Positions 1 to 64,000 of a stretch of DNA of 64,000 nucleotides are shown piece after piece; positions within the stretch are counted from its first letter, which is position 1, and each line of letters begins with the position of its first letter. The DNA lies in NCBI GenBank assembly GCA_002840535.1, contig PHBH01000005.1, positions 146,190 to 210,189 on the forward strand, written 5' to 3'. The stretch comes from Deltaproteobacteria bacterium HGW-Deltaproteobacteria-15 (GTDB taxonomy: Bacteria; Desulfobacterota; DSM-4660; Desulfatiglandales; HGW-15). The notes under the pieces are model-generated. The model had not been told where the DNA came from and made no database searches. It saw only the letters and a list, made by a program, of their open reading frames with translations. A program made the translations under genes and the position numbers.

Positions 1-346
1 CCATCTCCTCTTTTGTGTTGGGCCGATGCGTTCCTGTGGCAACTACGAACGTGATGTCCTCGGGACGGATGCCGCCCGCCTGAAGCTCCTCAAGGAGCAA
101 AGGCAGGATAATCTCTTCCGGCAGTTTCCTCGTGACATCGGTCACGATGACGGCCGCCTTCTGGCCCGGGTGAACCATGCCGGAGAGACGTTTGGAGGCA
201 ACAGGATGGAGTATCGCATCCCTCACCGCCTGTTTCACATCCGGCATTACCGGCATGGGTTTATTGTTCACGACCGTGACTTCGACGTCACCGGGCAGGT
301 TCACGTCGATCATCCGGTTGCCATTGGGTACGGCGTAGCTCGGCAT
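1..346 (-). CDS. larA: LarA-family (lactate racemase-like) protein, N-terminal part
   Basis: The first 115 codons are present; the gene runs off the left edge. The reading contains VTDVTRKLP and VATGTHRPNT, which match the nucleotide-binding N-terminal motifs of the DUF2088/LarA family. These enzymes racemise or epimerise 2-hydroxy acids with a nickel-pincer cofactor. The ATG at 346 is preceded by GGGGGAGA. It is the last visible gene of a minus-strand operon after the aldolase and DapA-like genes, so a hydroxy acid is a likely pathway intermediate. The family is clear; the substrate cannot be told, because many LarA homologues do not act on lactate. Confidence 0.8.
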   Translation of the reverse strand, partial: MPSYAVPNGNRMIDVNLPGDVEVTVVNNKPMPVMPDVKQAVRDAILHPVASKRLSGMVHPGQKAAVIVTDVTRKLPEEIILPLLLEELQAGGIRPEDITFVVATGTHRPNTKEEM

Positions 347-419
347 TCATCTCCCCCGCAGGTTGCCGCTTCAAGACTCCATTGTCTCTCGCAGAGCGAG
401 CTCACAGAGCCGAGCTGGA

Positions 420-444
420 CCTGTTTTCCGGATCAAAAAACAGG
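420..444. other. Intergenic hairpin
   Basis: CCTGTTTT and AAAACAGG form an 8 bp stem with a 9 nt loop in the 120 bp gap between the DapA-like and LarA-like genes. There is no clear U-run, so this may be a processing site or weak terminator. The gap also holds a degenerate CTCTCGCAGAG word of the intergenic repeat type seen elsewhere in the window. Confidence 0.3.
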
Positions 445-466
445 ACAAATCGCAGCCTCTTCTCTA

Positions 467-1426
467 TCATCCCTGCGCGCTCGAGCGAAGCGGGCGAGAG
501 ACAGTGGTCTTCCTGGTCTTTTCACCCGTTTTTTGGAATAGACCCATCTCCTTCAGGACTGTGCGGAGTTTTTCCCGATTCTCCCGGCTCATGGATCCGA
601 CCGGAGGAATCGCAGGGCCCGCCTCGATACCAATCATGTTCAAAGCTTCCTTGATCACAATGGGAAACGTCCCCAGACCGAAGGCGATGCGCAGCGGCGC
701 CAATCGGTACTGGGCTTCCAGTGCCCTTTTGTGATCGCCTGCCAGGAACGCCTCATAGATCTCTACGGGTACACGGGGGTCCACATTGGCGGTGGCGGTG
801 ATCGACCCGGTTCCTCCATAACAGAGGCACGCATAGATGAGGGTGTCCCTCCCAGCGAGCACATGAAAATTCATGCCCCGGGTCAGGCGGATATACTCAC
901 CGCAAAGGGTCATGTCACCGCTCGAATCCTTGATGCCGACAATGTTCTCCACCCCGGCCAGTTCCTTCACGGTAGCAGGCGGCATGGCCACGCCTGTCCG
1001 GTCCGGATTGGAATAGAGCAGTATGGGCAGGTCCGGCACGGCCCGTGCAACGCTGAGATAGTGCTGCACCAGTTCCTGCTGCGTCGGCGTGATGAAGTAG
1101 GGTGTGATGACCGAGACGGCGGAGACGCCCAGATCGCGGGCCATCAGCGTGATCTCGACCGCCTCCCTGGTAGTGACGGCGCCGGTTCCGGCATAAACGG
1201 GGACGCGTCCGGCGGTCTCGTCTATAACGAACTTGAGGACACGCCTTTTCTCTTCCTGTGTGAGAGAAAAGAACTCGCCCTGGCTGCCCACTGGGAAGAG
1301 CCCGTGAACCCCGCCGTCAATCAAGTGGTTGACAAGCTTACGCAGAGCCATCTCATGGATCCGGCCCCCCGCGTCGATGGGTGTTACCATGGCGGGGATG
1401 ATCCCTTTCGGTTCGAACACCATCAT
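467..1426 (-). CDS. DapA/N-acetylneuraminate lyase-family aldolase
   Basis: 319 aa, class I aldolase TIM barrel of the dihydrodipicolinate synthase family. Visible are the pyruvate-binding loop (GSQGEFF in place of the usual GTTGE), the conserved Tyr in SVITPYF and the Schiff-base lysine in VGIKDSSG. The start at 1426 gives an ATGA overlap with the preceding aldolase gene and sits after AAAGGAGG, so the two are translationally coupled. The pyruvate loop differs from true DapA and the neighbours are catabolic, so a keto-acid aldolase or dehydratase role is more likely than lysine synthesis. The last 20 residues are basic, Ser/Thr-rich and unlike the family. Confidence 0.85.
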   Translation of the reverse strand: MMVFEPKGIIPAMVTPIDAGGRIHEMALRKLVNHLIDGGVHGLFPVGSQGEFFSLTQEEKRRVLKFVIDETAGRVPVYAGTGAVTTREAVEITLMARDLGVSAVSVITPYFITPTQQELVQHYLSVARAVPDLPILLYSNPDRTGVAMPPATVKELAGVENIVGIKDSSGDMTLCGEYIRLTRGMNFHVLAGRDTLIYACLCYGGTGSITATANVDPRVPVEIYEAFLAGDHKRALEAQYRLAPLRIAFGLGTFPIVIKEALNMIGIEAGPAIPPVGSMSRENREKLRTVLKEMGLFQKTGEKTRKTTVSRPLRSSAQG

Positions 1427-2196
1427 GCCTCCTTTCTCCGAAGCCTGGCAAGGCCTTCCCTGGCTCCATCCATCATCAACAGCACTTCGTTGGACCACAG
1501 ATTGAGGGTCATGCCTTTTTTCATCCACGGCAGCAATGCATCCGAGGACATCATGTGAACGCCCGAGAATTTCTTTCTCTCTCTTGCAGCGGCAATAACC
1601 CTGTCAACGGCGGCAATGAAGTCAGGATGGGAGGTCTGCCCCATGATCCCCATGCTCTGGGAAAGGTCATTGGGACCGATGAAGGCGGCATCGATCCCCT
1701 CCACGTCGAGCATTCGCTCCACGTTCTGCACGCCCCTGGGGGATTCGATCTGGAGCATGAGGATGTTTTCCTCGTTCCTCTCCCGCATGTATTCCACCGC
1801 ATTCTCCACCTTTTCAAAACCCGTGTGCGGCCGGAAGAGGGACACGCCCCGGTTGCCCAGCGGATAGTACTTCGAGTATTCGACCAGCGCTTTCGCCTGC
1901 TCCTCGCTCTCCGCGTTGGGGAGGAGAATTCCCCGCGCCCCCATTTCCATGTACTTGAGGACCACCTCGCGCCTCACCTCGGGGATCCGGACCATTGGAG
2001 TGATTCCGGTCTCCCTCGCAACCGTCAGAAGTCCTGCCACTGCCCCATAGTCCATGTTGCCGTGCTCGGCATCCACGATGAAGAAATCAAATCCGCTGAC
2101 TTTCAGAATCTTGGCGATCTCCGGATTTTCCAGGGTGATCACCATGGTTCCTACCACGGATTCCCCCCTTCTCAGCCTTTCCTTCAGGTTCCACAT
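1423..2196 (-). CDS. HpcH/HpaI aldolase-family protein
   Basis: 257 aa, class II pyruvate-aldolase fold. Signature segments are FIVDAEHGNMDY near the N-terminus, the Arg in RIPEV, and the metal-binding Glu and Asp in MLQIESP and AAFIGPNDLS. The family cleaves 4-hydroxy-2-oxo acids, giving pyruvate and an aldehyde, with a divalent metal. The start at 2196 follows AAGGAG at 6 nt; an upstream in-frame start lacks a ribosome site. First gene of the minus-strand operon, read from the divergent promoter at about 2278-2306. Exact substrate unknown. Confidence 0.88.
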   Translation of the reverse strand: MWNLKERLRRGESVVGTMVITLENPEIAKILKVSGFDFFIVDAEHGNMDYGAVAGLLTVARETGITPMVRIPEVRREVVLKYMEMGARGILLPNAESEEQAKALVEYSKYYPLGNRGVSLFRPHTGFEKVENAVEYMRERNEENILMLQIESPRGVQNVERMLDVEGIDAAFIGPNDLSQSMGIMGQTSHPDFIAAVDRVIAAARERKKFSGVHMMSSDALLPWMKKGMTLNLWSNEVLLMMDGAREGLARLRRKEA

Positions 2197-2277
2197 GGCG
2201 TCTCCTTGACTCGTTCGCGCCCGTCTCTGCTGATGGCGGCACACGCAACCCGCAATATCGAACTCATATTATGCTTT

Positions 2278-2306
2278 TTATAATACCGTATGTATTTTTG
2301 TGTCAA
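2278..2306 (-). promoter_or_regulatory. Minus-strand promoter of the aldolase operon
   Basis: On the minus strand TTGACA (2306-2301) is followed after 17 nt by TTATAA (2283-2278), a near-consensus sigma70 promoter. Transcription would start near 2271, leaving a leader of about 75 nt before the aldolase ATG. A small symmetric element ATAC-C-GTAT (2283-2291) overlaps the -10 region. Confidence 0.65.
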
Positions 2307-2315
2307 TATAATTAA

Positions 2316-2344
2316 TTGACAATTGAATTCTATTTGTATACAAT
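2316..2344 (+). promoter_or_regulatory. Plus-strand promoter of the GntR regulator
   Basis: TTGACA (2316-2321), a 17 nt spacer and TACAAT (2339-2344) make a near-consensus sigma70 promoter. The predicted transcription start near 2351 is only about 2 nt before the preferred ATG at 2353, so the regulator mRNA may be almost leaderless. No purine-rich ribosome site lies in front of the ATG. Confidence 0.6.
2334..2343. promoter_or_regulatory. GntR/FCD-type operator TTGTATACAA
   Basis: A perfect 10 bp palindrome overlapping the -10 box of the plus promoter. FadR/FCD-subfamily GntR regulators bind short palindromes of the form TnGTnnnACnA, and this sequence fits. Its position predicts autorepression of the adjacent regulator, and perhaps control of the divergent aldolase operon about 30 bp away. 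Confidence 0.65.
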
Positions 2345-2352
2345 TTTTCCTC

Positions 2353-3012
2353 ATGAACAAGATCAATGTTTATGAAGACATCCGGCGACAGATCCTTGAA
2401 GAGAAGCTGCCGCCGGGACAGTGGTTGATCGAGCGGGAGCTTTGCGAAACCTACAGCATGAGCCGCACCCCGATCCGGGAAATTCTCTGGAAGCTCACGG
2501 CCGATGGTTTCCTGGAGCAGGAAGCAAACCGGGGGTTCGTCGTTCGCCGGCTGGGGCTCGAGCAGATCCTCGAAATCTTTCAGGCCCGGGAAGCCATAGA
2601 AGGCATGGCCGCTCGGCTCGCCTGCCGAAGGGGCGGCAATCCATTCCACTCGAAGCTGCTCGATATCAAGAAGAAATTTGCGAAAGTCAATGTCGAATCC
2701 GATCCCGCCCTGGGAATCGGACTCGGCCGCGAACTGCACAGGGCCATCATGGATGGCGCTCACAACAGCATCATGGCACACATTTACGAGGGGCTCGAAA
2801 ACCTGACCCTCCTCACTGCCAACATTACCAAACGGTCGCCGGCTATCGAAAAGGCTTCCGCCGACGCCCATCTCAACATCATCGACGCCATGCTCCAGCA
2901 GGAAGAAGAAAGAGGCGAGCAGTTGATGCGCGAACACCTGCGGGAAACCTGCCGGCATGTGGTGGAGCAGTTTTACCCGGGCATGATCGCAAATTCCTCG
3001 AACAGCAAATAG
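2353..3012 (+). CDS. GntR-family transcriptional regulator, FCD subfamily
   Basis: 219 aa. Residues about 5-70 form the winged helix (VYEDIRRQI, SRTPIREIL, GFVVRR). Residues about 80-205 form the all-helical FCD ligand domain, with metal-type Asp/His positions (REAIEGMAA, ELHRAIMDGAHN, DAHLNIIDA). Such proteins usually sense small carboxylic acids. An alternative ATG at 2323 would lie upstream of the predicted transcription start and place the operator inside the gene, so 2353 is preferred. It is followed after 9 nt by the dehydrogenase gene. It probably regulates both that gene and the divergent operon. Confidence 0.9.
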   Translation: MNKINVYEDIRRQILEEKLPPGQWLIERELCETYSMSRTPIREILWKLTADGFLEQEANRGFVVRRLGLEQILEIFQAREAIEGMAARLACRRGGNPFHSKLLDIKKKFAKVNVESDPALGIGLGRELHRAIMDGAHNSIMAHIYEGLENLTLLTANITKRSPAIEKASADAHLNIIDAMLQQEEERGEQLMREHLRETCRHVVEQFYPGMIANSSNSK

Positions 3013-3021
3013 GGGGTGTCA

Positions 3022-4035
3022 ATGAGCAGAGTCCTTTTGGTCGAACACATCCATCCGGCCGGCGAAGCCTTGCTGGAATCCGGAGCGCAGATTGTGCAGC
3101 CGCAACCGCAAAACGCCATGGGCATCCTGGAGATCATCGGCCCTTGTGATGGACTGGTCGTGCGGAACACCAAGATCACCCGGCAGATCCTGGAGGCCGC
3201 CCCCCGGCTTCGAGTGATCGGCCGGCACGGCGTGGGATACGATACCATTGACGTCGCAGCCGCAACGGAGATGAACATCCCGGTGGTGTACACTCCTGCG
3301 GCAAACACGGAGAGCGTGGCCGAGATCGCGCTGGGCTTCATCATCTGCCTGGGCCGCAAGCTTGTGCAGGCCCACGCAGCCATGCAGAGCGGCCAACTGA
3401 TCAGTGACACCTTCACCCTTTCCGTCATGTCGCAGAAAAGGGGACTGGCCAACGCGGATTTGCGAGGCAAGACGCTGGGCGTGATCGGGGTGGGCCGGAT
3501 CGGCTCTCTCTTGTCCAGAAAGGCGATCGCAGCCTTCCAACTGCGGGTACTGGGCTATGATCCCTACGTGGATGCTTCCACCCTGGCGGGCCATGGCGCG
3601 CAGAAGGTGGACAAGCTGGAAGAGATGCTGCCCCAGTGTGACTTTGTGACGCTCCACTGTCCGGGCGGCGCGGAAACGCGCCACATGATCAATGAGAAGA
3701 CCCTCTCCCTTATGAAACCGACCGTTTTTGTGCTCAACACCGCGCGCGGAACCGTCATCGATGAGGGTGCGCTGATCAAGGCATTGCAGGCCGGAAAGAT
3801 CGCCGGCGCAGCCATCGATGTCTATGACCCGGAACCGCCCAAGCCCGACAATCCGCTGCTCCGCATGGAGAACGTGATTGTCACACCCCACTACTGTGCA
3901 ATGACCGAAGAGAGCCTGTACAACATGGCCACCATGGTGGCGAAGGGGGTTTTGGATGCATTGAGAGGGAAGAGACCCGAGTACCTGGTGAACCCGGAAG
4001 TGTGGGAAAACCGCCGGCTCCCGGGCACGATTTGA
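3022..4035 (+). CDS. D-isomer-specific 2-hydroxyacid dehydrogenase
   Basis: 337 aa, of the size of the short SerA-like dehydrogenases. The substrate domain flanks a Rossmann domain with GVIGVGRIG. The catalytic trio is visible: Arg in NTARGTVID, Glu in YDPEPP and His in VTPHYCAMT. The reaction is NAD(P)-linked interconversion of a D-2-hydroxy acid and its 2-oxo acid. AGGGGG lies 6 nt before ATG 3022; a GTG six bases upstream is less likely. There is no ACT domain, so it need not be the biosynthetic phosphoglycerate dehydrogenase. The company of LarA and aldolases suggests a catabolic hydroxy-acid substrate. Confidence 0.88.
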   Translation: MSRVLLVEHIHPAGEALLESGAQIVQPQPQNAMGILEIIGPCDGLVVRNTKITRQILEAAPRLRVIGRHGVGYDTIDVAAATEMNIPVVYTPAANTESVAEIALGFIICLGRKLVQAHAAMQSGQLISDTFTLSVMSQKRGLANADLRGKTLGVIGVGRIGSLLSRKAIAAFQLRVLGYDPYVDASTLAGHGAQKVDKLEEMLPQCDFVTLHCPGGAETRHMINEKTLSLMKPTVFVLNTARGTVIDEGALIKALQAGKIAGAAIDVYDPEPPKPDNPLLRMENVIVTPHYCAMTEESLYNMATMVAKGVLDALRGKRPEYLVNPEVWENRRLPGTI

Positions 4036-4121
4036 TGCGCGTGTTCACTTTCTTAACGAACGAGTGACATCCCGTCCTCCGTAGCTTCAGCGCAGGAGGA
4101 AGCTTCAGCGATGGCCGGTGT

Positions 4122-5795
4122 TCATCCGTGTCCCTGTTGATCCTTCTGCGGCTCCACGCTTTTCCTTCGTTCTTCGTCTCTGATCTCTCTTCTGAGCATT
4201 TTGCCCACTTTGGATTTGGGCAACATGTCCCTGAATTCTATGTAGTGCGGCACTTTGTAGGGAGCCAGTCTCTCCCTGCACCACTTGGTCAGTTCATAAC
4301 CGCTCACCCCCCTGGAGTCCGTCTTGAGGACGACGAAGGCTTTGATCCTCTCTCCGGCCTTTTTATCCGGCACCCCAACCGCACAGGCCGCCAGCACGGA
4401 CTGGTGCTCCTGGAGCACTCTTTCGATTTCCGCTGCCGCGATCCGGTATCCTTTGTGCTTGATCATGTCCACGGAACGGTCGAGGTAGAAGACCCTCTCC
4501 TGCTCATCGATGTGAACAATATCCCTGGTCCTGTACCATACCTCTCCGTCGATCTCGACAAAGCAGGCCTTTGTCTCCTCCGGCTTGTTCCAGTAACCCT
4601 TTACAGCGTAAGGCGATGTGCCGAGAAGCTCGCCCGGCTGCCTTGGGGGGACGGGTTCGAGGCTGTCGGGGTCCACGAGCTTCCATTTGCTCCCCGGAAG
4701 GATCTTTCCTGCAGAGCCTGCCGGCGGGGGTCCGTCTTGCGCGTAGGACATGCATATGGCGCCGCAAAATTCCGTTGTCCCATAACCCTGGTAAAGAGGT
4801 GTGTGGTATCGCTTGAGCCACCGGACACCAACTTCCGGGGGCAGAACGTCACCCCCTGTTCCGCAGTACTTGAGAGAGCTGAGATCGTAAGAATCCACCC
4901 GGTCATGTTCGAGGAGCATCCGGTAAAGGGCGGGCACGGCAAAGGTGGTGGTTGCCCGGTAGCGCTGGATGTGGTCGAAGAGCGCGTCCAGCACAACCCT
5001 TGGAAGCATGATCAACGTTTCACCGCCGACGATCAACGGTCCCATGGCATCCATCTCGCCGATGATGTGATAGAGAGGGGCTGCAAGGGCCGTGACGCCC
5101 TTGCCCAGGGGGACAGCGGCTTCACTCGCCCTCCTCCACTCCTTCACCCTGTAGAGGAAGAGGCCCTCTGACAGGGGGACCCCTTTGGGAAAGCCTGTCG
5201 TTCCTCCTGTGTAGAGAACGAGTGCGGTCCTCTCCCCACCGCTCAGCCGGTAGGGCGGGAGGGCGGCGGGCTTTCCTTCCCTCAGGAGGCGGCTGAAGGA
5301 GTGCACATTGCTGCCCGATGGGAAAGCTCCCCTCGGAACCCTGTCGAAACCCCTGGCCACGATGCGCTTCCACCAGGGGACGAGGTCCAGCATGTTCGTG
5401 ATGATTGCCCTCTTGAGCGAGGTGTCGGGGAAAATTTCATTCACGTAATTGAAATTGCTGTCCATGCAGAGAATGGTCTCGGCACCCACATCATTTACCA
5501 GGTACCTGAGATCCCCCGCACCATAGACCGGCGCGACGGGAACCACGATGGCGCCCAGTCTCTCCAGGGCAAGCCAGGCAATCATGATCTGCGGGATGTT
5601 GTAAAGATAGAGGACGACCCTGTCCCCCTCCTGAATGCCGAGGCGAAGCAGCGCCGCGCTGAATTTGAGGACCATTTGGCTTAACGTCGAAAAATCGAAT
5701 TTCTCGTCCAGGTAGATGATGGCAACCCGGTCGGGAAAACGGTTCGCGGTTTCCTCAAATGAGCTGTAGATGGTGTCTGCGCTTGGTTCGCTCAT
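4122..5795 (-). CDS. Acyl-CoA synthetase (AMP-forming)
   Basis: 557 aa, ANL superfamily. Motifs in order: YTGGTTGFPKG (P-loop), YQGYGTTEFCG (adenine and acyl pocket), WYRTRDI (ribose-binding Asp), the hinge and KVGKMLRREI with the C-terminal catalytic lysine. It activates a carboxylic acid to its CoA thioester through an acyl-adenylate. The ATG is preceded by GGGGAGA. The gene lies downstream of the Liv-type importer genes on the same strand, so it probably activates the imported acid. A 156 bp gap with an inverted word repeat separates it from livF, so it may not be strictly co-transcribed. Chain-length preference cannot be read from sequence. Confidence 0.9.
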   Translation of the reverse strand: MSEPSADTIYSSFEETANRFPDRVAIIYLDEKFDFSTLSQMVLKFSAALLRLGIQEGDRVVLYLYNIPQIMIAWLALERLGAIVVPVAPVYGAGDLRYLVNDVGAETILCMDSNFNYVNEIFPDTSLKRAIITNMLDLVPWWKRIVARGFDRVPRGAFPSGSNVHSFSRLLREGKPAALPPYRLSGGERTALVLYTGGTTGFPKGVPLSEGLFLYRVKEWRRASEAAVPLGKGVTALAAPLYHIIGEMDAMGPLIVGGETLIMLPRVVLDALFDHIQRYRATTTFAVPALYRMLLEHDRVDSYDLSSLKYCGTGGDVLPPEVGVRWLKRYHTPLYQGYGTTEFCGAICMSYAQDGPPPAGSAGKILPGSKWKLVDPDSLEPVPPRQPGELLGTSPYAVKGYWNKPEETKACFVEIDGEVWYRTRDIVHIDEQERVFYLDRSVDMIKHKGYRIAAAEIERVLQEHQSVLAACAVGVPDKKAGERIKAFVVLKTDSRGVSGYELTKWCRERLAPYKVPHYIEFRDMLPKSKVGKMLRREIRDEERRKSVEPQKDQQGHG

Positions 5796-5818
5796 TCTCC
5801 CCGTACCTTACGATTTTC

Positions 5819-5948
5819 CTTAAATCCGAAGCCCGAAATTCGAAACCCGAAACAATATCAAATGACCAAAATCCAAATGACCAAAATAGTGGTTGTCACA
5901 TTTGGTCTTCTTTGTTTCGAATTTCGATATTCGGATTTCGAATTTGAC
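5819..5948. repeat. Inverted TTCGAATTTC / CCAAATGACC word repeat
   Basis: The 130 bp between livF and the ligase gene form an imperfect palindrome built from words such as CGAAATTCGAAAC, AAATGACCAAAAT and, on the right, TTTCGAATTTCGATATTCGG. A related stretch occurs at 16615-16685. The element fits between the two genes without entering either. Confidence 0.6.
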
Positions 5949-5951
5949 GCA

Positions 5952-6695
5952 TCAAACACCCATGTATGCCGACCGTACCTCCGGGTTGCCAATGAGCTCT
6001 TCCCTTGTCCCCTGGAGCACCGTGATGCCGTTTTCTATCACATACCCCCGGTCGATCACAGGCATGATCGGTCTTGCAAACTGCTCTGTGATCAACATGG
6101 TGATGCCTCCGACACGAATGTCCCTGACCGCACGGGCAAGGTCCGCCTGCAGAAGAGGGCTGAGGCCCAAAAGGGGTTCATCCATGAGGAGCAGCCTGGG
6201 CTTTGCGACCAGCGTGATCCCGATGGCGAGCATTTGCTGTTCTCCGCCGCTCAGGAGTCCGGCCTTTCTCTTTCTGAGGTGTTTCAGTATGGGGAAGAGA
6301 TGGAAGATGAATTCGATTCTCTCCTTTACCTCCTCCCCTTTTCGGAGGTAGCCGGCCATTTTCAGATTCTCATGCACGTTGCTTTCCCGAAATACCGGGT
6401 GCCGTTCCTGGCTGAGAACGATCCCCTTCCGCACCCTCTCGCTCGGCTTGAGGTAAAGGATGTCCTCCCCTTCATACCTCAGCTCCCCCATGATGGTGAT
6501 TCTCACGCCCCCCCGTCTGCTCTCCTTTTTCTTCATGTCTATCAATAGACCGGACACGGTGTTCATGAGCGTTGTTTTGCCCGCGCTGTTCGACCCCAGC
6601 ACCGCGACAATCTCGCCCTTTCGCACCTCCAGATCGAGATCATTCAGCGCAAGTGCGTTTTCAAAGAAAACCATGAGATTCTTCGCTTCGAGCAT
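5952..6695 (-). CDS. livF: Branched-chain-type ABC transporter ATP-binding protein LivF
   Basis: 247 aa. Walker A is GSNSAGKTT (35-43), the signature is LSGGEQQ and Walker B is RLLLMDEP. The family energises import through LivH/LivM. An unusual basic insertion of about 10 residues (near MKKKESRRGG) follows the SGLLID segment after Walker A, making the protein slightly longer than typical LivF. Last gene of the importer cluster, separated from livG by a heptanucleotide tandem repeat. Confidence 0.92.
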   Translation of the reverse strand: MLEAKNLMVFFENALALNDLDLEVRKGEIVAVLGSNSAGKTTLMNTVSGLLIDMKKKESRRGGVRITIMGELRYEGEDILYLKPSERVRKGIVLSQERHPVFRESNVHENLKMAGYLRKGEEVKERIEFIFHLFPILKHLRKRKAGLLSGGEQQMLAIGITLVAKPRLLLMDEPLLGLSPLLQADLARAVRDIRVGGITMLITEQFARPIMPVIDRGYVIENGITVLQGTREELIGNPEVRSAYMGV

Positions 6696-6753
6696 ACCCT
6701 GATCTTTTCTATGTCTTATCGTTTGGGAGCCTTACCCGCCGCCCCTGTAAGCG

Positions 6754-6866
6754 TCTTCTGCCTTCTGTCTTCTGTCCTCTGTCTTCTGTCCTCTGTCCTC
6801 TGTCTTCCGTCTTCTGTCCTCTGTCTTCTGTCCTCTGTCTTCTGTCCTCTGTCTTCTTGTCTGTCC
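6754..6866. repeat. Tandem heptanucleotide repeat (YTCTGTC)n
   Basis: About fifteen degenerate copies of the 7 bp unit TTCTGTC/CTCTGTC (minus strand GACAGAG/GACAGAA) fill the space between livF and livG and stop 1 bp before the livG stop codon. The minus-strand form matches the GGACAGAG words found inside the prophage at 53554-53590 and 60454-60473. The unit is far too short for a CRISPR repeat. Confidence 0.85.
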
Positions 6867-6867
6867 T

Positions 6868-7629
6868 TCAATCCAGATCGATATGGATGCCGAGATACGC
6901 CTTCTTCACCTCTTCGCTCTCCATCACCTCATCAGGAGATCCCGAAGCAATGGGAATCCCGTAGTTCAGGACCATCACACGGTCCACCACCCGGAAGAGC
7001 TCTTTGAGGCGGTGCTCGATCATGATGATCGTCAATCCTTCCTCGTTGAACTTTTCGATCAGGGGCAAGGTGCTCGCCACCTCAGACATGGACATGCCCG
7101 AGAAAAGCTCGTCCAGGATGAGCACCTCGGGCCGCAGCGCGAGTGCACGGGAGAGGTCCAGCCTCTTCAAATAGCCGTGGGGAAGACTTCCCGCCACCTT
7201 GTAAGGGACCTGGGAGTCCCTTTCGAACCCCATGTCGTCCAGGAGATCGATGGCCACATCGTCTCTCTCGCCGTACTTGCCCCCTCTCATCTTTTTGAAC
7301 CTGGATGAGCACAGGGGGATGATCAGATTCTTGTAGGCCGGCAGATTGTAGAAGAGCCTGACCATCTGGAAGGTGCGGGATATGCCGAGCCCCGCTATTT
7401 TGTAAGGCATCTTTCCTGTGATGTTCTTGCCCCGGAACAGCACCTCGCCCTCGTCAGGCTTGACGAAACCCGTGATGAGATTGACAAGGGTGGTCTTTCC
7501 CGAACCGTTCGGACCGATGATCCCGAGAAACTCCCCGGGGTTCAACTCGAAATTCACGTCATACACGGCGAGCACGCCCCCAAAGCTCTTCTTCAGGTGA
7601 CTCACTTTGAGAATGGGCTCTCCTGCCAT
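6868..7629 (-). CDS. livG: Branched-chain-type ABC transporter ATP-binding protein LivG
   Basis: 253 aa from ATG 7629. Walker A is GPNGSGKTT, and the LivG-type C-terminal extension ends in AYLGIHIDLD. Two departures from the norm: the signature reads GSLPHGYLKRLDLSRAL where LSYGQQRRLE is usual, and Walker B is followed by ELFSG (LILDELFSG) rather than EPxAG. The catalytic Glu after the Walker B Asp is kept. Starts 2 bp after livM ends. Likely still active, but from a divergent subfamily. Confidence 0.9.
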   Translation of the reverse strand: MAGEPILKVSHLKKSFGGVLAVYDVNFELNPGEFLGIIGPNGSGKTTLVNLITGFVKPDEGEVLFRGKNITGKMPYKIAGLGISRTFQMVRLFYNLPAYKNLIIPLCSSRFKKMRGGKYGERDDVAIDLLDDMGFERDSQVPYKVAGSLPHGYLKRLDLSRALALRPEVLILDELFSGMSMSEVASTLPLIEKFNEEGLTIIMIEHRLKELFRVVDRVMVLNYGIPIASGSPDEVMESEEVKKAYLGIHIDLD

Positions 7630-7631
7630 GC

Positions 7632-8648
7632 CTACTTCACCTCCACGACCCTCTCGAACTGATGGTACTTCCTCGCCATGTAGTGGAAGATCCCTTCCGG
7701 CAATGCAATGACGCTCAGGATCAGAATGCCGCAATAGATGGCGATCCGCAAACCCCCGAGCGCCCGCAGTGTCTCGGAAAGGGGGACCAGGACCATGCTC
7801 CCCAGCGCAGCCCCGGCAAAGGTGCCGGGTCCCCCTAAGGCAACGGCGGCCACGGGAAGAATAGAGTAGTCCAGCGCAAAGGCGGACATCCCCAGAAACT
7901 GGTAGTGATGGGTCATGAGAGCCCCTGCAAAGGCCCCTACGGAGGCCGAGATGAAGATGGCCTGGATCTTTCGCCAGTAGATGTTGATGGCGCCGCTCAT
8001 CACCGCCCGATCGTCATCCCTGATGGCCCTGAGCACGAGACCGTAGTCGGAGTTGATCACCCTCCTGAAGATGAAAAGGCAGCCGAGAAAACCCGCGACC
8101 GCGAGGTACGTAGCCACGATGTCGCTGGGAAAGGGGGAAAGGGAAGGCAACCCGTGTGTCCCCCCGAAGACCCCCGTCGCGTCGATAACCTTGATCAGGA
8201 GAAGGGGAAGCATGAGCGTGATCATGGCAAAATAGACCCCTCGAAGCCTCACCACGGGCGCAAGCAGCGCCGCGCAGAGCAACCCGCCTCCTATCGATGC
8301 CACCGGCACGGTGATCACCGGCGGTACATGAAAATAATGGTTCAGCGTTCCTGCTATGTAGGCGCCCATGCCGAAAAACAGCGCCTGACCCAGGGAAAAG
8401 AGGCCGCACGAAGCCATCAGGTCCCAGCTCAGCGCCAGGAGACCGTACATGCAGGCATAGACCAGGACCTTCCCCCAGTAGCCCTCGAGCAAAAGGGGGA
8501 GCACGAGGAGGGCCAGGACCGGCAGCGCCCTCGGCATGAGAAGATAGATCAGGTCCCTCCTCGAGGCGACCACGAACAGGGTGTCGGACCTTGCCTTGAT
8601 CCCCCGGTCCAGCCTTTTCCTTCTGAATTGGGCTTTTCTTTCCGCCAT
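7632..8648 (-). CDS. livM: Branched-chain-type ABC transporter permease LivM
   Basis: 338 aa, about ten hydrophobic segments, including LPVLALLVLPLLLEG and the conserved LivM stretch SWDLMASCGLFSLGQALFFGMGAY. The C-terminal half carries the ATP-binding-protein contact loop (LVLRAIRDDDRAVMSGAINI). The first 35 residues are basic and cytoplasmic. The start at 8648 lies 1 bp after the livH stop codon. Inner-membrane half of the permease pair. Confidence 0.92.
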   Translation of the reverse strand: MAERKAQFRRKRLDRGIKARSDTLFVVASRRDLIYLLMPRALPVLALLVLPLLLEGYWGKVLVYACMYGLLALSWDLMASCGLFSLGQALFFGMGAYIAGTLNHYFHVPPVITVPVASIGGGLLCAALLAPVVRLRGVYFAMITLMLPLLLIKVIDATGVFGGTHGLPSLSPFPSDIVATYLAVAGFLGCLFIFRRVINSDYGLVLRAIRDDDRAVMSGAINIYWRKIQAIFISASVGAFAGALMTHHYQFLGMSAFALDYSILPVAAVALGGPGTFAGAALGSMVLVPLSETLRALGGLRIAIYCGILILSVIALPEGIFHYMARKYHQFERVVEVK

Positions 8649-8649
8649 C

Positions 8650-9516
8650 TCAGACCCTCTCCTCCAGTTCCTTGTATTTCCCGAAGAGTCCTGAAGGCTT
8701 GACCACCAGCACAAGAACAATGGCGGCGAGGGGCACAATGATCATCCACTTCGCGCCGATGTATCTCGCGGCGGCGACCTGGCCGAAGCCGATGATAAAG
8801 CTGCCCGCGATCATCCCCAGCGTGCTCTCGAGGCCACCCACGATAGCCACCGCAAGGGCGTAGATGAGCACTTCCAGACCGATCACGGATTCCATCATGC
8901 CGAGAGGCAGCACCACCATGGCCGCCACCGCGGCAAGCGCCGAACCGAAAGCAAGGCTCAAGGAACCGATCCAATCCGACTCGATTCCGACGGAAAGGGC
9001 TGTTCTCTCGTTTTGAGCCATGGCCCTGAAGGCAAGCCCGATCCTGGTGTGATGGACGAAAAGCCAGAGAAGGGCCATCAGGACGATCCCGGTCAGCAGG
9101 ACAAAGAGCCGCTGGTAGTCCACCCCCACATTGCCGATGTCCATGCCGCCTCTCATGAAGATGGGGAGGCTGTAGCGCATGCCGTAGAACCCTTTCCACA
9201 TGAGGAGCTCCAGCACGCCTACGCCCGCGGCAAACGTGACGATCAGCTCCGCGAGAGGCATGCCCCTGACCCGCAGGAGAAAAACCCAGTAGAATAGGAA
9301 ACCCACGAGGGCCGTGATGATGACCGAGAGAAACGCGGAAAGATAAAAGGGCAGGCCTGCTGCATTCATGAGATTCCAGGCCGTGAATCCGCTCAAAATG
9401 TAAAGCGCACCGTGTGCGAAGTTGGCGATGCCGCTGATGCCGTAGCACAGGCTGAACCCCGCCGCATAGAGGGCAAGGATAACGCTGTTGATGGTGCCGT
9501 AGATCAAAAGTGCCAT
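8650..9516 (-). CDS. livH: Branched-chain-type ABC transporter permease LivH
   Basis: 288 aa, eight or so membrane segments. The N-terminus has the LivH signature SLCYGISGIANFAHGALYILSGF, and the coupling loop FRAMAQNERTALSVGI is present near residues 165-180. Forms the transmembrane pore with LivM. The gene is 133 bp from the binding-protein gene; that gap contains a GC hairpin and a CTCTCGCAGAG-type word. Confidence 0.92.
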   Translation of the reverse strand: MALLIYGTINSVILALYAAGFSLCYGISGIANFAHGALYILSGFTAWNLMNAAGLPFYLSAFLSVIITALVGFLFYWVFLLRVRGMPLAELIVTFAAGVGVLELLMWKGFYGMRYSLPIFMRGGMDIGNVGVDYQRLFVLLTGIVLMALLWLFVHHTRIGLAFRAMAQNERTALSVGIESDWIGSLSLAFGSALAAVAAMVVLPLGMMESVIGLEVLIYALAVAIVGGLESTLGMIAGSFIIGFGQVAAARYIGAKWMIIVPLAAIVLVLVVKPSGLFGKYKELEERV

Positions 9517-9603
9517 GATTTCCCGGTAAGCAAGGAAGAGGTTGCATTCTTCTCTCGCAGAGCACGCAGAGACAAAGGGCAGGTGACTCTGCGCTCCAGC
9601 GAA

Positions 9604-9622
9604 GCCCCGCCGTGGGCGGGGC
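9604..9622. other. GC-rich hairpin between binding protein and permease genes
   Basis: GCCCCGCC-GTG-GGCGGGGC, a perfect 8 bp stem. It lies just after the binding-protein gene in the direction of transcription. With no U-run it is better seen as an RNA-stabilising or attenuating stem, as in other importers where the binding protein is made in excess of the permeases. Confidence 0.4.
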
Positions 9623-9649
9623 AGGCGCGCGAGAGACGCTCTAAAACCG

Positions 9650-10942
9650 CTATTTTTTCATCCACGGGGGCAACTGGACTTTTCCTTCCGCCAGAAACTC
9701 GGGATAGACAGGAACCCTTTTAAGATTGCCGTCCTTGCCCTTTTGCCATTGGAACACCACGCACACGCCTGTCTCCTCCGCGCTCTTTTCCCCGAAGATC
9801 ATAACGTGGTTCTGGTCGAATTTTATTTTTCCGGAAACGCCGTCGTAGTCGGTTTTTTCCAGGGCTTCAGTGAGCTTGTCCGGATCGAGGCTTCCGGCCC
9901 GTTCAATGGCGTTCGCAAGCACGAACACGGAATCGTAGGCTGAGGAGTTCACGGCAGGCGGCTCGGGAAGCTCGCCGTATTTCTTCTTGAATTTGTCGAG
10001 AAACTCACCGGTCTTGGGGAGCTTGGCCAGGGCGAGAGTAGCCCCGACGGGAAATTCCACGGTAATGCCGTACTCCACGTCCGGCCCCACCGCTTTAGGG
10101 GCCAGGGGAGATCCCATGGGAGGGATGAACCCGACGAGAAGTGCGGGAACATTCATCGCGACATACTGCTTGGAGAAGTTCCCGGCTCCCAGAGGCACAT
10201 CCCAAACCATTCCGATAACCTGCGACTTGCTTTCCTTGGCCTTGCTGAGGGCCGGGGAAAAATCCGTGGCGCCGGCGGCATATGGTTCAAACCCCGTTTC
10301 GGTCCAGCCGTTCTCCTTGCAGTGCTTCTGCATCAGTCCTGCGAATGCCTTGGCCCACGCGGTATCCTGATAGATATAAAGGATCTTGTTCAGTCCAAAA
10401 TCCTTCTTCAGCATGTCGAGGGTGTGGGCGATGTAGGTTGCGTCTACCAGTGCGTCGGTCGTCACCCGGAACAGGTACTTGTACTTTGCCGGATCTTTCT
10501 TGAACTGCGCCTGGAACCCGGGTGTCTGGGCGATGGTTCCCAGGTGGGGGACCTTGTACTTGGCCACGAGGTCCATGGCGGCAATCAGCACTTCGGAACG
10601 GAAGGCGCCGATGACAATAGCATGCGGCTTTTCGCCGGTGATCAGTTTTTCATAGGCCATGAGCGCATCGTGCACAGGCGTTCCGGGCTCGCCTCCCCTC
10701 GTGTCGGCGACCACGACCTTGAGAGGCCTTTTCACGTCACCGACTTTGACCCCCCCCTTGGCATTGATCTCTTCCACGGCAAGGTTCACCGCTTTCAGGC
10801 CGTAGCTTCCAAAGGGCGTGTAGAGAGATGTGGGTACGCCGATGATCACGGGGTCTGCGCCCCGCACAACATTGGGAAAGAAAAAGCCGGGGCAAGTCAT
10901 CAGAAAAGCCGCCAGAACCACCATTACCGTGCTTCTTTTCAT
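9650..10942 (-). CDS. Branched-chain-type ABC transporter substrate-binding protein
   Basis: 430 aa precursor. A signal peptide is visible at residues 1-30 (KRSTVMVVLAAFLMTCPGFFF, cleavage near VRGAD), followed by a periplasmic-binding fold of the Leu/Ile/Val type (Peripla_BP_6) with VIIGVPTSL, AYEKLI and VIGAFRSE segments. AGGAGGT lies 8 nt before the ATG. It captures the substrate in the periplasm and feeds LivHM. In syntrophs and sulfate reducers such importers often carry aromatic or short-chain carboxylates rather than amino acids; with the linked acyl-CoA ligase that is plausible here but not shown. Confidence 0.9.
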   Translation of the reverse strand: MKRSTVMVVLAAFLMTCPGFFFPNVVRGADPVIIGVPTSLYTPFGSYGLKAVNLAVEEINAKGGVKVGDVKRPLKVVVADTRGGEPGTPVHDALMAYEKLITGEKPHAIVIGAFRSEVLIAAMDLVAKYKVPHLGTIAQTPGFQAQFKKDPAKYKYLFRVTTDALVDATYIAHTLDMLKKDFGLNKILYIYQDTAWAKAFAGLMQKHCKENGWTETGFEPYAAGATDFSPALSKAKESKSQVIGMVWDVPLGAGNFSKQYVAMNVPALLVGFIPPMGSPLAPKAVGPDVEYGITVEFPVGATLALAKLPKTGEFLDKFKKKYGELPEPPAVNSSAYDSVFVLANAIERAGSLDPDKLTEALEKTDYDGVSGKIKFDQNHVMIFGEKSAEETGVCVVFQWQKGKDGNLKRVPVYPEFLAEGKVQLPPWMKK

Positions 10943-11176
10943 GGTAAAGACCTCCTTTATTAGGGGTTGTTTGGCTACTTCACGACGAATTTAAATCGAT
11001 GACTACTCAGGCAAGGCATGGGCTGATACGGCTCTTCGACCGGCAAGAGCGAAATGCCGCATGGTATTCTCCTCAGACTAAGCTCTATTATCAGCCACTT
11101 AGGCGTTCTTCACAATGTATGGAAACAAGAAGTCCGGAATGGAACTCAAAAGGAAGGAATAAGTTTTCATACCAAG

Positions 11177-13756
11177 TCAGTCGGTTTTAGTCAAGCTATT
11201 TGCCAGCACTTCCCTCAGCTTGGCTGCCAGAGCCTTCGCCGAGAAGGGCTTTTCGATGAAGTGCACGTGAGGATCCAGGACCCCACGGTGGGCGATCACA
11301 TCGGCTGAATATCCGGACATGAAGAGGGTCTTCATGCGGGGCCGCATGGAGATCAGCCGCTCAGCCAGTTCTCGTCCGTTCATCTCAGGCATAACCACGT
11401 CGGTAATGAGAAGGTGGATCTCACCGCCATACTCTTCAGCCCAGCGCATGGCCTCGGTGACGGTCCTGGCGGTCAGGGCCTTGTATCCCAGAGTCTGCAG
11501 CAATTCCCGGGTCGTGTACAAAATGCCGACCTCGTCTTCGACTATGAGCACCGTCTCAGTCCCCTTCGGCAGCTCCACCTCTGCAGGGGACGCCGAAACC
11601 TCCATGACTCCTGCCTCAAAATACCTGGGCAGATAGATCCTGAAGGTCGTCCCTTTTCCGGGCTCACTGTACACGTTGATGAAACCATCGTTCTGCTTCA
11701 CAATGCCGTAGACGGTGGCAAGCCCCAGGCCCGTCCCCTTGCCCACCTCCTTGGTAGTGAAAAAAGGCTCGAAGAGGTGTTCGAGGGCTTCTTTGCTCAT
11801 CCCCGCCCCTTCGTCATGCACTGTCAGAAGCACATACTCCCCTGGAGTGGGGCCCGGATCATCGGCGCAGTACGACTCCTCGAACACCACATTGGTCGTT
11901 TCTATGGTGAGTCTTCCCACGCCGGCAATTGCATCTCTCGCGTTAACCGCCAGGTTGGCCAGGATCTGATCAATCTGGGAGGGGTCGATTTTCACCGGCC
12001 AGAGATCGAGGCCCGGAACCCAGGCCAGATCAATGTCCTCTCCGATGAGCCTTCTGAGCATCTTGAGCATGCCCAGGACCGTATCGTTCAGGTCCAGGAC
12101 TTTCGGGCTGACGGTCTGTTTGCGCGCAAAGGCAAGCAACTGGCGGACAAGGTTGGCAGAACGCTGGCTGGCCTTCAGGATCTCCTGAATGTTATTGAAG
12201 TGAGGTTCCGACGGGTTGACCTGCAGCACGGCCAGTTCCGCGTTCCCGACGATGATCCCCAGCATATTGTTGAAATCGTGAGCGATACCTCCCGCCAGCC
12301 TCCCTACCGACTCCATCTTCTGCGCCTGGTTCAATTGGGCCTGGAGTTTTTCCTTTTCCTCCTCCGCCCGCTTGCGGTCGGTGTTATCCCTGACAGTGGC
12401 TCGAATCCCCAGGATTCGGCCATCGGTGTCTGTGAGGAGCCGGTCGTCGATAAGGACCGGGACGGATGTTCCATCTTTTCGTCTGAAATTGCGTTCCACG
12501 CCCTTGCTGGGCGGCAGAATGCCGCCAAGTCGCGCCCGGATAATTTCCTGAGCCTCCCGGGCCTCTTTGTCCACAATGAAATTCCAAATAGGCTTACCGA
12601 GCATTTCCTCGGCGCTGTACCCGAGCATCGTCCTTTCCTGCCGATTGATGCTGGTGACACGCCCCTGGCTGTCAAGTGTGTGGTAACCCACAGGGGCTTC
12701 GTCATAGAGATCCCTGTACCTTTTCTCGCCTTCCCGCAGGGTCTCCTCAGTCTGTTTGATCTGAGCATAGAGCTGAGCATTGGCAATTGCTCCGGCAATC
12801 TGTGTGGCGACCTCATCGACAAGTTTCAGATCTTTCTCTTTGTATGCCCTGGAACTGAGTGATGCCAGATAGAGCACTCCCACCACCTGATCTCTTGATA
12901 TCAGTGGAGCCGCCATCACCGATCTTACGCCGGTCTGATAAGGGATCAGGAGCTCGGGGTAGTCTTCCACAAAATCCTCTTCCTTTTCAAGCTGGAGCAA
13001 AAGCCCTGATCTCGCCGCTATTACTTCACGCACCAGTCCGGACAAATGAACGGTGTACCCTTTGTACCGGTCAGGTATCTCTATCCCCGAGGTATATGCA
13101 AAGCGGTAAGTTCCCTGCTCGTGATTGATGAGGCCGATGGCGATTCGATCGAACGGGAGGATCTTCTTTGCCTCCACGGCAAATTGCTCATAGACGTCCT
13201 CAATGCTCAGTGTGGAACTGATGATTCTCCCGATCTCCGCCATTGTGCTGTTTACTTGAGCGGTCCGTTTTGCATTCTCCTCACTCTCCCGCAGCGCTTC
13301 CTCTGCCCGCTTGCGATGAGTGATGTCTCGAATCCAGACCTGGACGCCGGGCTTGCTTCCCAACAGGATGGCCCGTGCGAAGATCTCCCCTTCAAAGAAG
13401 GCTCCATCCTTGCGCTGAAGCGTAACCTCGTATTGCGGCGGGGGCTCCTCTCCGCGCATTCGGGCCTGGGCACGCTCCCGTGTGAGAGCTTGATCGGCAG
13501 GATGGTAGACGATCCAGTGATCCTGTCCTTCCAGCTCTCCCTCACGGTAACCGAGCATCTCGTTGAGACGTTGATTCACATAGATGATCTTGGAACCTTC
13601 CTGAATGAAGATCCCGTCGAAACTATCCTCGACGAGGCTCCGATACCTTTCCTCGGTCTGACGTAACGCCTCCTCGGCCCGCTTACCTTTGGCGGATTCC
13701 ACTTCGAGGTCTCTGACCCTTTGCTCCAATTCCTCATAGGAAGGTTTCTTTGCCAT
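11177..13756 (-). CDS. Hybrid sensor histidine kinase (PAS-GAF-PAS-HisKA-HATPase-REC)
   Basis: 859 aa from ATG 13756 (GGGAG 6 nt upstream). Order: short coiled coil, PAS (about 30-155), GAF (about 175-340), PAS (about 350-470), HisKA with [14 protein letters not shown] (phospho-His), HATPase with the G2 box [15 protein letters not shown], and a C-terminal receiver with VLIVEDE and the phospho-acceptor Asp in [13 protein letters not shown]. No membrane segment, so it senses a cytoplasmic signal. It stands alone next to the importer operon with a 234 bp gap. No dedicated output regulator is adjacent. Confidence 0.92.
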
Positions 13757-14277
13757 AAGCAACTCCCAAGGTCATTTTGTAACCTCTTGCACAGGAATAC
13801 ACGAAGAGCGGATTCCAAACAAGAGGCTTATGGAATAAGTTCCTGCACTCTCACCACCCGGCGGCCTCAAAGACACGGCCGTCCTTTTCTTTTTGAAGAA
13901 TACTTCAGCAACCTGCTTGCCGGTGCGGTGTGTCGGAAGTCCTGCCATTTTTCCCGGAGCATAGGCACGTAGAATACAGGATTGATTGCCGGCTGCGGGG
14001 TTGCAGCGGGCGATCTGTTCGATCTTTTCCCTGTTTCACTGCCCACAGCACGAGGGTCGGTTCGACCCGGTCTTTTTAATTCAGTAGAACTACTTGCTGC
14101 GACCCGACCGGCGGAATGGAAGCCCACCGGCTCAATCGGGCGCGGTATGGCAATGAAATTGCATTAAAGTGAAATAATAGGAGAGATATCAAGGGGACGA
14201 TTATTGGAGAGACGCGCGTATGGATGCCGCGAGAAGAACCTTAAGGAGCTTTCCGATATGATGGAGAGCGGGAACAA
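13757..14277. other. 520 bp intergenic region
   Basis: Upstream region shared by two divergent kinase genes. The only recognisable content is a 62 bp copy of the treY 3' end (13990-14051) followed by a weakly similar tail to about 14075. I see no other gene and no clear promoter. Confidence 0.5.
13990..14051 (+). pseudogene. Duplicated 3' fragment of treY (copy A of a direct repeat)
   Basis: 62 bp matching 22034-22095 at all but three positions. In the treY frame it reads CGVAAGDLFDLFPVSL, the C-terminal end of the TreY protein, with no treY sequence before it. The similarity fades in the next 25 bp. It is the left copy of a direct repeat bracketing an 8 kb block (sensor kinase, small Cys protein, GH57, treY). 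Confidence 0.8.
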
Positions 14278-15849
14278 ATGAAATCTGCAGCCATGAGTCT
14301 CCCGAGGGCAGGATACCCGGACCGCCCGATCTTGCTGGAACCGGAAAAGGCGAAGCGTCTCCACAGGCAGCATGTGCAGGGCGCCTATGTCCGCAGCGGG
14401 GCGAGCCTGGCAATGTGCCTTGTCGCAGTGATCGGCTTTCTTGTCGGGAACATCACGAGAGAAAACCTCACGGGGATCGCCGTCTGTGTCGCCTTTGATA
14501 TCCTGATCAATCCCCCGACTCTAGCCGTGCTCAGGCGAATCCGGACAAAAAGATCCTATGAGATCTTTTCGGTGTTCATCAATTTCCTCGACATCATCGC
14601 CTTTACCGGAATCATCTATTTTGTGGGGGGAATCGTATACCTGTGGCTGAGCCTGACCCTGGCGGCCCTGATCACCTACGTGGGCGTTTTGGGGCCGCCG
14701 AGGCTGCCTTTCATCCTGGCGGGACTCTCGGCATTGAGCCTTACCCTCATGGTGTTTCTGGAGCACTACGGCATCATCCCCCACATGGATCCCCTGGAGA
14801 TCGCGCCCATCCGGCTGGTTTATCAGCTGGTGATCCTGCTGTCCGTAATCAGCCTGCTCTTCGTGGTGGCGTTCATCGCATCCTATACGGGTTCCCTGCT
14901 GAGGAGACAGCAGGCGAAATTGCGCAAACAGAAAGCGGAGTTGGAGGAGTCCCGCGAAAGCCTCAGGACCGCACAGGAAGAACTCCTGAAGTCGAATGAT
15001 GAACTCGAAAACCGGGTTCAGGCACGGACCGCTGAACTCGGCAAGGCGGTGCAGGCCCTGGAGGCCGCCAACCGTGCCAAGAGTGATTTTCTGGCCAACA
15101 TGAGCCACGAACTGAGAACCCCGTTAAATCACGTCATGGGTTTCACAGAGCTCGTCCTGGACAAGAACTTTGGGGATCTGAACGCCACGCAGGAGGAATA
15201 CCTCGGTGACGTGCTTCTGAGCAGCAGGCACCTGCTTTCCCTGATCAATGATATCCTGGATCTGTCCAAGGTGGAGGCGGGCAAGCTGGATTTGAACCTG
15301 GGCGAGGTGAATCCCCGGGAACTGATTGAGAACAGCCTGCTGATGATCCGGGAGAAGGCGATCAAACACGGTATCCGTGTTGCCGCAGAAACGAGAGACT
15401 TGCCCGGAACGATCAGGGCGGATGAGCGAAAGCTGAAGCAGATTATGTACAACCTCCTTTCCAACGCGATGAAGTTCACGCCGGATGGAGGGGAAATCCG
15501 TGTAACCGCGAACATAGTCCAGGAATTCCGAACTCCGGAGTCGGAGAGATCATGGGAAAAAACCGCAACCCATAACCCACACCGCGAACATCCCGGGCAT
15601 CTGCAACCATCCGGCATCAGGGTGTGCGTGGCTGACACCGGCATCGGCATTGAACCGGACAACCTGGAAAGGATTTTCAAACCCTTCGAGCAGGTCGAAA
15701 GCTCGACCAGCCGCAAGTACCAAGGTACCGGACTCGGGCTGTCCCTGACCCGGAGTCTTGTAGAACTGCATGGAGGCCGGATCTGGGCTGATAGTGGGGG
15801 AGAAGGGAAGGGAAGCACCTTTTGCTTTCAGATCCCTCTGAGACCATAA
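14278..15849 (+). CDS. Membrane sensor histidine kinase
   Basis: 523 aa. Five or six membrane helices lie between residues 40 and 205 (for example SLAMCLVAVIGFLVG, LVILLSVISLLFVVAFIAS), then a coiled coil (210-265), HisKA with SHELRTPLNHV (His277), and a HATPase with an N box (YNLLSNAMKFTPDGG) and DTGIGI and GTGLGL boxes. A Pro/Ser-rich insertion sits inside the HATPase near residues 415-440. It has no periplasmic sensor domain, so the membrane helices are the likely input module. No response regulator is adjacent; the nearest is the lone receiver at 22393. Confidence 0.9.
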   Translation: MKSAAMSLPRAGYPDRPILLEPEKAKRLHRQHVQGAYVRSGASLAMCLVAVIGFLVGNITRENLTGIAVCVAFDILINPPTLAVLRRIRTKRSYEIFSVFINFLDIIAFTGIIYFVGGIVYLWLSLTLAALITYVGVLGPPRLPFILAGLSALSLTLMVFLEHYGIIPHMDPLEIAPIRLVYQLVILLSVISLLFVVAFIASYTGSLLRRQQAKLRKQKAELEESRESLRTAQEELLKSNDELENRVQARTAELGKAVQALEAANRAKSDFLANMSHELRTPLNHVMGFTELVLDKNFGDLNATQEEYLGDVLLSSRHLLSLINDILDLSKVEAGKLDLNLGEVNPRELIENSLLMIREKAIKHGIRVAAETRDLPGTIRADERKLKQIMYNLLSNAMKFTPDGGEIRVTANIVQEFRTPESERSWEKTATHNPHREHPGHLQPSGIRVCVADTGIGIEPDNLERIFKPFEQVESSTSRKYQGTGLGLSLTRSLVELHGGRIWADSGGEGKGSTFCFQIPLRP

Positions 15850-15972
15850 AGGGAGTTCTCGATCCCTAAACGGGAAATGGACGCCCTGCGCTCGCGCAAC
15901 TCCGGTGAGTCACTCTGACAGGGCCGCGCCCGATAGGCGCCGTGGCAGGTCATCGATTATCCGGCAAGCTGT

Positions 15973-16254
15973 TTAATTGCTTTCGTCCAGGAGGACAGGC
16001 GATGCATGGACCGGATACTCCACATAAACGGCGGCGGTCGTTATCCTGGGCGGAGAAAGCTCTTTCAGCCTGCCGGCAAGAATCATCTCTTCCAGATAGC
16101 AACCCCTGCAGGTAAAAGAGACCCAGAACTGGTTCGCAGCGTGTTCGAGGCAATCCTCATACCTTGGACACAGGGTTCTTCTGGGAGGAGGAGACTCAAA
16201 GGCCTCTTCTTCCGTGAGGGTAAGGTAAAGTTCCCGAGGTCCAATGTTCTGCAT
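15973..16254 (-). CDS. Small cysteine-containing protein, unknown function
   Basis: 93 aa. AAGGAGG lies about 8 nt before ATG 16254, a convincing start. The middle carries CPRYEDCLEHAANQFW followed by FTCRGCYLEEM, i.e. C-x5-C and C-x2-C pairs that could bind zinc or an Fe-S cluster. I do not recognise a named family. It stands alone between a kinase and the GH57 gene, transcribed against them. Confidence 0.7.
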   Translation of the reverse strand: MQNIGPRELYLTLTEEEAFESPPPRRTLCPRYEDCLEHAANQFWVSFTCRGCYLEEMILAGRLKELSPPRITTAAVYVEYPVHASPVLLDESN

Positions 16255-16420
16255 GATCCGTCCTCCTTTTGTCAATGGTTGTTCCATGGCAGCAGTTCCT
16301 CGCAAGAGTGATTCAAATCTAATCTATCGAAATGGAAAAAGAAGGTAGGAAGAGGCTGTATTTGACTGTACCGCCTGCACCGTATACAAACAGGAGGCAT
16401 GATCCTTGAAATTACCGACA

Positions 16421-16498
16421 GGGGCACAAAATAGTTTGCACTCGAACGAGGCTGGCCATGCCATGCATAACAAAACGCAGACTATTTTGTGCTCCCCT
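16421..16498. repeat. 78 bp inverted repeat
   Basis: Left arm GGGGCACAAAATAGTTTGC (16421-16439) and right arm GCAGACTATTTTGTGCTCCCC (16478-16498) pair with one mismatch and a 2 nt bulge. The 38 bp centre has its own small CTCG/CGAG stem. Could be a miniature mobile element or a large RNA hairpin; it encodes nothing. Confidence 0.6.
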
Positions 16499-16614
16499 CA
16501 ATATCTGCCGGCGCGGGGGTACATGCCTGCTTGTTGTCCGATCTCTCATAGAATGTAGGCCTCTGAACGGGGAACCCCCGGAGAAGCTCCGGGGCAGGCT
16601 TTGAACCTTTCTTG

Positions 16615-16685
16615 CTGTTTTGAACATTGGAGCATTCGGGTTTTGGATTTGTTTCGAATTTCGGATTTCGATATTCGGGGATTTG
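16615..16685. repeat. TTCGAATTTCGGATTTCG word repeat
   Basis: Low-complexity stretch with CATTCGGGTTTTGGATTTG and TTCGAATTTCGGATTTCG, the same word family as 5819-5948. Confidence 0.55.
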
Positions 16686-16840
16686 AAGCCATGCCCTTTC
16701 TCCCCGGATCGGTCGAATTCTCACCGGGTCCTCCACTTCCAGTGGAGGGTTTAGTGACAACTAAGAATACAGGATTGCCCGTATATACCTGTACACCTTT
16801 CTCCCATATCCTTCTGGTAATCCACCCACGAGAACTCCTC

Positions 16841-19291
16841 ATGAACCACGCCATTTGCATCCACGGCCATTTCTATCAGCCGCCGCGGGAGAACCCCTGG
16901 CTGGAGGAGGTGGAGCTGCAGGATTCGGCCTACCCGTACCACGACTGGAACGAGCGCATCACGGCCGAGTGTTACGCTCCCAACGTCTCCTCGCGCATCC
17001 TGGGCCCGGATCGGCGGATCATCGATCTGGTATGCAACTACTGCTCCATGAGTTTCGATTTCGGCCCGACCCTGCTCTCCTGGATGCAGCGCCACGAACC
17101 GCACACCTACCAGGCCGTGATCGAGGCCGATCGTCGGGGGCGCGAGCGGTTCGGAGGACATGGACCGGCCATCGCGCAGAGCTACAACCACATGATCCTT
17201 CCCCTGGCCAGGATGCGCGACAAGCGCACGCAGGTGATATGGGGCATCCGGGACTTCGAGCACCGCTACGGCAGGTTTCCCGAAGGCATGTGGCTCGCTG
17301 AAACCGCCGTCGACACCGAGACGCTGGAGATCATGGCCGAACAGGGGATCCGCTTCACCATCCTGGCGCCCCATCAGGCGGCGAGGGTGCGCCGCATCGG
17401 GGAGCAGCGGTGGCGCAAGACGCCGAACGGGAGCGTCGATCCCCGGCGTCCCTACCTCTGCCGGCTCCCCTCGGGCCGTAACATCGTGCTCTTTTTCTAC
17501 ACCGGCGACATCGCCCGCGACATCGCCTTCGGCAGCCTGCTGAACAACGGCGAGGACTTCGCCCGCCGCCTGGTGGAGCAGTTCACAGACGGTCCCGGCC
17601 CGCAGTTGGTGCACATCGCCACCGACGGCGAGACCTACGGCCATCACCAACGCCACGGCGACATGGGTCTGGCATACTGTCTCTACCACCTCACGACCAA
17701 CCGCCACGCCGACATCACGGTCTATGGCGAGTACCTCGACCAGTGCCCGCCCGGGCACGAAGTGACCATTGTCGAGAACAGCTCCTGGAGCTGCATCCAC
17801 GGGGTCGAGCGCTGGCGATCTGCGTGCGGGTGCAACTCCGGGGGGCGGCCCCAGTGGAAGCAGGATTGGCGCGCGCCGCTGCGCGGCGCGCTCGACTGGC
17901 TGCGCGACAACCTCGATTACGTCTACCAGGAGCACGCCGCGTCGCTGGTGAGCGACCCCTGGGCGGCCCGCGACGCCTATATCGACGTTATCGTCGACCG
18001 CAGCCGCGATCCGCGCGACACCCGGATGGCGCCGCTGCTGCGCCCGAATCTCGGCCGAGAGGACCGCACAAAGCTGCTGCGGCTCCTGGAGATGCAGCGC
18101 TACGCCATGTTCATGTATACGAGCTGCGGATGGTTTTTCGACGAAGTCTCGGGCATCGAAACCACCCAGATCATCGCCTACGCCGCGCGCGCCCTGCAGC
18201 TGGCGCAGCAGGTGAGCGGGATCGAGCTCGAGGAGACTTTTCGCACGCTGCTGGCGCGCGCGCCCAGCAACATGCCCTCGTTCGGCTCCGGCGGTTATGT
18301 CTACGACAATTTTGTCAAGCCGATGATGCTCGATCTCACGCGCGTGGGGGCGCATTTCGCCGTCTCCTCTCTGTTCGAGGAATACGGGGAGCGAAGCCGC
18401 ATCTACGCGTTCGAGGCGCGATCTCTGAAGGCCGAAAAGCGCACCTCCGGAAAGAACCGCCTTGCCGTGGGCACCGCAGAGATCACCGCGACCATCACCG
18501 GCGAGCATCGCACCGTGACTTACGCCGCCTTTTACTTCGGAGACTTCAACATCGCCGCCGGCGTCCGGCCTTTCAAGGGCGACAGCGCCTTCGCCCTCAT
18601 GGAGAGAGCGGTCCTGGAAACTTTCGAGCGGGACGACGTAACCGGCGTCATTCAGCTTATCGAGCGCCAGTTCCGGGGCAGCAGCTATTCGCTGTGGCAC
18701 CTGTTCAAGGACGAACAGCGCAAGGTGATGGCGCAGATACTCGATTCGACACTCGGGGGCGTCGAGAGGGCGCTGCGGCAGGTGCGCGATCACCACTATC
18801 CCGTGATTGAGGTGATGCGGCGCATGCGCGTGCCCATGCCGAGACTGTTCTGGCGCCTTGCCGGCGCCATCCAGGACATTGATCTCATCCGCGCCCTGGA
18901 AGCGCCCGAGCCCGACATCGCGCGCATACGCGCCATAGCCCAGGAGGCGCAGGCCTGGGGGCTGGAGCTCGATCGGGTTCGGGCGGAATTCGTGGCGGGC
19001 GGACACGCGAACACCGATATGGAAGTTCTCGAGCGGCTCTGCACCCAGTCCGACACCATGCACCTCGCCGAATCGGTGGACGCGCTGGAGCGGCTCGTAT
19101 CGTTTTTCGAGGCCATTGCACCGCTGGACCTGCAACTTGACTTGTGGAAGGCGCAGAACATCTATTTCTCCCTCGGCAAGCGGATGCTGCCGGCAATTCA
19201 GAAACGCGCCGGGAAGGACGACGCCGCGGGCCGTCGCTGGTGCGAAGCGTTCGAGCGGCTGGGGGCGTTTCTCAACGTGGGTATCGCATGA
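16841..19291 (+). CDS. GH57-family glycoside hydrolase with DUF3536 domain
   Basis: 817 aa. The N-terminal half has GH57 conserved regions: ICIHGHFYQPPRENPW, the region around GMWLAETAVDTETLE (catalytic Glu) and the ATDGETYGHHQRHGD segment. The C-terminal half matches the DUF3536 architecture. GH57 enzymes act on alpha-glucans by retaining hydrolysis or transfer. The ATG at 16841 aligns with the conserved start although no strong ribosome site is visible; the frame stays open upstream through repeat sequence. The stop overlaps the treY start (ATGA). The pairing suggests glycogen is converted to maltooligosyl-trehalose. Exact reaction unproven. Confidence 0.87.
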   Translation: MNHAICIHGHFYQPPRENPWLEEVELQDSAYPYHDWNERITAECYAPNVSSRILGPDRRIIDLVCNYCSMSFDFGPTLLSWMQRHEPHTYQAVIEADRRGRERFGGHGPAIAQSYNHMILPLARMRDKRTQVIWGIRDFEHRYGRFPEGMWLAETAVDTETLEIMAEQGIRFTILAPHQAARVRRIGEQRWRKTPNGSVDPRRPYLCRLPSGRNIVLFFYTGDIARDIAFGSLLNNGEDFARRLVEQFTDGPGPQLVHIATDGETYGHHQRHGDMGLAYCLYHLTTNRHADITVYGEYLDQCPPGHEVTIVENSSWSCIHGVERWRSACGCNSGGRPQWKQDWRAPLRGALDWLRDNLDYVYQEHAASLVSDPWAARDAYIDVIVDRSRDPRDTRMAPLLRPNLGREDRTKLLRLLEMQRYAMFMYTSCGWFFDEVSGIETTQIIAYAARALQLAQQVSGIELEETFRTLLARAPSNMPSFGSGGYVYDNFVKPMMLDLTRVGAHFAVSSLFEEYGERSRIYAFEARSLKAEKRTSGKNRLAVGTAEITATITGEHRTVTYAAFYFGDFNIAAGVRPFKGDSAFALMERAVLETFERDDVTGVIQLIERQFRGSSYSLWHLFKDEQRKVMAQILDSTLGGVERALRQVRDHHYPVIEVMRRMRVPMPRLFWRLAGAIQDIDLIRALEAPEPDIARIRAIAQEAQAWGLELDRVRAEFVAGGHANTDMEVLERLCTQSDTMHLAESVDALERLVSFFEAIAPLDLQLDLWKAQNIYFSLGKRMLPAIQKRAGKDDAAGRRWCEAFERLGAFLNVGIA

Positions 19292-22110
19292 CGCACATCC
19301 CAACGGCAACCTACCGGGTGCAGTTCACGCCGTCGTTCGACCTGCGGGCCGCGCAGTCCATCGTACCCTACCTTTCCGGGTTGGGCGTTACCGATCTCTA
19401 CGGTTCTCCCGTGTTTGACGCGCGGCCGGGCAGCACCCACGGCTACGACATCACCGATCACGCCCTCATCAACCCGCGTCTTGGCGGGGTCGAAGCCTAC
19501 CGGTCGCTCGCCGGGCTGCTGAGCGTCCACGGCATGTCCCTGCTGCAGGACATCGTGCCCAACCATATGGCGTTTGACAGGCACAACCGGCTGCTTATGG
19601 ACGTGCTCGAAAACGGCCCCCGCTCGTCCTACTACGGGTTTTTCGATGTGGCATGGGACCACCCCTACGAGCACCTGCGGGAACGCATCCTGGCGCCGTT
19701 CCTGGGAAAATTCTACGGGAAGGCGCTGCACGAGGGCGAGCTCCGGTTGGAGTACGACGACGAGGGGTTGGCGGTGCGCTACTATGACCAGCGCTACCCG
19801 CTGGGGCTGCGCTCCTACGGCAAAGTGTTCCTGCGCAACCTGGAGCGGGTCGAGGAGCGGTTGGGCAGGAACAGCGCAGAGATCGTGAGGTTCCTGGGCG
19901 CCATCCACTTCATCGAGTCCATCGGCAAACAGGGCGGCGTCGCCAGGACGGAGGACGTGCGCCACGCCAAGGCGATGCTGCGGGAGCTCTACCGCGGCAA
20001 CGAAGCCATCCGCGAATTCATGGATAACGCCGTCGCGTTCTACAACCGTCCCGATCCCCGGGCGCGCGACGCGCTCGATGCGGTGCTGGCCGATCAGGGG
20101 TTCCGGCTCTCGTTCTGGAAGGTCGCCTCCGAAGAGATCAATTACCGGCGGTTCTTCACCATCAACGATCTCATCTGCCTGCGCACGGAACTCTCCGACG
20201 TGTTCGAATATGTCCACCGGGCAGTGCTCCCGCTGGTGCGCGAAGGGGCTGTCGCCGGGCTGCGGGTGGATCACATCGACGGTCTTTACGATCCGGCGCG
20301 TTACCTGCAGCGGCTGCGCAAGGCCGCGCCCGACGCCTATATCGTGGTGGAGAAGATCCTCGAGCCCGGCGAAACGCTGCCGGACTGGCCCATCCAGGGC
20401 ACCACGGGCTACGATTTCATGGCATGCGTCAATGGGCTGTTCGTGCACGAGGGGAACGCACAACCGTTTACGCGCGTCTACCGGCGCTTCACCGGCGGCA
20501 GCACGCCCTATGAAGAGATCCGCGCCGCGAAGAAACGGCTCATCGTGGGCAAGCACCTCGCTGGCAACGTGGACAACCTCGCCCAGCTGCTCAAGCGCAT
20601 CGCCGACCGTGACCGCTCCGGACGCGATATAACCCTCTATGGGCTCAAGCGGGCGCTGGTCGAGGTGATGGTCTACTTTCCCGTCTATCGGACCTATGTC
20701 AACGACGCAGAGTTTTCGGCGCGTGACCGGGAACTGCTGGAGCGTGCCGTCGGCGACGCCCGCGCCAGGTTCCCCGATCTGGATTACGAGCTGGATTTCA
20801 TCGAACGCTACCTGCTGAACCCGGCCGGCGGCGGAAACGCCGACTGGGAAAGCGAGCCCCCCGAACGCAGCCGGGCATTGCGCTTCGTCATGGAGTTGCA
20901 GCAGTTGACCGGCCCGCTCATGGCCAAGGGGTGCGAGGACACGGCGTTTTACGTGTACAACCGTCTCATCTCGCTCAACGAAGTCGGGTCCAATCCCGAT
21001 CGCTTCGGCACCACCCCCGCCGAGTTCCACCGCTTCAACATCGATCGGTTGCATGCCTGGCCGCACTCGATGAACGCCACGGCCACCCACGACAGCAAGC
21101 GAGGCGAGGACGCGAGGACGCGCATCGACGTGCTCTCCGAGATCCCCGCCGATTGGGAACGGGCGGTCCGACAGTTCGCATCCATCAACCAGCGGAGGCG
21201 GTTGCGGCGGCACGGCGTTCCCATACCCGACCGAAACGACGAGTACCTTTTCTACCAGGCCCTGGCTGGCTCGTTCCCCCTGGACGAAAGGGAGATGCCG
21301 TCTCTGCGCCGGCGGATGCGGGAGTACGTGGTGAAAGCGGTGCGCGAGGCCAAGGTGCACACCGCGTGGATCAAGCCGGACGCCGAGTACGAGGAGAGAT
21401 GCACCGGGTTCATGGACGCCATTCTAGACGAGGACAAAGGCCGTCCGTTCCTCAGCCTCCTGCGTCCGCTCGTGCGGCGGGTGGCGTTTTTCGGAATGCT
21501 CAACTCGCTGTCGCAAACGCTGCTCAAGATCACCTGTCCGGGCGTGCCGGATTTCTACCAGGGCACTGAGCTGTGGGACCTGTCTCTGGTCGACCCCGAC
21601 AACCGCCGTTCCGTCGACTATTCCCGCCGATCCGCCTTGCTCAACAAAATCCGACAGGACATCGGGGTCGACCGCCAGGCACTTATCGAGCGGGCGCTGC
21701 AGAACATGGAGACCGGCGAGGTGAAGCTGCTGCTCACGCACCTGGCGCTCCTGAGCCGGCGCGCGCATGCCGATCTGTTCGCACGCGGGGAGTACCTTCC
21801 TGTCGAAATGCGCGGAACGCTGCGGGAGCACGTTTTCACCTTTCTGCGCCGGTTGGAAGGGTCATGGGCCCTGGTCGCGGTCCCCCGCTTGCTGACATCG
21901 GTGACATCGGAGGGCGTGTTGCCGCTTGGGCGCTCCTGCTGGCGCGACACCACGCTGGCGCTTCCGGCCGGGGTCCCCGATGTCTGGGACGATGCCATCA
22001 GCGGCACGCTTCGCCGGTTTGACGGCTGTCAGTCCGGCTGCGGGGTTGCGGCGGGCGATCTGTTCGATATTTTCCCTGTTTCACTGCTCACAGCAAAAGG
22101 GGCGGGTTGA
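19288..22110 (+). CDS. treY: Malto-oligosyltrehalose synthase (TreY)
   Basis: 940 aa, GH13 family. It rearranges the reducing end of maltodextrins into a trehalose unit. Visible: start ATYRVQF, LLQDIVPNHMAFD, the nucleophile Asp in LRVDHIDGLYDP, the acid/base Glu in VVEKILEPGE, GTTGYDFMACVNGLF, and ATATHDSKRGEDAR. Length fits the family. It starts within the GH57 stop codon. TreZ, which normally releases trehalose, is not in the window; the upstream GH57 enzyme may stand in for it, or treZ is elsewhere. The last 60 bp recur 8 kb upstream. Confidence 0.92.
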   Translation: MTHIPTATYRVQFTPSFDLRAAQSIVPYLSGLGVTDLYGSPVFDARPGSTHGYDITDHALINPRLGGVEAYRSLAGLLSVHGMSLLQDIVPNHMAFDRHNRLLMDVLENGPRSSYYGFFDVAWDHPYEHLRERILAPFLGKFYGKALHEGELRLEYDDEGLAVRYYDQRYPLGLRSYGKVFLRNLERVEERLGRNSAEIVRFLGAIHFIESIGKQGGVARTEDVRHAKAMLRELYRGNEAIREFMDNAVAFYNRPDPRARDALDAVLADQGFRLSFWKVASEEINYRRFFTINDLICLRTELSDVFEYVHRAVLPLVREGAVAGLRVDHIDGLYDPARYLQRLRKAAPDAYIVVEKILEPGETLPDWPIQGTTGYDFMACVNGLFVHEGNAQPFTRVYRRFTGGSTPYEEIRAAKKRLIVGKHLAGNVDNLAQLLKRIADRDRSGRDITLYGLKRALVEVMVYFPVYRTYVNDAEFSARDRELLERAVGDARARFPDLDYELDFIERYLLNPAGGGNADWESEPPERSRALRFVMELQQLTGPLMAKGCEDTAFYVYNRLISLNEVGSNPDRFGTTPAEFHRFNIDRLHAWPHSMNATATHDSKRGEDARTRIDVLSEIPADWERAVRQFASINQRRRLRRHGVPIPDRNDEYLFYQALAGSFPLDEREMPSLRRRMREYVVKAVREAKVHTAWIKPDAEYEERCTGFMDAILDEDKGRPFLSLLRPLVRRVAFFGMLNSLSQTLLKITCPGVPDFYQGTELWDLSLVDPDNRRSVDYSRRSALLNKIRQDIGVDRQALIERALQNMETGEVKLLLTHLALLSRRAHADLFARGEYLPVEMRGTLREHVFTFLRRLEGSWALVAVPRLLTSVTSEGVLPLGRSCWRDTTLALPAGVPDVWDDAISGTLRRFDGCQSGCGVAAGDLFDIFPVSLLTAKGAG
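22034..22095 (+). repeat. Copy B of the direct repeat (treY 3' end)
   Basis: Right-hand copy of the 62 bp repeat, inside treY and coding for CGVAAGDLFDIFPVSL near its C-terminus. Differs from copy A at 13990-14051 by three substitutions. Confidence 0.8.
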
Positions 22111-22392
22111 CCGGTCCCTTGGCTTCCTTACGGTGGTCTGACCCGAACGGGCGAAACAATGTCATGCTCCGAAAGGCTTGGGAGCATCCCGGCAGGAACC
22201 GAAGCCGTGCGAGGAGATTTGTGGAGTCTTCTGCCAAAGCATCAACTTGATGTCTCGGTCCGCAGCCGAACATTTTACGCATTCTGCGATGGGGGTTTGA
22301 CTGCAGCCGGAATGACTGTTATTTTCATATGCATCCAATATCATGATAGGGTTCAACGGCAACCATTATCCTGGCTGGGGAGAATTCCTATA

Positions 22393-22842
22393 ATGGACAC
22401 CAACAAGATCCTGTTGGGCAAGAGAGTGCTTGTGGTGGATGATGAGAAAGATGTTCTTGACCTGATTACCGAACTTCTACGAATGTGCAAGATCGATGCG
22501 GCGGTCTCCTTTGAAGAGGCCAAGGCTCTTCTCGAAACCCATCCTTATGATATCGCCGTTCTGGACATCATGGGTGTAACCGGGTTTGGACTGCTGAAGA
22601 TCGCGATCAGCCGGAACATCCCGGCGCTCATGCTGACAGCAAAGACCCTGTGTGAAGAGAGCCTCGATAAAACCATTAATGAAGGGGCATCCTATTTCGT
22701 TCCTAAAGACAAGATCTCCCAGATAGACACGTATGTTGCCGATGTCCTTGAGGCGATCTCCAATAACAGCAATCCCTGGGCAAGATGGGTCAAGAGGCTG
22801 GGCGACACGCCGTTAAGTCTTGGCAAGTTCGAGGGGGATTGA
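22393..22842 (+). CDS. Stand-alone response-regulator receiver
   Basis: 149 aa. REC domain with the acidic pair in VLVVDDEKD, the phospho-acceptor Asp58 in IAVLDIMG and the conserved Lys in YFVPKDKI. There is no output domain; the C-terminal 30 residues are an unrecognised tail. GGGGAGA lies 10 nt before ATG 22393, and the frame upstream of it looks non-coding. It could serve one of the kinases at 11-16 kb in a phosphorelay; that is inference from proximity. Confidence 0.82.
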   Translation: MDTNKILLGKRVLVVDDEKDVLDLITELLRMCKIDAAVSFEEAKALLETHPYDIAVLDIMGVTGFGLLKIAISRNIPALMLTAKTLCEESLDKTINEGASYFVPKDKISQIDTYVADVLEAISNNSNPWARWVKRLGDTPLSLGKFEGD

Positions 22843-23033
22843 ACCTCCGGCATCTCTGTTCTGAGTCCGGCAAGCTGGTTTAATCTGGCTATAATTGCCG
22901 TTACTTCTCAATCGTAATATCCTATTCAACAAGAGTACCTTCTCAGGAATCAATTGGTGCGCAACGCCCCGCATCTCCAGAAGCCGACCTAAAAACCTTG
23001 CACCGTCGCCGTTCCACCACAGACTAGCGCTGC

Positions 23034-24122
23034 TCATTGTGACGTTACGAAGCATTGAGGATCGTCGGCGAGATAATCCTCCCTTCCGTTTGCGGCCTGC
23101 CATGCGTACGCAATGGCCCTGCAACCCCTGCATATCGCCCAATGGCGGCAGCCGCCGCAACGATTGTATTTTTTCCGATCACGGAGATCGTTAAGCACGG
23201 GTGACTCGACCCATACCTGCCTGATCGAATCGTTCCGCACGTTTCCGATAGGAATCGGCAGACGTCGACACGGCGTGAGGGTTCCGTCGGCCAGGAGCGT
23301 AAGACCGGAAACCCCTGCTGCGCATCCGCCAATGGGAACGTCTCCGCTGTCTTCCCAAGTGCTGTCATCGATGAACGACGCGATAGGATCTCCCGTGCTC
23401 ACCTTCAACCCTTTATGATCAGCCCCGAGCAGAGACGCATACGCAGCCTTTACTGAATTCGCAGGGAGCACGGCATCTCTCATCTGCTTGCCTCGCCCTC
23501 TTGGCACGAGCCTGGAGAAACCGACCCGTTCGACACCGAGATTGCTGCCAAGTGTCACCAGATCAGTAAGATGCTCTACGTTGAGACAAGAGATGGTGGC
23601 GTTGAGGCTTACCCGGACCCCTGCCTCGACCAGGTGGTTTACGCCTCTCGCAGCTGCCTGGAAGGCACCCCGACCCCTTATGGAATCGTGAATTCCCTCG
23701 GAGCCCTCGATGCTCACCTGCACGCCGTCTGCAAGGTCTTTGAGGCGCCGCGCCCTTTCAGAGTCAATGAGCGTGCCATTCGTAAGGAGGTACGTTTCCC
23801 ATCCGAGGGATCTGAGTAGGTCGAGGATCTCGAACAAGTCCTGCCGGAGAAATGGTTCGCCACCGGTAATGTTGAAGCTGGGAGCAAAGGACAATGAGTA
23901 CCTTTGCTCCCAGTCTTCGACCATCTCCGACACCTCATTGGCGGTCTCACGGATGGCAGAAATATCCATTTCGAGGCAGCTTTCCCCCGATTGGTAGCAA
24001 TGGCTGCACGCCATGTTACATCGCTCGGTGAGATGCCATTGGAGAAAGAACTCTCGCTTCGTTTTGTCTCCTGTTGCTGAACCAGCAACATCTAGCTTTT
24101 TCAGCTCTTTCACTTCAGGCAC
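23034..24122 (-). CDS. Radical SAM/SPASM peptide-modifying-type enzyme
   Basis: 362 aa. The radical SAM motif CNMACSHC (Cys35, 39, 42) binds the 4Fe-4S cluster, followed by the SAM-binding NITGGEPFLR. The C-terminal SPASM region has CAAGVSGLTLLADG, a following Cys, then CGGCRHWAICRGC and a final DDPQC, enough for two auxiliary clusters. SPASM enzymes mature ribosomal peptides or activate enzymes (PqqE, anaerobic sulfatase activase). The gene starts inside the 3' end of a 34-codon gene, so the two are translationally coupled, as with a peptide substrate and its maturase. Cofactor or product unknown. Confidence 0.85.
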   Translation of the reverse strand: MPEVKELKKLDVAGSATGDKTKREFFLQWHLTERCNMACSHCYQSGESCLEMDISAIRETANEVSEMVEDWEQRYSLSFAPSFNITGGEPFLRQDLFEILDLLRSLGWETYLLTNGTLIDSERARRLKDLADGVQVSIEGSEGIHDSIRGRGAFQAAARGVNHLVEAGVRVSLNATISCLNVEHLTDLVTLGSNLGVERVGFSRLVPRGRGKQMRDAVLPANSVKAAYASLLGADHKGLKVSTGDPIASFIDDSTWEDSGDVPIGGCAAGVSGLTLLADGTLTPCRRLPIPIGNVRNDSIRQVWVESPVLNDLRDRKKYNRCGGCRHWAICRGCRAIAYAWQAANGREDYLADDPQCFVTSQ

Positions 24123-24214
24123 GCCTTCACCTCGTCCCTGGTTTGAGCGTTCTTTCTCTTCTTCCAGAGCAAGGCCTCCCTCTCCAGCGTCTTCTTGTTC
24201 AGCCTTTTCTTCAT
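24110..24214 (-). CDS. 34-residue basic peptide overlapping the radical SAM gene
   Basis: ATG 24214 is preceded by a very strong ribosome site (GGAGGTGA, 7 nt). The product is Lys/Arg/Glu-rich, begins MKKRLNKKTLEREALL and ends EVKACLK with a single Cys; no signal peptide. It overlaps the next gene by 13 nt. The size and coupling fit a precursor peptide for the SPASM enzyme, but there is no recognised precursor motif. A longer frame from 24370 is open but has no ribosome site. It might instead be a leader peptide controlling translation. Confidence 0.5.
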   Translation of the reverse strand: MKKRLNKKTLEREALLWKKRKNAQTRDEVKACLK

Positions 24215-24574
24215 GACATCACCTCCAAAGCGCGGTTTTACCCGCCGTCCGTAACGGCTGGGAAACACCACATCGACCTGGGAGCCCAGGCGATTCGGTG
24301 CTCTACGATAGGTAACCTTCTCTATCGCATTTTCAAGGGTGGCCCATGTAAGAGCATTCCGCCTCTCCAACTTGCTGAACTTTTTCTGTCTAGGTCCTAA
24401 ATGTCCTGAAACTCGGGATTTTTGAAGAGCTCTCGTCGTCTCTTGACAGGGTTTGAAGGGTGATTATTTTTTCGGCGTTTTAAATCGATGGTTACCTATA
24501 AGTAACTGCCAGAAGATCAGTTATTTCATTTCCTGATCGCAGTGAAAGAGTACAGCGCTAGGGAGAGTGGTAAC
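24215..24574. other. 360 bp divergent intergenic region
   Basis: Upstream region of the radical SAM unit (minus) and the J-domain gene (plus). Contains a plus-strand promoter candidate at 24443-24470. No further gene is supported. Confidence 0.5.
24443..24470 (+). promoter_or_regulatory. Candidate promoter of the J-domain gene
   Basis: TTGACA (24443-24448), 16 nt spacer, TATTTT (24465-24470). The leader to the ATG at 24575 would be about 100 nt. Confidence 0.4.
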
Positions 24575-25243
24575 ATGTCCAGGAATTATTATGTCGTTCT
24601 CGGAATCAGCAGGGAGGCCGATCTCGAAAAGATCAAGCGGGCTTACAGAACGATCGCAAAATGCTCCCACCCCGATATCAGCAAATCGGAGGAGACCGCA
24701 CAAAGGTTTCGCGAGGCCCAACAGGCCTATGAGATCCTTTCCGACGCGGAAAGGCGCAGGCAGTACGATGACGAACTCGCAAGGGAAGGATCCCGGGTCA
24801 GGATAGAGAGGGTCCCGGAGATTGTTCACCGGCAGAGAAACGCGTTCAGCGAGAGCATGAACGCAAACGTCACGGAAACGGACGAGTTCTTTGACGGTTT
24901 CCTTGCCGGCCTGTTCGATCGTCACAGGGGAAGGCAAGGAAAGGATCTTTACTACGAAGCTGTCCTCTCGCCCGCCGAAGCGGCGGAAGGCGGGCTCTTT
25001 CCCATTGCGGTACCTGTGCTGGAACGATGTCCGAGATGCCGGGGAACCGGATGGATGGGGAACTTGTTCTGCCCTTCCTGCCTCGGAAGAGGGCGGGTGC
25101 GCACCGAGCGGGAGTTCTCCCTCAGCATCCCGCCGCATGTGAGAGGGGGAACAGAAATCGTTCTCTCGCTCGAAGACATCGGCCTCAGGAAAACCTCGCT
25201 CTATGTTGTCGTGACTATCGACCCGGATCTGCAGGATTGGTAA
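24575..25243 (+). CDS. Short DnaJ-like protein with two zinc motifs
   Basis: 222 aa. J domain at 4-70 with the HPD triad (KCSHPDIS), needed to stimulate Hsp70 ATPase. After a linker without a Gly/Phe-rich region come only two CxxCxGxG motifs (CPRCRGTG and CPSCLGRG), where DnaJ has four, and a short beta region (FSLSIPPHVRGGTEIVL) resembling the first part of the DnaJ C-terminal domain. It looks like a compacted class A J-protein with one zinc site and half a substrate domain. It stands alone, away from dnaK. ATG 24575 is preceded by GGGAGA. Confidence 0.8.
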   Translation: MSRNYYVVLGISREADLEKIKRAYRTIAKCSHPDISKSEETAQRFREAQQAYEILSDAERRRQYDDELAREGSRVRIERVPEIVHRQRNAFSESMNANVTETDEFFDGFLAGLFDRHRGRQGKDLYYEAVLSPAEAAEGGLFPIAVPVLERCPRCRGTGWMGNLFCPSCLGRGRVRTEREFSLSIPPHVRGGTEIVLSLEDIGLRKTSLYVVVTIDPDLQDW

Positions 25244-25641
25244 ATACGAGTTCCGGACACGGATTCTTATGGATCTTCCACGGATCAGAAGAAAACTTTC
25301 TGTCTTCATCCATAGGTGAATGCAAAAGGCGTGTCCGTGTTCATCCGTGTCGCATTCTTTGCGCAATCCCTGCGAGCACGTACGACCGCTGCTTCTTTCT
25401 TCCGTAAACGAATACAGTGCCCATCTCATTGAGCCCCAGCTTTCATTCCCATATAACAGTCACTCCGAACAGAGCATTGAAGCTCCCCCGCAACGCGCTG
25501 CAGGGAAAATGGGCACCGCCCCCGAAGGGGTGGGACTCCAAGCGAAGCGCGGAGAAAATGGGCACCGCCCCGGAAGGGGTGGGACTCCAAGCGAAGCGCG
25601 GAGAATGCGCGCGCTATTTCGGTTCCAACAAGGAGGCTGTT
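25244..25641. other. 398 bp intergenic region with word repeats
   Basis: Holds ACGGATT/CCGTGT words in both orientations (25255-25350, a loose inverted arrangement) and the 49 bp tandem duplication at 25505-25602. No gene is supported until the small CDS at 25642. Confidence 0.5.
25505..25602. repeat. Two tandem copies of a 49 bp unit
   Basis: 25505-25553 and 25554-25602 are identical except for one C/G change. Each contains a hairpin core (GCCCC, short loop, GGGGTGG) that could fold in RNA. A third copy starts (GAGAATG) but decays. It lies 40 bp before the ribosome site of the small gene at 25642, so it would be in its leader. Confidence 0.85.
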
Positions 25642-25842
25642 ATGTTTAAGAAGTTCCCCCCGGAAAATCCCCGCGGGCCTATGCTGGAGGAGATAACCCA
25701 ATCAAAGAGGATCAACCAGAAGGTGGCGGAGAATAAGAGCATGCATCCGCCGCGGCGCATCAATAAAATCATCCAAGCGCTCAACCTACAGGCGCGGTAT
25801 GATCTTGGCGGCAGAGAAGGGAGAGAGGGAAAGCCGTTTTAA
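25642..25842 (+). CDS. Small basic protein, unknown function
   Basis: 66 aa. AAGGAGG 6 nt before the ATG makes this a credible gene. The product is hydrophilic, rich in Lys, Arg, Glu and Pro (FKKFPPENPRGPMLEEI), has no Cys or hydrophobic segment, and ends GREGREGKPF. No family recognised. The hairpin-bearing tandem repeats just upstream may affect its expression. Confidence 0.55.
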   Translation: MFKKFPPENPRGPMLEEITQSKRINQKVAENKSMHPPRRINKIIQALNLQARYDLGGREGREGKPF

Positions 25843-26020
25843 GACGGGAAATTCGTGGGACGCGGATTATCAGGACTGCGCGGATCACACGGATAAATGC
25901 TGTTTTGTGAGCCCGTAGAACATTCTTCTGTCATCGTCTGAGATCATCTACACGCAATCTCCTTCATGATGCGCAAGAAAGAATCAAAGGCTGGTATGGT
26001 CCGAGAGCTTCGAGATTCGA

Positions 26021-26332
26021 TTAAACGCCGCATGGACGATTAGGTTCTCGCGGTTGCACTTCCCGTGAAATCTCCTCCAGGAGGGAATCCTCCGCAACAT
26101 CCATGTCGAATCGGGCTTGCAGGTTCAGCCAGTATCGAGGGTTCTGCCCAAAGTAGCGGCCAAGCCGAAGGGCGAATTCTGCCGTGACCGGCCGCCGTCC
26201 CTTCACCACATGATTGATCCGCATTGCAGGAACCCCCAGATCCTTGGCAAGCTTGTACTGGGAGATTCCCAGTTCATCCAACAACTCCTTTAAATAGGCC
26301 CCGGGGTGCACGGGCGCGATCTTTTCATTCAT
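26021..26332 (-). CDS. higA: HigA-family antitoxin
   Basis: 103 aa, XRE helix-turn-helix of the HigA type (HPGAYLKELLDELGISQYKLAKDL, then NHVVKGRRPVTAEFALRLGRYFG). In a normal module it neutralises HigB and represses its own operon. Here the upstream HigB gene is reduced to its last 42 codons, so the antitoxin is an orphan. It starts 13 bp after the remnant's stop codon, the usual higBA spacing. Confidence 0.88.
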   Translation of the reverse strand: MNEKIAPVHPGAYLKELLDELGISQYKLAKDLGVPAMRINHVVKGRRPVTAEFALRLGRYFGQNPRYWLNLQARFDMDVAEDSLLEEISREVQPREPNRPCGV

Positions 26333-26345
26333 TACGGTAGGCTCC

Positions 26346-26474
26346 TCAGTGATAGTCGACGATTTCGACCTTTTCCGCATCCCCCCCATGCCATTCGAAG
26401 CAGATGCGCCAGCGGTCGTTAATGCGGATACTCCATTGTCCCTTTCTGTCACCCTTCAATGCCTCAAGGCGACT
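26346..26474 (-). pseudogene. Truncated HigB toxin gene
   Basis: In frame directly upstream of higA the translation RLEALKGDRKGQWSIRIND continues with RWRICFEWHGGDAEKVEIVDYH and a stop. This is the C-terminal half of a HigB mRNA interferase. The sequence before it runs straight into the end of an acetyltransferase gene with stop codons between, so about the first 50 residues and any start codon are gone. No toxin can be made. Confidence 0.85.
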
Positions 26475-26480
26475 TCATCT

Positions 26481-27335
26481 TTAACCAGTAGCGGGATCCG
26501 CCGTTGCCCAATACTTTTCACAATTGGTCGGTACCGTGTTGGTGTCCAGATACATACGAGTCAACGGGCGAGCAGGTGTGAATCCAAGTTGGCGGGCCAG
26601 AGCGGAAGCCGGTTCGTTGAGGTCGAGAACATCCCAGAAAGTCAGGCGGTCATCATTCCGTGATAACAGAACCCGCACCAGCATTTCGCCGATTCCCGGC
26701 AGGGCCACAACGGGGCCGAGATAGTTGGCCCGGGCTCCGCTGCGCAGCATTCCGAATCCAAGAATCGATCCCTCGCTTACATAGACCAAAGCCAGGAGAC
26801 TGGTAGCGGCCAGGGACTGCAACAAGAAAGCCCGAGAGATGCCCATGGTTTGAGAATCCAGTGCCAAAACCCCGGGCCAGTGCTTCTCAGACAATGTCTG
26901 GACGCTCGACGATGGTTCAGCATCCGGCAGCAGCCCCTGATGCTCCCAACGGGTCAGGGTGCATTCCGGCAGAAAACCGATATGCGTATAGACCGGTAGC
27001 CCCATGGGCGTGGCATCCAGTTTGATGCATTTCAAGCCGCGCCGACGAAGAGATTCAATGCATGACCTGAGCAAGCGGCCCCCAATGCCCTGCCTGCGAC
27101 TGGCAGGGTGGACCATCATCATGCCGATCCAGGCCAGTTCATCTCCGAAACAAACACTGGTGCAGGTCCCTGCGATTTTTCCATTTCGCTCAGCGGCAAA
27201 ACAGCCCTCCGGCGCCAGGGCCAACAAGCGGCGCCAATCCGAGATGGTCTGGTTCCATCCCAGTTCGGCCCTTAACTGGTCAACCTCGCGCAAATCAGCC
27301 GATGTCAGGCAACGGATTGTGACGCCATAATGCAT
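26481..27335 (-). CDS. GNAT-family acetyltransferase
   Basis: 284 aa. N-terminal GNAT domain with the acetyl-CoA loop in MMMVHPASRRQGIGGRLLRSC and a following YTHIGF. The C-terminal half resembles the second domain of two-domain GNAT proteins (acetyltransf_18 type). It transfers an acetyl group from acetyl-CoA to an unknown amine. Its stop codon lies 7 bp before the HigB remnant, so the recombination that cut higB probably brought this gene in. Confidence 0.85.
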   Translation of the reverse strand: MHYGVTIRCLTSADLREVDQLRAELGWNQTISDWRRLLALAPEGCFAAERNGKIAGTCTSVCFGDELAWIGMMMVHPASRRQGIGGRLLRSCIESLRRRGLKCIKLDATPMGLPVYTHIGFLPECTLTRWEHQGLLPDAEPSSSVQTLSEKHWPGVLALDSQTMGISRAFLLQSLAATSLLALVYVSEGSILGFGMLRSGARANYLGPVVALPGIGEMLVRVLLSRNDDRLTFWDVLDLNEPASALARQLGFTPARPLTRMYLDTNTVPTNCEKYWATADPATG

Positions 27336-27482
27336 GTGGGGACCACCAACTCCTAAAGGCTGACGCCGCAGGAAAAATGTGAGAACTTGCCTGTCACTCT
27401 CCAAGGTTTTTCGTTTTCTCAGAAGTAAAGACCAGCAACCTTAAACCTGACAGCGGCTGCTCATACACTCCCGAGAGTGATT

Positions 27483-28754
27483 TTACTGGACCGGTCCCAG
27501 GGGTTTCCATTCGCCAGTCTTTGGGTCTTGTACAATCTCCACCCAGCCTTCACCCTTGTCGGTGAAGGGGTAGGGAAAGTTCGACTTGGGGCTGGCTTTA
27601 ATCTTGTCGTACTCCTCTTCCGTGAGAAATACGGATTCCGCATAGCGTATCCGGTAGGCGTTCTTGCGGGTCTCCATGGCAAAAGCGGCATAGACCCTAC
27701 CGATTTCAGGGTGCCCCATGACCTGGACCAGGAACTCGGTCATCACCCGCTTGTTCCATGTGGGCGGAGGCCCCGCTGCAAAGTCAACTCCGGCATTATC
27801 AAGCCAATCTTGGATGGGGTCCGGACTGTCAGGAGTCCAATCCAGCGTCATGCGATTCATGTCCCACGATCGCACCTCGCGAACAATCATGTACTCGCTC
27901 GTCACATTCTGGGCTCTGCCAGCGGCATCTCTTGGCGAGGGTCCCGGCCCCGTTCGGATTTTCACCTTATTAACTCCATCAACCCAAACCTCACCGGCGA
28001 AATTAGCGTGAGGGATCCAGGAACTCCCCCCTCCCGCCTGAACTTCGAAAACATGAGGATCCACCGCTTTGCCCGGGTAATTCATGGCGGCCACGTCCAA
28101 TGCAGTCTCGCGGTATTTCAATTCCCTTTCCCTGGCGGGAGCGATCTCCCACTTAACTTTGATGGATTCTCCGTCTGCGAGCGGGCGACTCGCCAAGCTG
28201 GGTGAACTTTGCGTGAAAATAGCGCTGCCGGACAGGGTCTTGCCATATTCGGGAAGCGGAGTTTTTATCTTCCAAGGTTGCGAATAGGTGATGGTGCCCC
28301 GATCGGTACTAACACCCGTCGGACAGCGCGTGGTACTTGTGCCGAATTGAGTGTTGCAATACCCCTGTCCGATCACATACCCATCCTTGTGGACTTTCAG
28401 GGCAAAACCGTATTTTGCGCTTCCATTGGCAACTATCGTTGTAAGACAGGTTTTACTGACAATCTCCGCCATTCCGTTGACCATGACATCCAAGCCGCTC
28501 TCGTTATACCAGAGCCCGCCGATTTCTTGGAGATCGAGCGTGCCGGACCAGGTCGAGATCACGTGCTCGGAAGAACCGTCCGATTCTTTATGGTCGTACA
28601 CCAGATGGAGGCTCACCTGCCATTTTTCGACACTCAGGAGACGATCGTATGCGCTCTTCTCATTGACGACTCCTCCCCTGCTTCCTGCGAAAATCGGAAA
28701 AACCATACATGACAAAAGCGGCAAGATAAGACCTGCTGAAAACAATTTGCGCAT
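27483..28754 (-). CDS. Secreted protein, unknown function
   Basis: 423 aa precursor. Signal peptide at 1-23 (KLFSAGLILPLLSCMVFPIFAG); AAAGGA before the ATG. The mature part is rich in beta-forming sequence and Gly, with a Cys pair in the region IGQGYCNTQFGTSTTRC that could form a periplasmic disulfide. No catalytic motif or family recognised. Monocistronic, with 147 bp before the acetyltransferase gene. Confidence 0.75.
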   Translation of the reverse strand: MRKLFSAGLILPLLSCMVFPIFAGSRGGVVNEKSAYDRLLSVEKWQVSLHLVYDHKESDGSSEHVISTWSGTLDLQEIGGLWYNESGLDVMVNGMAEIVSKTCLTTIVANGSAKYGFALKVHKDGYVIGQGYCNTQFGTSTTRCPTGVSTDRGTITYSQPWKIKTPLPEYGKTLSGSAIFTQSSPSLASRPLADGESIKVKWEIAPARERELKYRETALDVAAMNYPGKAVDPHVFEVQAGGGSSWIPHANFAGEVWVDGVNKVKIRTGPGPSPRDAAGRAQNVTSEYMIVREVRSWDMNRMTLDWTPDSPDPIQDWLDNAGVDFAAGPPPTWNKRVMTEFLVQVMGHPEIGRVYAAFAMETRKNAYRIRYAESVFLTEEEYDKIKASPKSNFPYPFTDKGEGWVEIVQDPKTGEWKPLGPVQ

Positions 28755-29335
28755 ATGGAATCCTTTCTGCGCGACTTTTTTTCTCCAGTGGATAGCTCAT
28801 GTGCGGGGGGCCCATAAATACCTGGATCTTGCACCAAAGGACTGACTAGAAAATAGAAAACCATCTGCGATTCCTATATATGATGGGATCTGCCCAAATC
28901 CACCTCATCGATAGGAGGCAACCCAGATGGTAAAGAGAGATTCCATGCTATTACGGAAACAGGCGCGGGTAAAGGTTTCTCGAAGAAATCTTGCCGGCCT
29001 ACCAATCTGCAAGGGAAACCTCACAAAATCATCGCCCAATACGACAAGAGGGCCGAAGCAGAAAACCTGATCGGGGAGACCAAACGTGAAGGCCTCGATG
29101 CAATCCCCTCCGACAAGTTCAAAAGATCAACTGTGCCTACTTTCAGATCGCTCTTCTGGCCTACAACCTATGGCGGTATTACAGGATGCTCGCTCAGAGG
29201 AGCATGCGCTCCTCAGCCGAACGAAGAGTCCCTGCTACAAATTCACTGTCCCCCAATAAAAGCGCATAAAGAAAGCGGCCTGAGAAGGCCGCCTTGTTCA
29301 AGTACAGGTTTTCCGCCGGCTGGATAGTCGCGGTC
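28755..29335. other. 580 bp region with transposase relic
   Basis: Between two secreted-protein genes on the minus strand. The recognisable content is the plus-strand IS1380 relic at 29031-29268; no intact gene and no clear terminal inverted repeats are seen. Confidence 0.5.
29031..29268 (+). pseudogene. IS1380-family transposase remnant
   Basis: The frame reads QYDKRAEAENLIGETKREG and LDAIPSDKFK, then after a one-base frameshift in a run of A (about 29121-29124) INCAYFQIALLAYNLWRYYR. This order is the C-terminal part of IS1380-type DDE transposases. The N-terminal two thirds are missing. Confidence 0.75.
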
Positions 29336-29968
29336 CTAATCGCGACCATCACGGTCTCGGTTGTAGTATCCCCGATAGTCTCTATTATCCCTTTCCGCCA
29401 TGCGATACAGTTGGTCCTCGTTTCCCTCAAAGACGACGCGATCCTGATATCTTCGAATCTGGCCGGCGGGTACTGTGACAATACGATCGTCCTTCGCCCG
29501 GGTTCCACTCAGCCGTATGACCACGTCCCCGTTGTCGGCCACATCGATCACACTTCCCAAGACTTCTGTTTCCCCGTGCTGGGGCACGACTTTCTTGCCT
29601 ATAAGGCCCCTCTTGGCACCCCTGTCGTCGTCTTTTTTGGCCATTCGAACCAGCTGGTTCTCGTTTCCCTCAAAGACAACGCGGCCCTGATCTTGATGGA
29701 CCTGGCTGGCGGGTACCCTGACAGTACGATCGGCGCCCCTCGCCCGGGCTTCACTCAGCCGTATGATCAGGTCCCCGTTGCCGGCCACATCGATCACCTT
29801 TCCCAAGACTTCTGTTTCCCCGTGCTGGGGCACCACATTCTTACCTATAAGGTTCCTTTTGGTATCCGTGTCCTTCGCCCCGGCTTGAGACATAGGAACC
29901 AGAAGAAGGAGGATTAAGGCCACCATTGTGAATATAGAACCCCTCGCTCTTTTCCATGCTTGGTTCAT
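29336..29968 (-). CDS. Secreted protein with two tandem PRC-barrel-like repeats
   Basis: 210 aa. Signal peptide at about 1-33 (SIFTMVALILLLLVPMSQAGA). Two repeats of about 80 residues follow, each with LIGKxVVPQHGETEVLG, a VIDVAxNGD turn, RLSxxRA and RVVFEGNExQL. The pattern resembles PRC-barrel domains that bind proteins or membranes. The copies share long identical DNA stretches (for example CTTCTGTTTCCCCGTGCTGG on the plus strand, about 246 bp apart), so the duplication is recent. The C-terminus is a charged RDNRDYRGYYNRDRDGRD tail. GGGAGGGG precedes the ATG. Confidence 0.75.
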   Translation of the reverse strand: MNQAWKRARGSIFTMVALILLLLVPMSQAGAKDTDTKRNLIGKNVVPQHGETEVLGKVIDVAGNGDLIIRLSEARARGADRTVRVPASQVHQDQGRVVFEGNENQLVRMAKKDDDRGAKRGLIGKKVVPQHGETEVLGSVIDVADNGDVVIRLSGTRAKDDRIVTVPAGQIRRYQDRVVFEGNEDQLYRMAERDNRDYRGYYNRDRDGRD

Positions 29969-30368
29969 AATACCCCTCCCATTTAGAAATTCTTTTAGAA
30001 CATAACGTAAGAGGGATACCAGGATGCATAAATGGGGGTGTGGCTGTATTCGACTTTGATCAAGAAGGCCACTCGATATGACGGAGTCGTACTCGCCGTA
30101 CGCGTTTTCTTGCTGGTCATGCCGGGAGTCGGGCTCGGTGGGTAGAAGATCGCGAGGAGGACCTCGCTCCAGGGACATAACCCTTTGGGGGGGTGAATGG
30201 AACCTGTGACTGGGTTGTCACCACCGATTTTCGGCCGGACAGGTTGTGAAAACAAAAACTTGCGGGTTTTCGGGCAGGAAATTCTGTCGCAGGACTGTTG
30301 CACTGGAATGGTACCTTTTTGGCGCTCAAATGAAACGAAATCGGCGACAATCTGCCGCCTGTCTCAAG
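29969..30368. other. 400 bp intergenic region
   Basis: Upstream of the PRC-like gene. A minus-strand frame is open across most of it but lacks a ribosome site and family resemblance. I see no repeat or RNA gene. Confidence 0.4.
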
Positions 30369-30776
30369 CTAGCTAAAGGTTGTTCGGATGACCTCTTCCA
30401 TACGCGCCTTCCATTCCTGAAAGGTCTCTGGTTTCTGAACGTACGAGCAGCTGGGGTATTTTTGGCAAAGGGCGATGTCTTCCTGTTCACCAGATATTGT
30501 TAGAACCACGGTTGGTATGCTTCTGTAGCGCTCGTGTTCTTTAATGCATTTGAGGGCTTCACGCCAGCTTACTGGTCTAGTCTCCAAGTCCAGGATGATA
30601 AGAGTGGGCGTTTTTCTTCTCTGCAAGTACTTCACCATGTCCCCCGAGCTTTTCACTAACTGCAGTGTCCCAGCAAACCCCACTTGGTTTAGGGCATCTT
30701 TTATAATCATGAAAAAGTCTTCGTCGTCTTCAGCGAAAAGGATTAAGGGAGTGGCGGAGGCTGAGGAATTTCCCAT
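30369..30776 (-). CDS. Stand-alone receiver protein
   Basis: 135 aa. REC domain with FAEDDEDF, the phospho-acceptor Asp in LIILDLETRP, a Thr/Ser switch position (VVLTISGEQ) and Lys in YVQKPE. No output domain. Closely resembles the protein at 32193-32612 (same ILFAEDDEDF start, W-containing alpha3 loop, YVQKP end), so the two are probably duplicates. GAGG before the ATG. Confidence 0.85.
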   Translation of the reverse strand: MGNSSASATPLILFAEDDEDFFMIIKDALNQVGFAGTLQLVKSSGDMVKYLQRRKTPTLIILDLETRPVSWREALKCIKEHERYRSIPTVVLTISGEQEDIALCQKYPSCSYVQKPETFQEWKARMEEVIRTTFS

Positions 30777-30942
30777 TGCGGATCCTCTGATCGTGAGGTT
30801 AGGTCCAATGTGGAGGGAGCGCAGCCAGTGATGAGCATATATGGCTTGTGAGCAAAAAACAATGGGGAAATCCCTAAAAAAGCCGGGTAAAATCCTGAGA
30901 GGATCTGCTATCTGGTGAATGACAACGGATCCGGCGCTTAAA

Positions 30943-31356
30943 TCAAGAGACCACCTTCACGGTTTTGAACCAGTAGCTGAAGACTTGGTTCAAGGTATCG
31001 ACGAAATCCTGGAACCGGCCGGGTTTAATAATGTAGGAATTGGCGCAAGCGCCGTATGCTTTTCTTGATTCGCTTTCATCCTCTTCCGAAGTGATGACGA
31101 TCACCGGTATGGACCTGGTTCTCTCATCCTTCATCATATCTTCCAAGGCAAGGTGACCATCCGCTGGCAATTGGAAACCCATAAAGACCAGAGATGGCCG
31201 CGGCCTAGAGTCATCTCCGAGGAATGAGAGAAGTTCGGGGCCGCTTCCTACAAACTGATGATCGACTTCAAAATCTGTTTTTTCGATAACCTTCTCGTAG
31301 ATCAAACGGCCGTCCGGATCATCCTCAGCAATTAAGATAAAGGGTTTCTTGGCCAC
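30943..31356 (-). CDS. Pseudo-receiver lacking the phospho-acceptor Asp
   Basis: 137 aa from GTG 31356 (GGGAGGTC 6 nt upstream). The REC fold is intact: LIAEDDPDG with the acidic pair, VIVITSEEDE with the Thr/Ser, and YIIKPGRF with the Lys. At the third strand, where the Asp should be, the sequence is LVFMGFQLP, so Gly (GGT) replaces Asp (GAT/GAC). It cannot be phosphorylated in the usual way. It may be a constitutive or competitor partner of the neighbouring true receivers. Confidence 0.85.
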   Translation of the reverse strand: MAKKPFILIAEDDPDGRLIYEKVIEKTDFEVDHQFVGSGPELLSFLGDDSRPRPSLVFMGFQLPADGHLALEDMMKDERTRSIPVIVITSEEDESESRKAYGACANSYIIKPGRFQDFVDTLNQVFSYWFKTVKVVS

Positions 31357-31501
31357 CGTTTGACCTCCCGCTCTTCAGTTAGTCATGATTGACGAGAGTG
31401 CAATTGGAAAAATTATCTATATTTGAAAGAGCACGGCACCCATAAAAGCTACTGTCGCGGTGAAGTTTTCAGAAGGCAGAAGATGGCGGATCAGCTGTGA
31501 T

Positions 31502-32053
31502 CTACTTAAAGATCCATGAGATGCTTGATGCCCGGAAGATCACTTCTTCGCCCACCTTCAAGTCCTGGCAAGTCTCGCCAGGTGGCCAAAAACCTGTTAT
31601 AGCCCCTTTATATTCACCATTTCCAAGACGTTCTTCTGCAAGGAGGTGTACGTCCAGGCCATGATATTGAACGCTTACACGCAAGGCACTCTTGGACGGT
31701 GAATTCACATCTTTTGGGTCCAATGGATCTTTGAAGACTCTTATTTTTTGAGCCTCTGTAAAGTCGGGCCGCTTCATATCAAATAACAGATCCCAGTTAT
31801 ACGCGGCTGCCGTTAGTCCGCTGACCAAGTAAATCCTGGCAAAGCGATGGGTCCTGCAGATTCGAATCTGGCGGTAAACGTCGTAGCCTGGAACCCTTTT
31901 CCACTTCGTGGGCATTTCGTAGATATCAAGGTGGCAGCCCTCCGGACACCGTTCCACCCGAGGTGATCCGGGCACCCACAATTTTCCGGAAACATCTTGA
32001 CAACAACCTTTTTTCTTGCAGTCGGCAATCACTAGCGCCAGGAGTTCTTCCAT
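31502..32053 (-). CDS. Cysteine-bearing protein of unknown function
   Basis: 183 aa from ATG 32053 (AGGAG, 5 nt). The N-terminus has DCKKKGCC and, 20 residues on, RCPEGCH, possibly a metal site. The C-terminus is beta-rich (VEYHGL-type strands, VGEEVIFRASSISWIFK), faintly like a PilZ or signalling domain, but not assigned. It sits between receiver genes with the same orientation, suggesting a shared signalling role. Confidence 0.6.
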   Translation of the reverse strand: MEELLALVIADCKKKGCCQDVSGKLWVPGSPRVERCPEGCHLDIYEMPTKWKRVPGYDVYRQIRICRTHRFARIYLVSGLTAAAYNWDLLFDMKRPDFTEAQKIRVFKDPLDPKDVNSPSKSALRVSVQYHGLDVHLLAEERLGNGEYKGAITGFWPPGETCQDLKVGEEVIFRASSISWIFK

Positions 32054-32192
32054 TTGGCTCCTGCTTAGCCTCAAGACTCAGAGGACAGAAATAGAAGGTC
32101 AGGACGGCGGCCTCGCGGGTCCAAAAGAAGAGGTTTTCGATCACCGAAGTCAGGAATGAAAAAGAATCGGCGGCAATCCGCCACCGACCCGA

Positions 32193-32612
32193 TCACGGCG
32201 AGGAAGTCTCGACGAGGTTGTTCCGAATGACCTTCTCCATGCGGGCTCTCCAATCCTCAAAGGTCGCTGGCTTTTGGATGTAAGAGCACCTGCGGTATTT
32301 TTCAAAAAGCTCGACGTCCTCCGGCTGGTCGGAGGCCGCGAGCACCACGACAGGTATGTCTTTGTAGCGGTTACGGCTTTTCAGTTCCTGGAGGGCTGCT
32401 CGCCAGTCTTCCGGCGAGGTCTGCAGGTCCAAAATAATTAGGCTCGGCTTCTCCCTTTCCTCAAGATAACCAAAAAGCCCCCGATAGTTGCTGACCAAGT
32501 CGATATTACCTGCAAACCCGGCTAGTTCCAGAGCGTATCTTATGACGACACGGAAATCTTCGTCGTCTTCAGCTAAGAGGATACTGGTTCCGGAGAGCCA
32601 TGACTTTCCCAT
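32193..32612 (-). CDS. Stand-alone receiver protein
   Basis: 139 aa. REC domain with LLAEDDEDF, phospho-acceptor Asp in LIILDLQTSP, and Lys in YIQKPATF. GAGG precedes the ATG. Homologous along its length to the receiver at 30369-30776. No kinase gene lies among the four genes of this cluster. Confidence 0.85.
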   Translation of the reverse strand: MGKSWLSGTSILLAEDDEDFRVVIRYALELAGFAGNIDLVSNYRGLFGYLEEREKPSLIILDLQTSPEDWRAALQELKSRNRYKDIPVVVLAASDQPEDVELFEKYRRCSYIQKPATFEDWRARMEKVIRNNLVETSSP

Positions 32613-33190
32613 GTGGTTCCTCGATCACCTGTGAATAACAAAGGATGCGAGAACGAAGATACGAGATCCAGGGAGTGGATATATTTCAAGTACTATGCCA
32701 ATGGGGTTAAATGAGAAAGGATGTCGTAAAAAGCAAACGAAGCAGGTACTTGGCGTAGAGAAGCGAGACGTTCTAAACTTGGCAATTCGTCTGATTTGCA
32801 CAGATTCTTGTGCAGATTGCTCTATTTTTTGTGCATCTCCATGAGCTTGGAGATTTCCATGTGACGAGTTCCCGCCTGGCCGACCTGCAGAAGGTTTCGT
32901 TAGAAGTTTAAAAGTTTAGAGCGTTCCCATTCACTACTCCCTAGAAAGCTCCTTTACTTTAACTAAGGAATGCCGATTAAATAGACTAAAGTCTTGTGTA
33001 GGTGTGAGAGGTAATTTTTGAGAGATCTTAAATGATCTCAATGGAACAAGAGTTGCTTCGCTCTAAAAAAGGTAGGTTTGTCAACAAAATTTCTTGACAC
33101 CTGTAGGTGAATCTAAGTTATTATCTAGCTTACTTGCTAGCAACTAGCTAGCACCTCACGCGAACTAAATGGATCTAAGACATAAAAAGG
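32613..33190. other. 578 bp AT-rich intergenic region
   Basis: Marks the change from GC-rich to AT-rich DNA. No coding frame is visible. A TTGACA at about 33094 is followed 18-19 nt later by TTATTAT on the plus strand, a possible promoter pointing across the tRNA genes in antisense. Just after it are overlapping GCTAGC palindromes (about 33128-33155, for example TTGCTAGCAA). Confidence 0.4.
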
Positions 33191-33263
33191 TGCCCCTCCC
33201 AGGAATCGAACCTGGATAAGACCGGGTAGCGGCCGGTTGGCTTATCCGTTAGCCGAGAGGGGC
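33191..33263 (-). tRNA. Atypical tRNA, arginine-like body, anticodon position GCU
   Basis: 73 nt cloverleaf: acceptor GCCCCTC/GAGGGGC, D arm GGCT-AACGGATA-AGCC, anticodon arm ACCGG-CCGCTAC-CCGGT, five-base variable loop, T arm CCAGG-TTCGATT-CCTGG, discriminator A. By position the anticodon is GCU, normally serine, but the short variable loop excludes a serine tRNA. A20 and C35 fit arginine identity. Position 33 is C instead of the near-universal U. No encoded CCA; a T-run follows. It may be a degenerate or specialised tRNA. It follows the second tRNA in the same transcript direction. Confidence 0.7.
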
Positions 33264-33270
33264 ATTTGAG

Positions 33271-33353
33271 CGGAGAGAGTGGGATTCGAACCCACAAGAC
33301 GCGGCACGTCGATGGTTTTAAAGACCATTGCCTTACCCTTAGGCTATCTCTCC
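33271..33353 (-). tRNA. Suppressor-type tRNA, serine architecture, anticodon UUA (reads UAA)
   Basis: 83 nt with a complete cloverleaf: acceptor GGAGAGA/TCTCTCC, U8-A9, D arm GCC-TAAGGGTAA-GGC, anticodon arm ATGGT-CTTTAAA-ACCAT, 16 nt variable region containing a GACG/CGTC stem, T arm GTGGG-TTCGAAT-CCCAC, discriminator G. The long variable arm and G73 are serine features. The loop CTTTAAA has U33 and A37 in place and puts UUA at 34-36, complementary to the ochre stop UAA. Ser(UGA) tRNAs have CTTGAAA here, so one G-to-T change accounts for it. No CCA is encoded. A weak promoter (TTGATC/TAAAAT, 33442-33413) lies upstream. Confidence 0.85.
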
Positions 33354-33359
33354 ACTGCG

Positions 33360-33388
33360 AAAACTCTGATCGTAAGATCAGAGTTTTT
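33360..33388. terminator. Perfect 12 bp stem with A/T flanks upstream of the tRNA pair
   Basis: AAAACTCTGATC-GTAA-GATCAGAGTTTT followed by T on the plus strand and A-flanked on the other, so it can act in either direction. For minus-strand transcription it lies between any upstream promoter and the tRNAs and ends in TTTTC, so it could attenuate or process the tRNA transcript. Confidence 0.6.
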
Positions 33389-33745
33389 GCTTACTAGGGT
33401 AAGTACAAGGGTATTTTAAGCCCAACCTGTGGTATAGATCAAGAAAATTTTGTCCAACGTATAGTGATACCTCCCAGCAACCCCAGAAAACACAATCAAG
33501 TAAAATAGTTATCTCGTGGAGAGATCTTGAGAGTTTAACGAAAGGTTCTCAAACTTTTAAATTAGATAACTTTTCTCGAACTCATTGAAAGAAGTTACCA
33601 AAAGAAGGTTACTTGCTTAGGGTAAGCGATACGGATTTCTTTGAAACGGTCGAGGAAGCCGATGCTGCCCAGGACCACGTCAGCGGGAAGCCAGCCGTCT
33701 TGGATGAAGAAGGGCGCGCTTCGGATCGCTTCACCGCAGCATCTT
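33389..33745. other. 357 bp region with a probable gene relic
   Basis: AT-rich left half without genes, containing the candidate tRNA promoter. On the right, minus strand 33732-33595, the frame reads FFIQDGWLPADVVLGSIG then FLDRFKEIRIAYPKQV and a stop, which resembles the C-terminus of retropepsin-like aspartyl proteases. It has no start and no N-terminal half, so it is probably a relic. Confidence 0.35.
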
Positions 33746-33892
33746 CTATGGTTCCTTTTTAAGCCAAAGCTCTTTCAGGTAAATGGGAATCATAGCTATT
33801 GCGCACATCCAATTCTTTTCATTAGTCTGGAACCAGAATTGACACCCACCTTCCTTACATGCATCATTGACCAATGGACACCATTTAACCAT
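33746..33892 (-). CDS. Small cysteine-rich peptide
   Basis: 48 aa. AAAAGGAGAGG precedes the ATG. Sequence pattern WCPLVNDACKEGGCQFW, with a fourth Cys in WMCAIAMI: four Cys spaced 6-4-about 12. Plausible metal or disulfide protein with a hydrophobic C-terminal half. Recognised only as a type of small Cys protein; no function known. Confidence 0.55.
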   Translation of the reverse strand: MVKWCPLVNDACKEGGCQFWFQTNEKNWMCAIAMIPIYLKELWLKKEP

Positions 33893-33947
33893 GCCTCTCC
33901 TCTCCTTTTCGGATACAAGTGTTTTTAAACAATAGAAAGCGTAGAAT

Positions 33948-34019
33948 TCAAATATCAAAAAAGATCAGGGCGCGTTTGCGGCCCAGCCTGTTCATGTCTT
34001 CCATCATCAGATCAATCAT
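33948..34019 (-). CDS. 23-codon ORF with strong ribosome site
   Basis: GGGAGG 7 nt before the ATG; the product begins MIDLMMEDMNRLGRK and ends in a Phe-rich segment. Either a leader peptide, a tiny protein, or the preserved start of a deleted gene. It lies between the HTH protein gene and the Cys-rich peptide gene on the same strand. Confidence 0.3.
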   Translation of the reverse strand: MIDLMMEDMNRLGRKRALIFFDI

Positions 34020-34058
34020 CTTTGGCCTCCCATATCCTTTCACGATGACGGATTGCCA

Positions 34059-34592
34059 TCACCCCAAAACAAGGGTCATAATCCGCTTGAGTTGATCCAT
34101 CCGAATGGCCTTTGTTTGGCCTTGTTCAAGGTTTATAACCGTGTTGCGGTGAAGGCCGATTATCTCGGCGAATTCGAATTGCGTCAACTGGTTCTTCTCC
34201 CGGTAGGAAACAATCAAAGCACCTAGATCCTCCGGGGGCATGATCAAACCGGACAGGGTTTGGTATGTCTTGCGGGGCATTTCGACCAAGACCTTGCCGT
34301 TCTTCATGTCCATGACTTTGCGGAAGGGTTTCCCGAAAGCGGGCTTCTTGCCGGCGGCAATCAGTTCACGAGGCTTGCGTTTGTTGTGACAAAAAGGGCA
34401 TCCGTTGCCGAACGCCCTGTCGGCAATCCGAGCTTGCCACTCATGCCCCTTTTCGCAGACCCACCAGACCTTTCTTGTGGCTCGCGGAGTCACTTGCCGA
34501 GGCATGAGCGATCCATTCTTGGTCGGATGCCATTGCCCGGCAAGCACCGGGTTGACCCTTTGGAGGTTGTGGTCTTTGGTGAGCTTCTTCAT
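34059..34592 (-). CDS. Treble-clef zinc-ribbon protein fused to an XRE helix-turn-helix
   Basis: 177 aa from ATG 34592. Residues about 15-70 match the DUF4379-type zinc repeat found in restriction-linked proteins: LAGQWHPTKNGSLMPRQVTP, VWWVCEKGHEWQARI and GNGCPFC. The C-terminus holds an XRE helix-turn-helix (YREKNQLTQFEFAEIIGLHRNTV). The combination suggests a DNA-binding regulator of this island. No good ribosome site is seen at the chosen start; longer starts add unlikely low-complexity sequence. Confidence 0.65.
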   Translation of the reverse strand: MKKLTKDHNLQRVNPVLAGQWHPTKNGSLMPRQVTPRATRKVWWVCEKGHEWQARIADRAFGNGCPFCHNKRKPRELIAAGKKPAFGKPFRKVMDMKNGKVLVEMPRKTYQTLSGLIMPPEDLGALIVSYREKNQLTQFEFAEIIGLHRNTVINLEQGQTKAIRMDQLKRIMTLVLG

Positions 34593-34778
34593 AAAAGTGC
34601 AGCGGGATGGTAAACTGGGTGCCATTAAAAGCCACGAAGTCAAACACTTTTGACCTCCGTGAGATTGGTGGATTCTGTGCGGTCGAGCTCGGCCTGGGCT
34701 GCCTGGTCGCCTTTGAGGGCCTTCTGCTTCAGCCTTCTTGCCAGCAGACGACGTCCCACTCTCCTCATCCCCCATCAA

Positions 34779-35093
34779 TCATTCGTCCTCCGCTACTAAA
34801 ACCAATGTAGCATTTGTAACATTGACCGAAACATCAACCTGATGTGGTGATATAAACAGCACGCACCCTGCGCCATGTCCTGATTGAATCTCTGGAAGAA
34901 AATGGCCACCTGCCCAACCTGCTTTTTTGGCCTCAGTGGCAAACCAGGCTTTTACACTTTTGCTAATTCGTTTGGCATCTTTGCCCGTACTCTGGTTGTA
35001 AATAGCCAGGATCCGCTCGGCTGTGCAGAGAACAGCTCTGTCCTTCAACTTGCATGTTTTGGGATCAGGAAACTTGTATTTTGGACCGGGCAT
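34779..35093 (-). CDS. Hypothetical protein of the methyltransferase island
   Basis: 104 aa. AAGGAGGT about 7 nt before the ATG. Starts MPGPKYKFPDPKTCKLKDRA; the middle (AKRISKSVKAWFATEAKKAGW) is basic and helical, the end hydrophobic (VNVTNATLVLVAEDE). No family recognised. Minus strand, like every other gene from 33 to 39 kb. Confidence 0.65.
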   Translation of the reverse strand: MPGPKYKFPDPKTCKLKDRAVLCTAERILAIYNQSTGKDAKRISKSVKAWFATEAKKAGWAGGHFLPEIQSGHGAGCVLFISPHQVDVSVNVTNATLVLVAEDE

Positions 35094-35212
35094 AAAGATA
35101 CCTCCTTAGTTTATAAGTTCTTTTTCGGGGCCTACCCGCAGATCGGGTTTTCATGAGAAGCTAAGAAGTTTAGAGCGTCTCCCTCCCTCTCTTAGGAGAG
35201 CAGTCAGCTTCC

Positions 35213-36040
35213 TCAGTTCACTAATCTCTCGAGAATGCCTGTTTGAGTATGGACTCTGAACTCGATATCGCCTTCATCTCTTGTATAAAGAAATACCCGG
35301 TGCGAGTTTTTCTTAACTGCTTGGTTGAACTCTTGTGATGGGTGATCGTAGCAATTATTCTTACCAACCGGCACTACGATATAATCTGGATCCACGGCTT
35401 TGATGAGTTGGTCAGATGTCCAAAAATCGGGATGGTCCTGTAGGGTCCCACCGTGATGCGGGAACTTCAAAACCTTGGCCTTCAAATCCCCTAGATTTAG
35501 CGAACTCCAGACGCTACCTGGGGCATCTCCCCCAAGAAGTAATGAAAATTTACCCACTCTAAAGGTAAGAATCACAGAGTCCTGGTTCTTATCATCGAAG
35601 TGCCCAAAGATGTTTCCGTAATTTGGCCAAAGAACGATAAAAGACGCTCCGAATATCCTTATGACTCGACTTCTAAGAACGGATTTGGCGTGAGCTGGGT
35701 CTACACTGAGAATCTTATCTTTTTCCCCTTCATGGATAGCCCTGCTTATGCGCTCCAGTTCCCTCCCTACTACGTTCTGAAAATTAACAAAAAGCTTTGC
35801 ACTTGAGCCATTCTCTCTCAACCAATTTATAACCTGTGGTAAACCACCAATATGATCATGGTGTAAATGAGAGATAAATATAGCCTCCAGATGCACGTCT
35901 TTGAGAAGTGGAAAAATAGGGCCAAAACAAGCCACATCTACCAGAACTGCTCGTTTGTCAACGAGCCGAGATATCAGGGTGCAGTCCCCCTGCCCAACGT
36001 CGATGAAAACAATCCTATAATCAGGACAATCAGTCGACAT
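35213..36040 (-). CDS. MBL-fold hydrolase (ComEC C-terminal type)
   Basis: 275 aa from ATG 36040 (GGGGAGG 4 nt upstream). Begins IVFIDVGQGDCTL, typical of the soluble ComEC-like MBL group, with the metal motif HLHHDHIGG near residue 60, LLLGGDAPGS, KFPHHGGTL and PVGKNN further on. Such proteins are metal-dependent hydrolases or nucleases. It starts 12 nt after the methyltransferase stop and in the same frame, so the two form an operon and, if the UAA is read through, one protein. Pairing with a DNA methyltransferase suggests an anti-phage function, by inference. Confidence 0.82.
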   Translation of the reverse strand: MSTDCPDYRIVFIDVGQGDCTLISRLVDKRAVLVDVACFGPIFPLLKDVHLEAIFISHLHHDHIGGLPQVINWLRENGSSAKLFVNFQNVVGRELERISRAIHEGEKDKILSVDPAHAKSVLRSRVIRIFGASFIVLWPNYGNIFGHFDDKNQDSVILTFRVGKFSLLLGGDAPGSVWSSLNLGDLKAKVLKFPHHGGTLQDHPDFWTSDQLIKAVDPDYIVVPVGKNNCYDHPSQEFNQAVKKNSHRVFLYTRDEGDIEFRVHTQTGILERLVN

Positions 36041-36052
36041 CAATCCTCCCCA

Positions 36053-38833
36053 TTAATCTGGCTGCATTAGCTCCAATTGGATTTTATCTCGGCTCTCGTA
36101 AGCGTTCTTAAACGGATTGAACCCTAGAATATATTCTTCTGGTTGCCTACTCAGTTTTTCACAGTCTCCGGTGGCTAATTCCATCCACCCCATCGCGCCT
36201 TCTTGAAGTACCCAACCCGGAATGGCAGGAATCGTTCTGAGGCGTATCCCACCTCGGCTTTGATCATAGTTAGATGGGTACTTGTCCATTCCATCGATCG
36301 CCAAGACAACCATGCGCTCCTCTTGAAAAATACCGATGGTCTCGAAAGTCGTTCTTCGGATCCTCTCATCTGTTGAGTATATGAGCACATCCCCATCTTT
36401 CAGATGCTGAGATGTTAGTGGTCTTCCTGTAAGGGGCCTCTTGCCAGAAAACTTGCTTTCTATGCGTTTCCTGTCTTTCTGTGATATGCCGTACAAGTCG
36501 TAAATAAGGATATCAAGCCTCTTGATCTCTTCAGATTCCGCTAATTCATCCTGAAAAAAACTCCGCCCATTCTTAAGAACTTTTTCCGCAGATCTTGCCA
36601 CTTGGTAGATTTCATTTCCCCAAGCTTCCGGAAGAGGAAACTGTTCAAGATCTCTCGTAGAGATCCATTGAGTTATTTTCGTCTCATTGAAATATAGACT
36701 TCCAAGTGGGTGATTTAATAAGGCCCAAAGAGCCAGACAAAAGTCAGTGGAATGAGAAGAATCAATCGAGAAAGCTGCATGAAAATTCTCTGACGGTGCA
36801 ACAGACTTTTCACCTTTGGGTGGAATATCTATAAGAGCGATGGAACCCCAACGAATTCTTTGAGAGCTTCCATGATTGTTTCTGTTGGCCCGAAGGAGGA
36901 CACTAGGCATATCCTTAAAAATCCACTTCTTAAGCTCTTGTCGTTGACTTCTATCATCAAAGTTGGGATCTATTTTATCCAAGGCCTTTAGCTTAACCCA
37001 CTCTACCGCAAGCTGCCGTAGGTCCGAATAAGGGTTTGTCTTCTTCGCCGAACCACTAAAAGGATGCGCTCCAGGGCTAGGCTTTCGACTGCGGTTTCTC
37101 GGTTTGCGAAACCCATTTTGAATCTCATAAAAATCCCTTATTGTTTTCCCTCCCGAGCCCATAGTTTTCAGCACATGTGAAAAATTAGTGGAGACAAAGA
37201 TGTTCTCCTCGCTCAACGTGTCCAACTCTAAAGTGTCTCTAGATTGGGCCGCTCGCCCAAGTGCGGGAACATCTGAGATTGGGAAAATGTGGACGTATCT
37301 ACCTCTTGGCCGTTTTTTGCGTAAGATCCACACCATAGCTGATCTTTTCACTTTTCTAAACCAATCAGGCGGGACAGTCCATTGCTCAAGTATCTGACAG
37401 GTCTCAAGTGCTTTCTTTCTAATATCCCTCTCTTGTTGTTGGTTCAGAAAAGTCTCTGTAAGAACAATCCCCATGAGTCCATCGTTTGGGAGGAGATCAA
37501 TACATTTGTTAAGAATGAAGCCAGAGCGATCTCTTTGTCCCTGTTGACGCGCTTTGACGTTCTTTCCTCCACGAGGGGTTCCACTGGTGGGCCCGAAAGG
37601 TGGGTTCGCGACTATTATAGTAGGCCTTGAGCCAATTGCTGATATCACGTTCCTCTCAAAATCTGTCCCTCTGATATCATAACTAAGGATCTTCCAGTTA
37701 TTGTCATGTGGAGGATGGTAAAGCATGAGAGTCATCTTGGCAATCATTGCGGCGATCGGATCATAATCGTTTCCAAATATCCTTTTGACAAGAATGTGAT
37801 GCCGCTCTTGAAGCGACTGGCCTGAGTATTCCGCATCTCCAAGCCTTTCATAACCGGCAGCAAGCAGACTTCCTGAGCCGCAAGTTGGGTCAAGAAGTAT
37901 TCGATTCTCAGGTCGTAGCTCCTCAATGGGCATTCGCTTCAGAATCGTATGTGCCAAACGAGAACGTGTGTAATGTACTCCATATTGTCTACGCTCTCCT
38001 TCAAGCATAAGTGTCTCATAGATTTCGCCTATCATGTCTAGGCTCACTTGAGACAGGTCATAATTGGTATTAAATGATTGCAGGAAGGTATCCATGAGAA
38101 CTTCATCTTTTAGTGGAAGACTGAAGTAAGTGGGAAGAAGACTTTGTGCATGAGAGAAAAAATCTCGCGCATTGGAAAGGGGCCAACAGTAACCTTCTCG
38201 GTCACGCAGTATTCGTGCTCCCAAAAATTTTATTGCAGCCTCGAGAGCCGAACCTAGTTTGTCATCGGTCCGATAAGTGCGAAGAGATCTGATTGCAGCT
38301 TGAAATTTTCCCACCAATTCTTTCGTTATTATCTCAAAGGCTCCTCCGAGCAAGTTCGGATATAGGTCAAAAATCGAGAGTTGCTGGGCATTCCATTTCG
38401 CAATCTCAAGCCTTCGTGGTGAAAAGAGTTCTTGTTTTTTCTTGAGATATTCTGCGAAACGAGAAAGAGGCACTATATTGTCTTGACGGTGTTTCTCGAA
38501 ATCACCCTCACTCTTGCAGATAGCGGTGGTTCTAATATAAGGTTCCCTCTGTCGATCCCGCCTGCTGAATTCAGCGAATATCAAGACTGGTGTTGCGAGA
38601 GATCTGAAAGGCTTTGTGTCAGAAAAGGATACTTGCTCCACATTTGCAGTCTCCTTCACAGCTATCACAGCTGTATCAGCATCCTTGCGAAGATCGCTTG
38701 AATATGCCACCAGATTCGTGCTGTAGCTTCTGCCTCCCTCAAGTAAAAAAGAGACATCTCTGCTGGTCATCTTTTGACTATAGCCAATCTCCTCCAAAGC
38801 ATGCTCAATCTCTTTTTGGACGTAACAGGACAT
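36053..38833 (-). CDS. N6-adenine DNA methyltransferase (PglX/type IIG-like)
   Basis: 926 aa from ATG 38833 (GGAG upstream). Residues 1-280 are an N-terminal region with nuclease-like features not identified with certainty (VLIFAEFSRRD). SAM-binding motif I LLDPTCGSGSLL is at about 313-324, motif IV IVANPPFGPTSG at about 407-418, preceded by the HsdM-type YGVHYTRSRLA. The C-terminal 400 residues resemble a target-recognition region. Modifies adenine in host DNA as part of a restriction or BREX-like system; no separate REase, PglZ or BrxC gene is in the window. The stop codon is UAA, the only stop between it and the MBL gene. Confidence 0.88.
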   Translation of the reverse strand: MSCYVQKEIEHALEEIGYSQKMTSRDVSFLLEGGRSYSTNLVAYSSDLRKDADTAVIAVKETANVEQVSFSDTKPFRSLATPVLIFAEFSRRDRQREPYIRTTAICKSEGDFEKHRQDNIVPLSRFAEYLKKKQELFSPRRLEIAKWNAQQLSIFDLYPNLLGGAFEIITKELVGKFQAAIRSLRTYRTDDKLGSALEAAIKFLGARILRDREGYCWPLSNARDFFSHAQSLLPTYFSLPLKDEVLMDTFLQSFNTNYDLSQVSLDMIGEIYETLMLEGERRQYGVHYTRSRLAHTILKRMPIEELRPENRILLDPTCGSGSLLAAGYERLGDAEYSGQSLQERHHILVKRIFGNDYDPIAAMIAKMTLMLYHPPHDNNWKILSYDIRGTDFERNVISAIGSRPTIIVANPPFGPTSGTPRGGKNVKARQQGQRDRSGFILNKCIDLLPNDGLMGIVLTETFLNQQQERDIRKKALETCQILEQWTVPPDWFRKVKRSAMVWILRKKRPRGRYVHIFPISDVPALGRAAQSRDTLELDTLSEENIFVSTNFSHVLKTMGSGGKTIRDFYEIQNGFRKPRNRSRKPSPGAHPFSGSAKKTNPYSDLRQLAVEWVKLKALDKIDPNFDDRSQRQELKKWIFKDMPSVLLRANRNNHGSSQRIRWGSIALIDIPPKGEKSVAPSENFHAAFSIDSSHSTDFCLALWALLNHPLGSLYFNETKITQWISTRDLEQFPLPEAWGNEIYQVARSAEKVLKNGRSFFQDELAESEEIKRLDILIYDLYGISQKDRKRIESKFSGKRPLTGRPLTSQHLKDGDVLIYSTDERIRRTTFETIGIFQEERMVVLAIDGMDKYPSNYDQSRGGIRLRTIPAIPGWVLQEGAMGWMELATGDCEKLSRQPEEYILGFNPFKNAYESRDKIQLELMQPD

Positions 38834-39004
38834 AGGTGATCTCCATGTGAGGCAAAGAGTCAACGGACAGGAGCATCTCTCAAATAGAGAATTGGCAGGC
38901 TATACGCCTCTGAAAGTAATCGTTCTCACCGCTTGTGCAAATTGGGCGCGCGCGCCATACATATTGAGTGAAACTTACAGCAGTCAAGGGTCGAAAACTT
39001 AAGG

Positions 39005-39844
39005 TTATTCCCTTGGCACCAGTTCACGGGCGAACCAGATGACCTGGCCGATGATGCGGATGTCGCGGGCTTCGGCTTCGTAGGGGGGGAACTCGGTCCT
39101 GTTGTCGGCGATGATCCGGACGCGGCCGCCCACGAGGTTTTCCAGGCGCTTGACCATTATGGTTTCGCCCATTCCCAGGGCGTAGATCTGGCCGTCGAAG
39201 ATCCGCCTTCTGCCCGTGTCCAGCATGACCACGTCACCGTCCATGATTGTCGGCTGCATGCTTGTGCCCTTGATCGGCATCATGACAAGGCGCTTTGGTC
39301 TGGTACCGATCCGGCGCAACCAGTCTTTTCTGAAGGCGTAATATTCTTTGAATTTTTCAGAGAGGACGAAAGCGCCCCCTCCAGCAGCAAGGTGGGCCTC
39401 GGCCATCGGCACGAAATCGAAGTAGGTGGGATCAAAGGGCATGGGTGCCGGAATCAGAATATCCCCGGGCTCTTCTTCCGCGGATTCTCGGTCGAGAGGC
39501 TCTCGCTGAGCAGCAATCGCCGCGTGTTCTTCCTCCTCCAGCGCTCTCATGAGCTCCTGGGTGCTCATCAGGTCGCCGGTCTCTCCACATACCTCGGGGT
39601 ATTTGTCCCTCGCCCCTGAAAAAGGCGCACCTGCGCCTGAAACGAACCATGTGAGATCAAAGTTGTAGGTTTCGCAGAACTTGGCGATGAACTCCACCTT
39701 CGGATCAGTCGCCATGCTGCGGTAACTGCTTACGGTGTCACCCTTGATGCCCAGCTGGGCGCCGATCTTCGTATTCGAGAGTCCATCCTTCTCGGCTACG
39801 TAGTTGATCGCCCACCTGGTTCGTTCCTTGAGAGAAAGGGCCAT
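39005..39844 (-). CDS. Phage repressor, cleavable S24 type
   Basis: 279 aa. N-terminal helix-turn-helix (NTKIGAQLGIKGDTVSSYRSM), acidic linker, and C-terminal LexA-like peptidase with the nucleophile in KGTSMQPTIMDGDVV (Ser195) and Lys232 in TIMVKRLEN. The AAGGGAF segment at about 150 fits the Ala-Gly self-cleavage site, so SOS induction is likely. ATG 39844 leaves the operator palindrome in the leader; a TTG at 39892 would place it inside the gene. Keeps the prophage silent. Confidence 0.9.
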   Translation of the reverse strand: MALSLKERTRWAINYVAEKDGLSNTKIGAQLGIKGDTVSSYRSMATDPKVEFIAKFCETYNFDLTWFVSGAGAPFSGARDKYPEVCGETGDLMSTQELMRALEEEEHAAIAAQREPLDRESAEEEPGDILIPAPMPFDPTYFDFVPMAEAHLAAGGGAFVLSEKFKEYYAFRKDWLRRIGTRPKRLVMMPIKGTSMQPTIMDGDVVMLDTGRRRIFDGQIYALGMGETIMVKRLENLVGGRVRIIADNRTEFPPYEAEARDIRIIGQVIWFARELVPRE

Positions 39845-39861
39845 TTCCTGCTCAAATTTCT

Positions 39862-39894
39862 GGTTGTCACCCGGTGACAACCAGAGTGACAACC
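39862..39894. promoter_or_regulatory. Repressor operator cluster
   Basis: GGTTGTCAC-CCG-GTGACAACC (39862-39882) is a perfect 21 bp palindrome, followed by another half-site GTGACAACC at 39886-39894. A third half-site lies at 39976-39984, just before the early promoter. Repeated half-sites between repressor and early genes are the standard lysogeny switch layout. Confidence 0.8.
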
Positions 39895-39994
39895 TGGCTT
39901 AAACGCAGACCTTATTTACTTGTTTCCTTTTATCAGGGACTTATCTTTAGAACGACAAATCTTCCAGTTTTTTGAGTGACAACCGATTTTTTCC

Positions 39995-40023
39995 TTGCAC
40001 TGCTCAAAAAATTGGAATATAAC
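39995..40023 (+). promoter_or_regulatory. Early promoter (Pe-like)
   Basis: TTGCAC (39995-40000), 17 nt, TATAAC (40018-40023). The half-site GTGACAACC at 39976-39984 sits directly upstream of the -35. Drives the Ner-like gene at 40078 and probably the transposition operon. Confidence 0.6.
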
Positions 40024-40077
40024 CGTTATCAATTTCGGAAACCCACTTAGACAAACTGGTTCTGAGGTTTAGATCAG

Positions 40078-40329
40078 ATGCATCCGGCCGACATCCAAGC
40101 TCAGCTCAAAAAGAAGGGGATCACCCAGAAAGCCATAGCTGAGGAACTCGGGCTGTCGGAGTTCCATATCTCCGAAGTGATCAACAAGAACCGCCCCTCG
40201 GATCGGGTGATGCGGGCGGTGGCTGCCAAAATCGGTCGGGACGTTCACGAGGTTTTCCCGGAGCACTACTTCAGGCAGAAGCGAAGGAAGGCTTCGGAAT
40301 CGGGCTGCCTGATTGGGGGTTATAAATAA
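40078..40329 (+). CDS. Ner-like early regulator
   Basis: 83 aa, single helix-turn-helix (LKKKGITQKAIAEELGLSEF, then HISEVINKNRPSDRVMRAVA). Position directly after the early promoter and opposite the repressor matches Mu Ner, which shuts down both lysogenic and early transcription. Ends in a short basic tail. Confidence 0.8.
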   Translation: MHPADIQAQLKKKGITQKAIAEELGLSEFHISEVINKNRPSDRVMRAVAAKIGRDVHEVFPEHYFRQKRRKASESGCLIGGYK

Positions 40330-40350
40330 CGCTATACGCGGGGCAAGTCA

Positions 40351-40842
40351 ATGTCTAAGCCATCGAATAGATTAGATCCGGACCAGATGAATCTCTTCGA
40401 CGCAAGGATCGAGCAGTATAGGGACCTCAAAGAGGAGATCCTGAAAGGCGAGCCTCCAAAACCGATCGAAAGTTTCGAGGAAGCATGCATCGGGATAGCA
40501 GCTTCATGGAAACGGGCAATCCGGGAGTCCGGATTGAGCAGGGAGCAGGTGGTAGACAGGATCAACGAGTTCTTCGGATGGGGGAACGGGAGCAAGAAGG
40601 CCCTCTCCATTCACATGTTCAACCACTATCTTTCGAAACCGATTCAGTATCCTCCTCCGGCCTACCTAGTTTTTCCCATCCAGCACATCACCGGGTCGCT
40701 CGAGCCGACCAAGGCATTCGCCGAGCCCGAGGACGCCAAAGTGATCAGCGGGGACGAGGTGCGCCAGATGGCCCTGGGGAAACTGGACGAGACGATCCTT
40801 GAGATGCAGAGGCTGAAGAAGGAGCTGCGGGGGAAGAAGTAA
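40351..40842 (+). CDS. Mu-like early protein, unknown function
   Basis: 163 aa, soluble, with charged C-terminus. Contains FEEACIGIAASWKRAIRESG and GLSREQVVDRINEFF, the latter helix-turn-helix-like. Sits between the Ner-like and transposase genes. No function assigned; possibly an early DNA-binding accessory protein. Confidence 0.6.
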   Translation: MSKPSNRLDPDQMNLFDARIEQYRDLKEEILKGEPPKPIESFEEACIGIAASWKRAIRESGLSREQVVDRINEFFGWGNGSKKALSIHMFNHYLSKPIQYPPPAYLVFPIQHITGSLEPTKAFAEPEDAKVISGDEVRQMALGKLDETILEMQRLKKELRGKK

Positions 40843-40930
40843 CCAAAAAAATTTTGGCCTGGCGGCATACAGGCTTTCACTGACCAAGCGGTACAGAGCG
40901 CGCAGGGAATACGTAGACCGGGGAAGGGAA

Positions 40931-43117
40931 ATGAAACTGGCTGAGACGGTAACGGTAAAGGAGATCGGGGACATTCTGGGGATCAGCAAGCAGGCCGTGA
41001 CCAAGCGGGCCAAAAAGGAAAACTGGCTCCATGAGATAGGCCCGAACCGGATCATGGCCTTCCAGGTCCGCTCCCTCCCTTCCGACGTTCAAAAGGCCAT
41101 CGTCGTACAGAAAGACGTCGCGCCAGACCTGCTTCCGGTCCTCTCTCCCGAGGCGGCGCTCGAAGCGGCAAAGAAGGTCATGTCAGACCTTCCGGGCTCC
41201 CTCGGGGCGTATCCTCTTAATAAGGATAGCTGGACGCCCGAGACCGCCATCTCACAGGAGGTGATCAGGGACCCGAAGGTCACCAAGTGGACCCGGATCA
41301 TCCAGGAGGCCCGGAACGTCCCCAAGGGATGGAAGCGCCGGGCCTGGGTGGAAGCGGTCGCGGTGAAGCACGACACCACCTTTCAGACCGTCTACCGCAA
41401 GATCACCTCCTACGAGAAAAAGGGCCTGGCGGGCCTGCACCATACCAAGAGCAACCGGAACCAACCGAAAAGCTGGACACCCGAGGCGGTGGACTGGTGG
41501 ATTGGCCTAGTCCTCAAGAGAGAGCACAGGAAGCTCGGAAAGAACGTGCTCTATGCCATCCTCAAGGAACAGGCCAGGAAGCGCGGGTGGGACATCGGCG
41601 AATACCGCTCCGCCCTCTGGTGGCTGAAGCAAAAGACCAACCCCCAGCTCTATGCACTTCAGCGGGGCGGTCTGCGGGCGCTCGACAACACCCTTCCCCC
41701 GGTGCTCCGGGACTACAGCGATCTTGCGCCCTTCGAAATCCTGGTGGGGGACCAGCACAGGTTCGACTTCTGGGTCATGGACGAGGAGACAGGGGCCATC
41801 TTCAGACCAGAGGGGTATTTCTGGCAGGACCTTCGGACCAGGTGCTTTTACGGCGGGGCTCTGGACCGGAAATACGATTCCTACCTCATGGGGCTGGCCC
41901 TCCGGATGGGCCTTCGCGTCTTCGGCGCCTTCGGGAGCATCTATACCGACTGGGGCAAACCCGAAACCGGCCAGTACATGATGGGCGTGATGAAGGACAT
42001 GCGGAACCTCGGGCTCTTTGTCGAGCGAGAGGTGGACGTGCCCCTCGAACTGGACGCCGATGCCGAGGACATCAACCCCTGCGCCATCATGCCGGGCACG
42101 CACAAGAAAGCCATTGTCCGGAACGCCAAGGCGAAGATGATCGAGGGCACCTTCGGCAACCTGGAGAGAATCCTCCGGGACGTTTTCCTGGTGCCGGGAT
42201 ACGTGAAACGGCTCGGGGCCGGGCAGGAAGAGAACGAGATCGACGAAAAGGAAAAGGAGCGGCTCGCCCAAAGAGGCAGGCTTCTCACATTCTGGGAATT
42301 CGCGGAGAAGGTCCTCAAGGCGATGGACTACTACAACCGGGAAAAGGCGCACAGGGGCGTGCTGAAGGAGTGGGCCTGGAGACCGAGGCCCAGGACCGCG
42401 ACACCCTTCGATTGCCTCAAAGCCTGCAACCTGCAGGGATGGAAGCCGGTTTACCTTTCCCCCGAGGCGGTGGATCTCATCTTCCTTCCGCGCGCCAAGC
42501 GCACGGTGGACCGGGGCAGGGTCACCTTCGATAACGACATCTACGAGCACCAGGCCCTGGTCGAGATCGAGGGCAAGGTGGAGCTGCGGTTCGACCCGAT
42601 GGAGCCGAACTGGCTTCTGGTTTTCAAGGACGGGCGGTTCGTATGCCAGGCGAAACCGGTGGAGTACTCCAGTATGAAGGACAGGACCCTTGCCCAGCGA
42701 AAGATCGAGGAGAAGCGGCGGATCCGCAAGGGCTTCATCCTGGAATACAGGCGGCTCACCTCGGCCATCCCGGATTTCAGAGAGTACTCGGAAACCCCGG
42801 CGATCGAGCGGGCGGCGGCCCTCGTCACCAGGGAACAGCGTGCCCAGGCCAAAGAGCTGAAGGAGCAGTACAGGGAGCGCACCCCGGAGGAGCTGGCGGC
42901 CGAGGTCAAGGAGATCGAGGAGTACAGGCCGAAAGCGAACCGGCCCATCTTCAGAAACGAGGTGGACCGGTATCAATGGTGCCTGGAGCAGCAAGAGCTT
43001 GAAGAAGCCGATACCGCGTTCCTCACCGAGTACGAGGCGCGGATGGATGAGGACACCAGGAATTACTGGCAGATCTACAAGGATTCACAGAGCGCGAAGC
43101 TTACCGCGCGCGGGTAA
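40931..43117 (+). CDS. Mu-type transposase (MuA-like)
   Basis: 728 aa. N-terminal helix-turn-helix that binds phage ends (TVKEIGDILGISKQAVTKRA, 7-30), a second DNA-binding region (about 105-260) and the RNase H-like core. Candidate DDE residues are Asp274 (VGDQHRFDFW), Asp340 (SIYTDWGKPE) and Glu405 (AKMIEGTFGNLE), in the right order and contexts. The C-terminal tail is the MuB-binding type region. Cuts and joins phage ends to target DNA for integration and replication. Confidence 0.92.
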   Translation: MKLAETVTVKEIGDILGISKQAVTKRAKKENWLHEIGPNRIMAFQVRSLPSDVQKAIVVQKDVAPDLLPVLSPEAALEAAKKVMSDLPGSLGAYPLNKDSWTPETAISQEVIRDPKVTKWTRIIQEARNVPKGWKRRAWVEAVAVKHDTTFQTVYRKITSYEKKGLAGLHHTKSNRNQPKSWTPEAVDWWIGLVLKREHRKLGKNVLYAILKEQARKRGWDIGEYRSALWWLKQKTNPQLYALQRGGLRALDNTLPPVLRDYSDLAPFEILVGDQHRFDFWVMDEETGAIFRPEGYFWQDLRTRCFYGGALDRKYDSYLMGLALRMGLRVFGAFGSIYTDWGKPETGQYMMGVMKDMRNLGLFVEREVDVPLELDADAEDINPCAIMPGTHKKAIVRNAKAKMIEGTFGNLERILRDVFLVPGYVKRLGAGQEENEIDEKEKERLAQRGRLLTFWEFAEKVLKAMDYYNREKAHRGVLKEWAWRPRPRTATPFDCLKACNLQGWKPVYLSPEAVDLIFLPRAKRTVDRGRVTFDNDIYEHQALVEIEGKVELRFDPMEPNWLLVFKDGRFVCQAKPVEYSSMKDRTLAQRKIEEKRRIRKGFILEYRRLTSAIPDFREYSETPAIERAAALVTREQRAQAKELKEQYRERTPEELAAEVKEIEEYRPKANRPIFRNEVDRYQWCLEQQELEEADTAFLTEYEARMDEDTRNYWQIYKDSQSAKLTARG

Positions 43118-43290
43118 AGGATTTGGATATGAGAACTTACGTTTGGCATGCATCGAATCGCGGTGGGTTTCTATTCTAGCCCGATCGAGTGTGTGAGAGC
43201 CAAGCGCGGATCCGGGTAGTTACTGAGATTCTTTTCCGGAAGTGGTTTGGCGGGCGAAAGCCATCAAAAAGATGGCACAAGGACGGGTTT

Positions 43291-43371
43291 ATGGCCGAGG
43301 CGTGGGATCGGCGCGGGAACCGGGTCACGGTTGAGCAAGTCAATAACAATTCTTGGAGGGTCACTCAATGA
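43291..43371 (+). CDS. Small peptide gene coupled to the MuB-like gene
   Basis: 26 codons from an ATG preceded by AAGGA (7 nt), ending GTC ACT CAA TGA, so its stop overlaps the next ATG (ATGA). Product MAEAWDRRGNRVTVEQV plus a short tail. The frame is open further upstream to a GTG at 43189 without a ribosome site. The overlap suggests translational coupling with the ATPase gene. Confidence 0.4.
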   Translation: MAEAWDRRGNRVTVEQVNNNSWRVTQ

Positions 43372-44060
43372 AAGACGTTTTCCTCCCCACCCAGAACTTT
43401 CAGAAGCTCAGCGGGCTTTGCGACGAGCTGCTCGGCTCGGCCGCGGGCATCGAGATGGCGGCAGTGATAGGAAGCGCCGGCAGGGGGAAGACCACGGCGG
43501 CGGAGCGCATCGTCACCCATAACCAGAACGCGGTCTACATCCGCTTCGAGGAGCGGCTCTCGTTTGTCGGGCTTATCCGGGAAGTGGCGTTCGCGGTTGC
43601 CGGGGTGAGGCCGAACAGGACGCAGGAGTGCGTGGAGATGATCCGGAACGAACTGGGCAAGGCCAGGCGCATCATCATGGTGGACGAGGCGGACCGCATG
43701 AGCATGAAGCATCTCAACACCATGAGGGATTTCCACGATACCTGCAAGGTGCCGGTGGTTCTGATCGGAGAAGAGATGCTTCGAGGGAAACTCGCGCGGG
43801 AGCGGCGCCTGGTCAGCAGGGTGAGGGAAACGATGACCTTCGAGCCGGTGAGCCAGCCCGACGTGGTGGTCTTTTACCGCAAAGCCCTGGGCCTGGACGT
43901 TCCCCCTTCCGAAGCAGCGCGGCTCCTGAAGCATGCCAAAGGCGATTTCAGGTTCGTGGTCAGAGACGCCCTGCAGGCCGAGAGGATCATGAAGGCGAAC
44001 GGGCTGAAGGCGGTCACCCCGCAGCTCATAGACGAGGTGGTCAGAGATGGCGGCGAATAA
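43368..44060 (+). CDS. MuB-like AAA+ target-selection ATPase
   Basis: 230 aa. Walker A GSAGRGKTT at 35-43, Walker B RIIMVDEADRM near 103, then the sensor region VPVVLIGEE. It loads on target DNA, stimulates the transposase and gives target immunity. GGAGGG lies 6 nt before ATG 43368. It is shorter than Mu's MuB (312 aa), as in many Mu relatives, where the N-terminal helix-turn-helix is missing. Confidence 0.9.
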   Translation: MKDVFLPTQNFQKLSGLCDELLGSAAGIEMAAVIGSAGRGKTTAAERIVTHNQNAVYIRFEERLSFVGLIREVAFAVAGVRPNRTQECVEMIRNELGKARRIIMVDEADRMSMKHLNTMRDFHDTCKVPVVLIGEEMLRGKLARERRLVSRVRETMTFEPVSQPDVVVFYRKALGLDVPPSEAARLLKHAKGDFRFVVRDALQAERIMKANGLKAVTPQLIDEVVRDGGE

Positions 44061-44559
44061 GGGCATTGCCGAGACAGTCAGAAGAGCGGCCAAAAGACTC
44101 GGGAAGTTCACGGCCAAGGATCTCTATGATGCGGATTGTGACCTCCATTTCCCGAAGTCCAAGATAACCATCGCCCTTAGAGATTTCTGCAGCTCGGGCG
44201 AAATCAGGCGGATCGAATCCGGAGAGAAGGGTAAGGCGACGGTTTACGAGTATATCCGGGAAAAGACCCTTGGATTCGGCGTCCGGGAGAAGGTTTGCCG
44301 AGCAATGCACGTAAAGGGGCGTTTCACAGTACGCGATGTCGCTGTCCTGAGCGACGCGGATCGAAGCTACGTGTATCTCCTTGTCCGGAAACTCCAGGAT
44401 GCCGGAGCGATAAGGGCCGATGGCAAGACGGAGGGGCCACGGAAAAACGAACAGGCGTTTCTGGTCAAGAACAGGGATGAATTCTTTCTCAAATGGGTCA
44501 GGGGCTCTCAAAAAAGCGTGGAGGCCGAGTCTCCCTGGCGAAGGAAAACAAAGGGATAA
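44047..44559 (+). CDS. Winged-helix phage early protein
   Basis: 170 aa. Two winged-helix-like halves: RLGKFTAKDLYDADC with LRDFCSSGEIRRIESG, and GRFTVRDVAVLSD with VRKLQDAGAIRADG. Overlaps the end of the ATPase gene by 14 bp. Probably a DNA-binding regulator; no named family. Confidence 0.65.
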   Translation: MAANKGIAETVRRAAKRLGKFTAKDLYDADCDLHFPKSKITIALRDFCSSGEIRRIESGEKGKATVYEYIREKTLGFGVREKVCRAMHVKGRFTVRDVAVLSDADRSYVYLLVRKLQDAGAIRADGKTEGPRKNEQAFLVKNRDEFFLKWVRGSQKSVEAESPWRRKTKG

Positions 44560-44563
44560 GGCC

Positions 44564-45025
44564 ATGAAGAATGCGCGCGGGAAATTGTCGCAGAATTCGT
44601 TGCAACGGCAGCGGCTGGCCCTTTTGGCAAAGGTGCATATCGCAGCCAATCAAATGGGCCTCATCGACAAAGACGCGAAGGATGACAAGGGAAACCCCAA
44701 CGATGACTATCACCTGATCCTTCGAGATGAGTTTGGGGTGGAGAGCGCGGCGGCCCTGTCAAACGGAGAACTGGAGCAGCTCGTGGCCCGGTTCGAGAGC
44801 AAAGGTTGGCAAAGCAAAAGGACGGAGGCAGGAGGTCGGAGATCGGAAAGCCAATTGGAGGCGCTCAGGGAGAAGGCCGGGCAGGTCGCGCTCCATACGG
44901 ATCTGACGCCTGCCCGCTTCAGAAAGCTGCTCTTCAAGGTGTGCGGGGCGCACGACCTTGCTTGGTGCAACGACGTGAGCAGGCTGAAAAGGCTCTTGGC
45001 AATCCTCAAGAAGATGAGGGGGTGA
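44564..45025 (+). CDS. GemA/Gp16-like regulatory protein (DUF1018)
   Basis: 153 aa. Pattern LAKVHIAANQMGLIDKD, YHLILRDEFGVESAAALSN, ELEQLVARFESKGW is that of Mu Gp16/GemA, which modulates host gene expression and DNA supercoiling. Residues about 87-96 (TEAGGRRSE) are encoded by GGAGGTCGGAGATC, a copy of the intergenic word repeat inserted in frame. Confidence 0.8.
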   Translation: MKNARGKLSQNSLQRQRLALLAKVHIAANQMGLIDKDAKDDKGNPNDDYHLILRDEFGVESAAALSNGELEQLVARFESKGWQSKRTEAGGRRSESQLEALREKAGQVALHTDLTPARFRKLLFKVCGAHDLAWCNDVSRLKRLLAILKKMRG

Positions 45026-45031
45026 GCGGAA

Positions 45032-45439
45032 ATGGAAAAGGACACGCTCAAGTACAGAGTGCTCAGCATCCTAAACAGGCACATAGGCAAGGAGAAGGCC
45101 ATCGACATGGGCGAACTCTACGAGCGCGTCTATGAGCAAACGTACAAGCACAAGATCAACGACACGCGGCCGCTCAGAACTATCATCACCATGCTGAGGA
45201 AAGAAGGGAACCTGATTTGCTCCACCAGAAGCAAAACAGGAGGCGGGTACTACCTGCCGAGATCCGGACATGAGTTCAACCAACTGGCCGACCGGATCCT
45301 TAGCGAAGGGATCAAGAAGATCCAGATAGTGGCCAGGATGAAGCAGGTCGGTTTGGCGGAGCTTTTAGGGCAGATGGCGCTGAACCTGAAGGGAGGCGGA
45401 AGTGAAGAGCCTGGAGCTGGCGAACAACATCCTTGCTGA
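45032..45439 (+). CDS. Winged-helix protein of the early operon
   Basis: 135 aa. Helical start (LKYRVLSILNRHIGKEKAI), then NDTRPLRTIITMLRKEGNLI and a wing-like GGGYYLPRSGHEF. Overlaps the following Gam-like gene by 38 bp. Unknown role; DNA binding is inferred from the fold pattern. Confidence 0.6.
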   Translation: MEKDTLKYRVLSILNRHIGKEKAIDMGELYERVYEQTYKHKINDTRPLRTIITMLRKEGNLICSTRSKTGGGYYLPRSGHEFNQLADRILSEGIKKIQIVARMKQVGLAELLGQMALNLKGGGSEEPGAGEQHPC

Positions 45440-45878
45440 GATTGCATCGACGGCAGCCGAGCTTTCCCGTGCAGAGGCGGCTGCAGAGGCGGAGATGAAG
45501 GCCGTCAGGGAAAGACACGAAGGGACTATCGGGCAACTCAAGGAGTCTCTTGAGGGGCTGGATTCCAAGCTGGTGAAGCTCATGAAAAAGCACCGGTCGC
45601 AGATCTTTGACAATACCGACCAGGTCGACCTGCGGAACGGAATCCTTCTCCACGGCGAAGGATGGAAGGTGAAGATCCCCAGGAATGCGGCTGCGGCGAT
45701 CGAGGCGCAGGGATGGGAAGAAGCGCTCAAGAGGGCGGTTACCGTCGACCGGGCTGTTGTCGAGAAGTGGCCGGTTGAAAGGCTCGTGGTGATCGGGGCG
45801 GAAAAGAAGCCGGTGGAGACGTTCAGTTATGAGCTGAAACAGGACCTCGCGGAGGCCGGAGATGGAGATCGGGGATAG
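45402..45878 (+). CDS. Gam-like host-nuclease inhibitor
   Basis: 158 aa from GTG 45402 (GGGAGG upstream). N-terminal coiled coil (AAELSRAEAAAEAEMKAVRE), then VDLRNGILLHGEGWKVKIPR and a beta-containing end, as in Mu Gam, the Ku-like protein that protects DNA ends from RecBCD. The overlap with the preceding gene supports the GTG. Confidence 0.82.
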   Translation: MKSLELANNILAEIASTAAELSRAEAAAEAEMKAVRERHEGTIGQLKESLEGLDSKLVKLMKKHRSQIFDNTDQVDLRNGILLHGEGWKVKIPRNAAAAIEAQGWEEALKRAVTVDRAVVEKWPVERLVVIGAEKKPVETFSYELKQDLAEAGDGDRG

Positions 45879-46044
45879 GGTCAAGATGACGCGAAGGCCT
45901 TTCTTCAGCGGGACCATTCGGGGCGAGCAGATGTCGCTCCTGGAGAAGTGCAGGTCATTTTTGATTTCCTGGAGTTTCAAGCCTCATGAGTGGGTGAGCA
46001 AAAGGCCGGTAAAGGAGAGCGATCTTGCAAGGGTAAAGGAGTAG
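45862..46044 (+). CDS. Small phage protein, unknown
   Basis: 60 aa. Ribosome site GGAGGCCGGAG lies inside the end of the Gam-like gene, with which it overlaps by 17 bp. Product begins MEIGDRVKMTRRPFFSGTI, beta-rich at the start and hydrophilic after. No family recognised. Confidence 0.55.
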   Translation: MEIGDRVKMTRRPFFSGTIRGEQMSLLEKCRSFLISWSFKPHEWVSKRPVKESDLARVKE

Positions 46045-46047
46045 CGC

Positions 46048-46263
46048 ATGGAGTGCATGAGAGAAAGGGATCTTAGACTGGTGAAGCACGATCACCTGTG
46101 CAGGCAGGCAAGCCGGAAAGCCCGGGCCGCGTGCAAGAGAATGAAACAGTGTGCCACGAAGCGCGACAATGATGGATTCGACCAGGCGAGCAAGGAGTTC
46201 GATCGAGCTGTTCGGTTGTTCGACCTAGCAAATCAGGAGCTCTGCAGGAGGCCGGAAAAATAG
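46048..46263 (+). CDS. Small helical phage protein, unknown
   Basis: 71 aa, rich in Lys, Arg and Cys (HDHLCRQASRKARAACKRMK). Entirely helical by pattern. Starts 3 bp after the preceding gene. The gap that follows holds a TCTCACGCAAAGCAGCGAAG word repeat. Confidence 0.5.
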   Translation: MECMRERDLRLVKHDHLCRQASRKARAACKRMKQCATKRDNDGFDQASKEFDRAVRLFDLANQELCRRPEK

Positions 46264-46299
46264 TCTCACGCAAAGCAGCGAAGTCGCGAAGGTATAGAG

Positions 46300-46800
46300 A
46301 TGGACATTATTGAACGGCTCAAGAAGGTTCGGGCGTTATCAGAGCGCGGCATTGAGGGGGAACGGAAATCCGCCGAAAGAATGCTGGACGCGCTTTTGCG
46401 GAAATACGGGCTCACGGAGTCCGACCTGATCGACAGAGAAAAGCGAGAATGTAGTTTCATTTATGGGAACAAGTGGGAGCGTGACTTACTGATCCAAATC
46501 GTAGGATGCGTTTTGAATGAAGGAACTGTCACCTGCTGGCGGAAGAAGAAGAGGCTAATTTTCAAGCTCACGAAGCTGGAACAGGCAGAAATCGGTATGC
46601 GATACAACCTTTATCGCAAGGCAATAAAGAATGATCTCCACCTCTTCTTCCGTGCTTTCTACGTGAAGCACCATATCTTCGCTTCCAGCGCCGGTGTGGG
46701 TGAAACTCCGTCAGCCAAGGAGATTGCCAGAATAGTAGCCATGACCAGGTCGATGGGAAACGTCGTCATCCCCCGCGCTCTATTGGGTAACGAGGAATGA
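46300..46800 (+). CDS. DUF2786-like phage protein
   Basis: 166 aa. N-terminal motif IIERLKKVRALSERGIEGER, then KSAERMLDALLRKYGLTESD, matches DUF2786, common in phages and of unknown biochemical role. The rest is helical. The stop overlaps the next start (ATGA). Confidence 0.7.
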   Translation: MDIIERLKKVRALSERGIEGERKSAERMLDALLRKYGLTESDLIDREKRECSFIYGNKWERDLLIQIVGCVLNEGTVTCWRKKKRLIFKLTKLEQAEIGMRYNLYRKAIKNDLHLFFRAFYVKHHIFASSAGVGETPSAKEIARIVAMTRSMGNVVIPRALLGNEE

Positions 46801-47084
46801 AGTACAGCGAATACAGGACCAGGTTCTTAGGGTCACGAAATAAGGATCAGCCACGGCAGCATGAGATGTCTCCTACGCAGAAGGACATGCTGTTTTACAC
46901 GCAGGGGTTAATAAGCCTTGAGTGTCTCTGTGGACGGGAGAAGCTCAAAGGCAACGCTTTATGCCGACAATGCTTCAAGGCCCTGCCCGATGAGATGCAG
47001 AAGGCGCTCTACCGGAAGCTCGGGCACGGATATGAAGAGGCCCTCGATGATGCGGTGAAATGGTTGCAGAAGAACAGGTGGTGA
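46797..47084 (+). CDS. Small zinc-binding-type phage protein
   Basis: 95 aa. C-x-C (SLECLCGRE) and C-x2-C (NALCRQCFKALP) pairs 12 residues apart form a likely zinc site. The C-terminal helix ends in AVKWLQKNRW. Translationally coupled to the preceding gene. Function unknown. Confidence 0.6.
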   Translation: MKYSEYRTRFLGSRNKDQPRQHEMSPTQKDMLFYTQGLISLECLCGREKLKGNALCRQCFKALPDEMQKALYRKLGHGYEEALDDAVKWLQKNRW

Positions 47085-47089
47085 GGGAA

Positions 47090-47218
47090 ATGATAGAGAC
47101 CTACACGATCAGAAAAGGCGTCATGAAGAGAATCCCGGAGTGCTACGAGCTGAGATGGTTTACTTCGCATTTGATCGCCGCGATTTTCGGATTGCTCTTG
47201 GGGCTGGTATGGCAGTGA
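47090..47218 (+). CDS. 42-residue single-span membrane peptide
   Basis: GTGAGGGAA precedes the ATG. Basic N-terminus (IRKGVMKRIPECYELRW), then a hydrophobic span (LIAAIFGLLLGLVWQ). The stop overlaps the next ATG (TGATG). Too short for routine gene callers, but coupling on both sides and the clear membrane helix make it credible. Unknown function. Confidence 0.6.
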   Translation: MIETYTIRKGVMKRIPECYELRWFTSHLIAAIFGLLLGLVWQ

Positions 47219-47370
47219 TGTCAGGAAAGAATATGCTAGAGCAGTTGAAGAAGATTAGTGACATCATAAGGGACTTGATTTCAACCAGGTTCTATGGCAG
47301 TGTCCTGATCAAATTTGAGGCGGGGAAGATCGTGCACGTCAAGAAGGAAGAAAGCATTAAGATAGAGTGA
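47218..47370 (+). CDS. YezD-like small protein (DUF2292)
   Basis: 50 aa. IRDLISTRFYGSVLIKFEAG and KIVHVKKEESIKI match the DUF2292/YezD pattern. The role of the family is unknown. Coupled to the preceding membrane peptide by TGATG. Confidence 0.7.
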   Translation: MSGKNMLEQLKKISDIIRDLISTRFYGSVLIKFEAGKIVHVKKEESIKIE

Positions 47371-47398
47371 TGGCCACACACTTGATGGAGCGGGGAAT

Positions 47399-48202
47399 AT
47401 GCTCTCATTTGATCAGCTAAAACTTCCTATTGGGCTTGCATTCTTGTTCCTAGCCGCTTACTTCCTGCTAGGATGGTTTATTAGAGACTCGAACGTTCAG
47501 AAGGCTGTGGCGATTGGAGCTGTCTTGGGGGCTGTTGGTACGATCGGGGCCTTCTTTTTTCTGTGGCATCAGAGTGTGAAGCTCAAAGATACGATTCAAC
47601 TCCAGACCGAAACCTTTAAATTGGAGAAGCGGCCATATCTATTCGCCTATCTTTCCAAAAAGGGCAATAAGTCCGTTGAATTCGATATCTGGAAGAATGC
47701 TGAGCATGGTGCGTTCTATGGGGGCGGGGATCTTTTCTTTGAGAACGTTGGTCAGGTTCCTGCTACTATTGGCAAAACTCAATATCTTGTTGCATCTGAT
47801 GAACTAGGCGACACTAATGTAGTTCGATGGTTTGAGGAGGCAATGGGTAAATATCCAGACGTCAAAACAATTTTTCCAGGGCAACAAAATATATCAGTCG
47901 CTCTGCATCCTCAATTAGGCAAGAAACCGAGACTTGTCTACGTTGGCGCAGTTATCCCATATACCGGCATAAAACCGCAAGAAAAGTACTGGTACAAATT
48001 TAGTCAGCTGTTCATTGTTCAATACCGAAAGGTGCCTGACAAAGAAGGGAACCTAAAACCGGCGATCGCTGTTTCTCCGCACTTTGCCGATCACGATTGG
48101 GACAAGCATTCGGCTTCGGATCCACCTGTTTTGTCCACTCCTGATTGGAACTATTGGCTGGAACGAAGTCACATCAAGCAAATAACAACTTCCGGAGAAT
48201 AG
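47399..48202 (+). CDS. Two-span membrane protein, probable moron gene
   Basis: 267 aa. Two N-terminal membrane helices (GLAFLFLAAYFLLGWFI and AVLGAVGTIGAFFFLW), then a soluble beta-rich domain of about 200 residues. Its DNA is clearly more AT-rich than its phage neighbours, and it stands between the early and lysis genes, ending at a strong terminator. This is the usual place for lysogenic-conversion or superinfection-exclusion genes. Neither the fold nor the target is recognised. Confidence 0.65.
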   Translation: MLSFDQLKLPIGLAFLFLAAYFLLGWFIRDSNVQKAVAIGAVLGAVGTIGAFFFLWHQSVKLKDTIQLQTETFKLEKRPYLFAYLSKKGNKSVEFDIWKNAEHGAFYGGGDLFFENVGQVPATIGKTQYLVASDELGDTNVVRWFEEAMGKYPDVKTIFPGQQNISVALHPQLGKKPRLVYVGAVIPYTGIKPQEKYWYKFSQLFIVQYRKVPDKEGNLKPAIAVSPHFADHDWDKHSASDPPVLSTPDWNYWLERSHIKQITTSGE

Positions 48203-48247
48203 TTAGGAAAGGCTAAAATCTAGAAAGTAGTCGGTATCGGAACAACC

Positions 48248-48287
48248 GGGCCGATTCGCTCCAAAACGGAGCGGGTCGGCCCTTTTT
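48248..48287 (+). terminator. Rho-independent terminator after the moron gene
   Basis: GGGCCGATTCGCTCC (48248-48262), loop AAAAC, GGAGCGGGTCGGCCC (48268-48282), then TTTTT. 15 bp stem with two G-U pairs. Confidence 0.9.
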
Positions 48288-48367
48288 ATTTGGTGCAATG
48301 AATTCTGCGACAATCCACAGATTACGCAGATTGACACAGATGAGAGGCAGAAAAGCGGGGGAAAAGG

Positions 48368-48841
48368 ATGGATGAGAGATTTCTGAAGGCTGTGGAAGAG
48401 GTGCTTGAGAACGAGAAGGGGTATGTCAACGACCCTGATGATCCGGGCGGCGAGACCAAGTTTGGGATCAGCAAGCGGGCGTATCCAAACATCGATATCG
48501 CCAACCTCACCAAGGAGGATGCCGTCGGCATCTACTACCGCGACTGGTGGGAGCGGTTTCGATACGGCGAGATCTCGGACCTGGAGATCGCGACGGAGCT
48601 GCTCGACATCGCGGTGACCAACCCCAAGGCGGCCCACATGGCGCTTCAGCAGGCGGTGAAGGATACGGGTGGAGACTGGCTGGACGTGGACGGGTATATC
48701 GGGCCGATCACGATAGCGGCCGTCAACAATCATCCCAACTCGAAGTGGCTGCTGGACCGATTCAGGCTTTTGGCCATTCAGCACTATCTCGGGTGCAAGA
48801 GGAAGTTCCTGGCGGGGCAGGTGAAACGAGCGCTGAACTGA
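48368..48841 (+). CDS. Phage endolysin, GH108 N-acetylmuramidase
   Basis: 157 aa. N-terminal GH108 domain with catalytic Glu in VLENEKGYVNDPDDPGGETK and the FGISKRAYP segment. The C-terminus has the peptidoglycan-binding part (GYIGPITIAAVNNH). Degrades the cell wall at lysis. The gap before it (48288-48367) carries a CCACAGATTACGCAGATT word repeat. Confidence 0.88.
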   Translation: MDERFLKAVEEVLENEKGYVNDPDDPGGETKFGISKRAYPNIDIANLTKEDAVGIYYRDWWERFRYGEISDLEIATELLDIAVTNPKAAHMALQQAVKDTGGDWLDVDGYIGPITIAAVNNHPNSKWLLDRFRLLAIQHYLGCKRKFLAGQVKRALN

Positions 48842-48882
48842 TGGGTTTCCCCCGGATTAAAGACTTCCGGGGTCAACCCATC
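48840..48882. other. Hairpin after the endolysin gene
   Basis: GATGGGTT (48840-48847) pairs with AACCCATC (48875-48882), and CCCCGG (48850-48855) pairs with CCGGGG (48867-48872). It overlaps the endolysin stop codon. No U-run; probably stabilises or attenuates the late transcript. Confidence 0.6.
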
Positions 48883-48938
48883 CTACAAGATCGCAGATTA
48901 GAAGGCGGCCAAAACCCAAATCAAAAGGAGGGAATGAA

Positions 48939-49202
48939 ATGAACAAGTACATGGCAATCGCAATGAAGCTTCTCCCCACGATTCTCCAGCTCATGGGCAT
49001 CGCCGAAAGCCTTTTCGAAGACAAACCGAACAGCGGCAAAGAGAAAAAGGCGGTGGTAACGACTGCAGCAAAGGCCATTGTGGAAGGGGTCGGGGCGGTC
49101 TCGACCGGCGGCCAGGCTGAGACCTGGGAGCGGATCAAAGATCCCGTCTCCAACATCATTGACAATGCGGCGGCCATCGCATTCCCGGAGCACACGAAGT
49201 AG
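48939..49202 (+). CDS. Lysis-region protein, unknown
   Basis: 87 aa. Hydrophobic but not clearly membrane-spanning start (MAIAMKLLPTILQLMGIAES), then a soluble Lys/Ala-rich helix (KEKKAVVTTAAKAIVEGV) and AAAIAFPEHTK end. Such proteins follow endolysins in many Mu relatives. Not assigned. Confidence 0.6.
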   Translation: MNKYMAIAMKLLPTILQLMGIAESLFEDKPNSGKEKKAVVTTAAKAIVEGVGAVSTGGQAETWERIKDPVSNIIDNAAAIAFPEHTK

Positions 49203-49210
49203 CGAGTTGA

Positions 49211-49239
49211 TGCGACCAGGCGAGAGTCGCCTGGTCGCA
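49211..49239. other. 13 bp perfect hairpin in the lysis cassette
   Basis: TGCGACCAGGCGA-GAG-TCGCCTGGTCGCA, in the 62 bp between two lysis-region genes. No U-run. Confidence 0.7.
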
Positions 49240-49264
49240 AACCAAATCCGAGGGGGAAACCGAA

Positions 49265-49603
49265 ATGAGCCCTGAGCAGATCACCGCACTGACGTCGCTA
49301 CTCAGCATCATGGACAAAATGTCCGGATGGCCGTTCGGGCTGTTGTTTTTCATGATTGTGGTCGGGCCGTGGGTGTTGGCGATCATGCTTGCATATGGGT
49401 ACCGCAAGCGCTTCGAGAGCGTAGTCGGCATGTACCAGGCCAATGTCCGTCTTGTTGAAAAGTTCATCGAGCTCAGCGGAGATCTCAAAGAGGTCGTCAT
49501 CATGAACACCCAGGCGTGGCAGCGCACTTGCGACGCGGTGGAGAAAAACCAGTTCTGCCCGCAGATCAGGCTTCAGAAATCGGCAGTGGGGGTGCAGGGA
49601 TGA
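49265..49603 (+). CDS. Membrane protein of the lysis cassette (holin/spanin type)
   Basis: 112 aa. One hydrophobic segment (WPFGLLFFMIVVGPWVLAIMLAYGY, about 23-47) followed by a long amphipathic helix. The arrangement suits an inner-membrane lysis protein; which one cannot be decided. The ribosome site GAGGGGG is 8 nt before the ATG, and the stop overlaps the next start. Confidence 0.65.
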   Translation: MSPEQITALTSLLSIMDKMSGWPFGLLFFMIVVGPWVLAIMLAYGYRKRFESVVGMYQANVRLVEKFIELSGDLKEVVIMNTQAWQRTCDAVEKNQFCPQIRLQKSAVGVQG

Positions 49604-49845
49604 GCGAAAGGCTGAAATTTCAAGGGAAGCTCTATGAGAAGAACATCGAGGCGAAAAGGCTCCAGGAACTGCTGAAGGGTCTCGTCAAATCGCTTCGGGA
49701 TGCCTTGGATCCCACTGAGCCCGTGGAGCAGCTGGACCGCGAACTCATCGTGCAGCAGGCGGGCGAATTCGGCATGAAGCAGATTGAGCTGCTGGAGGTT
49801 ATGGCGGAGATCCGCGTCATCAAGCGGGAACTGGGAGAACGCTGA
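49600..49845 (+). CDS. Coiled-coil phage protein
   Basis: 81 aa, starting in the stop of the previous gene (ATGA). Almost entirely helical (KNIEAKRLQELLKGLVKSLR). Similar small proteins precede the terminase genes in Mu-like phages. Function unknown. Confidence 0.65.
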   Translation: MSERLKFQGKLYEKNIEAKRLQELLKGLVKSLRDALDPTEPVEQLDRELIVQQAGEFGMKQIELLEVMAEIRVIKRELGER

Positions 49846-49846
49846 A

Positions 49847-50311
49847 ATGGCCATCGATCAGGAAACCAAGGAGAGGGCCAGAGAGCTTTATGTATTCGAT
49901 GGTCTCACGCTCGAGCAAGTGGCCAAAGAAACAGGCGTGCCGGAAAGCACCGTCAAACGCTGGTCCGCGGACGAGGGCTGGACGGATGAGCGGCGTGAGC
50001 ACAAGGCGACGCTCGCGGACATTCGCAGGAACACCCTGCAGCTTCGGAAGGCATTCGTGGCAAAGGCAATGGGCAGCCTCGACCCGCAGGATGTCTATGC
50101 GGCGGTCCGCCTCGAGGCCCTGGCGCAAAGGGGTCAGAAGAAGGAAGAGCAGGTGCAGGTCGACGTGGACAGGCCGAAGCTCTTCATCGAGGACATGGAA
50201 TTCATCGCATCAACGCTCAAGGAGATCGACCCGGAGGGGCTGAAGATCTTGGCCCGGAGTTTTGACGAGATCGTAACCAGGTGGAAGGCTCAGAATGAGA
50301 AAGCGGCCTAA
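49847..50311 (+). CDS. Terminase small-subunit-like protein (DUF1804 type)
   Basis: 154 aa. N-terminal helix-turn-helix (FDGLTLEQVAKETGVPESTV, KRWSADEGW) that would recognise DNA at packaging sites, then helical oligomerisation region. Directly precedes and overlaps the large terminase. Confidence 0.75.
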   Translation: MAIDQETKERARELYVFDGLTLEQVAKETGVPESTVKRWSADEGWTDERREHKATLADIRRNTLQLRKAFVAKAMGSLDPQDVYAAVRLEALAQRGQKKEEQVQVDVDRPKLFIEDMEFIASTLKEIDPEGLKILARSFDEIVTRWKAQNEKAA

Positions 50312-51809
50312 GCTCACGGAGTACCGATTCGACCAGTGGGTCGACGAGATGAAGTCCTGGATCCAGGAGTCCGTCTCCCCGTTTGAGGACGACACCCCTG
50401 AGAAACAGAAAGAGCGCAAGGAGCGCAGCCGCTACGACCTTCTCTACTTTTGTGAGACGTATCTCCCCCATTACTTCTCGGTGGAGTTCGGCGATTTCCA
50501 TGAGGAATGGGAAGAGCTGACGGAAATCAGGGATGCGGCCGTTTTCGTGGGTGCGCCGAGGGAGCATGCAAAATCGACATTCTTCAGCTTCGGCGTGCCG
50601 ATCAGGAACATCTGCCACAAGCTCCGGTGGTTTCAGCTCATCATCTCGGACACCAACGACCAGGCCACAGGATTCACATTGCCCATTCGCCTGGAGCTCG
50701 AAGAAAACCCCAGGTTACGGCACGACTTCGGAGATCTCACCGGCAAAACCTGGAAGAAGGGCGATTTCACCACCTCCAATGGAGTCAGAACACTGGCGAG
50801 GGGGCGCGGGGAAAAGGTCAGAGGTCTCAAGAACCGGCAGCACAGACCGGATTTCGCCGTTGTGGACGATTTTGAAAACGATGAGAACGTGGAGAATCCG
50901 GAGCTGGTGAAGAAAGGCATGCGCTGGCTCAAGCGCGCGGTGATCGGATCGATGGGGGCGGGTTTCACCTTTCTCATGATCGGGAACCTGTTCCACCCCA
51001 AAAGCGTTCTCTCTCAATTCATTGCCGAGAAGGACGAGGACGGCAAACCTCTCTATGTAAGCCGCGTCTATGACTGCTGGCTGGACTTCGGCAAACCGAC
51101 CCAGCGGCCGCTCTGGCCCGCGCTCTGGCCCGTTGAAAGGCTGGAGAAAAAACAGCGGACGATGGGCACGGTGGATTTCAACGCAGAAATGCGCAACCTC
51201 ACCGGGGCCGAGAACTCACCTTTCAAAGAAGAGTGGTTCCGCTATTACGAGGAATCGGACCTGGATGGCCGGGCGCTCCATACAGCGACGGGAGTGGATC
51301 CGAGCGCAAAAAGCGGAGAGGCGAACGACTTCAAGTCGATCGTCACCGCGTCTCTCGATCGTGGGGAGATGGTTTTTTACTGCCGCCATGCCTGGATCCG
51401 GCATGCCAGCCCGGGGGAGATGTTCGATGCCTCATACAACCAGGTGGATCACTACGGCGGACAAATCGGCATTGAGGACAACATGCTGGAGGATTTCCTC
51501 CATGAGGCCATTCAGAGTTATGCCAGAAAGGTCGGACGCTACCTTCCCTGGCGGCCCGTGCATCATTCGTCCAACAAGGAAGCGAGGATTATAGGCACCC
51601 TCTCCTACCTGGTTGAGCATGGCAAGCTCAGGTTCATCAAGGGCCACAGCGACCAGGACAGGCTGGTGGAGCAACTCGTCTATATCCTCAACAAAAACGT
51701 AAATGACGACGGGCCGGATGGCCTCGAGATGGCGGTGAGCATGCTGCAGAAGGGCTTTTCCATGAACACGGCGGATGTGCTGCCGGAGTTTGCGGAGGCG
51801 GTTGCGTGA
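50295..51809 (+). CDS. Phage terminase large subunit (Mu Gp28-like)
   Basis: 504 aa. ATPase with Walker A-type VGAPREHAKST (about 84-94) and Walker B-type FAVVDDFEND, then an RNase H-like nuclease with the metal Asp in VDPSAKSGEANDF. It pumps phage DNA into the prohead and cuts it (headful). Overlaps the small subunit by 17 bp. Stop overlaps the portal GTG. Confidence 0.9.
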   Translation: MRKRPKLTEYRFDQWVDEMKSWIQESVSPFEDDTPEKQKERKERSRYDLLYFCETYLPHYFSVEFGDFHEEWEELTEIRDAAVFVGAPREHAKSTFFSFGVPIRNICHKLRWFQLIISDTNDQATGFTLPIRLELEENPRLRHDFGDLTGKTWKKGDFTTSNGVRTLARGRGEKVRGLKNRQHRPDFAVVDDFENDENVENPELVKKGMRWLKRAVIGSMGAGFTFLMIGNLFHPKSVLSQFIAEKDEDGKPLYVSRVYDCWLDFGKPTQRPLWPALWPVERLEKKQRTMGTVDFNAEMRNLTGAENSPFKEEWFRYYEESDLDGRALHTATGVDPSAKSGEANDFKSIVTASLDRGEMVFYCRHAWIRHASPGEMFDASYNQVDHYGGQIGIEDNMLEDFLHEAIQSYARKVGRYLPWRPVHHSSNKEARIIGTLSYLVEHGKLRFIKGHSDQDRLVEQLVYILNKNVNDDGPDGLEMAVSMLQKGFSMNTADVLPEFAEAVA

Positions 51810-54184
51810 ATCTGAGCTGGCTGAAACGTTTCGCGAAGACAAAGAGGCCGGATGTCGAGCCCGGGCAGCGCTCCGTTCCGGATGAAGGGATGGGCGCGGC
51901 CATCGGGCGGCTGGCGGGGTTTTACGACTATGCCGTGCCGGATTTTCCTCCGGAGTGTCTGGAGGTGCTCGAGCCGCTATCCATCTTCAACCCGGATGTT
52001 GCCCAGGCGCTTTCGATCTGGGTGACCCTCGGCAACACCGGGCACGAGGTGGAGGTGGACGGCCGGAATCCGGAGGTTGTGCTGGAACGGCTCAATGCTT
52101 TGGCCGGCAGCGTCTACCGGACAGGCGGGGGCATGGACGGCCTGGTCAGTCATTTCCTTCGGCAGATTCCGCTCATGGGCGCGCTATCCGCCGAGTGGGT
52201 GATTGCGGAGCGGATCCAGGAGGGCGTGATCGATGTGGCGGTTGTGCCCGCGAAATCCATCCGATTCAGGCGCGAGGACGGGGCGTGGATGCCCTACCAG
52301 TTTACGGGCCGGTTCGGGGAGAGCGCGTTTGTGGCCTTGAATCCGTTGACCTATTCCTACAGTCCGATGCAGACCCTGGACGGCAGGCCGTACGGGATCC
52401 CGCCCTGGCTCTCGACATTGAAGAACATCGAGGCTCAGCTCGACTGGCTGAAGAACCTCTACCACATCGGCAAGAAGATGGGGCTCATCGGTTTTGTGGA
52501 TGTGAGCCTGGAGCTGCCGCAGCAAAAGCCGTCCGAGTCGGATGCGGCTTTCCAGGCCAGGCTTTCGAAGCGACTGAAGGACTATGCCGCGGCTTATGCG
52601 GCCAACCTGGGGCAGGGGGTGGCGGTTCATTACAAGGATCAGGAGGCCAAGCATAACGCGGTTTCCCCCGGAGCCGCTGCAGGGGCAAAGCAGATCTGGC
52701 AGTTGAACGAGGAACAGATCTGCTCAGGGCTCGATATTCCGCCCTCCATGATGGGGCGAAGCTATTCCACAACGGAAACCTATGCCGAAGTCGACTACGA
52801 CCGGCTTTCCACCAAGCTCATGGTGGCGCTCCGGATGATCAAGAGGTTCATCGAGAAGGGCTATGAGCTGGACCTGGCGCTTCGCGGGATCGATGCGGAC
52901 GTGACGGTGACATTCAACCAGACCCGCGGTTTCAAGGAGAAGGAGAAGGCGGATGCGGACGGGGCGAGGATCGATAACGTCATCGCCAAAAGAGACGCAG
53001 GCTTTATCGACGATGACGAGGCGGCCAGGGAATTGGGGTATGAGGAGGCCACCGGGCGTAGGGCGGACGAGGCGCCGGATTGGATGCTTGAAGCCGGAGG
53101 TCGGAGGCGCTTCCGGTTCGACCGCAGGATGGGAAGATATGTCCACTTGCCCGAGCGGATCGAGATTCGGGGCCATAACCGCGCCCTTTGGCACGACAAG
53201 CGAGAATCTCTCCGGGGAGCGAGGCAAACCTCGATCAAAACGAGGATCGGGGCTCCTGGGCCGAGTTTTCGACTGGGGGGATCCATAGAAAAGCAGGCGC
53301 AGAACTATGCGGAGGCGATTGGAAGCGCTCTTGCCGGGCCGGAGGAAGAGGCTTTGGATGCGGCACGGGTCGCCATCGGAAGGGACTATGACGGCGATGC
53401 AGAGGCCTTTGCGGAAGCAGTTTACCGGTCCTTTGCCGACGGGCTCAAGGCAGCCCTTGCCGGGGCCGGGGCGGACGCGGTTAGCGACCGCTATGTGGAG
53501 GGCGCGTGGCGGGTGTGGCGATACGAGGACACCGGGTTTTTGCAGGCGGAAATCAGAGGACAGAGGACAGAGAACAGAGGACAGAAAAGGTTGGGGATCG
53601 AGATCAACCAGGTGGATGAGAACGCGCTTCGGTACCTGAGATCGATAGACAGGCACTATTTCGGCAAAGGCAATTACCTGGCAGATCATCCCACAGTGCA
53701 AACCAAATTCGTCAACTGGCTGCAAAGAGAATACGTGGCCAAGGGGCTCAACATCAAAGACGAACAGGCCCAGCAGGAGTTTTTCAATGATTTCTCCCGC
53801 ATGGTGAAGAACACCTCCTGGACCAAGGTCAACCAGCTCGTGGAGACCACGATGGCCCGGATCCAGAACATGGGACAGACGCTCAAGCTTTACGAGACCG
53901 GGTTCGTAAGGTACCGCATCGTCGGGCCGAGGAGCGGGCCTATTTGCGGGTACTGCTCCAACATGGTGGGCAGGGTCTTTGAAGTCGAAAAGGCGGCGGC
54001 GAGGCTGGCCGGGATCGTGGAGAAGGGATTCGAGAGCGTGGACGATCTCCCCGGCTTCATCACCAGCGCATATGAGACGCCGGAAGACATGAAGGACTTG
54101 AGCGACGAGGATCTGCAGGCTGCCGGGTTCGACAGCCCGCCGTTTCATCCCTCGTGCCGGCATCGGAAGGCGGCGGAGGAGTAA
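51806..54184 (+). CDS. Portal protein (DUF935) fused to minor head protein
   Basis: 792 aa from GTG 51806. Residues 1-430 match the Mu Gp29 portal family (DUF935): RQIPLMGALSAEWVIAERIQ, and GLDIPPSMMGRSYSTTETYA. Residues 480-790 match the Gp30/SPP1 gp7 minor head family, ending in the diagnostic FHPSCRHR and an earlier PICGYCSNMVG. In Mu these are separate genes; here there is no stop between them. Two word repeats lie within the frame: GGAGGTCGGAGG at 53096-53107, and GGACAGAG copies at 53554-53590 encoding RGQRTENRGQ in the linker of the second domain. Confidence 0.85.
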   Translation: MNLSWLKRFAKTKRPDVEPGQRSVPDEGMGAAIGRLAGFYDYAVPDFPPECLEVLEPLSIFNPDVAQALSIWVTLGNTGHEVEVDGRNPEVVLERLNALAGSVYRTGGGMDGLVSHFLRQIPLMGALSAEWVIAERIQEGVIDVAVVPAKSIRFRREDGAWMPYQFTGRFGESAFVALNPLTYSYSPMQTLDGRPYGIPPWLSTLKNIEAQLDWLKNLYHIGKKMGLIGFVDVSLELPQQKPSESDAAFQARLSKRLKDYAAAYAANLGQGVAVHYKDQEAKHNAVSPGAAAGAKQIWQLNEEQICSGLDIPPSMMGRSYSTTETYAEVDYDRLSTKLMVALRMIKRFIEKGYELDLALRGIDADVTVTFNQTRGFKEKEKADADGARIDNVIAKRDAGFIDDDEAARELGYEEATGRRADEAPDWMLEAGGRRRFRFDRRMGRYVHLPERIEIRGHNRALWHDKRESLRGARQTSIKTRIGAPGPSFRLGGSIEKQAQNYAEAIGSALAGPEEEALDAARVAIGRDYDGDAEAFAEAVYRSFADGLKAALAGAGADAVSDRYVEGAWRVWRYEDTGFLQAEIRGQRTENRGQKRLGIEINQVDENALRYLRSIDRHYFGKGNYLADHPTVQTKFVNWLQREYVAKGLNIKDEQAQQEFFNDFSRMVKNTSWTKVNQLVETTMARIQNMGQTLKLYETGFVRYRIVGPRSGPICGYCSNMVGRVFEVEKAAARLAGIVEKGFESVDDLPGFITSAYETPEDMKDLSDEDLQAAGFDSPPFHPSCRHRKAAEE
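53554..53590. repeat. GGACAGAG word repeat inside the head gene
   Basis: AGAGGACAGAGGACAGAGAACAGAGGACAG, length a multiple that keeps the frame, adds about 12 hydrophilic residues. Same family as 6754-6866 and 60454-60473. Confidence 0.8.
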
Positions 54185-54186
54185 CC

Positions 54187-54214
54187 GGAGATCGGAGATC
54201 AGAGGTCGGAGGTC
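54187..54214 (+). repeat. GGAGATCGGAGATC word repeat serving as ribosome-binding region
   Basis: GGAGATCGGAGATCAGAGG followed by TCGGAGGTC, ending 5 nt before the next ATG. The last GGAGG is the only Shine-Dalgarno for the protease/scaffold gene at 54220. Confidence 0.75.
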
Positions 54215-54219
54215 AAAGC

Positions 54220-55320
54220 ATGAAAATCGATTGGTTTGCAGAGGACAGTCTGAAGAAGAACGGGGTGCGCATTCTAAGGGAAGGGATGGCGGCGGCACGG
54301 TTCAATCTCGCCCTGGATTGCGGCAAGGCCGAGAAGGGCAGGATTTCCCTGGCTGCGCCTGAGGACAACGCGGGGCTTTCCCCGGAAGAGTTTCTGGTCA
54401 AGCCCTGGCGCATTCTTTCCCAGACGCTTACCCCTTACCGGTTCTTCGATTTCACCAGGGAAGGAGTTCTTAAAGCGGCCGTGCCGCTCTTTGATGGACT
54501 GACGGTCTACGCGAATCACTACGCGGATGTGGAGCGGTGGAAGGGCTACACAAAAGGGTCGGCATGGGACGAGAAGAACGACCCACCCGGAATCAATGCT
54601 CTCCTGGTGATCGATCGTACCGTGGATGCCAACCTCGCCCGCGGCGTGGAGATCGGGGCGCTGAAATCGGCCAGTGTCACGATCTGGTTCGAGTTTGAAA
54701 AGTCGCATCCGGATCTTCGCTACTACTATGACCATATCGGGACGGTGGTGGATGGGGAGGTGGTCCGCTTCATCGTGACGAAGATCGAGCGGGCCGCGGA
54801 GGTCTCCATTGTGTGGGAAGGGGAAGATCCGTTCGCAAAGGCGTTATCCGCTCAGCTTGCAGCGGAAGATCATAGGGAAAAGGAAGGAGGGGAAGGGATG
54901 AAGTTCAGTCAGAAATTTCTCGCGGCCCTGGGGATCCAAGCGGACCAGGAGATGAACGAGGAGAAACTTGAGGCAGCCGTGAATGCGAAGCTTGCGGCGA
55001 TGCAGACGGAAATCGATGGGCTCAAGCCTGACGCTGAGGCGGGGAAGAAGCATCTTGCGGGCTTGAGGGAGCGGGCGGCTTCTCTTTACAAGGCCCTCAA
55101 GGGGGACGGGGCCAATGAGAGCTATGTGAAGAACGTAATCCTCAGGGCGGATCTGGAGACTGCCCAGGCCCTGGTGGATGAGTACGAGTCCGGTTTGGAA
55201 AGTGCGGTCCCCCTTTCCTGCCCCAAGTGCGGGGAGAAGCTTTCCCGGCGCTCTTCGGTGGAACTGGGGCAGCCGGAGGCCGGCGGAGAGAAGAAGCGGG
55301 CGGCGGATTACAAACTTTAA
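54220..55320 (+). CDS. Prohead protease-scaffold protein (Mu I/Z-like)
   Basis: 366 aa. N-terminal 225 residues resemble phage prohead proteases (conserved His in VYANHYADVERWKGY and Ser in ALKSASVTIWFEFEKSHP). The next region is a helical scaffold (about 235-330). The C-terminus has CPKCGEKLSRR, a possible zinc knuckle. It would assemble and mature the capsid. Position between portal/head and decoration genes fits. Confidence 0.75.
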   Translation: MKIDWFAEDSLKKNGVRILREGMAAARFNLALDCGKAEKGRISLAAPEDNAGLSPEEFLVKPWRILSQTLTPYRFFDFTREGVLKAAVPLFDGLTVYANHYADVERWKGYTKGSAWDEKNDPPGINALLVIDRTVDANLARGVEIGALKSASVTIWFEFEKSHPDLRYYYDHIGTVVDGEVVRFIVTKIERAAEVSIVWEGEDPFAKALSAQLAAEDHREKEGGEGMKFSQKFLAALGIQADQEMNEEKLEAAVNAKLAAMQTEIDGLKPDAEAGKKHLAGLRERAASLYKALKGDGANESYVKNVILRADLETAQALVDEYESGLESAVPLSCPKCGEKLSRRSSVELGQPEAGGEKKRAADYKL

Positions 55321-55372
55321 AACCAAAATCAGCCACTAAGACACAAAGGCACGAAGAAAAAGGAGAAGGATT

Positions 55373-55744
55373 ATGTGGGATGTGGATTTCAGAGGGATCG
55401 GGGCCGAGACGGTGACCCTGCTGGCGGGCATCGGCATATCCGCGGCGAACGAGGGGCATGTGGCCAAGGTGAGCGCGGTGGCGGCAAAGACTGCCGAGCC
55501 ATGCGATGCCGAGGATGTCTTCTACGGCGTGATCGACAAGTTTGACCAGGGCGGGGGCATCGTGGCGTTGCAGCGCAAGGGGTTCAAAGAGGTAGGCTTT
55601 ACCGGACCCGTCGCCTTGGGCTGGGTCGAACTGGTAGCCGACGGCCAGGGGGGAGTGAAGACGCCCGGGGTCCCGGGCGTGGGCAGAAAATATCATGTGG
55701 TGGACCTGGATCCGGCAGGCACTCTGGTGCTGGACCTGGGCTGA
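55373..55744 (+). CDS. Capsid decoration-like protein
   Basis: 123 aa, beta-rich, Gly-rich, starts after AAGGAGAAGG. Sequence such as VDFRGIGAETVTLLAGIGIS and VIDKFDQGGGIVALQRKGF resembles the small capsid cement proteins encoded just before major capsid genes. Assigned mainly by position. Confidence 0.6.
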   Translation: MWDVDFRGIGAETVTLLAGIGISAANEGHVAKVSAVAAKTAEPCDAEDVFYGVIDKFDQGGGIVALQRKGFKEVGFTGPVALGWVELVADGQGGVKTPGVPGVGRKYHVVDLDPAGTLVLDLG

Positions 55745-55848
55745 AGCCGCGTAGGGCATAGCGCATAGGGCATGGCGTAACAACCTGGATTCCCGCCTGC
55801 GCGGGAATGACGGCAAAGAAACGCAAGAGAAAAGAAGGAGAACGGGAG

Positions 55849-56856
55849 ATGGCAGTGAAGATCGCAAAGGAAATGTACCAGGCGGCGCGGCAGGCGGGTT
55901 TGACCTTTTCAGAGCTGCTGTCGCGGGAGCGGCCCTCCACGATGGAAGGGCTCGATGCGTTCGAGTTTGCGCTTTTCGAACGCGATATCAACCTCAGACG
56001 GGATACGGTGGAGAAGTTCTACCGCACCCAGGAGGACAGCATCCTGTTCCCGGAGTTCATCAACCGGAACGTCCGGATCGGCATGGTGGGGCTGGGCAAG
56101 CGGGATTTGATGCTGTCGGATCTCATCGCAACGGAAACTCCCATTGACAGCGGGGTGTATGAGACGATCAAGGCGGAGTTCTCAACCAAACAGATCGACT
56201 TCAAAAAGGTTGCAGAAGGGGCGCCATTTCCCACAGTGACCATCTCGTCCGGGAAGAATTCCATACGCCTGGCCAAGATTGGGGTGGCCGTCGACGCAAC
56301 GTACGAGGTGCTCCGGAGGATGAAGCTTCCCCTTCTTTCCATCCATATGCAGCTCATTGGGAAGCGTCTGGCCAAGCGCATGGTGGCATATGCCGTTTAC
56401 GTGCTGGTCAACGGCGACGGGAATAACAATGCCCTGGCGCCCGCCCAGGAAGCCGCGGACTATGATGCGCTGCTCGCCTGGATGCTCGACATGGACCAGT
56501 GGGAGCCCACGGTCTGGTTTGCAAAAAAGGAGCTCCTGGTAACCATCCTTACCCTGGAGGAGTTCAAGGACACCCGCCTTTTCGATACGGCCAAGACGGG
56601 CGCGCTGGCGACGCCTTTCGGGTTCGACATGAAGAAGTTCAACTGGGAGGAGAGCACGCTCGGAGACGGGCAGCTCTTCCAGGTGGACAAGAGCGCTGCC
56701 CTGGAGCTGGTGAAGGAGATCGGCGCAGAGCTCATTGAGACCGACAAGGTGATCGACCGGCAGTTTGAAAAGACCGTGATATCGAACATCATCGGTTTTT
56801 CGAAGATCTTCACCGAGGCCGCGGCGATCTTCGAGCACACCCCGGCGCAAGGATAA
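55849..56856 (+). CDS. Major capsid protein
   Basis: 335 aa from ATG 55849. Contains DTVEKFYRTQEDSILFPEF, the long helix region (SIHMQLIGKRLAKRMVAYA) and VNGDGNNNALAP loop, typical of the phage capsid fold. Follows protease and decoration genes. The 100 bp before it contain a CATAGGGCAT word and the hairpin word GGATTCCCGCCTGCGCGGGA. Confidence 0.82.
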   Translation: MAVKIAKEMYQAARQAGLTFSELLSRERPSTMEGLDAFEFALFERDINLRRDTVEKFYRTQEDSILFPEFINRNVRIGMVGLGKRDLMLSDLIATETPIDSGVYETIKAEFSTKQIDFKKVAEGAPFPTVTISSGKNSIRLAKIGVAVDATYEVLRRMKLPLLSIHMQLIGKRLAKRMVAYAVYVLVNGDGNNNALAPAQEAADYDALLAWMLDMDQWEPTVWFAKKELLVTILTLEEFKDTRLFDTAKTGALATPFGFDMKKFNWEESTLGDGQLFQVDKSAALELVKEIGAELIETDKVIDRQFEKTVISNIIGFSKIFTEAAAIFEHTPAQG

Positions 56857-56878
56857 AGCCAGAGATCAGAGGTCAGAA

Positions 56879-57253
56879 ATGGCGACGATTCTTGAAATGT
56901 TGCAGAACAGGCTGCCGGACGAGGCCGGGCTCTTTGCCGGCAGCCTCGCCTCCTTTATTGACGAAGCCAAGGCCCTGGCCGGATATGACGGGGTGGCCGA
57001 GGGGGAGCTCTCGACGCTCCAGAAGTCGCTGGTGGCGGACATGGCGGCGAAGGCGTTGATCGTGCCCGCCATGAGCCACTACAAAAAGGCCCTTGCAAAG
57101 GCCCAGGGGGAAGGCGCCGGTACGGCCGAGTTCTCAGACAAGCTGGCGTTCCTGCGGGAGATGCAGGTCCGGCTCTCGAACGATATCTCCGAGAAGCAGG
57201 CGAAAATGGAGACTGTGAGCGATACCGGGGTTCCCATGATCGTGGTGACGTAA
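56879..57253 (+). CDS. Head-tail connector-type protein
   Basis: 124 aa, all-helical (NRLPDEAGLFAGSLASFIDE, VADMAAKALIVPAMSHYKKA). Immediately follows the capsid gene, where connector proteins of this size are encoded. The ribosome region is a GATCAGAGGTCAGA word repeat (56861-56877). Confidence 0.6.
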   Translation: MATILEMLQNRLPDEAGLFAGSLASFIDEAKALAGYDGVAEGELSTLQKSLVADMAAKALIVPAMSHYKKALAKAQGEGAGTAEFSDKLAFLREMQVRLSNDISEKQAKMETVSDTGVPMIVVT

Positions 57254-57317
57254 GAATGAAAACGCAGAAATCTGGATTCCGGCCTAAAGCATGCCGGAAT
57301 GACGGGTAGGTGAGTCT

Positions 57318-57686
57318 ATGGATCTGCTGGATGAGGGCGCGGTCGAGGAATTCATGAATGCCATGCGCGACGTGGGCGACACGTTTTTCCGCCACCCTGT
57401 GGGAGTGGAGATCGAGGGCGCGGAACGTTTCAATCTGGTGGCGGGCCTGAAGCGGATGGAAAACGATCTGGAGCCCAGGGAAGGCGGGGATGAGATCAAG
57501 GAGCGTTATATGGTTCGCTTCAACCGCGCGTATCTGGCGGAAAAGGGATTGGTGGCCGATGGTGTTCTGCTGATCGACCATGACAGCATCATCGTCATCG
57601 ACGAACGAAGGTACCATGTTGCAAAGCTCGATGAGCCGGGCTTCCGAGACCGGAAGATTTTGGTGGTGCTTGAGGTGGTGCGCTGA
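57318..57686 (+). CDS. Head-tail joining protein
   Basis: 122 aa with helical N-terminus and beta C-terminus (LLIDHDSIIVIDERRYHVAK), a stopper-like pattern. Its stop overlaps the next ATG (TGATG). Named by position and pattern. The preceding gap holds a GGATTCCGG word repeat. Confidence 0.6.
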   Translation: MDLLDEGAVEEFMNAMRDVGDTFFRHPVGVEIEGAERFNLVAGLKRMENDLEPREGGDEIKERYMVRFNRAYLAEKGLVADGVLLIDHDSIIVIDERRYHVAKLDEPGFRDRKILVVLEVVR

Positions 57687-58162
57687 TGGGCGTTTCTTTC
57701 ACTGGAGACTGGGGCAAGCTCCTTGGGAACCTCGACAGAGTGAAACGGGAGCTGAAGAGCGACACGGGCAAGCGGATCGGGCGGGCGCTGATGAAGATTG
57801 AGCGCAAGGTGCTCGACCACCTGGACGCACAGGATCTGGGGTGGGACCCGCTCACCAAACCTTATGCGAAGCGCAAAGCGCTGCTGGGGCTGGACCCGGA
57901 CACCTTGAGGGCGACCAACACCATGTACGAAAACATCACCACGGACCAGGCAGACGAATATCACGGCGCCGTGGGAGTGATGCGCGGGGTGAAGACGAAA
58001 GACGGCGAGGAGCTTACCGACATCGCCATCATCCACGAGCAGCCGGACAACGACGGGAAAAAGATCCCACCCAGGAAGCTCTGGGAGCCCACCTTCAAGG
58101 AGATGGAGAAGGAGATCCCGGCCGGCATCACGGGCGGGGTGAGAAAGTTCTTCGAAAAATGA
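57686..58162 (+). CDS. Phage virion morphogenesis protein (tail completion type)
   Basis: 158 aa. WGKLLGNLDRVKRELKSDTG start and WDPLTKPYAKRKALLG, with PPRKLWEPTFKEMEKE near the end, fit the Mu G/tail completion family. Coupled on both sides by stop-start overlaps. Confidence 0.75.
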   Translation: MGVSFTGDWGKLLGNLDRVKRELKSDTGKRIGRALMKIERKVLDHLDAQDLGWDPLTKPYAKRKALLGLDPDTLRATNTMYENITTDQADEYHGAVGVMRGVKTKDGEELTDIAIIHEQPDNDGKKIPPRKLWEPTFKEMEKEIPAGITGGVRKFFEK

Positions 58163-58725
58163 TCGAGGCTTGCAAGACATATCTCTCTGCGAGACTGAAG
58201 GGGCTGAAGCTCCCCGATGAAAGCGGTGCTTACAGCGACGGGGCGATCTTCTTTGGGAACATGGCGACCGATCACCTGAAGGACAACGATTATGCTGTGA
58301 ACTGCCTGATGCTCCAGGACAGGAAGAAGAAGGACGGCAGGATTGTGTCGCGGATACGGAACGAGGCGTGCACGGAGTACGCTTTCACCAGGCGGAGGTT
58401 TTCGCGAACCGTGCTTTACCGGTGCTTTCTGCATGCCAAGCGCTGGGAAGATCTCTGGGGGGAAGGCGGGTACACGGGCCTGGTCGATCAGCTCGAGCAA
58501 AAGATCACGGAGACCTCCAGGGTGATCGCGGATGCAGAGAACCGGGCGATCCGGGTGAGTCTCCATGACGCGGTAAGGCCTTGGAGCATGGACGACGAAG
58601 CAGGGCAACGAACGAAGCGGAGGCCGCATACGGCCATTGTGAGAGTTGAGTTTATCGGCGGGATCTACACGACGTGGACGGTTCCGATTGTGCCGGATGT
58701 GGAGATTTCGCCGGAGTATCGTTGA
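58159..58725 (+). CDS. Tail terminator-like protein
   Basis: 188 aa, starting in the stop of the preceding gene (ATGA). Alpha/beta (FTRRRFSRTVLYRCFLHAKR, AIVRVEFIGGIYTTW), size and place of a tail terminator. Homology by pattern only. Confidence 0.6.
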   Translation: MIEACKTYLSARLKGLKLPDESGAYSDGAIFFGNMATDHLKDNDYAVNCLMLQDRKKKDGRIVSRIRNEACTEYAFTRRRFSRTVLYRCFLHAKRWEDLWGEGGYTGLVDQLEQKITETSRVIADAENRAIRVSLHDAVRPWSMDDEAGQRTKRRPHTAIVRVEFIGGIYTTWTVPIVPDVEISPEYR

Positions 58726-58743
58726 CGATTAAGGAGGACGCAA

Positions 58744-58983
58744 ATGGAAGAGGATACGAAGGAGAAAACGGGCTATGGGGCGGGCTCGATGATCGCCCCT
58801 CATCCAAACCGGCTCCGTCCCGTGGAGGAGTTGGCAAGAGAGGAGAACCTGAAGGTGTGGGAAACGGCGGGTCTGATGCGGGCTGCCGGATGGGCGGCCG
58901 GCAAACAGGTGGATCGGTCGGAGTTCAATTCCATGCTGGCCTCGTTTCGCAAGCGGCCGATGGGCGGCGGGCGGCTACGATAG
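58744..58983 (+). CDS. Small phage protein, unknown
   Basis: 79 aa, hydrophilic (RPVEELAREENLKVWETAGL). AAGGAGG before the ATG. Lies directly before the sheath gene, with a CATAGGGC and TTGAACGTTGAACC word repeat in the following gap (58984-59035). Confidence 0.6.
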   Translation: MEEDTKEKTGYGAGSMIAPHPNRLRPVEELAREENLKVWETAGLMRAAGWAAGKQVDRSEFNSMLASFRKRPMGGGRLR

Positions 58984-59039
58984 CGCATAGGGCAAAAACC
59001 TTGAACGTTGAACCTTAAACCCCTGGATAGGAGTCAATC

Positions 59040-60452
59040 ATGGGCGATGTGTTGGAATACCTGGTGGACGGAGTGAGCGGGCTTGCGCCCGGCGGGGTGG
59101 AGGGCGTGTGCATGGTGACCGGGGTGTGCAGTCTCGGTACTCCGGGGCAACCGTACCTCCTCGGAAAATCCTCGAACCTGGAAACCATTTTGGGGGTAGG
59201 CCCCCTTTGCGACCGGCTGCGCGATCTCTTTGCGGCGGGCGGGCAAAACCCGATAGTGATTGCCGTGCCGGTGGCGGCCTCGACTGCAGGCGTGATCGGC
59301 GCGATCGCCCATACCGGCGAGGGAGCGGAGGTTACTGCGGACGGCACGGTGCTGGCGGCTGCCCAGGTGGTGATGACAGTCATTCTGGGCGGAGAGCGAA
59401 ACGAGGCAACTTACACCCTGTCCGTGGACGGAGGGGACAGCACGGGACCCGTTCGAACCGTGCCGGTGGACGGGCTGATCGCGGTTGGCAGCACGGGGGT
59501 TGTGATCACCGTGCCCGAGGAGCCTGACCTGGCTGCCGGAGATGTGTATGTCTTCGATGTAAGCGAACCTGCGCCGTCGATTACGGATGTGATGACGGCC
59601 ATAGAGCAGCCTCTGTCAATTTACGACGTGGAAATGGTTTACGTGGTGGGAGCGTCGGACGCCACGGACTGGGCGGCAATGGGGGCCAAGGCCGACACCC
59701 TGTGGAACGCTCATCGGCCGGCTTTCTTTCTGGCCGAGACGCGGATGCAGGAGGACGGCGAAACCCTGGACGAGTGGGTGACGGCGATGCTCGGCGAAGC
59801 GGCCGGGGCCAGCCACCGGTTCGTTGCGGTTTGCGCGGCCTTCGGCGAGGTGTCGGACCAGACCGGCAAGCGGTTGACGCGAAACTTTGCGGGGCTGGCT
59901 GCCGGGCGGATTGTCTCCATGCCGGTGATGCGGGCGATGGGCAGGGTGAGGGACGGCGGGATCTCCCAGGCGGCGCTGCCGGGGCTTTTCACCGAGACCA
60001 TGCAGCAGCAACTCGAATCGTCCGGTCTCATCACGGCCCGGCGTTACGCGGGACTGGATGCGGCTTACTGGGGCGATGCGCGCACCCTGGCCGATGACAC
60101 CAGCGACTACCGCTACATTGAAACGGTGAGAACCGTGTTCAAGGCGGTGCGAAAAGCCCGGATCGCGGCGCTCAAATCCATGTATGACGAGGCCGGGGAC
60201 CCGATGCTGGAGGCGGCCGCCACGGGGCTGAGTTACCTGAAAGCCAACATCGAGAATGCGCTCAACACCATGAGGGCCGCGGTACCGAAGGAACTGGCCG
60301 ACTTCATTGTCACCATTCCGCAGGGCCAGGATATCGTGAATAACGGCGTGGCGGTGGAGATGCAGCTGATCGGCATCCCGATCATCCGCCAGATCAAGCT
60401 GTATGCAAGCTACATCTATGCCGGATCGCAGTTCGATCCGAGACTGCAGTAA
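59040..60452 (+). CDS. Contractile tail sheath protein
   Basis: 470 aa. VDGVSGLAPGGVEGVCMVTG start and the C-terminal region (QQQLESSGLITARRYAGLDA, GIPIIRQIKLYASYIYAG) match the Mu-like sheath family DUF2586. Its presence shows a myovirus-type contractile tail. Start preceded by ATAGGAG. Confidence 0.85.
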   Translation: MGDVLEYLVDGVSGLAPGGVEGVCMVTGVCSLGTPGQPYLLGKSSNLETILGVGPLCDRLRDLFAAGGQNPIVIAVPVAASTAGVIGAIAHTGEGAEVTADGTVLAAAQVVMTVILGGERNEATYTLSVDGGDSTGPVRTVPVDGLIAVGSTGVVITVPEEPDLAAGDVYVFDVSEPAPSITDVMTAIEQPLSIYDVEMVYVVGASDATDWAAMGAKADTLWNAHRPAFFLAETRMQEDGETLDEWVTAMLGEAAGASHRFVAVCAAFGEVSDQTGKRLTRNFAGLAAGRIVSMPVMRAMGRVRDGGISQAALPGLFTETMQQQLESSGLITARRYAGLDAAYWGDARTLADDTSDYRYIETVRTVFKAVRKARIAALKSMYDEAGDPMLEAAATGLSYLKANIENALNTMRAAVPKELADFIVTIPQGQDIVNNGVAVEMQLIGIPIIRQIKLYASYIYAGSQFDPRLQ

Positions 60453-60495
60453 CCAGAGGACAGAGGGCAGAGGCCATAAATCATGGAGGTAAGAT

Positions 60496-60927
60496 ATGCC
60501 GATCAATGGAAATTACTATGACTGGGAGAGCATCGAGATTCGGCTCCACAATGAGGTAGCGGTAGGGCTGACCGAGATCTCCTACAGCGACGAGCGGGGG
60601 ATCGAGCCGCGATACGGGAAGGGCGCGGTTCCCAGGGGTTACGGCCGCAAGAACTACAAAGCGTCGGGCAATGCGACCCTGGACAAGGATGAGTTCGAGC
60701 GGCTGCGCTCTGCCCTGGGCGGAACGGTTTACGCGAAAGAGCCGTTCAACATCGTCATATCCTACGCGAATGACGATCAGCCCGCGGTGACCGACACCCT
60801 GAAGGGTGTGAAAATCACCAAGAACGATGCCGGCGCCAAGCAGGAAGACGACAATGCCGGCGTGGTGAAGGTCGATTTTATCATCCTGGAGCCCATTGAG
60901 TGGGGCGGGGTCCCGGCGTACGCGTAA
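60496..60927 (+). CDS. Tail tube protein
   Basis: 143 aa, beta-rich (YYDWESIEIRLHNEVAVGLT, KGVKITKNDAGAKQED), directly after the sheath gene. Tube role by position and size. The gap before it has the GGACAGAGGGCAGAGG word repeat (60454-60473). Confidence 0.8.
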   Translation: MPINGNYYDWESIEIRLHNEVAVGLTEISYSDERGIEPRYGKGAVPRGYGRKNYKASGNATLDKDEFERLRSALGGTVYAKEPFNIVISYANDDQPAVTDTLKGVKITKNDAGAKQEDDNAGVVKVDFIILEPIEWGGVPAYA

Positions 60928-60989
60928 GCGAATGTCCAATGTCCAATGAAGAATGTCCAATTTCCAGTGGAAAGAAAGAGAGGATTGCA

Positions 60990-61301
60990 ATGACGTTACC
61001 CCAAGCGGTGATCGAGGCAAAGGAGAGCGGCAGCGAGGTGCTGGAGCTGACGAGCGAGGAAGGACACGTCTACTACTTCAGGAAGCCGGGAAAGTCGGAC
61101 ATGAACCGGTACCTGACTTTAGCTGCAAAGCAGAAGCTGGCGAGCGCGGCGCAGAATCTCATCTACGACCTGGCCATCCATCCCGGCCGGGATGAGATCA
61201 AGGGCATGGTGGACGAAAAGCCGGGGCTGATGGTTGCGCTCAGCAATGCGCTCCAGAACGCCGTGGGCCTCAACGCGGAGTTCGAAGTAAAAAAGTTATA
61301 G
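60990..61301 (+). CDS. Tail assembly chaperone, short form
   Basis: 103 aa (VLELTSEEGHVYYFRKPGKS, then helical). The zero-frame stop is TAG at 61299. The last codons are GTA AAA AAG TTA, containing the slippery heptamer. Binds the tape measure during tail assembly together with the frameshifted long form. The gap before it holds an AATGTCCAATG word repeat (60929-60970). Confidence 0.85.
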   Translation: MTLPQAVIEAKESGSEVLELTSEEGHVYYFRKPGKSDMNRYLTLAAKQKLASAAQNLIYDLAIHPGRDEIKGMVDEKPGLMVALSNALQNAVGLNAEFEVKKL

Positions 61302-61492
61302 GGCTCCGGGAAGAGCTTGACAAGAGCTTCTTCCGCCAGGCGGAGCTTATGGTGAGGCACTACCTGAACAGGGAGCCCGCGGAAGAGATCGACCGGTTGA
61401 TGGAGCAATACGTGGAGGCGGTATGGGTGGAGGAAAGAACGATTTCGGCGATGGCTGCGGCTATTGCGAAGGCTTTCGGAGGCAAGAAGTAA
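60990..61492 (+). CDS. Tail assembly chaperone, -1 frameshift product
   Basis: Slippage at A_AAA_AAG (61289-61295) moves ribosomes to the -1 frame, which continues VIGLREELDKSFFRQAEL and ends at TAA 61490-61492 (about 167 aa). The extension contains NREPAEEIDRLMEQY and a C-terminal helix. An imperfect stem (CGGGAAGA / TCTTCCG) begins about 11 nt after the heptamer. Paired short and frameshifted chaperones between tube and tape measure are general in tailed phages. Confidence 0.82.
61289..61295 (+). promoter_or_regulatory. Programmed -1 frameshift heptamer A_AAA_AAG
   Basis: Same heptamer as E. coli dnaX, in frame with the chaperone gene (GTA AAA AAG), and the only slippery sequence at the junction of the two open frames. 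Confidence 0.85.
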
Positions 61493-61616
61493 GCCCGCAG
61501 AAAAGGCCGGCTGCCGCATCGATGGCGGACCATACCGCGGCGATTGTCACTGCCGAGATGAAGACGGCGATGACGATGCCGAGCCCTGCCTCAATTATGA
61601 ATTGCAACGTTTCCAT
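61461..61616 (-). CDS. Possible antisense membrane peptide
   Basis: 51 codons in the 158 bp plus-strand gap before the tape measure. The product has a strong membrane span (FIIEAGLGIVIAVFISAVTI then AAVWSAIDAAAGLF). No good ribosome site. The plus strand has no gene here, which is unusual in this packed operon. Confidence 0.35.
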   Translation of the reverse strand: METLQFIIEAGLGIVIAVFISAVTIAAVWSAIDAAAGLFCGLTSCLRKPSQ

Positions 61617-61650
61617 GTGCGGATCATATCCATAGGGGGCGAAAAAGTCA

Positions 61651-64000
61651 ATGGAGAGCATCTTCAAGCTGGGGATCTTCCTTTCCGTTCTGGACAAGGT
61701 GAGCGGCCCTGCGGGCAGGATCGCGCACTCGATGGACACCCTGAAAGGCAAGGCGGCAAGCCTGGGGCCGGCTTTCGACAAGTTCAAGACCTATGGGATC
61801 CGGGTGGCCACGGCCGGGGCACTGATGCTTCACATGCTCGGTGGAGCCGTGGGGGCCACGGAGGCGACGCAGAAGGCCCTGGGGGAGCTTGCCTCGGTCG
61901 GAGTGAAAGACCTGAGCGCCCTTGAGCGGGCGGGCGCTCAGTTCTCAAACCAGTGGGCCGGGACAAGCAAGTCGCAATTCATAAGCGCGGCGTATGACAT
62001 CAAGAGCGGCATCTCCTCCCTGACGGATGAGGGCGTGGCCGAGTTCACGAAGCTCGCGGCCATCACCGGAAAGGCGACCAAGAGCACGACTGCCGAAATG
62101 ACGAGTCTCTTCGCCACGGGCTACGGCATTTACAAGGATATGTACGGCAACCTCTCGGACATGCAATTTGGAGAGGTGTTTTCCGCGGGGATCGCGGCAA
62201 GCGTGCAGGCGTTCAAGACCACCGGGTCGGGCATGGCGCAGGCCATTTCGACCCTGGGAGCAACGGCAACAACCGCCAAAGTGCCGCTCGAAGAACAATT
62301 GGCCATTCTCGGCATGCTCCAGGCCACCATGAGCGGATCCGAGGCGGGCACGAAGTATAAGGCCTTGATGCAGGCCGCGGCGGGCGCGGGCGACAAGCTG
62401 AAGCTCTCATTTACGGACGCAAACAATCAGCTCCTTTCCATGCCCGAGATCCTGACCAAGCTGAGAGGCAAGTACGGCGACACGCTCGATGCAATGGAGA
62501 AAATGGAGATCCAGAAGGCATTCGGCACGCAGGAGGCGGTCGCGGTCATCGACCTTCTCTATGGCAAGATCGGCGCGCTCACTGAAAACACCCGGGGACT
62601 TTCCGCTGCCACGCGGCAGGGGAGCGGGTTCACGGAAAGCATGGCCAAGGCCATGAACAACGTGGGCGACTCCCGCGCATTGATGTGGCAACAGGTGCAC
62701 AATCTCGTTGAGGCGATCGGAAAGCAGCTCATCCCGGTGATGATCCGGCTGTATGAGGCGATCGGCGCCGGAGCGGTCTGGTTCACCAAGTTCGCTGAAA
62801 AACACCAGGCGCTCGTCCGGGTCGCCGTGATCGCGCTCGGGGTGATCGCAGGGCTGGCGTTTGCACTGGGGACCCTGGCCGCTGCCTTGGGCGCAATAGG
62901 CCTGCTGACGCCTTCCGTGATCTCAGGAATCGGGATGGTGAGCGGGGCGTATGCGGCGCTTCGAGCGAACATACTGGGCATGATTCCCGCCATGCGGCGG
63001 TGGCTGATGTGGCAGAGCTGGGCGCTCAAGACCTATTTGTATCAGCAAGGTGGCATCCGGAGGCTGGCATCGAGCATCAACCGGAACATGCTGCCCGCCA
63101 TTTGGGCCTGGGTGCGCGGCCTGGCTGCAGGGCTCCTGCCTGCGATAAGCGGGGCTGCGGCGGCCGTGTGGGGCTTTACGACCGCGCTTTTTGCCAACCC
63201 CATCACCTGGGTGGTGATTGGAGTGGCTGCGCTTGTTGCCGCGTTCGTGCTGCTCTACAAGCATTGCGAGCCGGTGAGGAATGTGATTCTGGCAGTGGGG
63301 CGGGCGCTCAAGACCGCAGGAGAGTTCGTTCTCTTCTTCGTCGGCTTTCTGGCGGGAGGGCTGGTTGCAGGCGCTAAAGCGATTGTGACGATCTTGTCTC
63401 ATCCGGTCGAGTTCGTGCAGTTTCTGGGGGATGCAATTGGCAGGGTTATCGACTGGGTGACAGGGAAATTCGATGGCTTAAGCCCGGCTCTCAAGACTGC
63501 GGCAAAGCTCCTTCTCTCGTTTGTGTTTCCGCCGCTTGCGATCGCGTTCAACTGGGATGCGATCATGACGGGGGTAAGCGCTGCGCTGGAATGGATCCGC
63601 GGGCTCGTGCCCAGGTTCATGGAGGCAGGCTCGGCGCTCTTCGATGCGATCACTGCCGGCATCAAATCCAAGTTGACGGCGCCGGTCGAGGCGGTGAAGG
63701 GTGTTCTCGGAAAGATTGCGAACCTTATCCCTCATTCCGACGCGAAAGAAGGTCCTCTTTCGGGCCTCACGACGAGCGGCCGGGCGATCATGGAGACCCT
63801 GGGGGCAGGGGTATCCGCGGCGGCGCCCGGACTGCATAAGACGATGGCAGGGGCGCTTGCCGGAGCGGCCCTGACCACATCGGTGGCCCTGAGCCCGATG
63901 CAGATGTTCGAGCCACCCATCCAGGATCTAAGCGCAAAGGCTGCATGGGAATCACAGGCGATTGCTCCGCCCAAGATACCGGACCTGGCGGCCAAGGTTG
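61651..64000 (+). CDS. Tail tape measure protein, N-terminal part
   Basis: 783 codons to the edge. The N-terminal TP901-type core includes LASVGVKDLSALERAGAQFS, ATMSGSEAGTKYKALMQAAA and KMEIQKAFGTQEAVAVIDLL. Hydrophobic segments follow at about 390-430 (VIALGVIAGLAFALGTLAAA) and 480-580, through which the protein may reach the host membrane. Sets tail length. Preceded by GGGGGC rather than a strong ribosome site. C-terminus outside the window. Confidence 0.9.
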   Translation, partial: MESIFKLGIFLSVLDKVSGPAGRIAHSMDTLKGKAASLGPAFDKFKTYGIRVATAGALMLHMLGGAVGATEATQKALGELASVGVKDLSALERAGAQFSNQWAGTSKSQFISAAYDIKSGISSLTDEGVAEFTKLAAITGKATKSTTAEMTSLFATGYGIYKDMYGNLSDMQFGEVFSAGIAASVQAFKTTGSGMAQAISTLGATATTAKVPLEEQLAILGMLQATMSGSEAGTKYKALMQAAAGAGDKLKLSFTDANNQLLSMPEILTKLRGKYGDTLDAMEKMEIQKAFGTQEAVAVIDLLYGKIGALTENTRGLSAATRQGSGFTESMAKAMNNVGDSRALMWQQVHNLVEAIGKQLIPVMIRLYEAIGAGAVWFTKFAEKHQALVRVAVIALGVIAGLAFALGTLAAALGAIGLLTPSVISGIGMVSGAYAALRANILGMIPAMRRWLMWQSWALKTYLYQQGGIRRLASSINRNMLPAIWAWVRGLAAGLLPAISGAAAAVWGFTTALFANPITWVVIGVAALVAAFVLLYKHCEPVRNVILAVGRALKTAGEFVLFFVGFLAGGLVAGAKAIVTILSHPVEFVQFLGDAIGRVIDWVTGKFDGLSPALKTAAKLLLSFVFPPLAIAFNWDAIMTGVSAALEWIRGLVPRFMEAGSALFDAITAGIKSKLTAPVEAVKGVLGKIANLIPHSDAKEGPLSGLTTSGRAIMETLGAGVSAAAPGLHKTMAGALAGAALTTSVALSPMQMFEPPIQDLSAKAAWESQAIAPPKIPDLAAKV

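Follow-up and report, generated by a model that had tools for sequence, protein, structure and literature searches.

The phage recoding literature drawn on here, in the portions available, centres on the stop codons UAG and UGA, and natural UAA-reading tRNAs seem rarely described. Recoded phages carry suppressor tRNAs that accompany code 15, in which UAG is read as glutamine, or code 4, in which UGA is read as tryptophan. In the available part of one published set, 99.7% of the suppressor tRNAs associated with theta ribozymes have an amber anticodon, and the predicted isotypes of 180 suppressor tRNAs are Gln, Trp, Ile and Tyr (PMC10879173); the same source calls recoding at a gain of 5–10% in predicted coding density. 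Suppressor tRNAs without recoding have a precedent in the zeta crAss-like phages, which, according to excerpts of PMC12386605, have suppressors of the opal and amber kinds, of which some seem inactive.

Other roles have been assigned to phage tRNAs. In the portions of the papers considered, changes in the anticodon loop are proposed to evade tRNA-targeting defences (PMC10264068), phage tRNAs counter the retron and PrrC defences (PMC11555353), and tRNA-dependent lysogeny is another role (PMC10865867). As far as those portions go, none of nuclease evasion, counter-defence and tRNA-dependent lysogeny accounts for the mismatch between tRNA body and anticodon described below. Narrow literature queries for ochre, UUA or TTA tRNAs returned no match among open-licence PMC papers, which is no proof of absence.

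The tRNA gene considered here lies in a 64,000-nucleotide stretch of the chromosome of Deltaproteobacteria bacterium HGW-Deltaproteobacteria-15 (the window). It resembles the suppressor tRNAs of recoded phages in its stop anticodon and its phage link. It differs from the PMC10879173 set, almost wholly amber and of Gln, Trp, Ile and Tyr isotypes in the part considered, in being an ochre tRNA of serine type without a clear recoded gene. A sequence-only reading of the window had stated that most phage-linked suppressors read UAG or UGA, and the amber dominance of that one published set agrees. A link to theta ribozymes would show as an HDV-like ribozyme at the 3' end of the tRNA; an Rfam gathering scan of the window matched only two tRNAs, the coverage of theta ribozymes in Rfam 15 being uncertain. 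With a little more confidence than doubt, we favour the reading that the chromosome has captured a pair of tRNA genes, probably phage-derived, next to a defence-like island and outside a Mu-like prophage, and that they would act as a weak suppressor pair if expressed.

Two adjacent tRNA genes

Across the whole window ARAGORN calls two tRNA genes, which lie side by side on the minus strand:

33271–33353, minus strand: serine-type (class II) tRNA with anticodon UUA, from ARAGORN, Rfam, fold and part-by-part layout
33191–33263, minus strand: second tRNA, class I, with an Arg-like body, anticodon GCU (33230–33228) and C33, from ARAGORN, Rfam, layout and body alignment

The first is a real, complete and rare suppressor-type tRNA. 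It is called by ARAGORN as tRNA-Stop(tta) at 33353–33270 on the minus strand, and the Rfam tRNA model RF00005 matches 33353–33271 over its full length at 65.9 bits (gathering score 29). This is the covariance-model search that the sequence-only reading had proposed; the score far above the curated threshold, as for a class II tRNA-Ser, the anticodon tta from ARAGORN and the long variable arm are what such a search was expected to return. Folded as a single strand, the gene forms a cloverleaf at −32.5 kcal/mol (z −3.5), and none of 200 shuffles was equally stable. Its stems are fully paired (acceptor 7, D 4, anticodon 5, T 5), with Watson–Crick pairing in all 21 base pairs.

The anticodon loop has seven nucleotides, CUUUAAA, comprising C32, U33, the anticodon UUA (33321–33319, minus strand), A37 and A38, the arrangement of an ochre suppressor. 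The variable arm is 16 nt long with a stem, and position 73 is G, as in class II tRNA-Ser. With the anticodon masked, the body aligns best with Ser(UGA), at 81.0, and the best other sense isotype reaches 48.6 (258 distinct tRNAs compared), which places it closest to class II tRNA-Ser. The tRNA is predicted to decode UAA and perhaps UAG too. The gene does not encode CCA, a feature shared by 8 of 45 distinct tRNAs called in host loci; because 6 of these 8 are ordinary, the missing CCA proves little. The sequence-only reading had the coordinates right, and its complete cloverleaf, serine-type long variable arm, discriminator G, U33, A37 and UUA at positions 34–36 are all present in the layout; it left the minus strand unstated and missed the neighbouring noncanonical tRNA.

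That neighbour lies 7 nt downstream and is called by ARAGORN as Ser(gct) at 33263–33189; its Rfam match is full-length at 51.4 bits (threshold 29). Its variable loop is 5 nt long and its D loop reads GGAUA; it also has A73, the anticodon GCU and C33. All 21 cloverleaf pairs are Watson–Crick, and its minimum-energy fold on its own is a structure other than the cloverleaf. The nearest bodies are a phage Gln tRNA (60.7) and a phage Arg(UCU) tRNA (60.5). A20 marks Arg tRNAs, and ArgRS reads A20, C35 and U36. With A20 in GGAUA, a class I body and A73, the partner is Arg-like, though not exclusively so, and in place of an Arg anticodon with U33 it carries GCU and C33.

The partner tRNA would decode the Ser codons AGC and AGU. 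The two codons account for some 0.35 to 0.39 of the Ser codons sampled in host, island and prophage; an efficient Arg-tRNA(GCU) would therefore be costly, and the usage fits a weak one. C33 occurs in 2 of the 45 distinct tRNAs called in host loci, the partner and a second tRNA-Cys. The latter, a Cys(GCA) tRNA (L042, 371–446, minus strand; G000 C38), scores 38.6 bits, the lowest of the 44 listed Rfam tRNA matches in the genome.

Origin and relatives of the two tRNAs

The host has a complete set of Ser tRNAs (CGA, GGA, UGA and GCU), and the D arm of the UUA tRNA, with its 4-bp stem and short loop, is unlike the D arms of all four. Viral contigs were scanned for this contracted D arm, TAGCCNANNGGTAAGGC, together with a YTTNAA loop, a pattern that admits the anticodons UGA, UUA, UAA and UCA. 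The scan gave 8 stretches, each holding a Ser(UGA) tRNA, in loci with 7 to 31 tRNA calls. The body of the UUA tRNA is therefore of a kind that tRNA-rich phages carry, except that U replaces G35. These phage Ser(UGA) tRNAs (L225–L232) share with it the TAGCCTAA-GGTAAGGC type of D arm, the long variable arm and a CTTNAAA-like loop; they differ in their anticodon, UGA in 8/8, and in their tRNA-rich loci, where the window has UUA in a two-tRNA cluster on a chromosome. The earlier proposal of a single change from Ser(UGA) fits both the anticodon, one base away, and the shared D arm.

Overall alignment to the UUA tRNA is better for two Ser(UGA) genes on plasmids, whose D arms are ordinary (87.8 and 85.9), than for the contracted-D-arm phage genes (62.5 to 78.7), so the case for phage origin rests on the D arm and the partner tRNA. 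On these two features the UUA tRNA is probably phage-derived. Neighbouring Ser(UGA) and Ser(GCU) genes occur, in that order, in the host itself (L036, 331–622, plus strand) and on a Pusillibacter plasmid (L233, 6001–6198, plus strand). The window pair, a Ser-bodied UUA tRNA followed by a GCU tRNA, matches this order, but its second member is of class I.

Serine-type UUA tRNAs appear to be rare, as the scans suggest; their patterns were restrictive, and the counts are lower bounds. Across 395 genomes of the phylum, its own included, a UUA-loop pattern occurred at 16 places, and ARAGORN called a TTA tRNA at the window's alone (0 of 15 others). A Ser-biased pattern run over 84,980 species genomes gave 62 stretches, 3 of them with TTA tRNAs. 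These figures agree with the earlier remark that natural ochre suppressors are rare. The three metagenome-assembled genomes concerned (Planctomycetaceae, Acidobacteria and Alectryocaccomicrobium; L123, L127 and L133) combine a Ser body with UUA as the window does, and unlike the window tRNA all have the ordinary bacterial D arm; two acceptor pairs are mismatched in the Planctomycetaceae gene. In the Alectryocaccomicrobium genome (L133, 36–231, minus strand) the UUA tRNA stands beside a Ser(GCU) gene, where Ser(UGA) might be expected; that neighbour is a normal Ser(GCU), unlike the Arg-like GCU partner of the window.

In viral contigs, the strict first UUA pattern had no match; a second pattern gave TTA tRNAs in 10 of 21 stretches and another gave 2 more among 3, three of the 12 being identical. 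The closest viral relative is on IMGVR_UViG_3300031671_000001 (L097), where a Ser-bodied UUA tRNA and a class II UAU tRNA, the sole tRNA calls on this contig in a three-piece scan, lie next to an endolysin gene. Its UUA tRNA is like that of the window in its Ser-type acceptor, G73, long variable arm and CUUUAAA loop, and likewise has an oddly decoding partner. The partners differ: a class II UAU tRNA in a phage, by an endolysin gene, against a class I GCU tRNA on a chromosome. The UAU tRNA of L097 (8149–8242, minus strand) has an anticodon for the Ile codon AUA and a mismatch at 1–72. Other viral UUA tRNAs depart from the Ser type: class II genes with A73, a Leu-like discriminator, occur on contigs of 363 and 377 kb (L199, 4870–4960; L200, 6817–6907), and a Leu-type UUA tRNA (L090, 1623–1709, minus strand) is the single tRNA called on a 36.9-kb contig scanned in two pieces.

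For the partner type, the viral scan demanded a GGAUA body with YYGCTA, and its counts concern that body and anticodon only. It gave 21 stretches, with an ARAGORN gct tRNA in 18 (17 contigs, L206 and L211 sharing one); of the remainder, one was ambiguous and two were not called by ARAGORN. C33 is present in 6 of the 18 (L099, L201, L208, L212, L213 and L221), a count that ignores kinship among contigs, and in 12 of the 18 the gct tRNA is the sole tRNA called on the fetched stretch. The six share the GGAUA D loop, GCU and C33 with the partner tRNA and, unlike it, are not accompanied by any UUA tRNA call in the loci fetched; on L099, whose contig was scanned as three pieces, the GCU tRNA is the single tRNA called, unlike the pair in the window. 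The GGAUA/GCU type had no match among 60 relatives scanned, and of the loci fetched only the window's has both the UUA tRNA and the Arg-like GCU tRNA.

Genomic setting and the use of UAA

The surroundings of the tRNA pair comprise the following features:

33357–33390, no strand assigned: terminator-like hairpin with A/U flanks, directly 5' of the UUA tRNA (fold)
33746–33958, minus strand: small ORF with cysteine, 70 aa, on the tRNA strand and upstream of the pair (ORF list)
34059–34778, minus strand: DUF4379 zinc finger plus HTH regulator, the HTH antitoxin-like (Pfam; NCBIfam below cut-off)
34779–35093, minus strand: 104-aa ORF for which family searches found no family
35213–36043, minus strand: ComEC/Rec2-like protein with a metallo-beta-lactamase fold (Pfam; NCBIfam below cut-off)
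36053–38863, minus strand: N6 adenine DNA methyltransferase, 936 aa (Pfam, PADLOC)
39005–39892, minus strand: S24/LexA-like repressor of the Mu-like prophage (Pfam)
40931–43117, plus strand: MuA-type transposase of the neighbouring prophage (PHROG phrog_310, 8.8e-69; Pfam Mu-transpos_C)

The methyltransferase and metallo-hydrolase genes (35213–38863, minus strand) form a defence-like pair whose similarity to the MADS2, BREX and MBL defence models is weak and below cut-off. No relatives of the methyltransferase were found in the viral contigs searched, and 79 phylum genomes held two besides the window's at E ≤ 1e-20, both distant. The DUF4379/HTH gene has partial matches in 3 phage records; the 70-aa ORF has a single copy in the genome and no NCBIfam or phage match, and the ORFs tested between 32840 and 34059 (95 aa and 70 aa) gave no family match. 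To the left of the tRNAs lie response regulators, and 32260–32835 is paralogous to another stretch of the genome. The Mu-like prophage is recognised by its repressor, MuA, GemA, terminase, portal, protease and head protein genes; around the repressor start (39859–40020) there are repeated GTGACAACC-type motifs and a 13-nt palindrome, likely operators. Between 30 and 40 kb G+C drops to 45–50%, and within the prophage it rises. Together with the methyltransferase, metallo-hydrolase and prophage genes, this matches the AT-rich defence-like island beside a prophage that the sequence-only reading had described.

Gene order and G+C place the left end of the prophage probably between 38863 and 39005, which would put the tRNA pair outside it; repeats near 32600–36100 and 38800–41000 gave no convincing MuA end. 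The pair thus appears to lie outside the Mu-like prophage and downstream of the methyltransferase/metallo-hydrolase island. No usable empty site was found among relatives, of which 0 of 60 were same-genus genomes. When 16 window proteins were compared with the fetched phage contigs, the single match was terminase, in L099, at 29% identity. In tRNA-dependent lysogeny a phage with a tyrosine integrase has its attB in a host tRNA gene and brings a tRNA of matching isotype; the neighbouring prophage is of MuA type and the host Ser tRNAs are intact, but the tRNAs may have come with another element.

Promoter matches near the tRNAs are about as frequent as chance (5 found; shuffle mean 2.4, sd 1.7), and expression of the tRNAs may depend on readthrough from upstream. 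The hairpin has 15 pairs on the plus strand, one of them G-U, and 12+2 on the minus strand, with folds of −23.5 (plus) and −19.0 (minus) kcal/mol and z about −7; it was absent from the terminator scan list.

UAA is an ordinary stop codon in host, island and prophage. When mechanically chosen, non-overlapping ORFs are counted in place of annotated genes, the share that ends in UAA is 6 of 15 at 22–39 kb, 13 of 29 for the prophage, 2 of 16 to the left of 22 kb and, over five further host loci, 10 of 41. Of the six prophage genes identified by family, five end in UAA (repressor, MuA, portal, protease and head protein) and the terminase does not. Recoding of UAA in the window was considered and rejected on stop usage and ORF coverage, which rises from 0.87 to 0.91 in the prophage when UAA is read as sense. 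The window lacks the pattern of stop-recoded phages with codes like 15 or 4, in which a stop is avoided as a terminator and used in frame.

The same comparison was made for five phage contigs with UUA tRNAs. Reading TAA adds coverage of 0.04 (L097), 0.08 (L090), 0.12 (L093), 0.10 (L094) and 0.07 (L095); four of these gains reach or exceed the 5–10% range of PMC10879173, but they come from mechanical ORFs with no null model. The gain from TAG or TGA is similar in L097, L090 and L093 and clearly smaller in the AT-rich L094 and L095. TAA ends 7/43 ORFs in L097, 13/42 in L090, 18/58 in L093, 28/44 in L094 and 33/54 in L095, and, on mechanical-ORF coverage and TAA stop use, recoding is unlikely in L094 and L095.

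Extensions of at least 40 codons follow TAA in 3 of 8 cases in L097, 3 of 14 in L090 and 1 of 32 in L094, and in these contigs and the window they are not consistently commoner after TAA than after TAG or TGA. In L097 the longest of these and one other, like the case in L094, start with a methionine codon only a few codons past the stop and hence resemble a following gene in the same frame. Neither the window nor the five phage contigs yielded a clear UAA-recoded gene. The specialised role earlier ascribed to the tRNA finds no backing in this ordinary use of UAA, and the gene could be a stray.

Possible roles of the mismatched pair

For both tRNAs, phage origin, charging, expression and suppression are inferred. 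SerRS reads the long variable arm rather than the anticodon, and ochre suppressors are weak against RF1 and RF2. A Ser(UGA)-type body with G35 changed to U would still be charged with serine, and the UUA tRNA would compete with release factors 1 and 2, placing serine at some of the UAA codons. The Arg-like partner, with G as its wobble base, would place arginine at AGC and AGU if charged, weakened by C33. Both, if expressed, would form a weak nonsense and missense suppressor pair. Because UAA remains a normal stop, the pair defines no new code.

A real possibility, if the lesser one, is that the two are relics: foreign tRNA genes stranded by an old infection and now drifting, their anticodon changes being early decay and neither of them working. 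The chance-level promoter matches, the ORFs without family match beside the pair, the unusual C33, the partner's lone fold and the want of a convincing UAA target are all consistent with such decay. Intact Watson–Crick pairing throughout both cloverleaves argues against it, as does the recurrence of GCU with C33 in six other viral tRNAs, kinship among them being ignored.

A switch in the defence island by programmed readthrough, in which the UUA tRNA would read the UAA of the methyltransferase and join it to the metallo-hydrolase in a protein of about 1216 residues, is quite unlikely. It draws on the one suggestive case in the window: the methyltransferase stop (36055–36053) is in frame with the metallo-hydrolase gene, a single UAA separates the two, and both are on the tRNA strand and upstream of the pair. 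The likely start of the metallo-hydrolase is ATG 36040, preceded by the Shine–Dalgarno-like GGGGAGG at 36051–36045, and an ordinary operon start is favoured because GGGGAGG, a strong ribosome-binding site, stands four bases before the ATG. Close neighbours, moreover, are in frame by chance a third of the time, and extensions of at least 40 codons in the window follow TAA (6/23), TAG (2/8) and TGA (11/33) alike.

A function as anti-nuclease or decoy tRNAs, whose altered anticodon loops would escape or soak up tRNA-cutting defence enzymes, is very unlikely: the proposed evasion by loop changes and the countering of retron and PrrC lend it some plausibility, but in the available part of PMC11555353 an anticodon change abolished rescue, the codon read has changed here, and no anticodon nuclease was identified among the neighbour genes tested. 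An assembly or sequencing error is the most improbable reading, for although one base suffices to turn UGA into UUA and the 7.0-Mb assembly has 106 contigs and 7.89% estimated contamination, the adjacent tRNA is independently noncanonical and both tRNA types occur in other viral contigs.

The favoured reading of a captured, weakly suppressing pair can be carried further, at the price of becoming speculative and rather doubtful. The pair would then be a miscoding cassette: phages and elements derived from them may carry small sets of tRNAs with a deliberate mismatch of body and anticodon, in which weak charging or decoding, for example through C33, would tune a burst of readthrough and substitution during infection or defence while the code stays unchanged. 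Mismatch sets of this kind would comprise a Ser-bodied UAA reader with an Arg-like AGC/AGU reader in the window, a Ser-bodied UAA reader with a class II UAU tRNA in L097, and Arg-like GCU tRNAs in many other viral contigs. The surprising features are the mismatched pair and the way the GCU/C33 type recurs. The Ser-bodied UUA tRNA and its Arg-like GCU/C33 partner offer a test case for purposeful body–anticodon mismatch in phage tRNAs, and what most deserves to be pursued is that the GCU/C33 type recurs in viral contigs.
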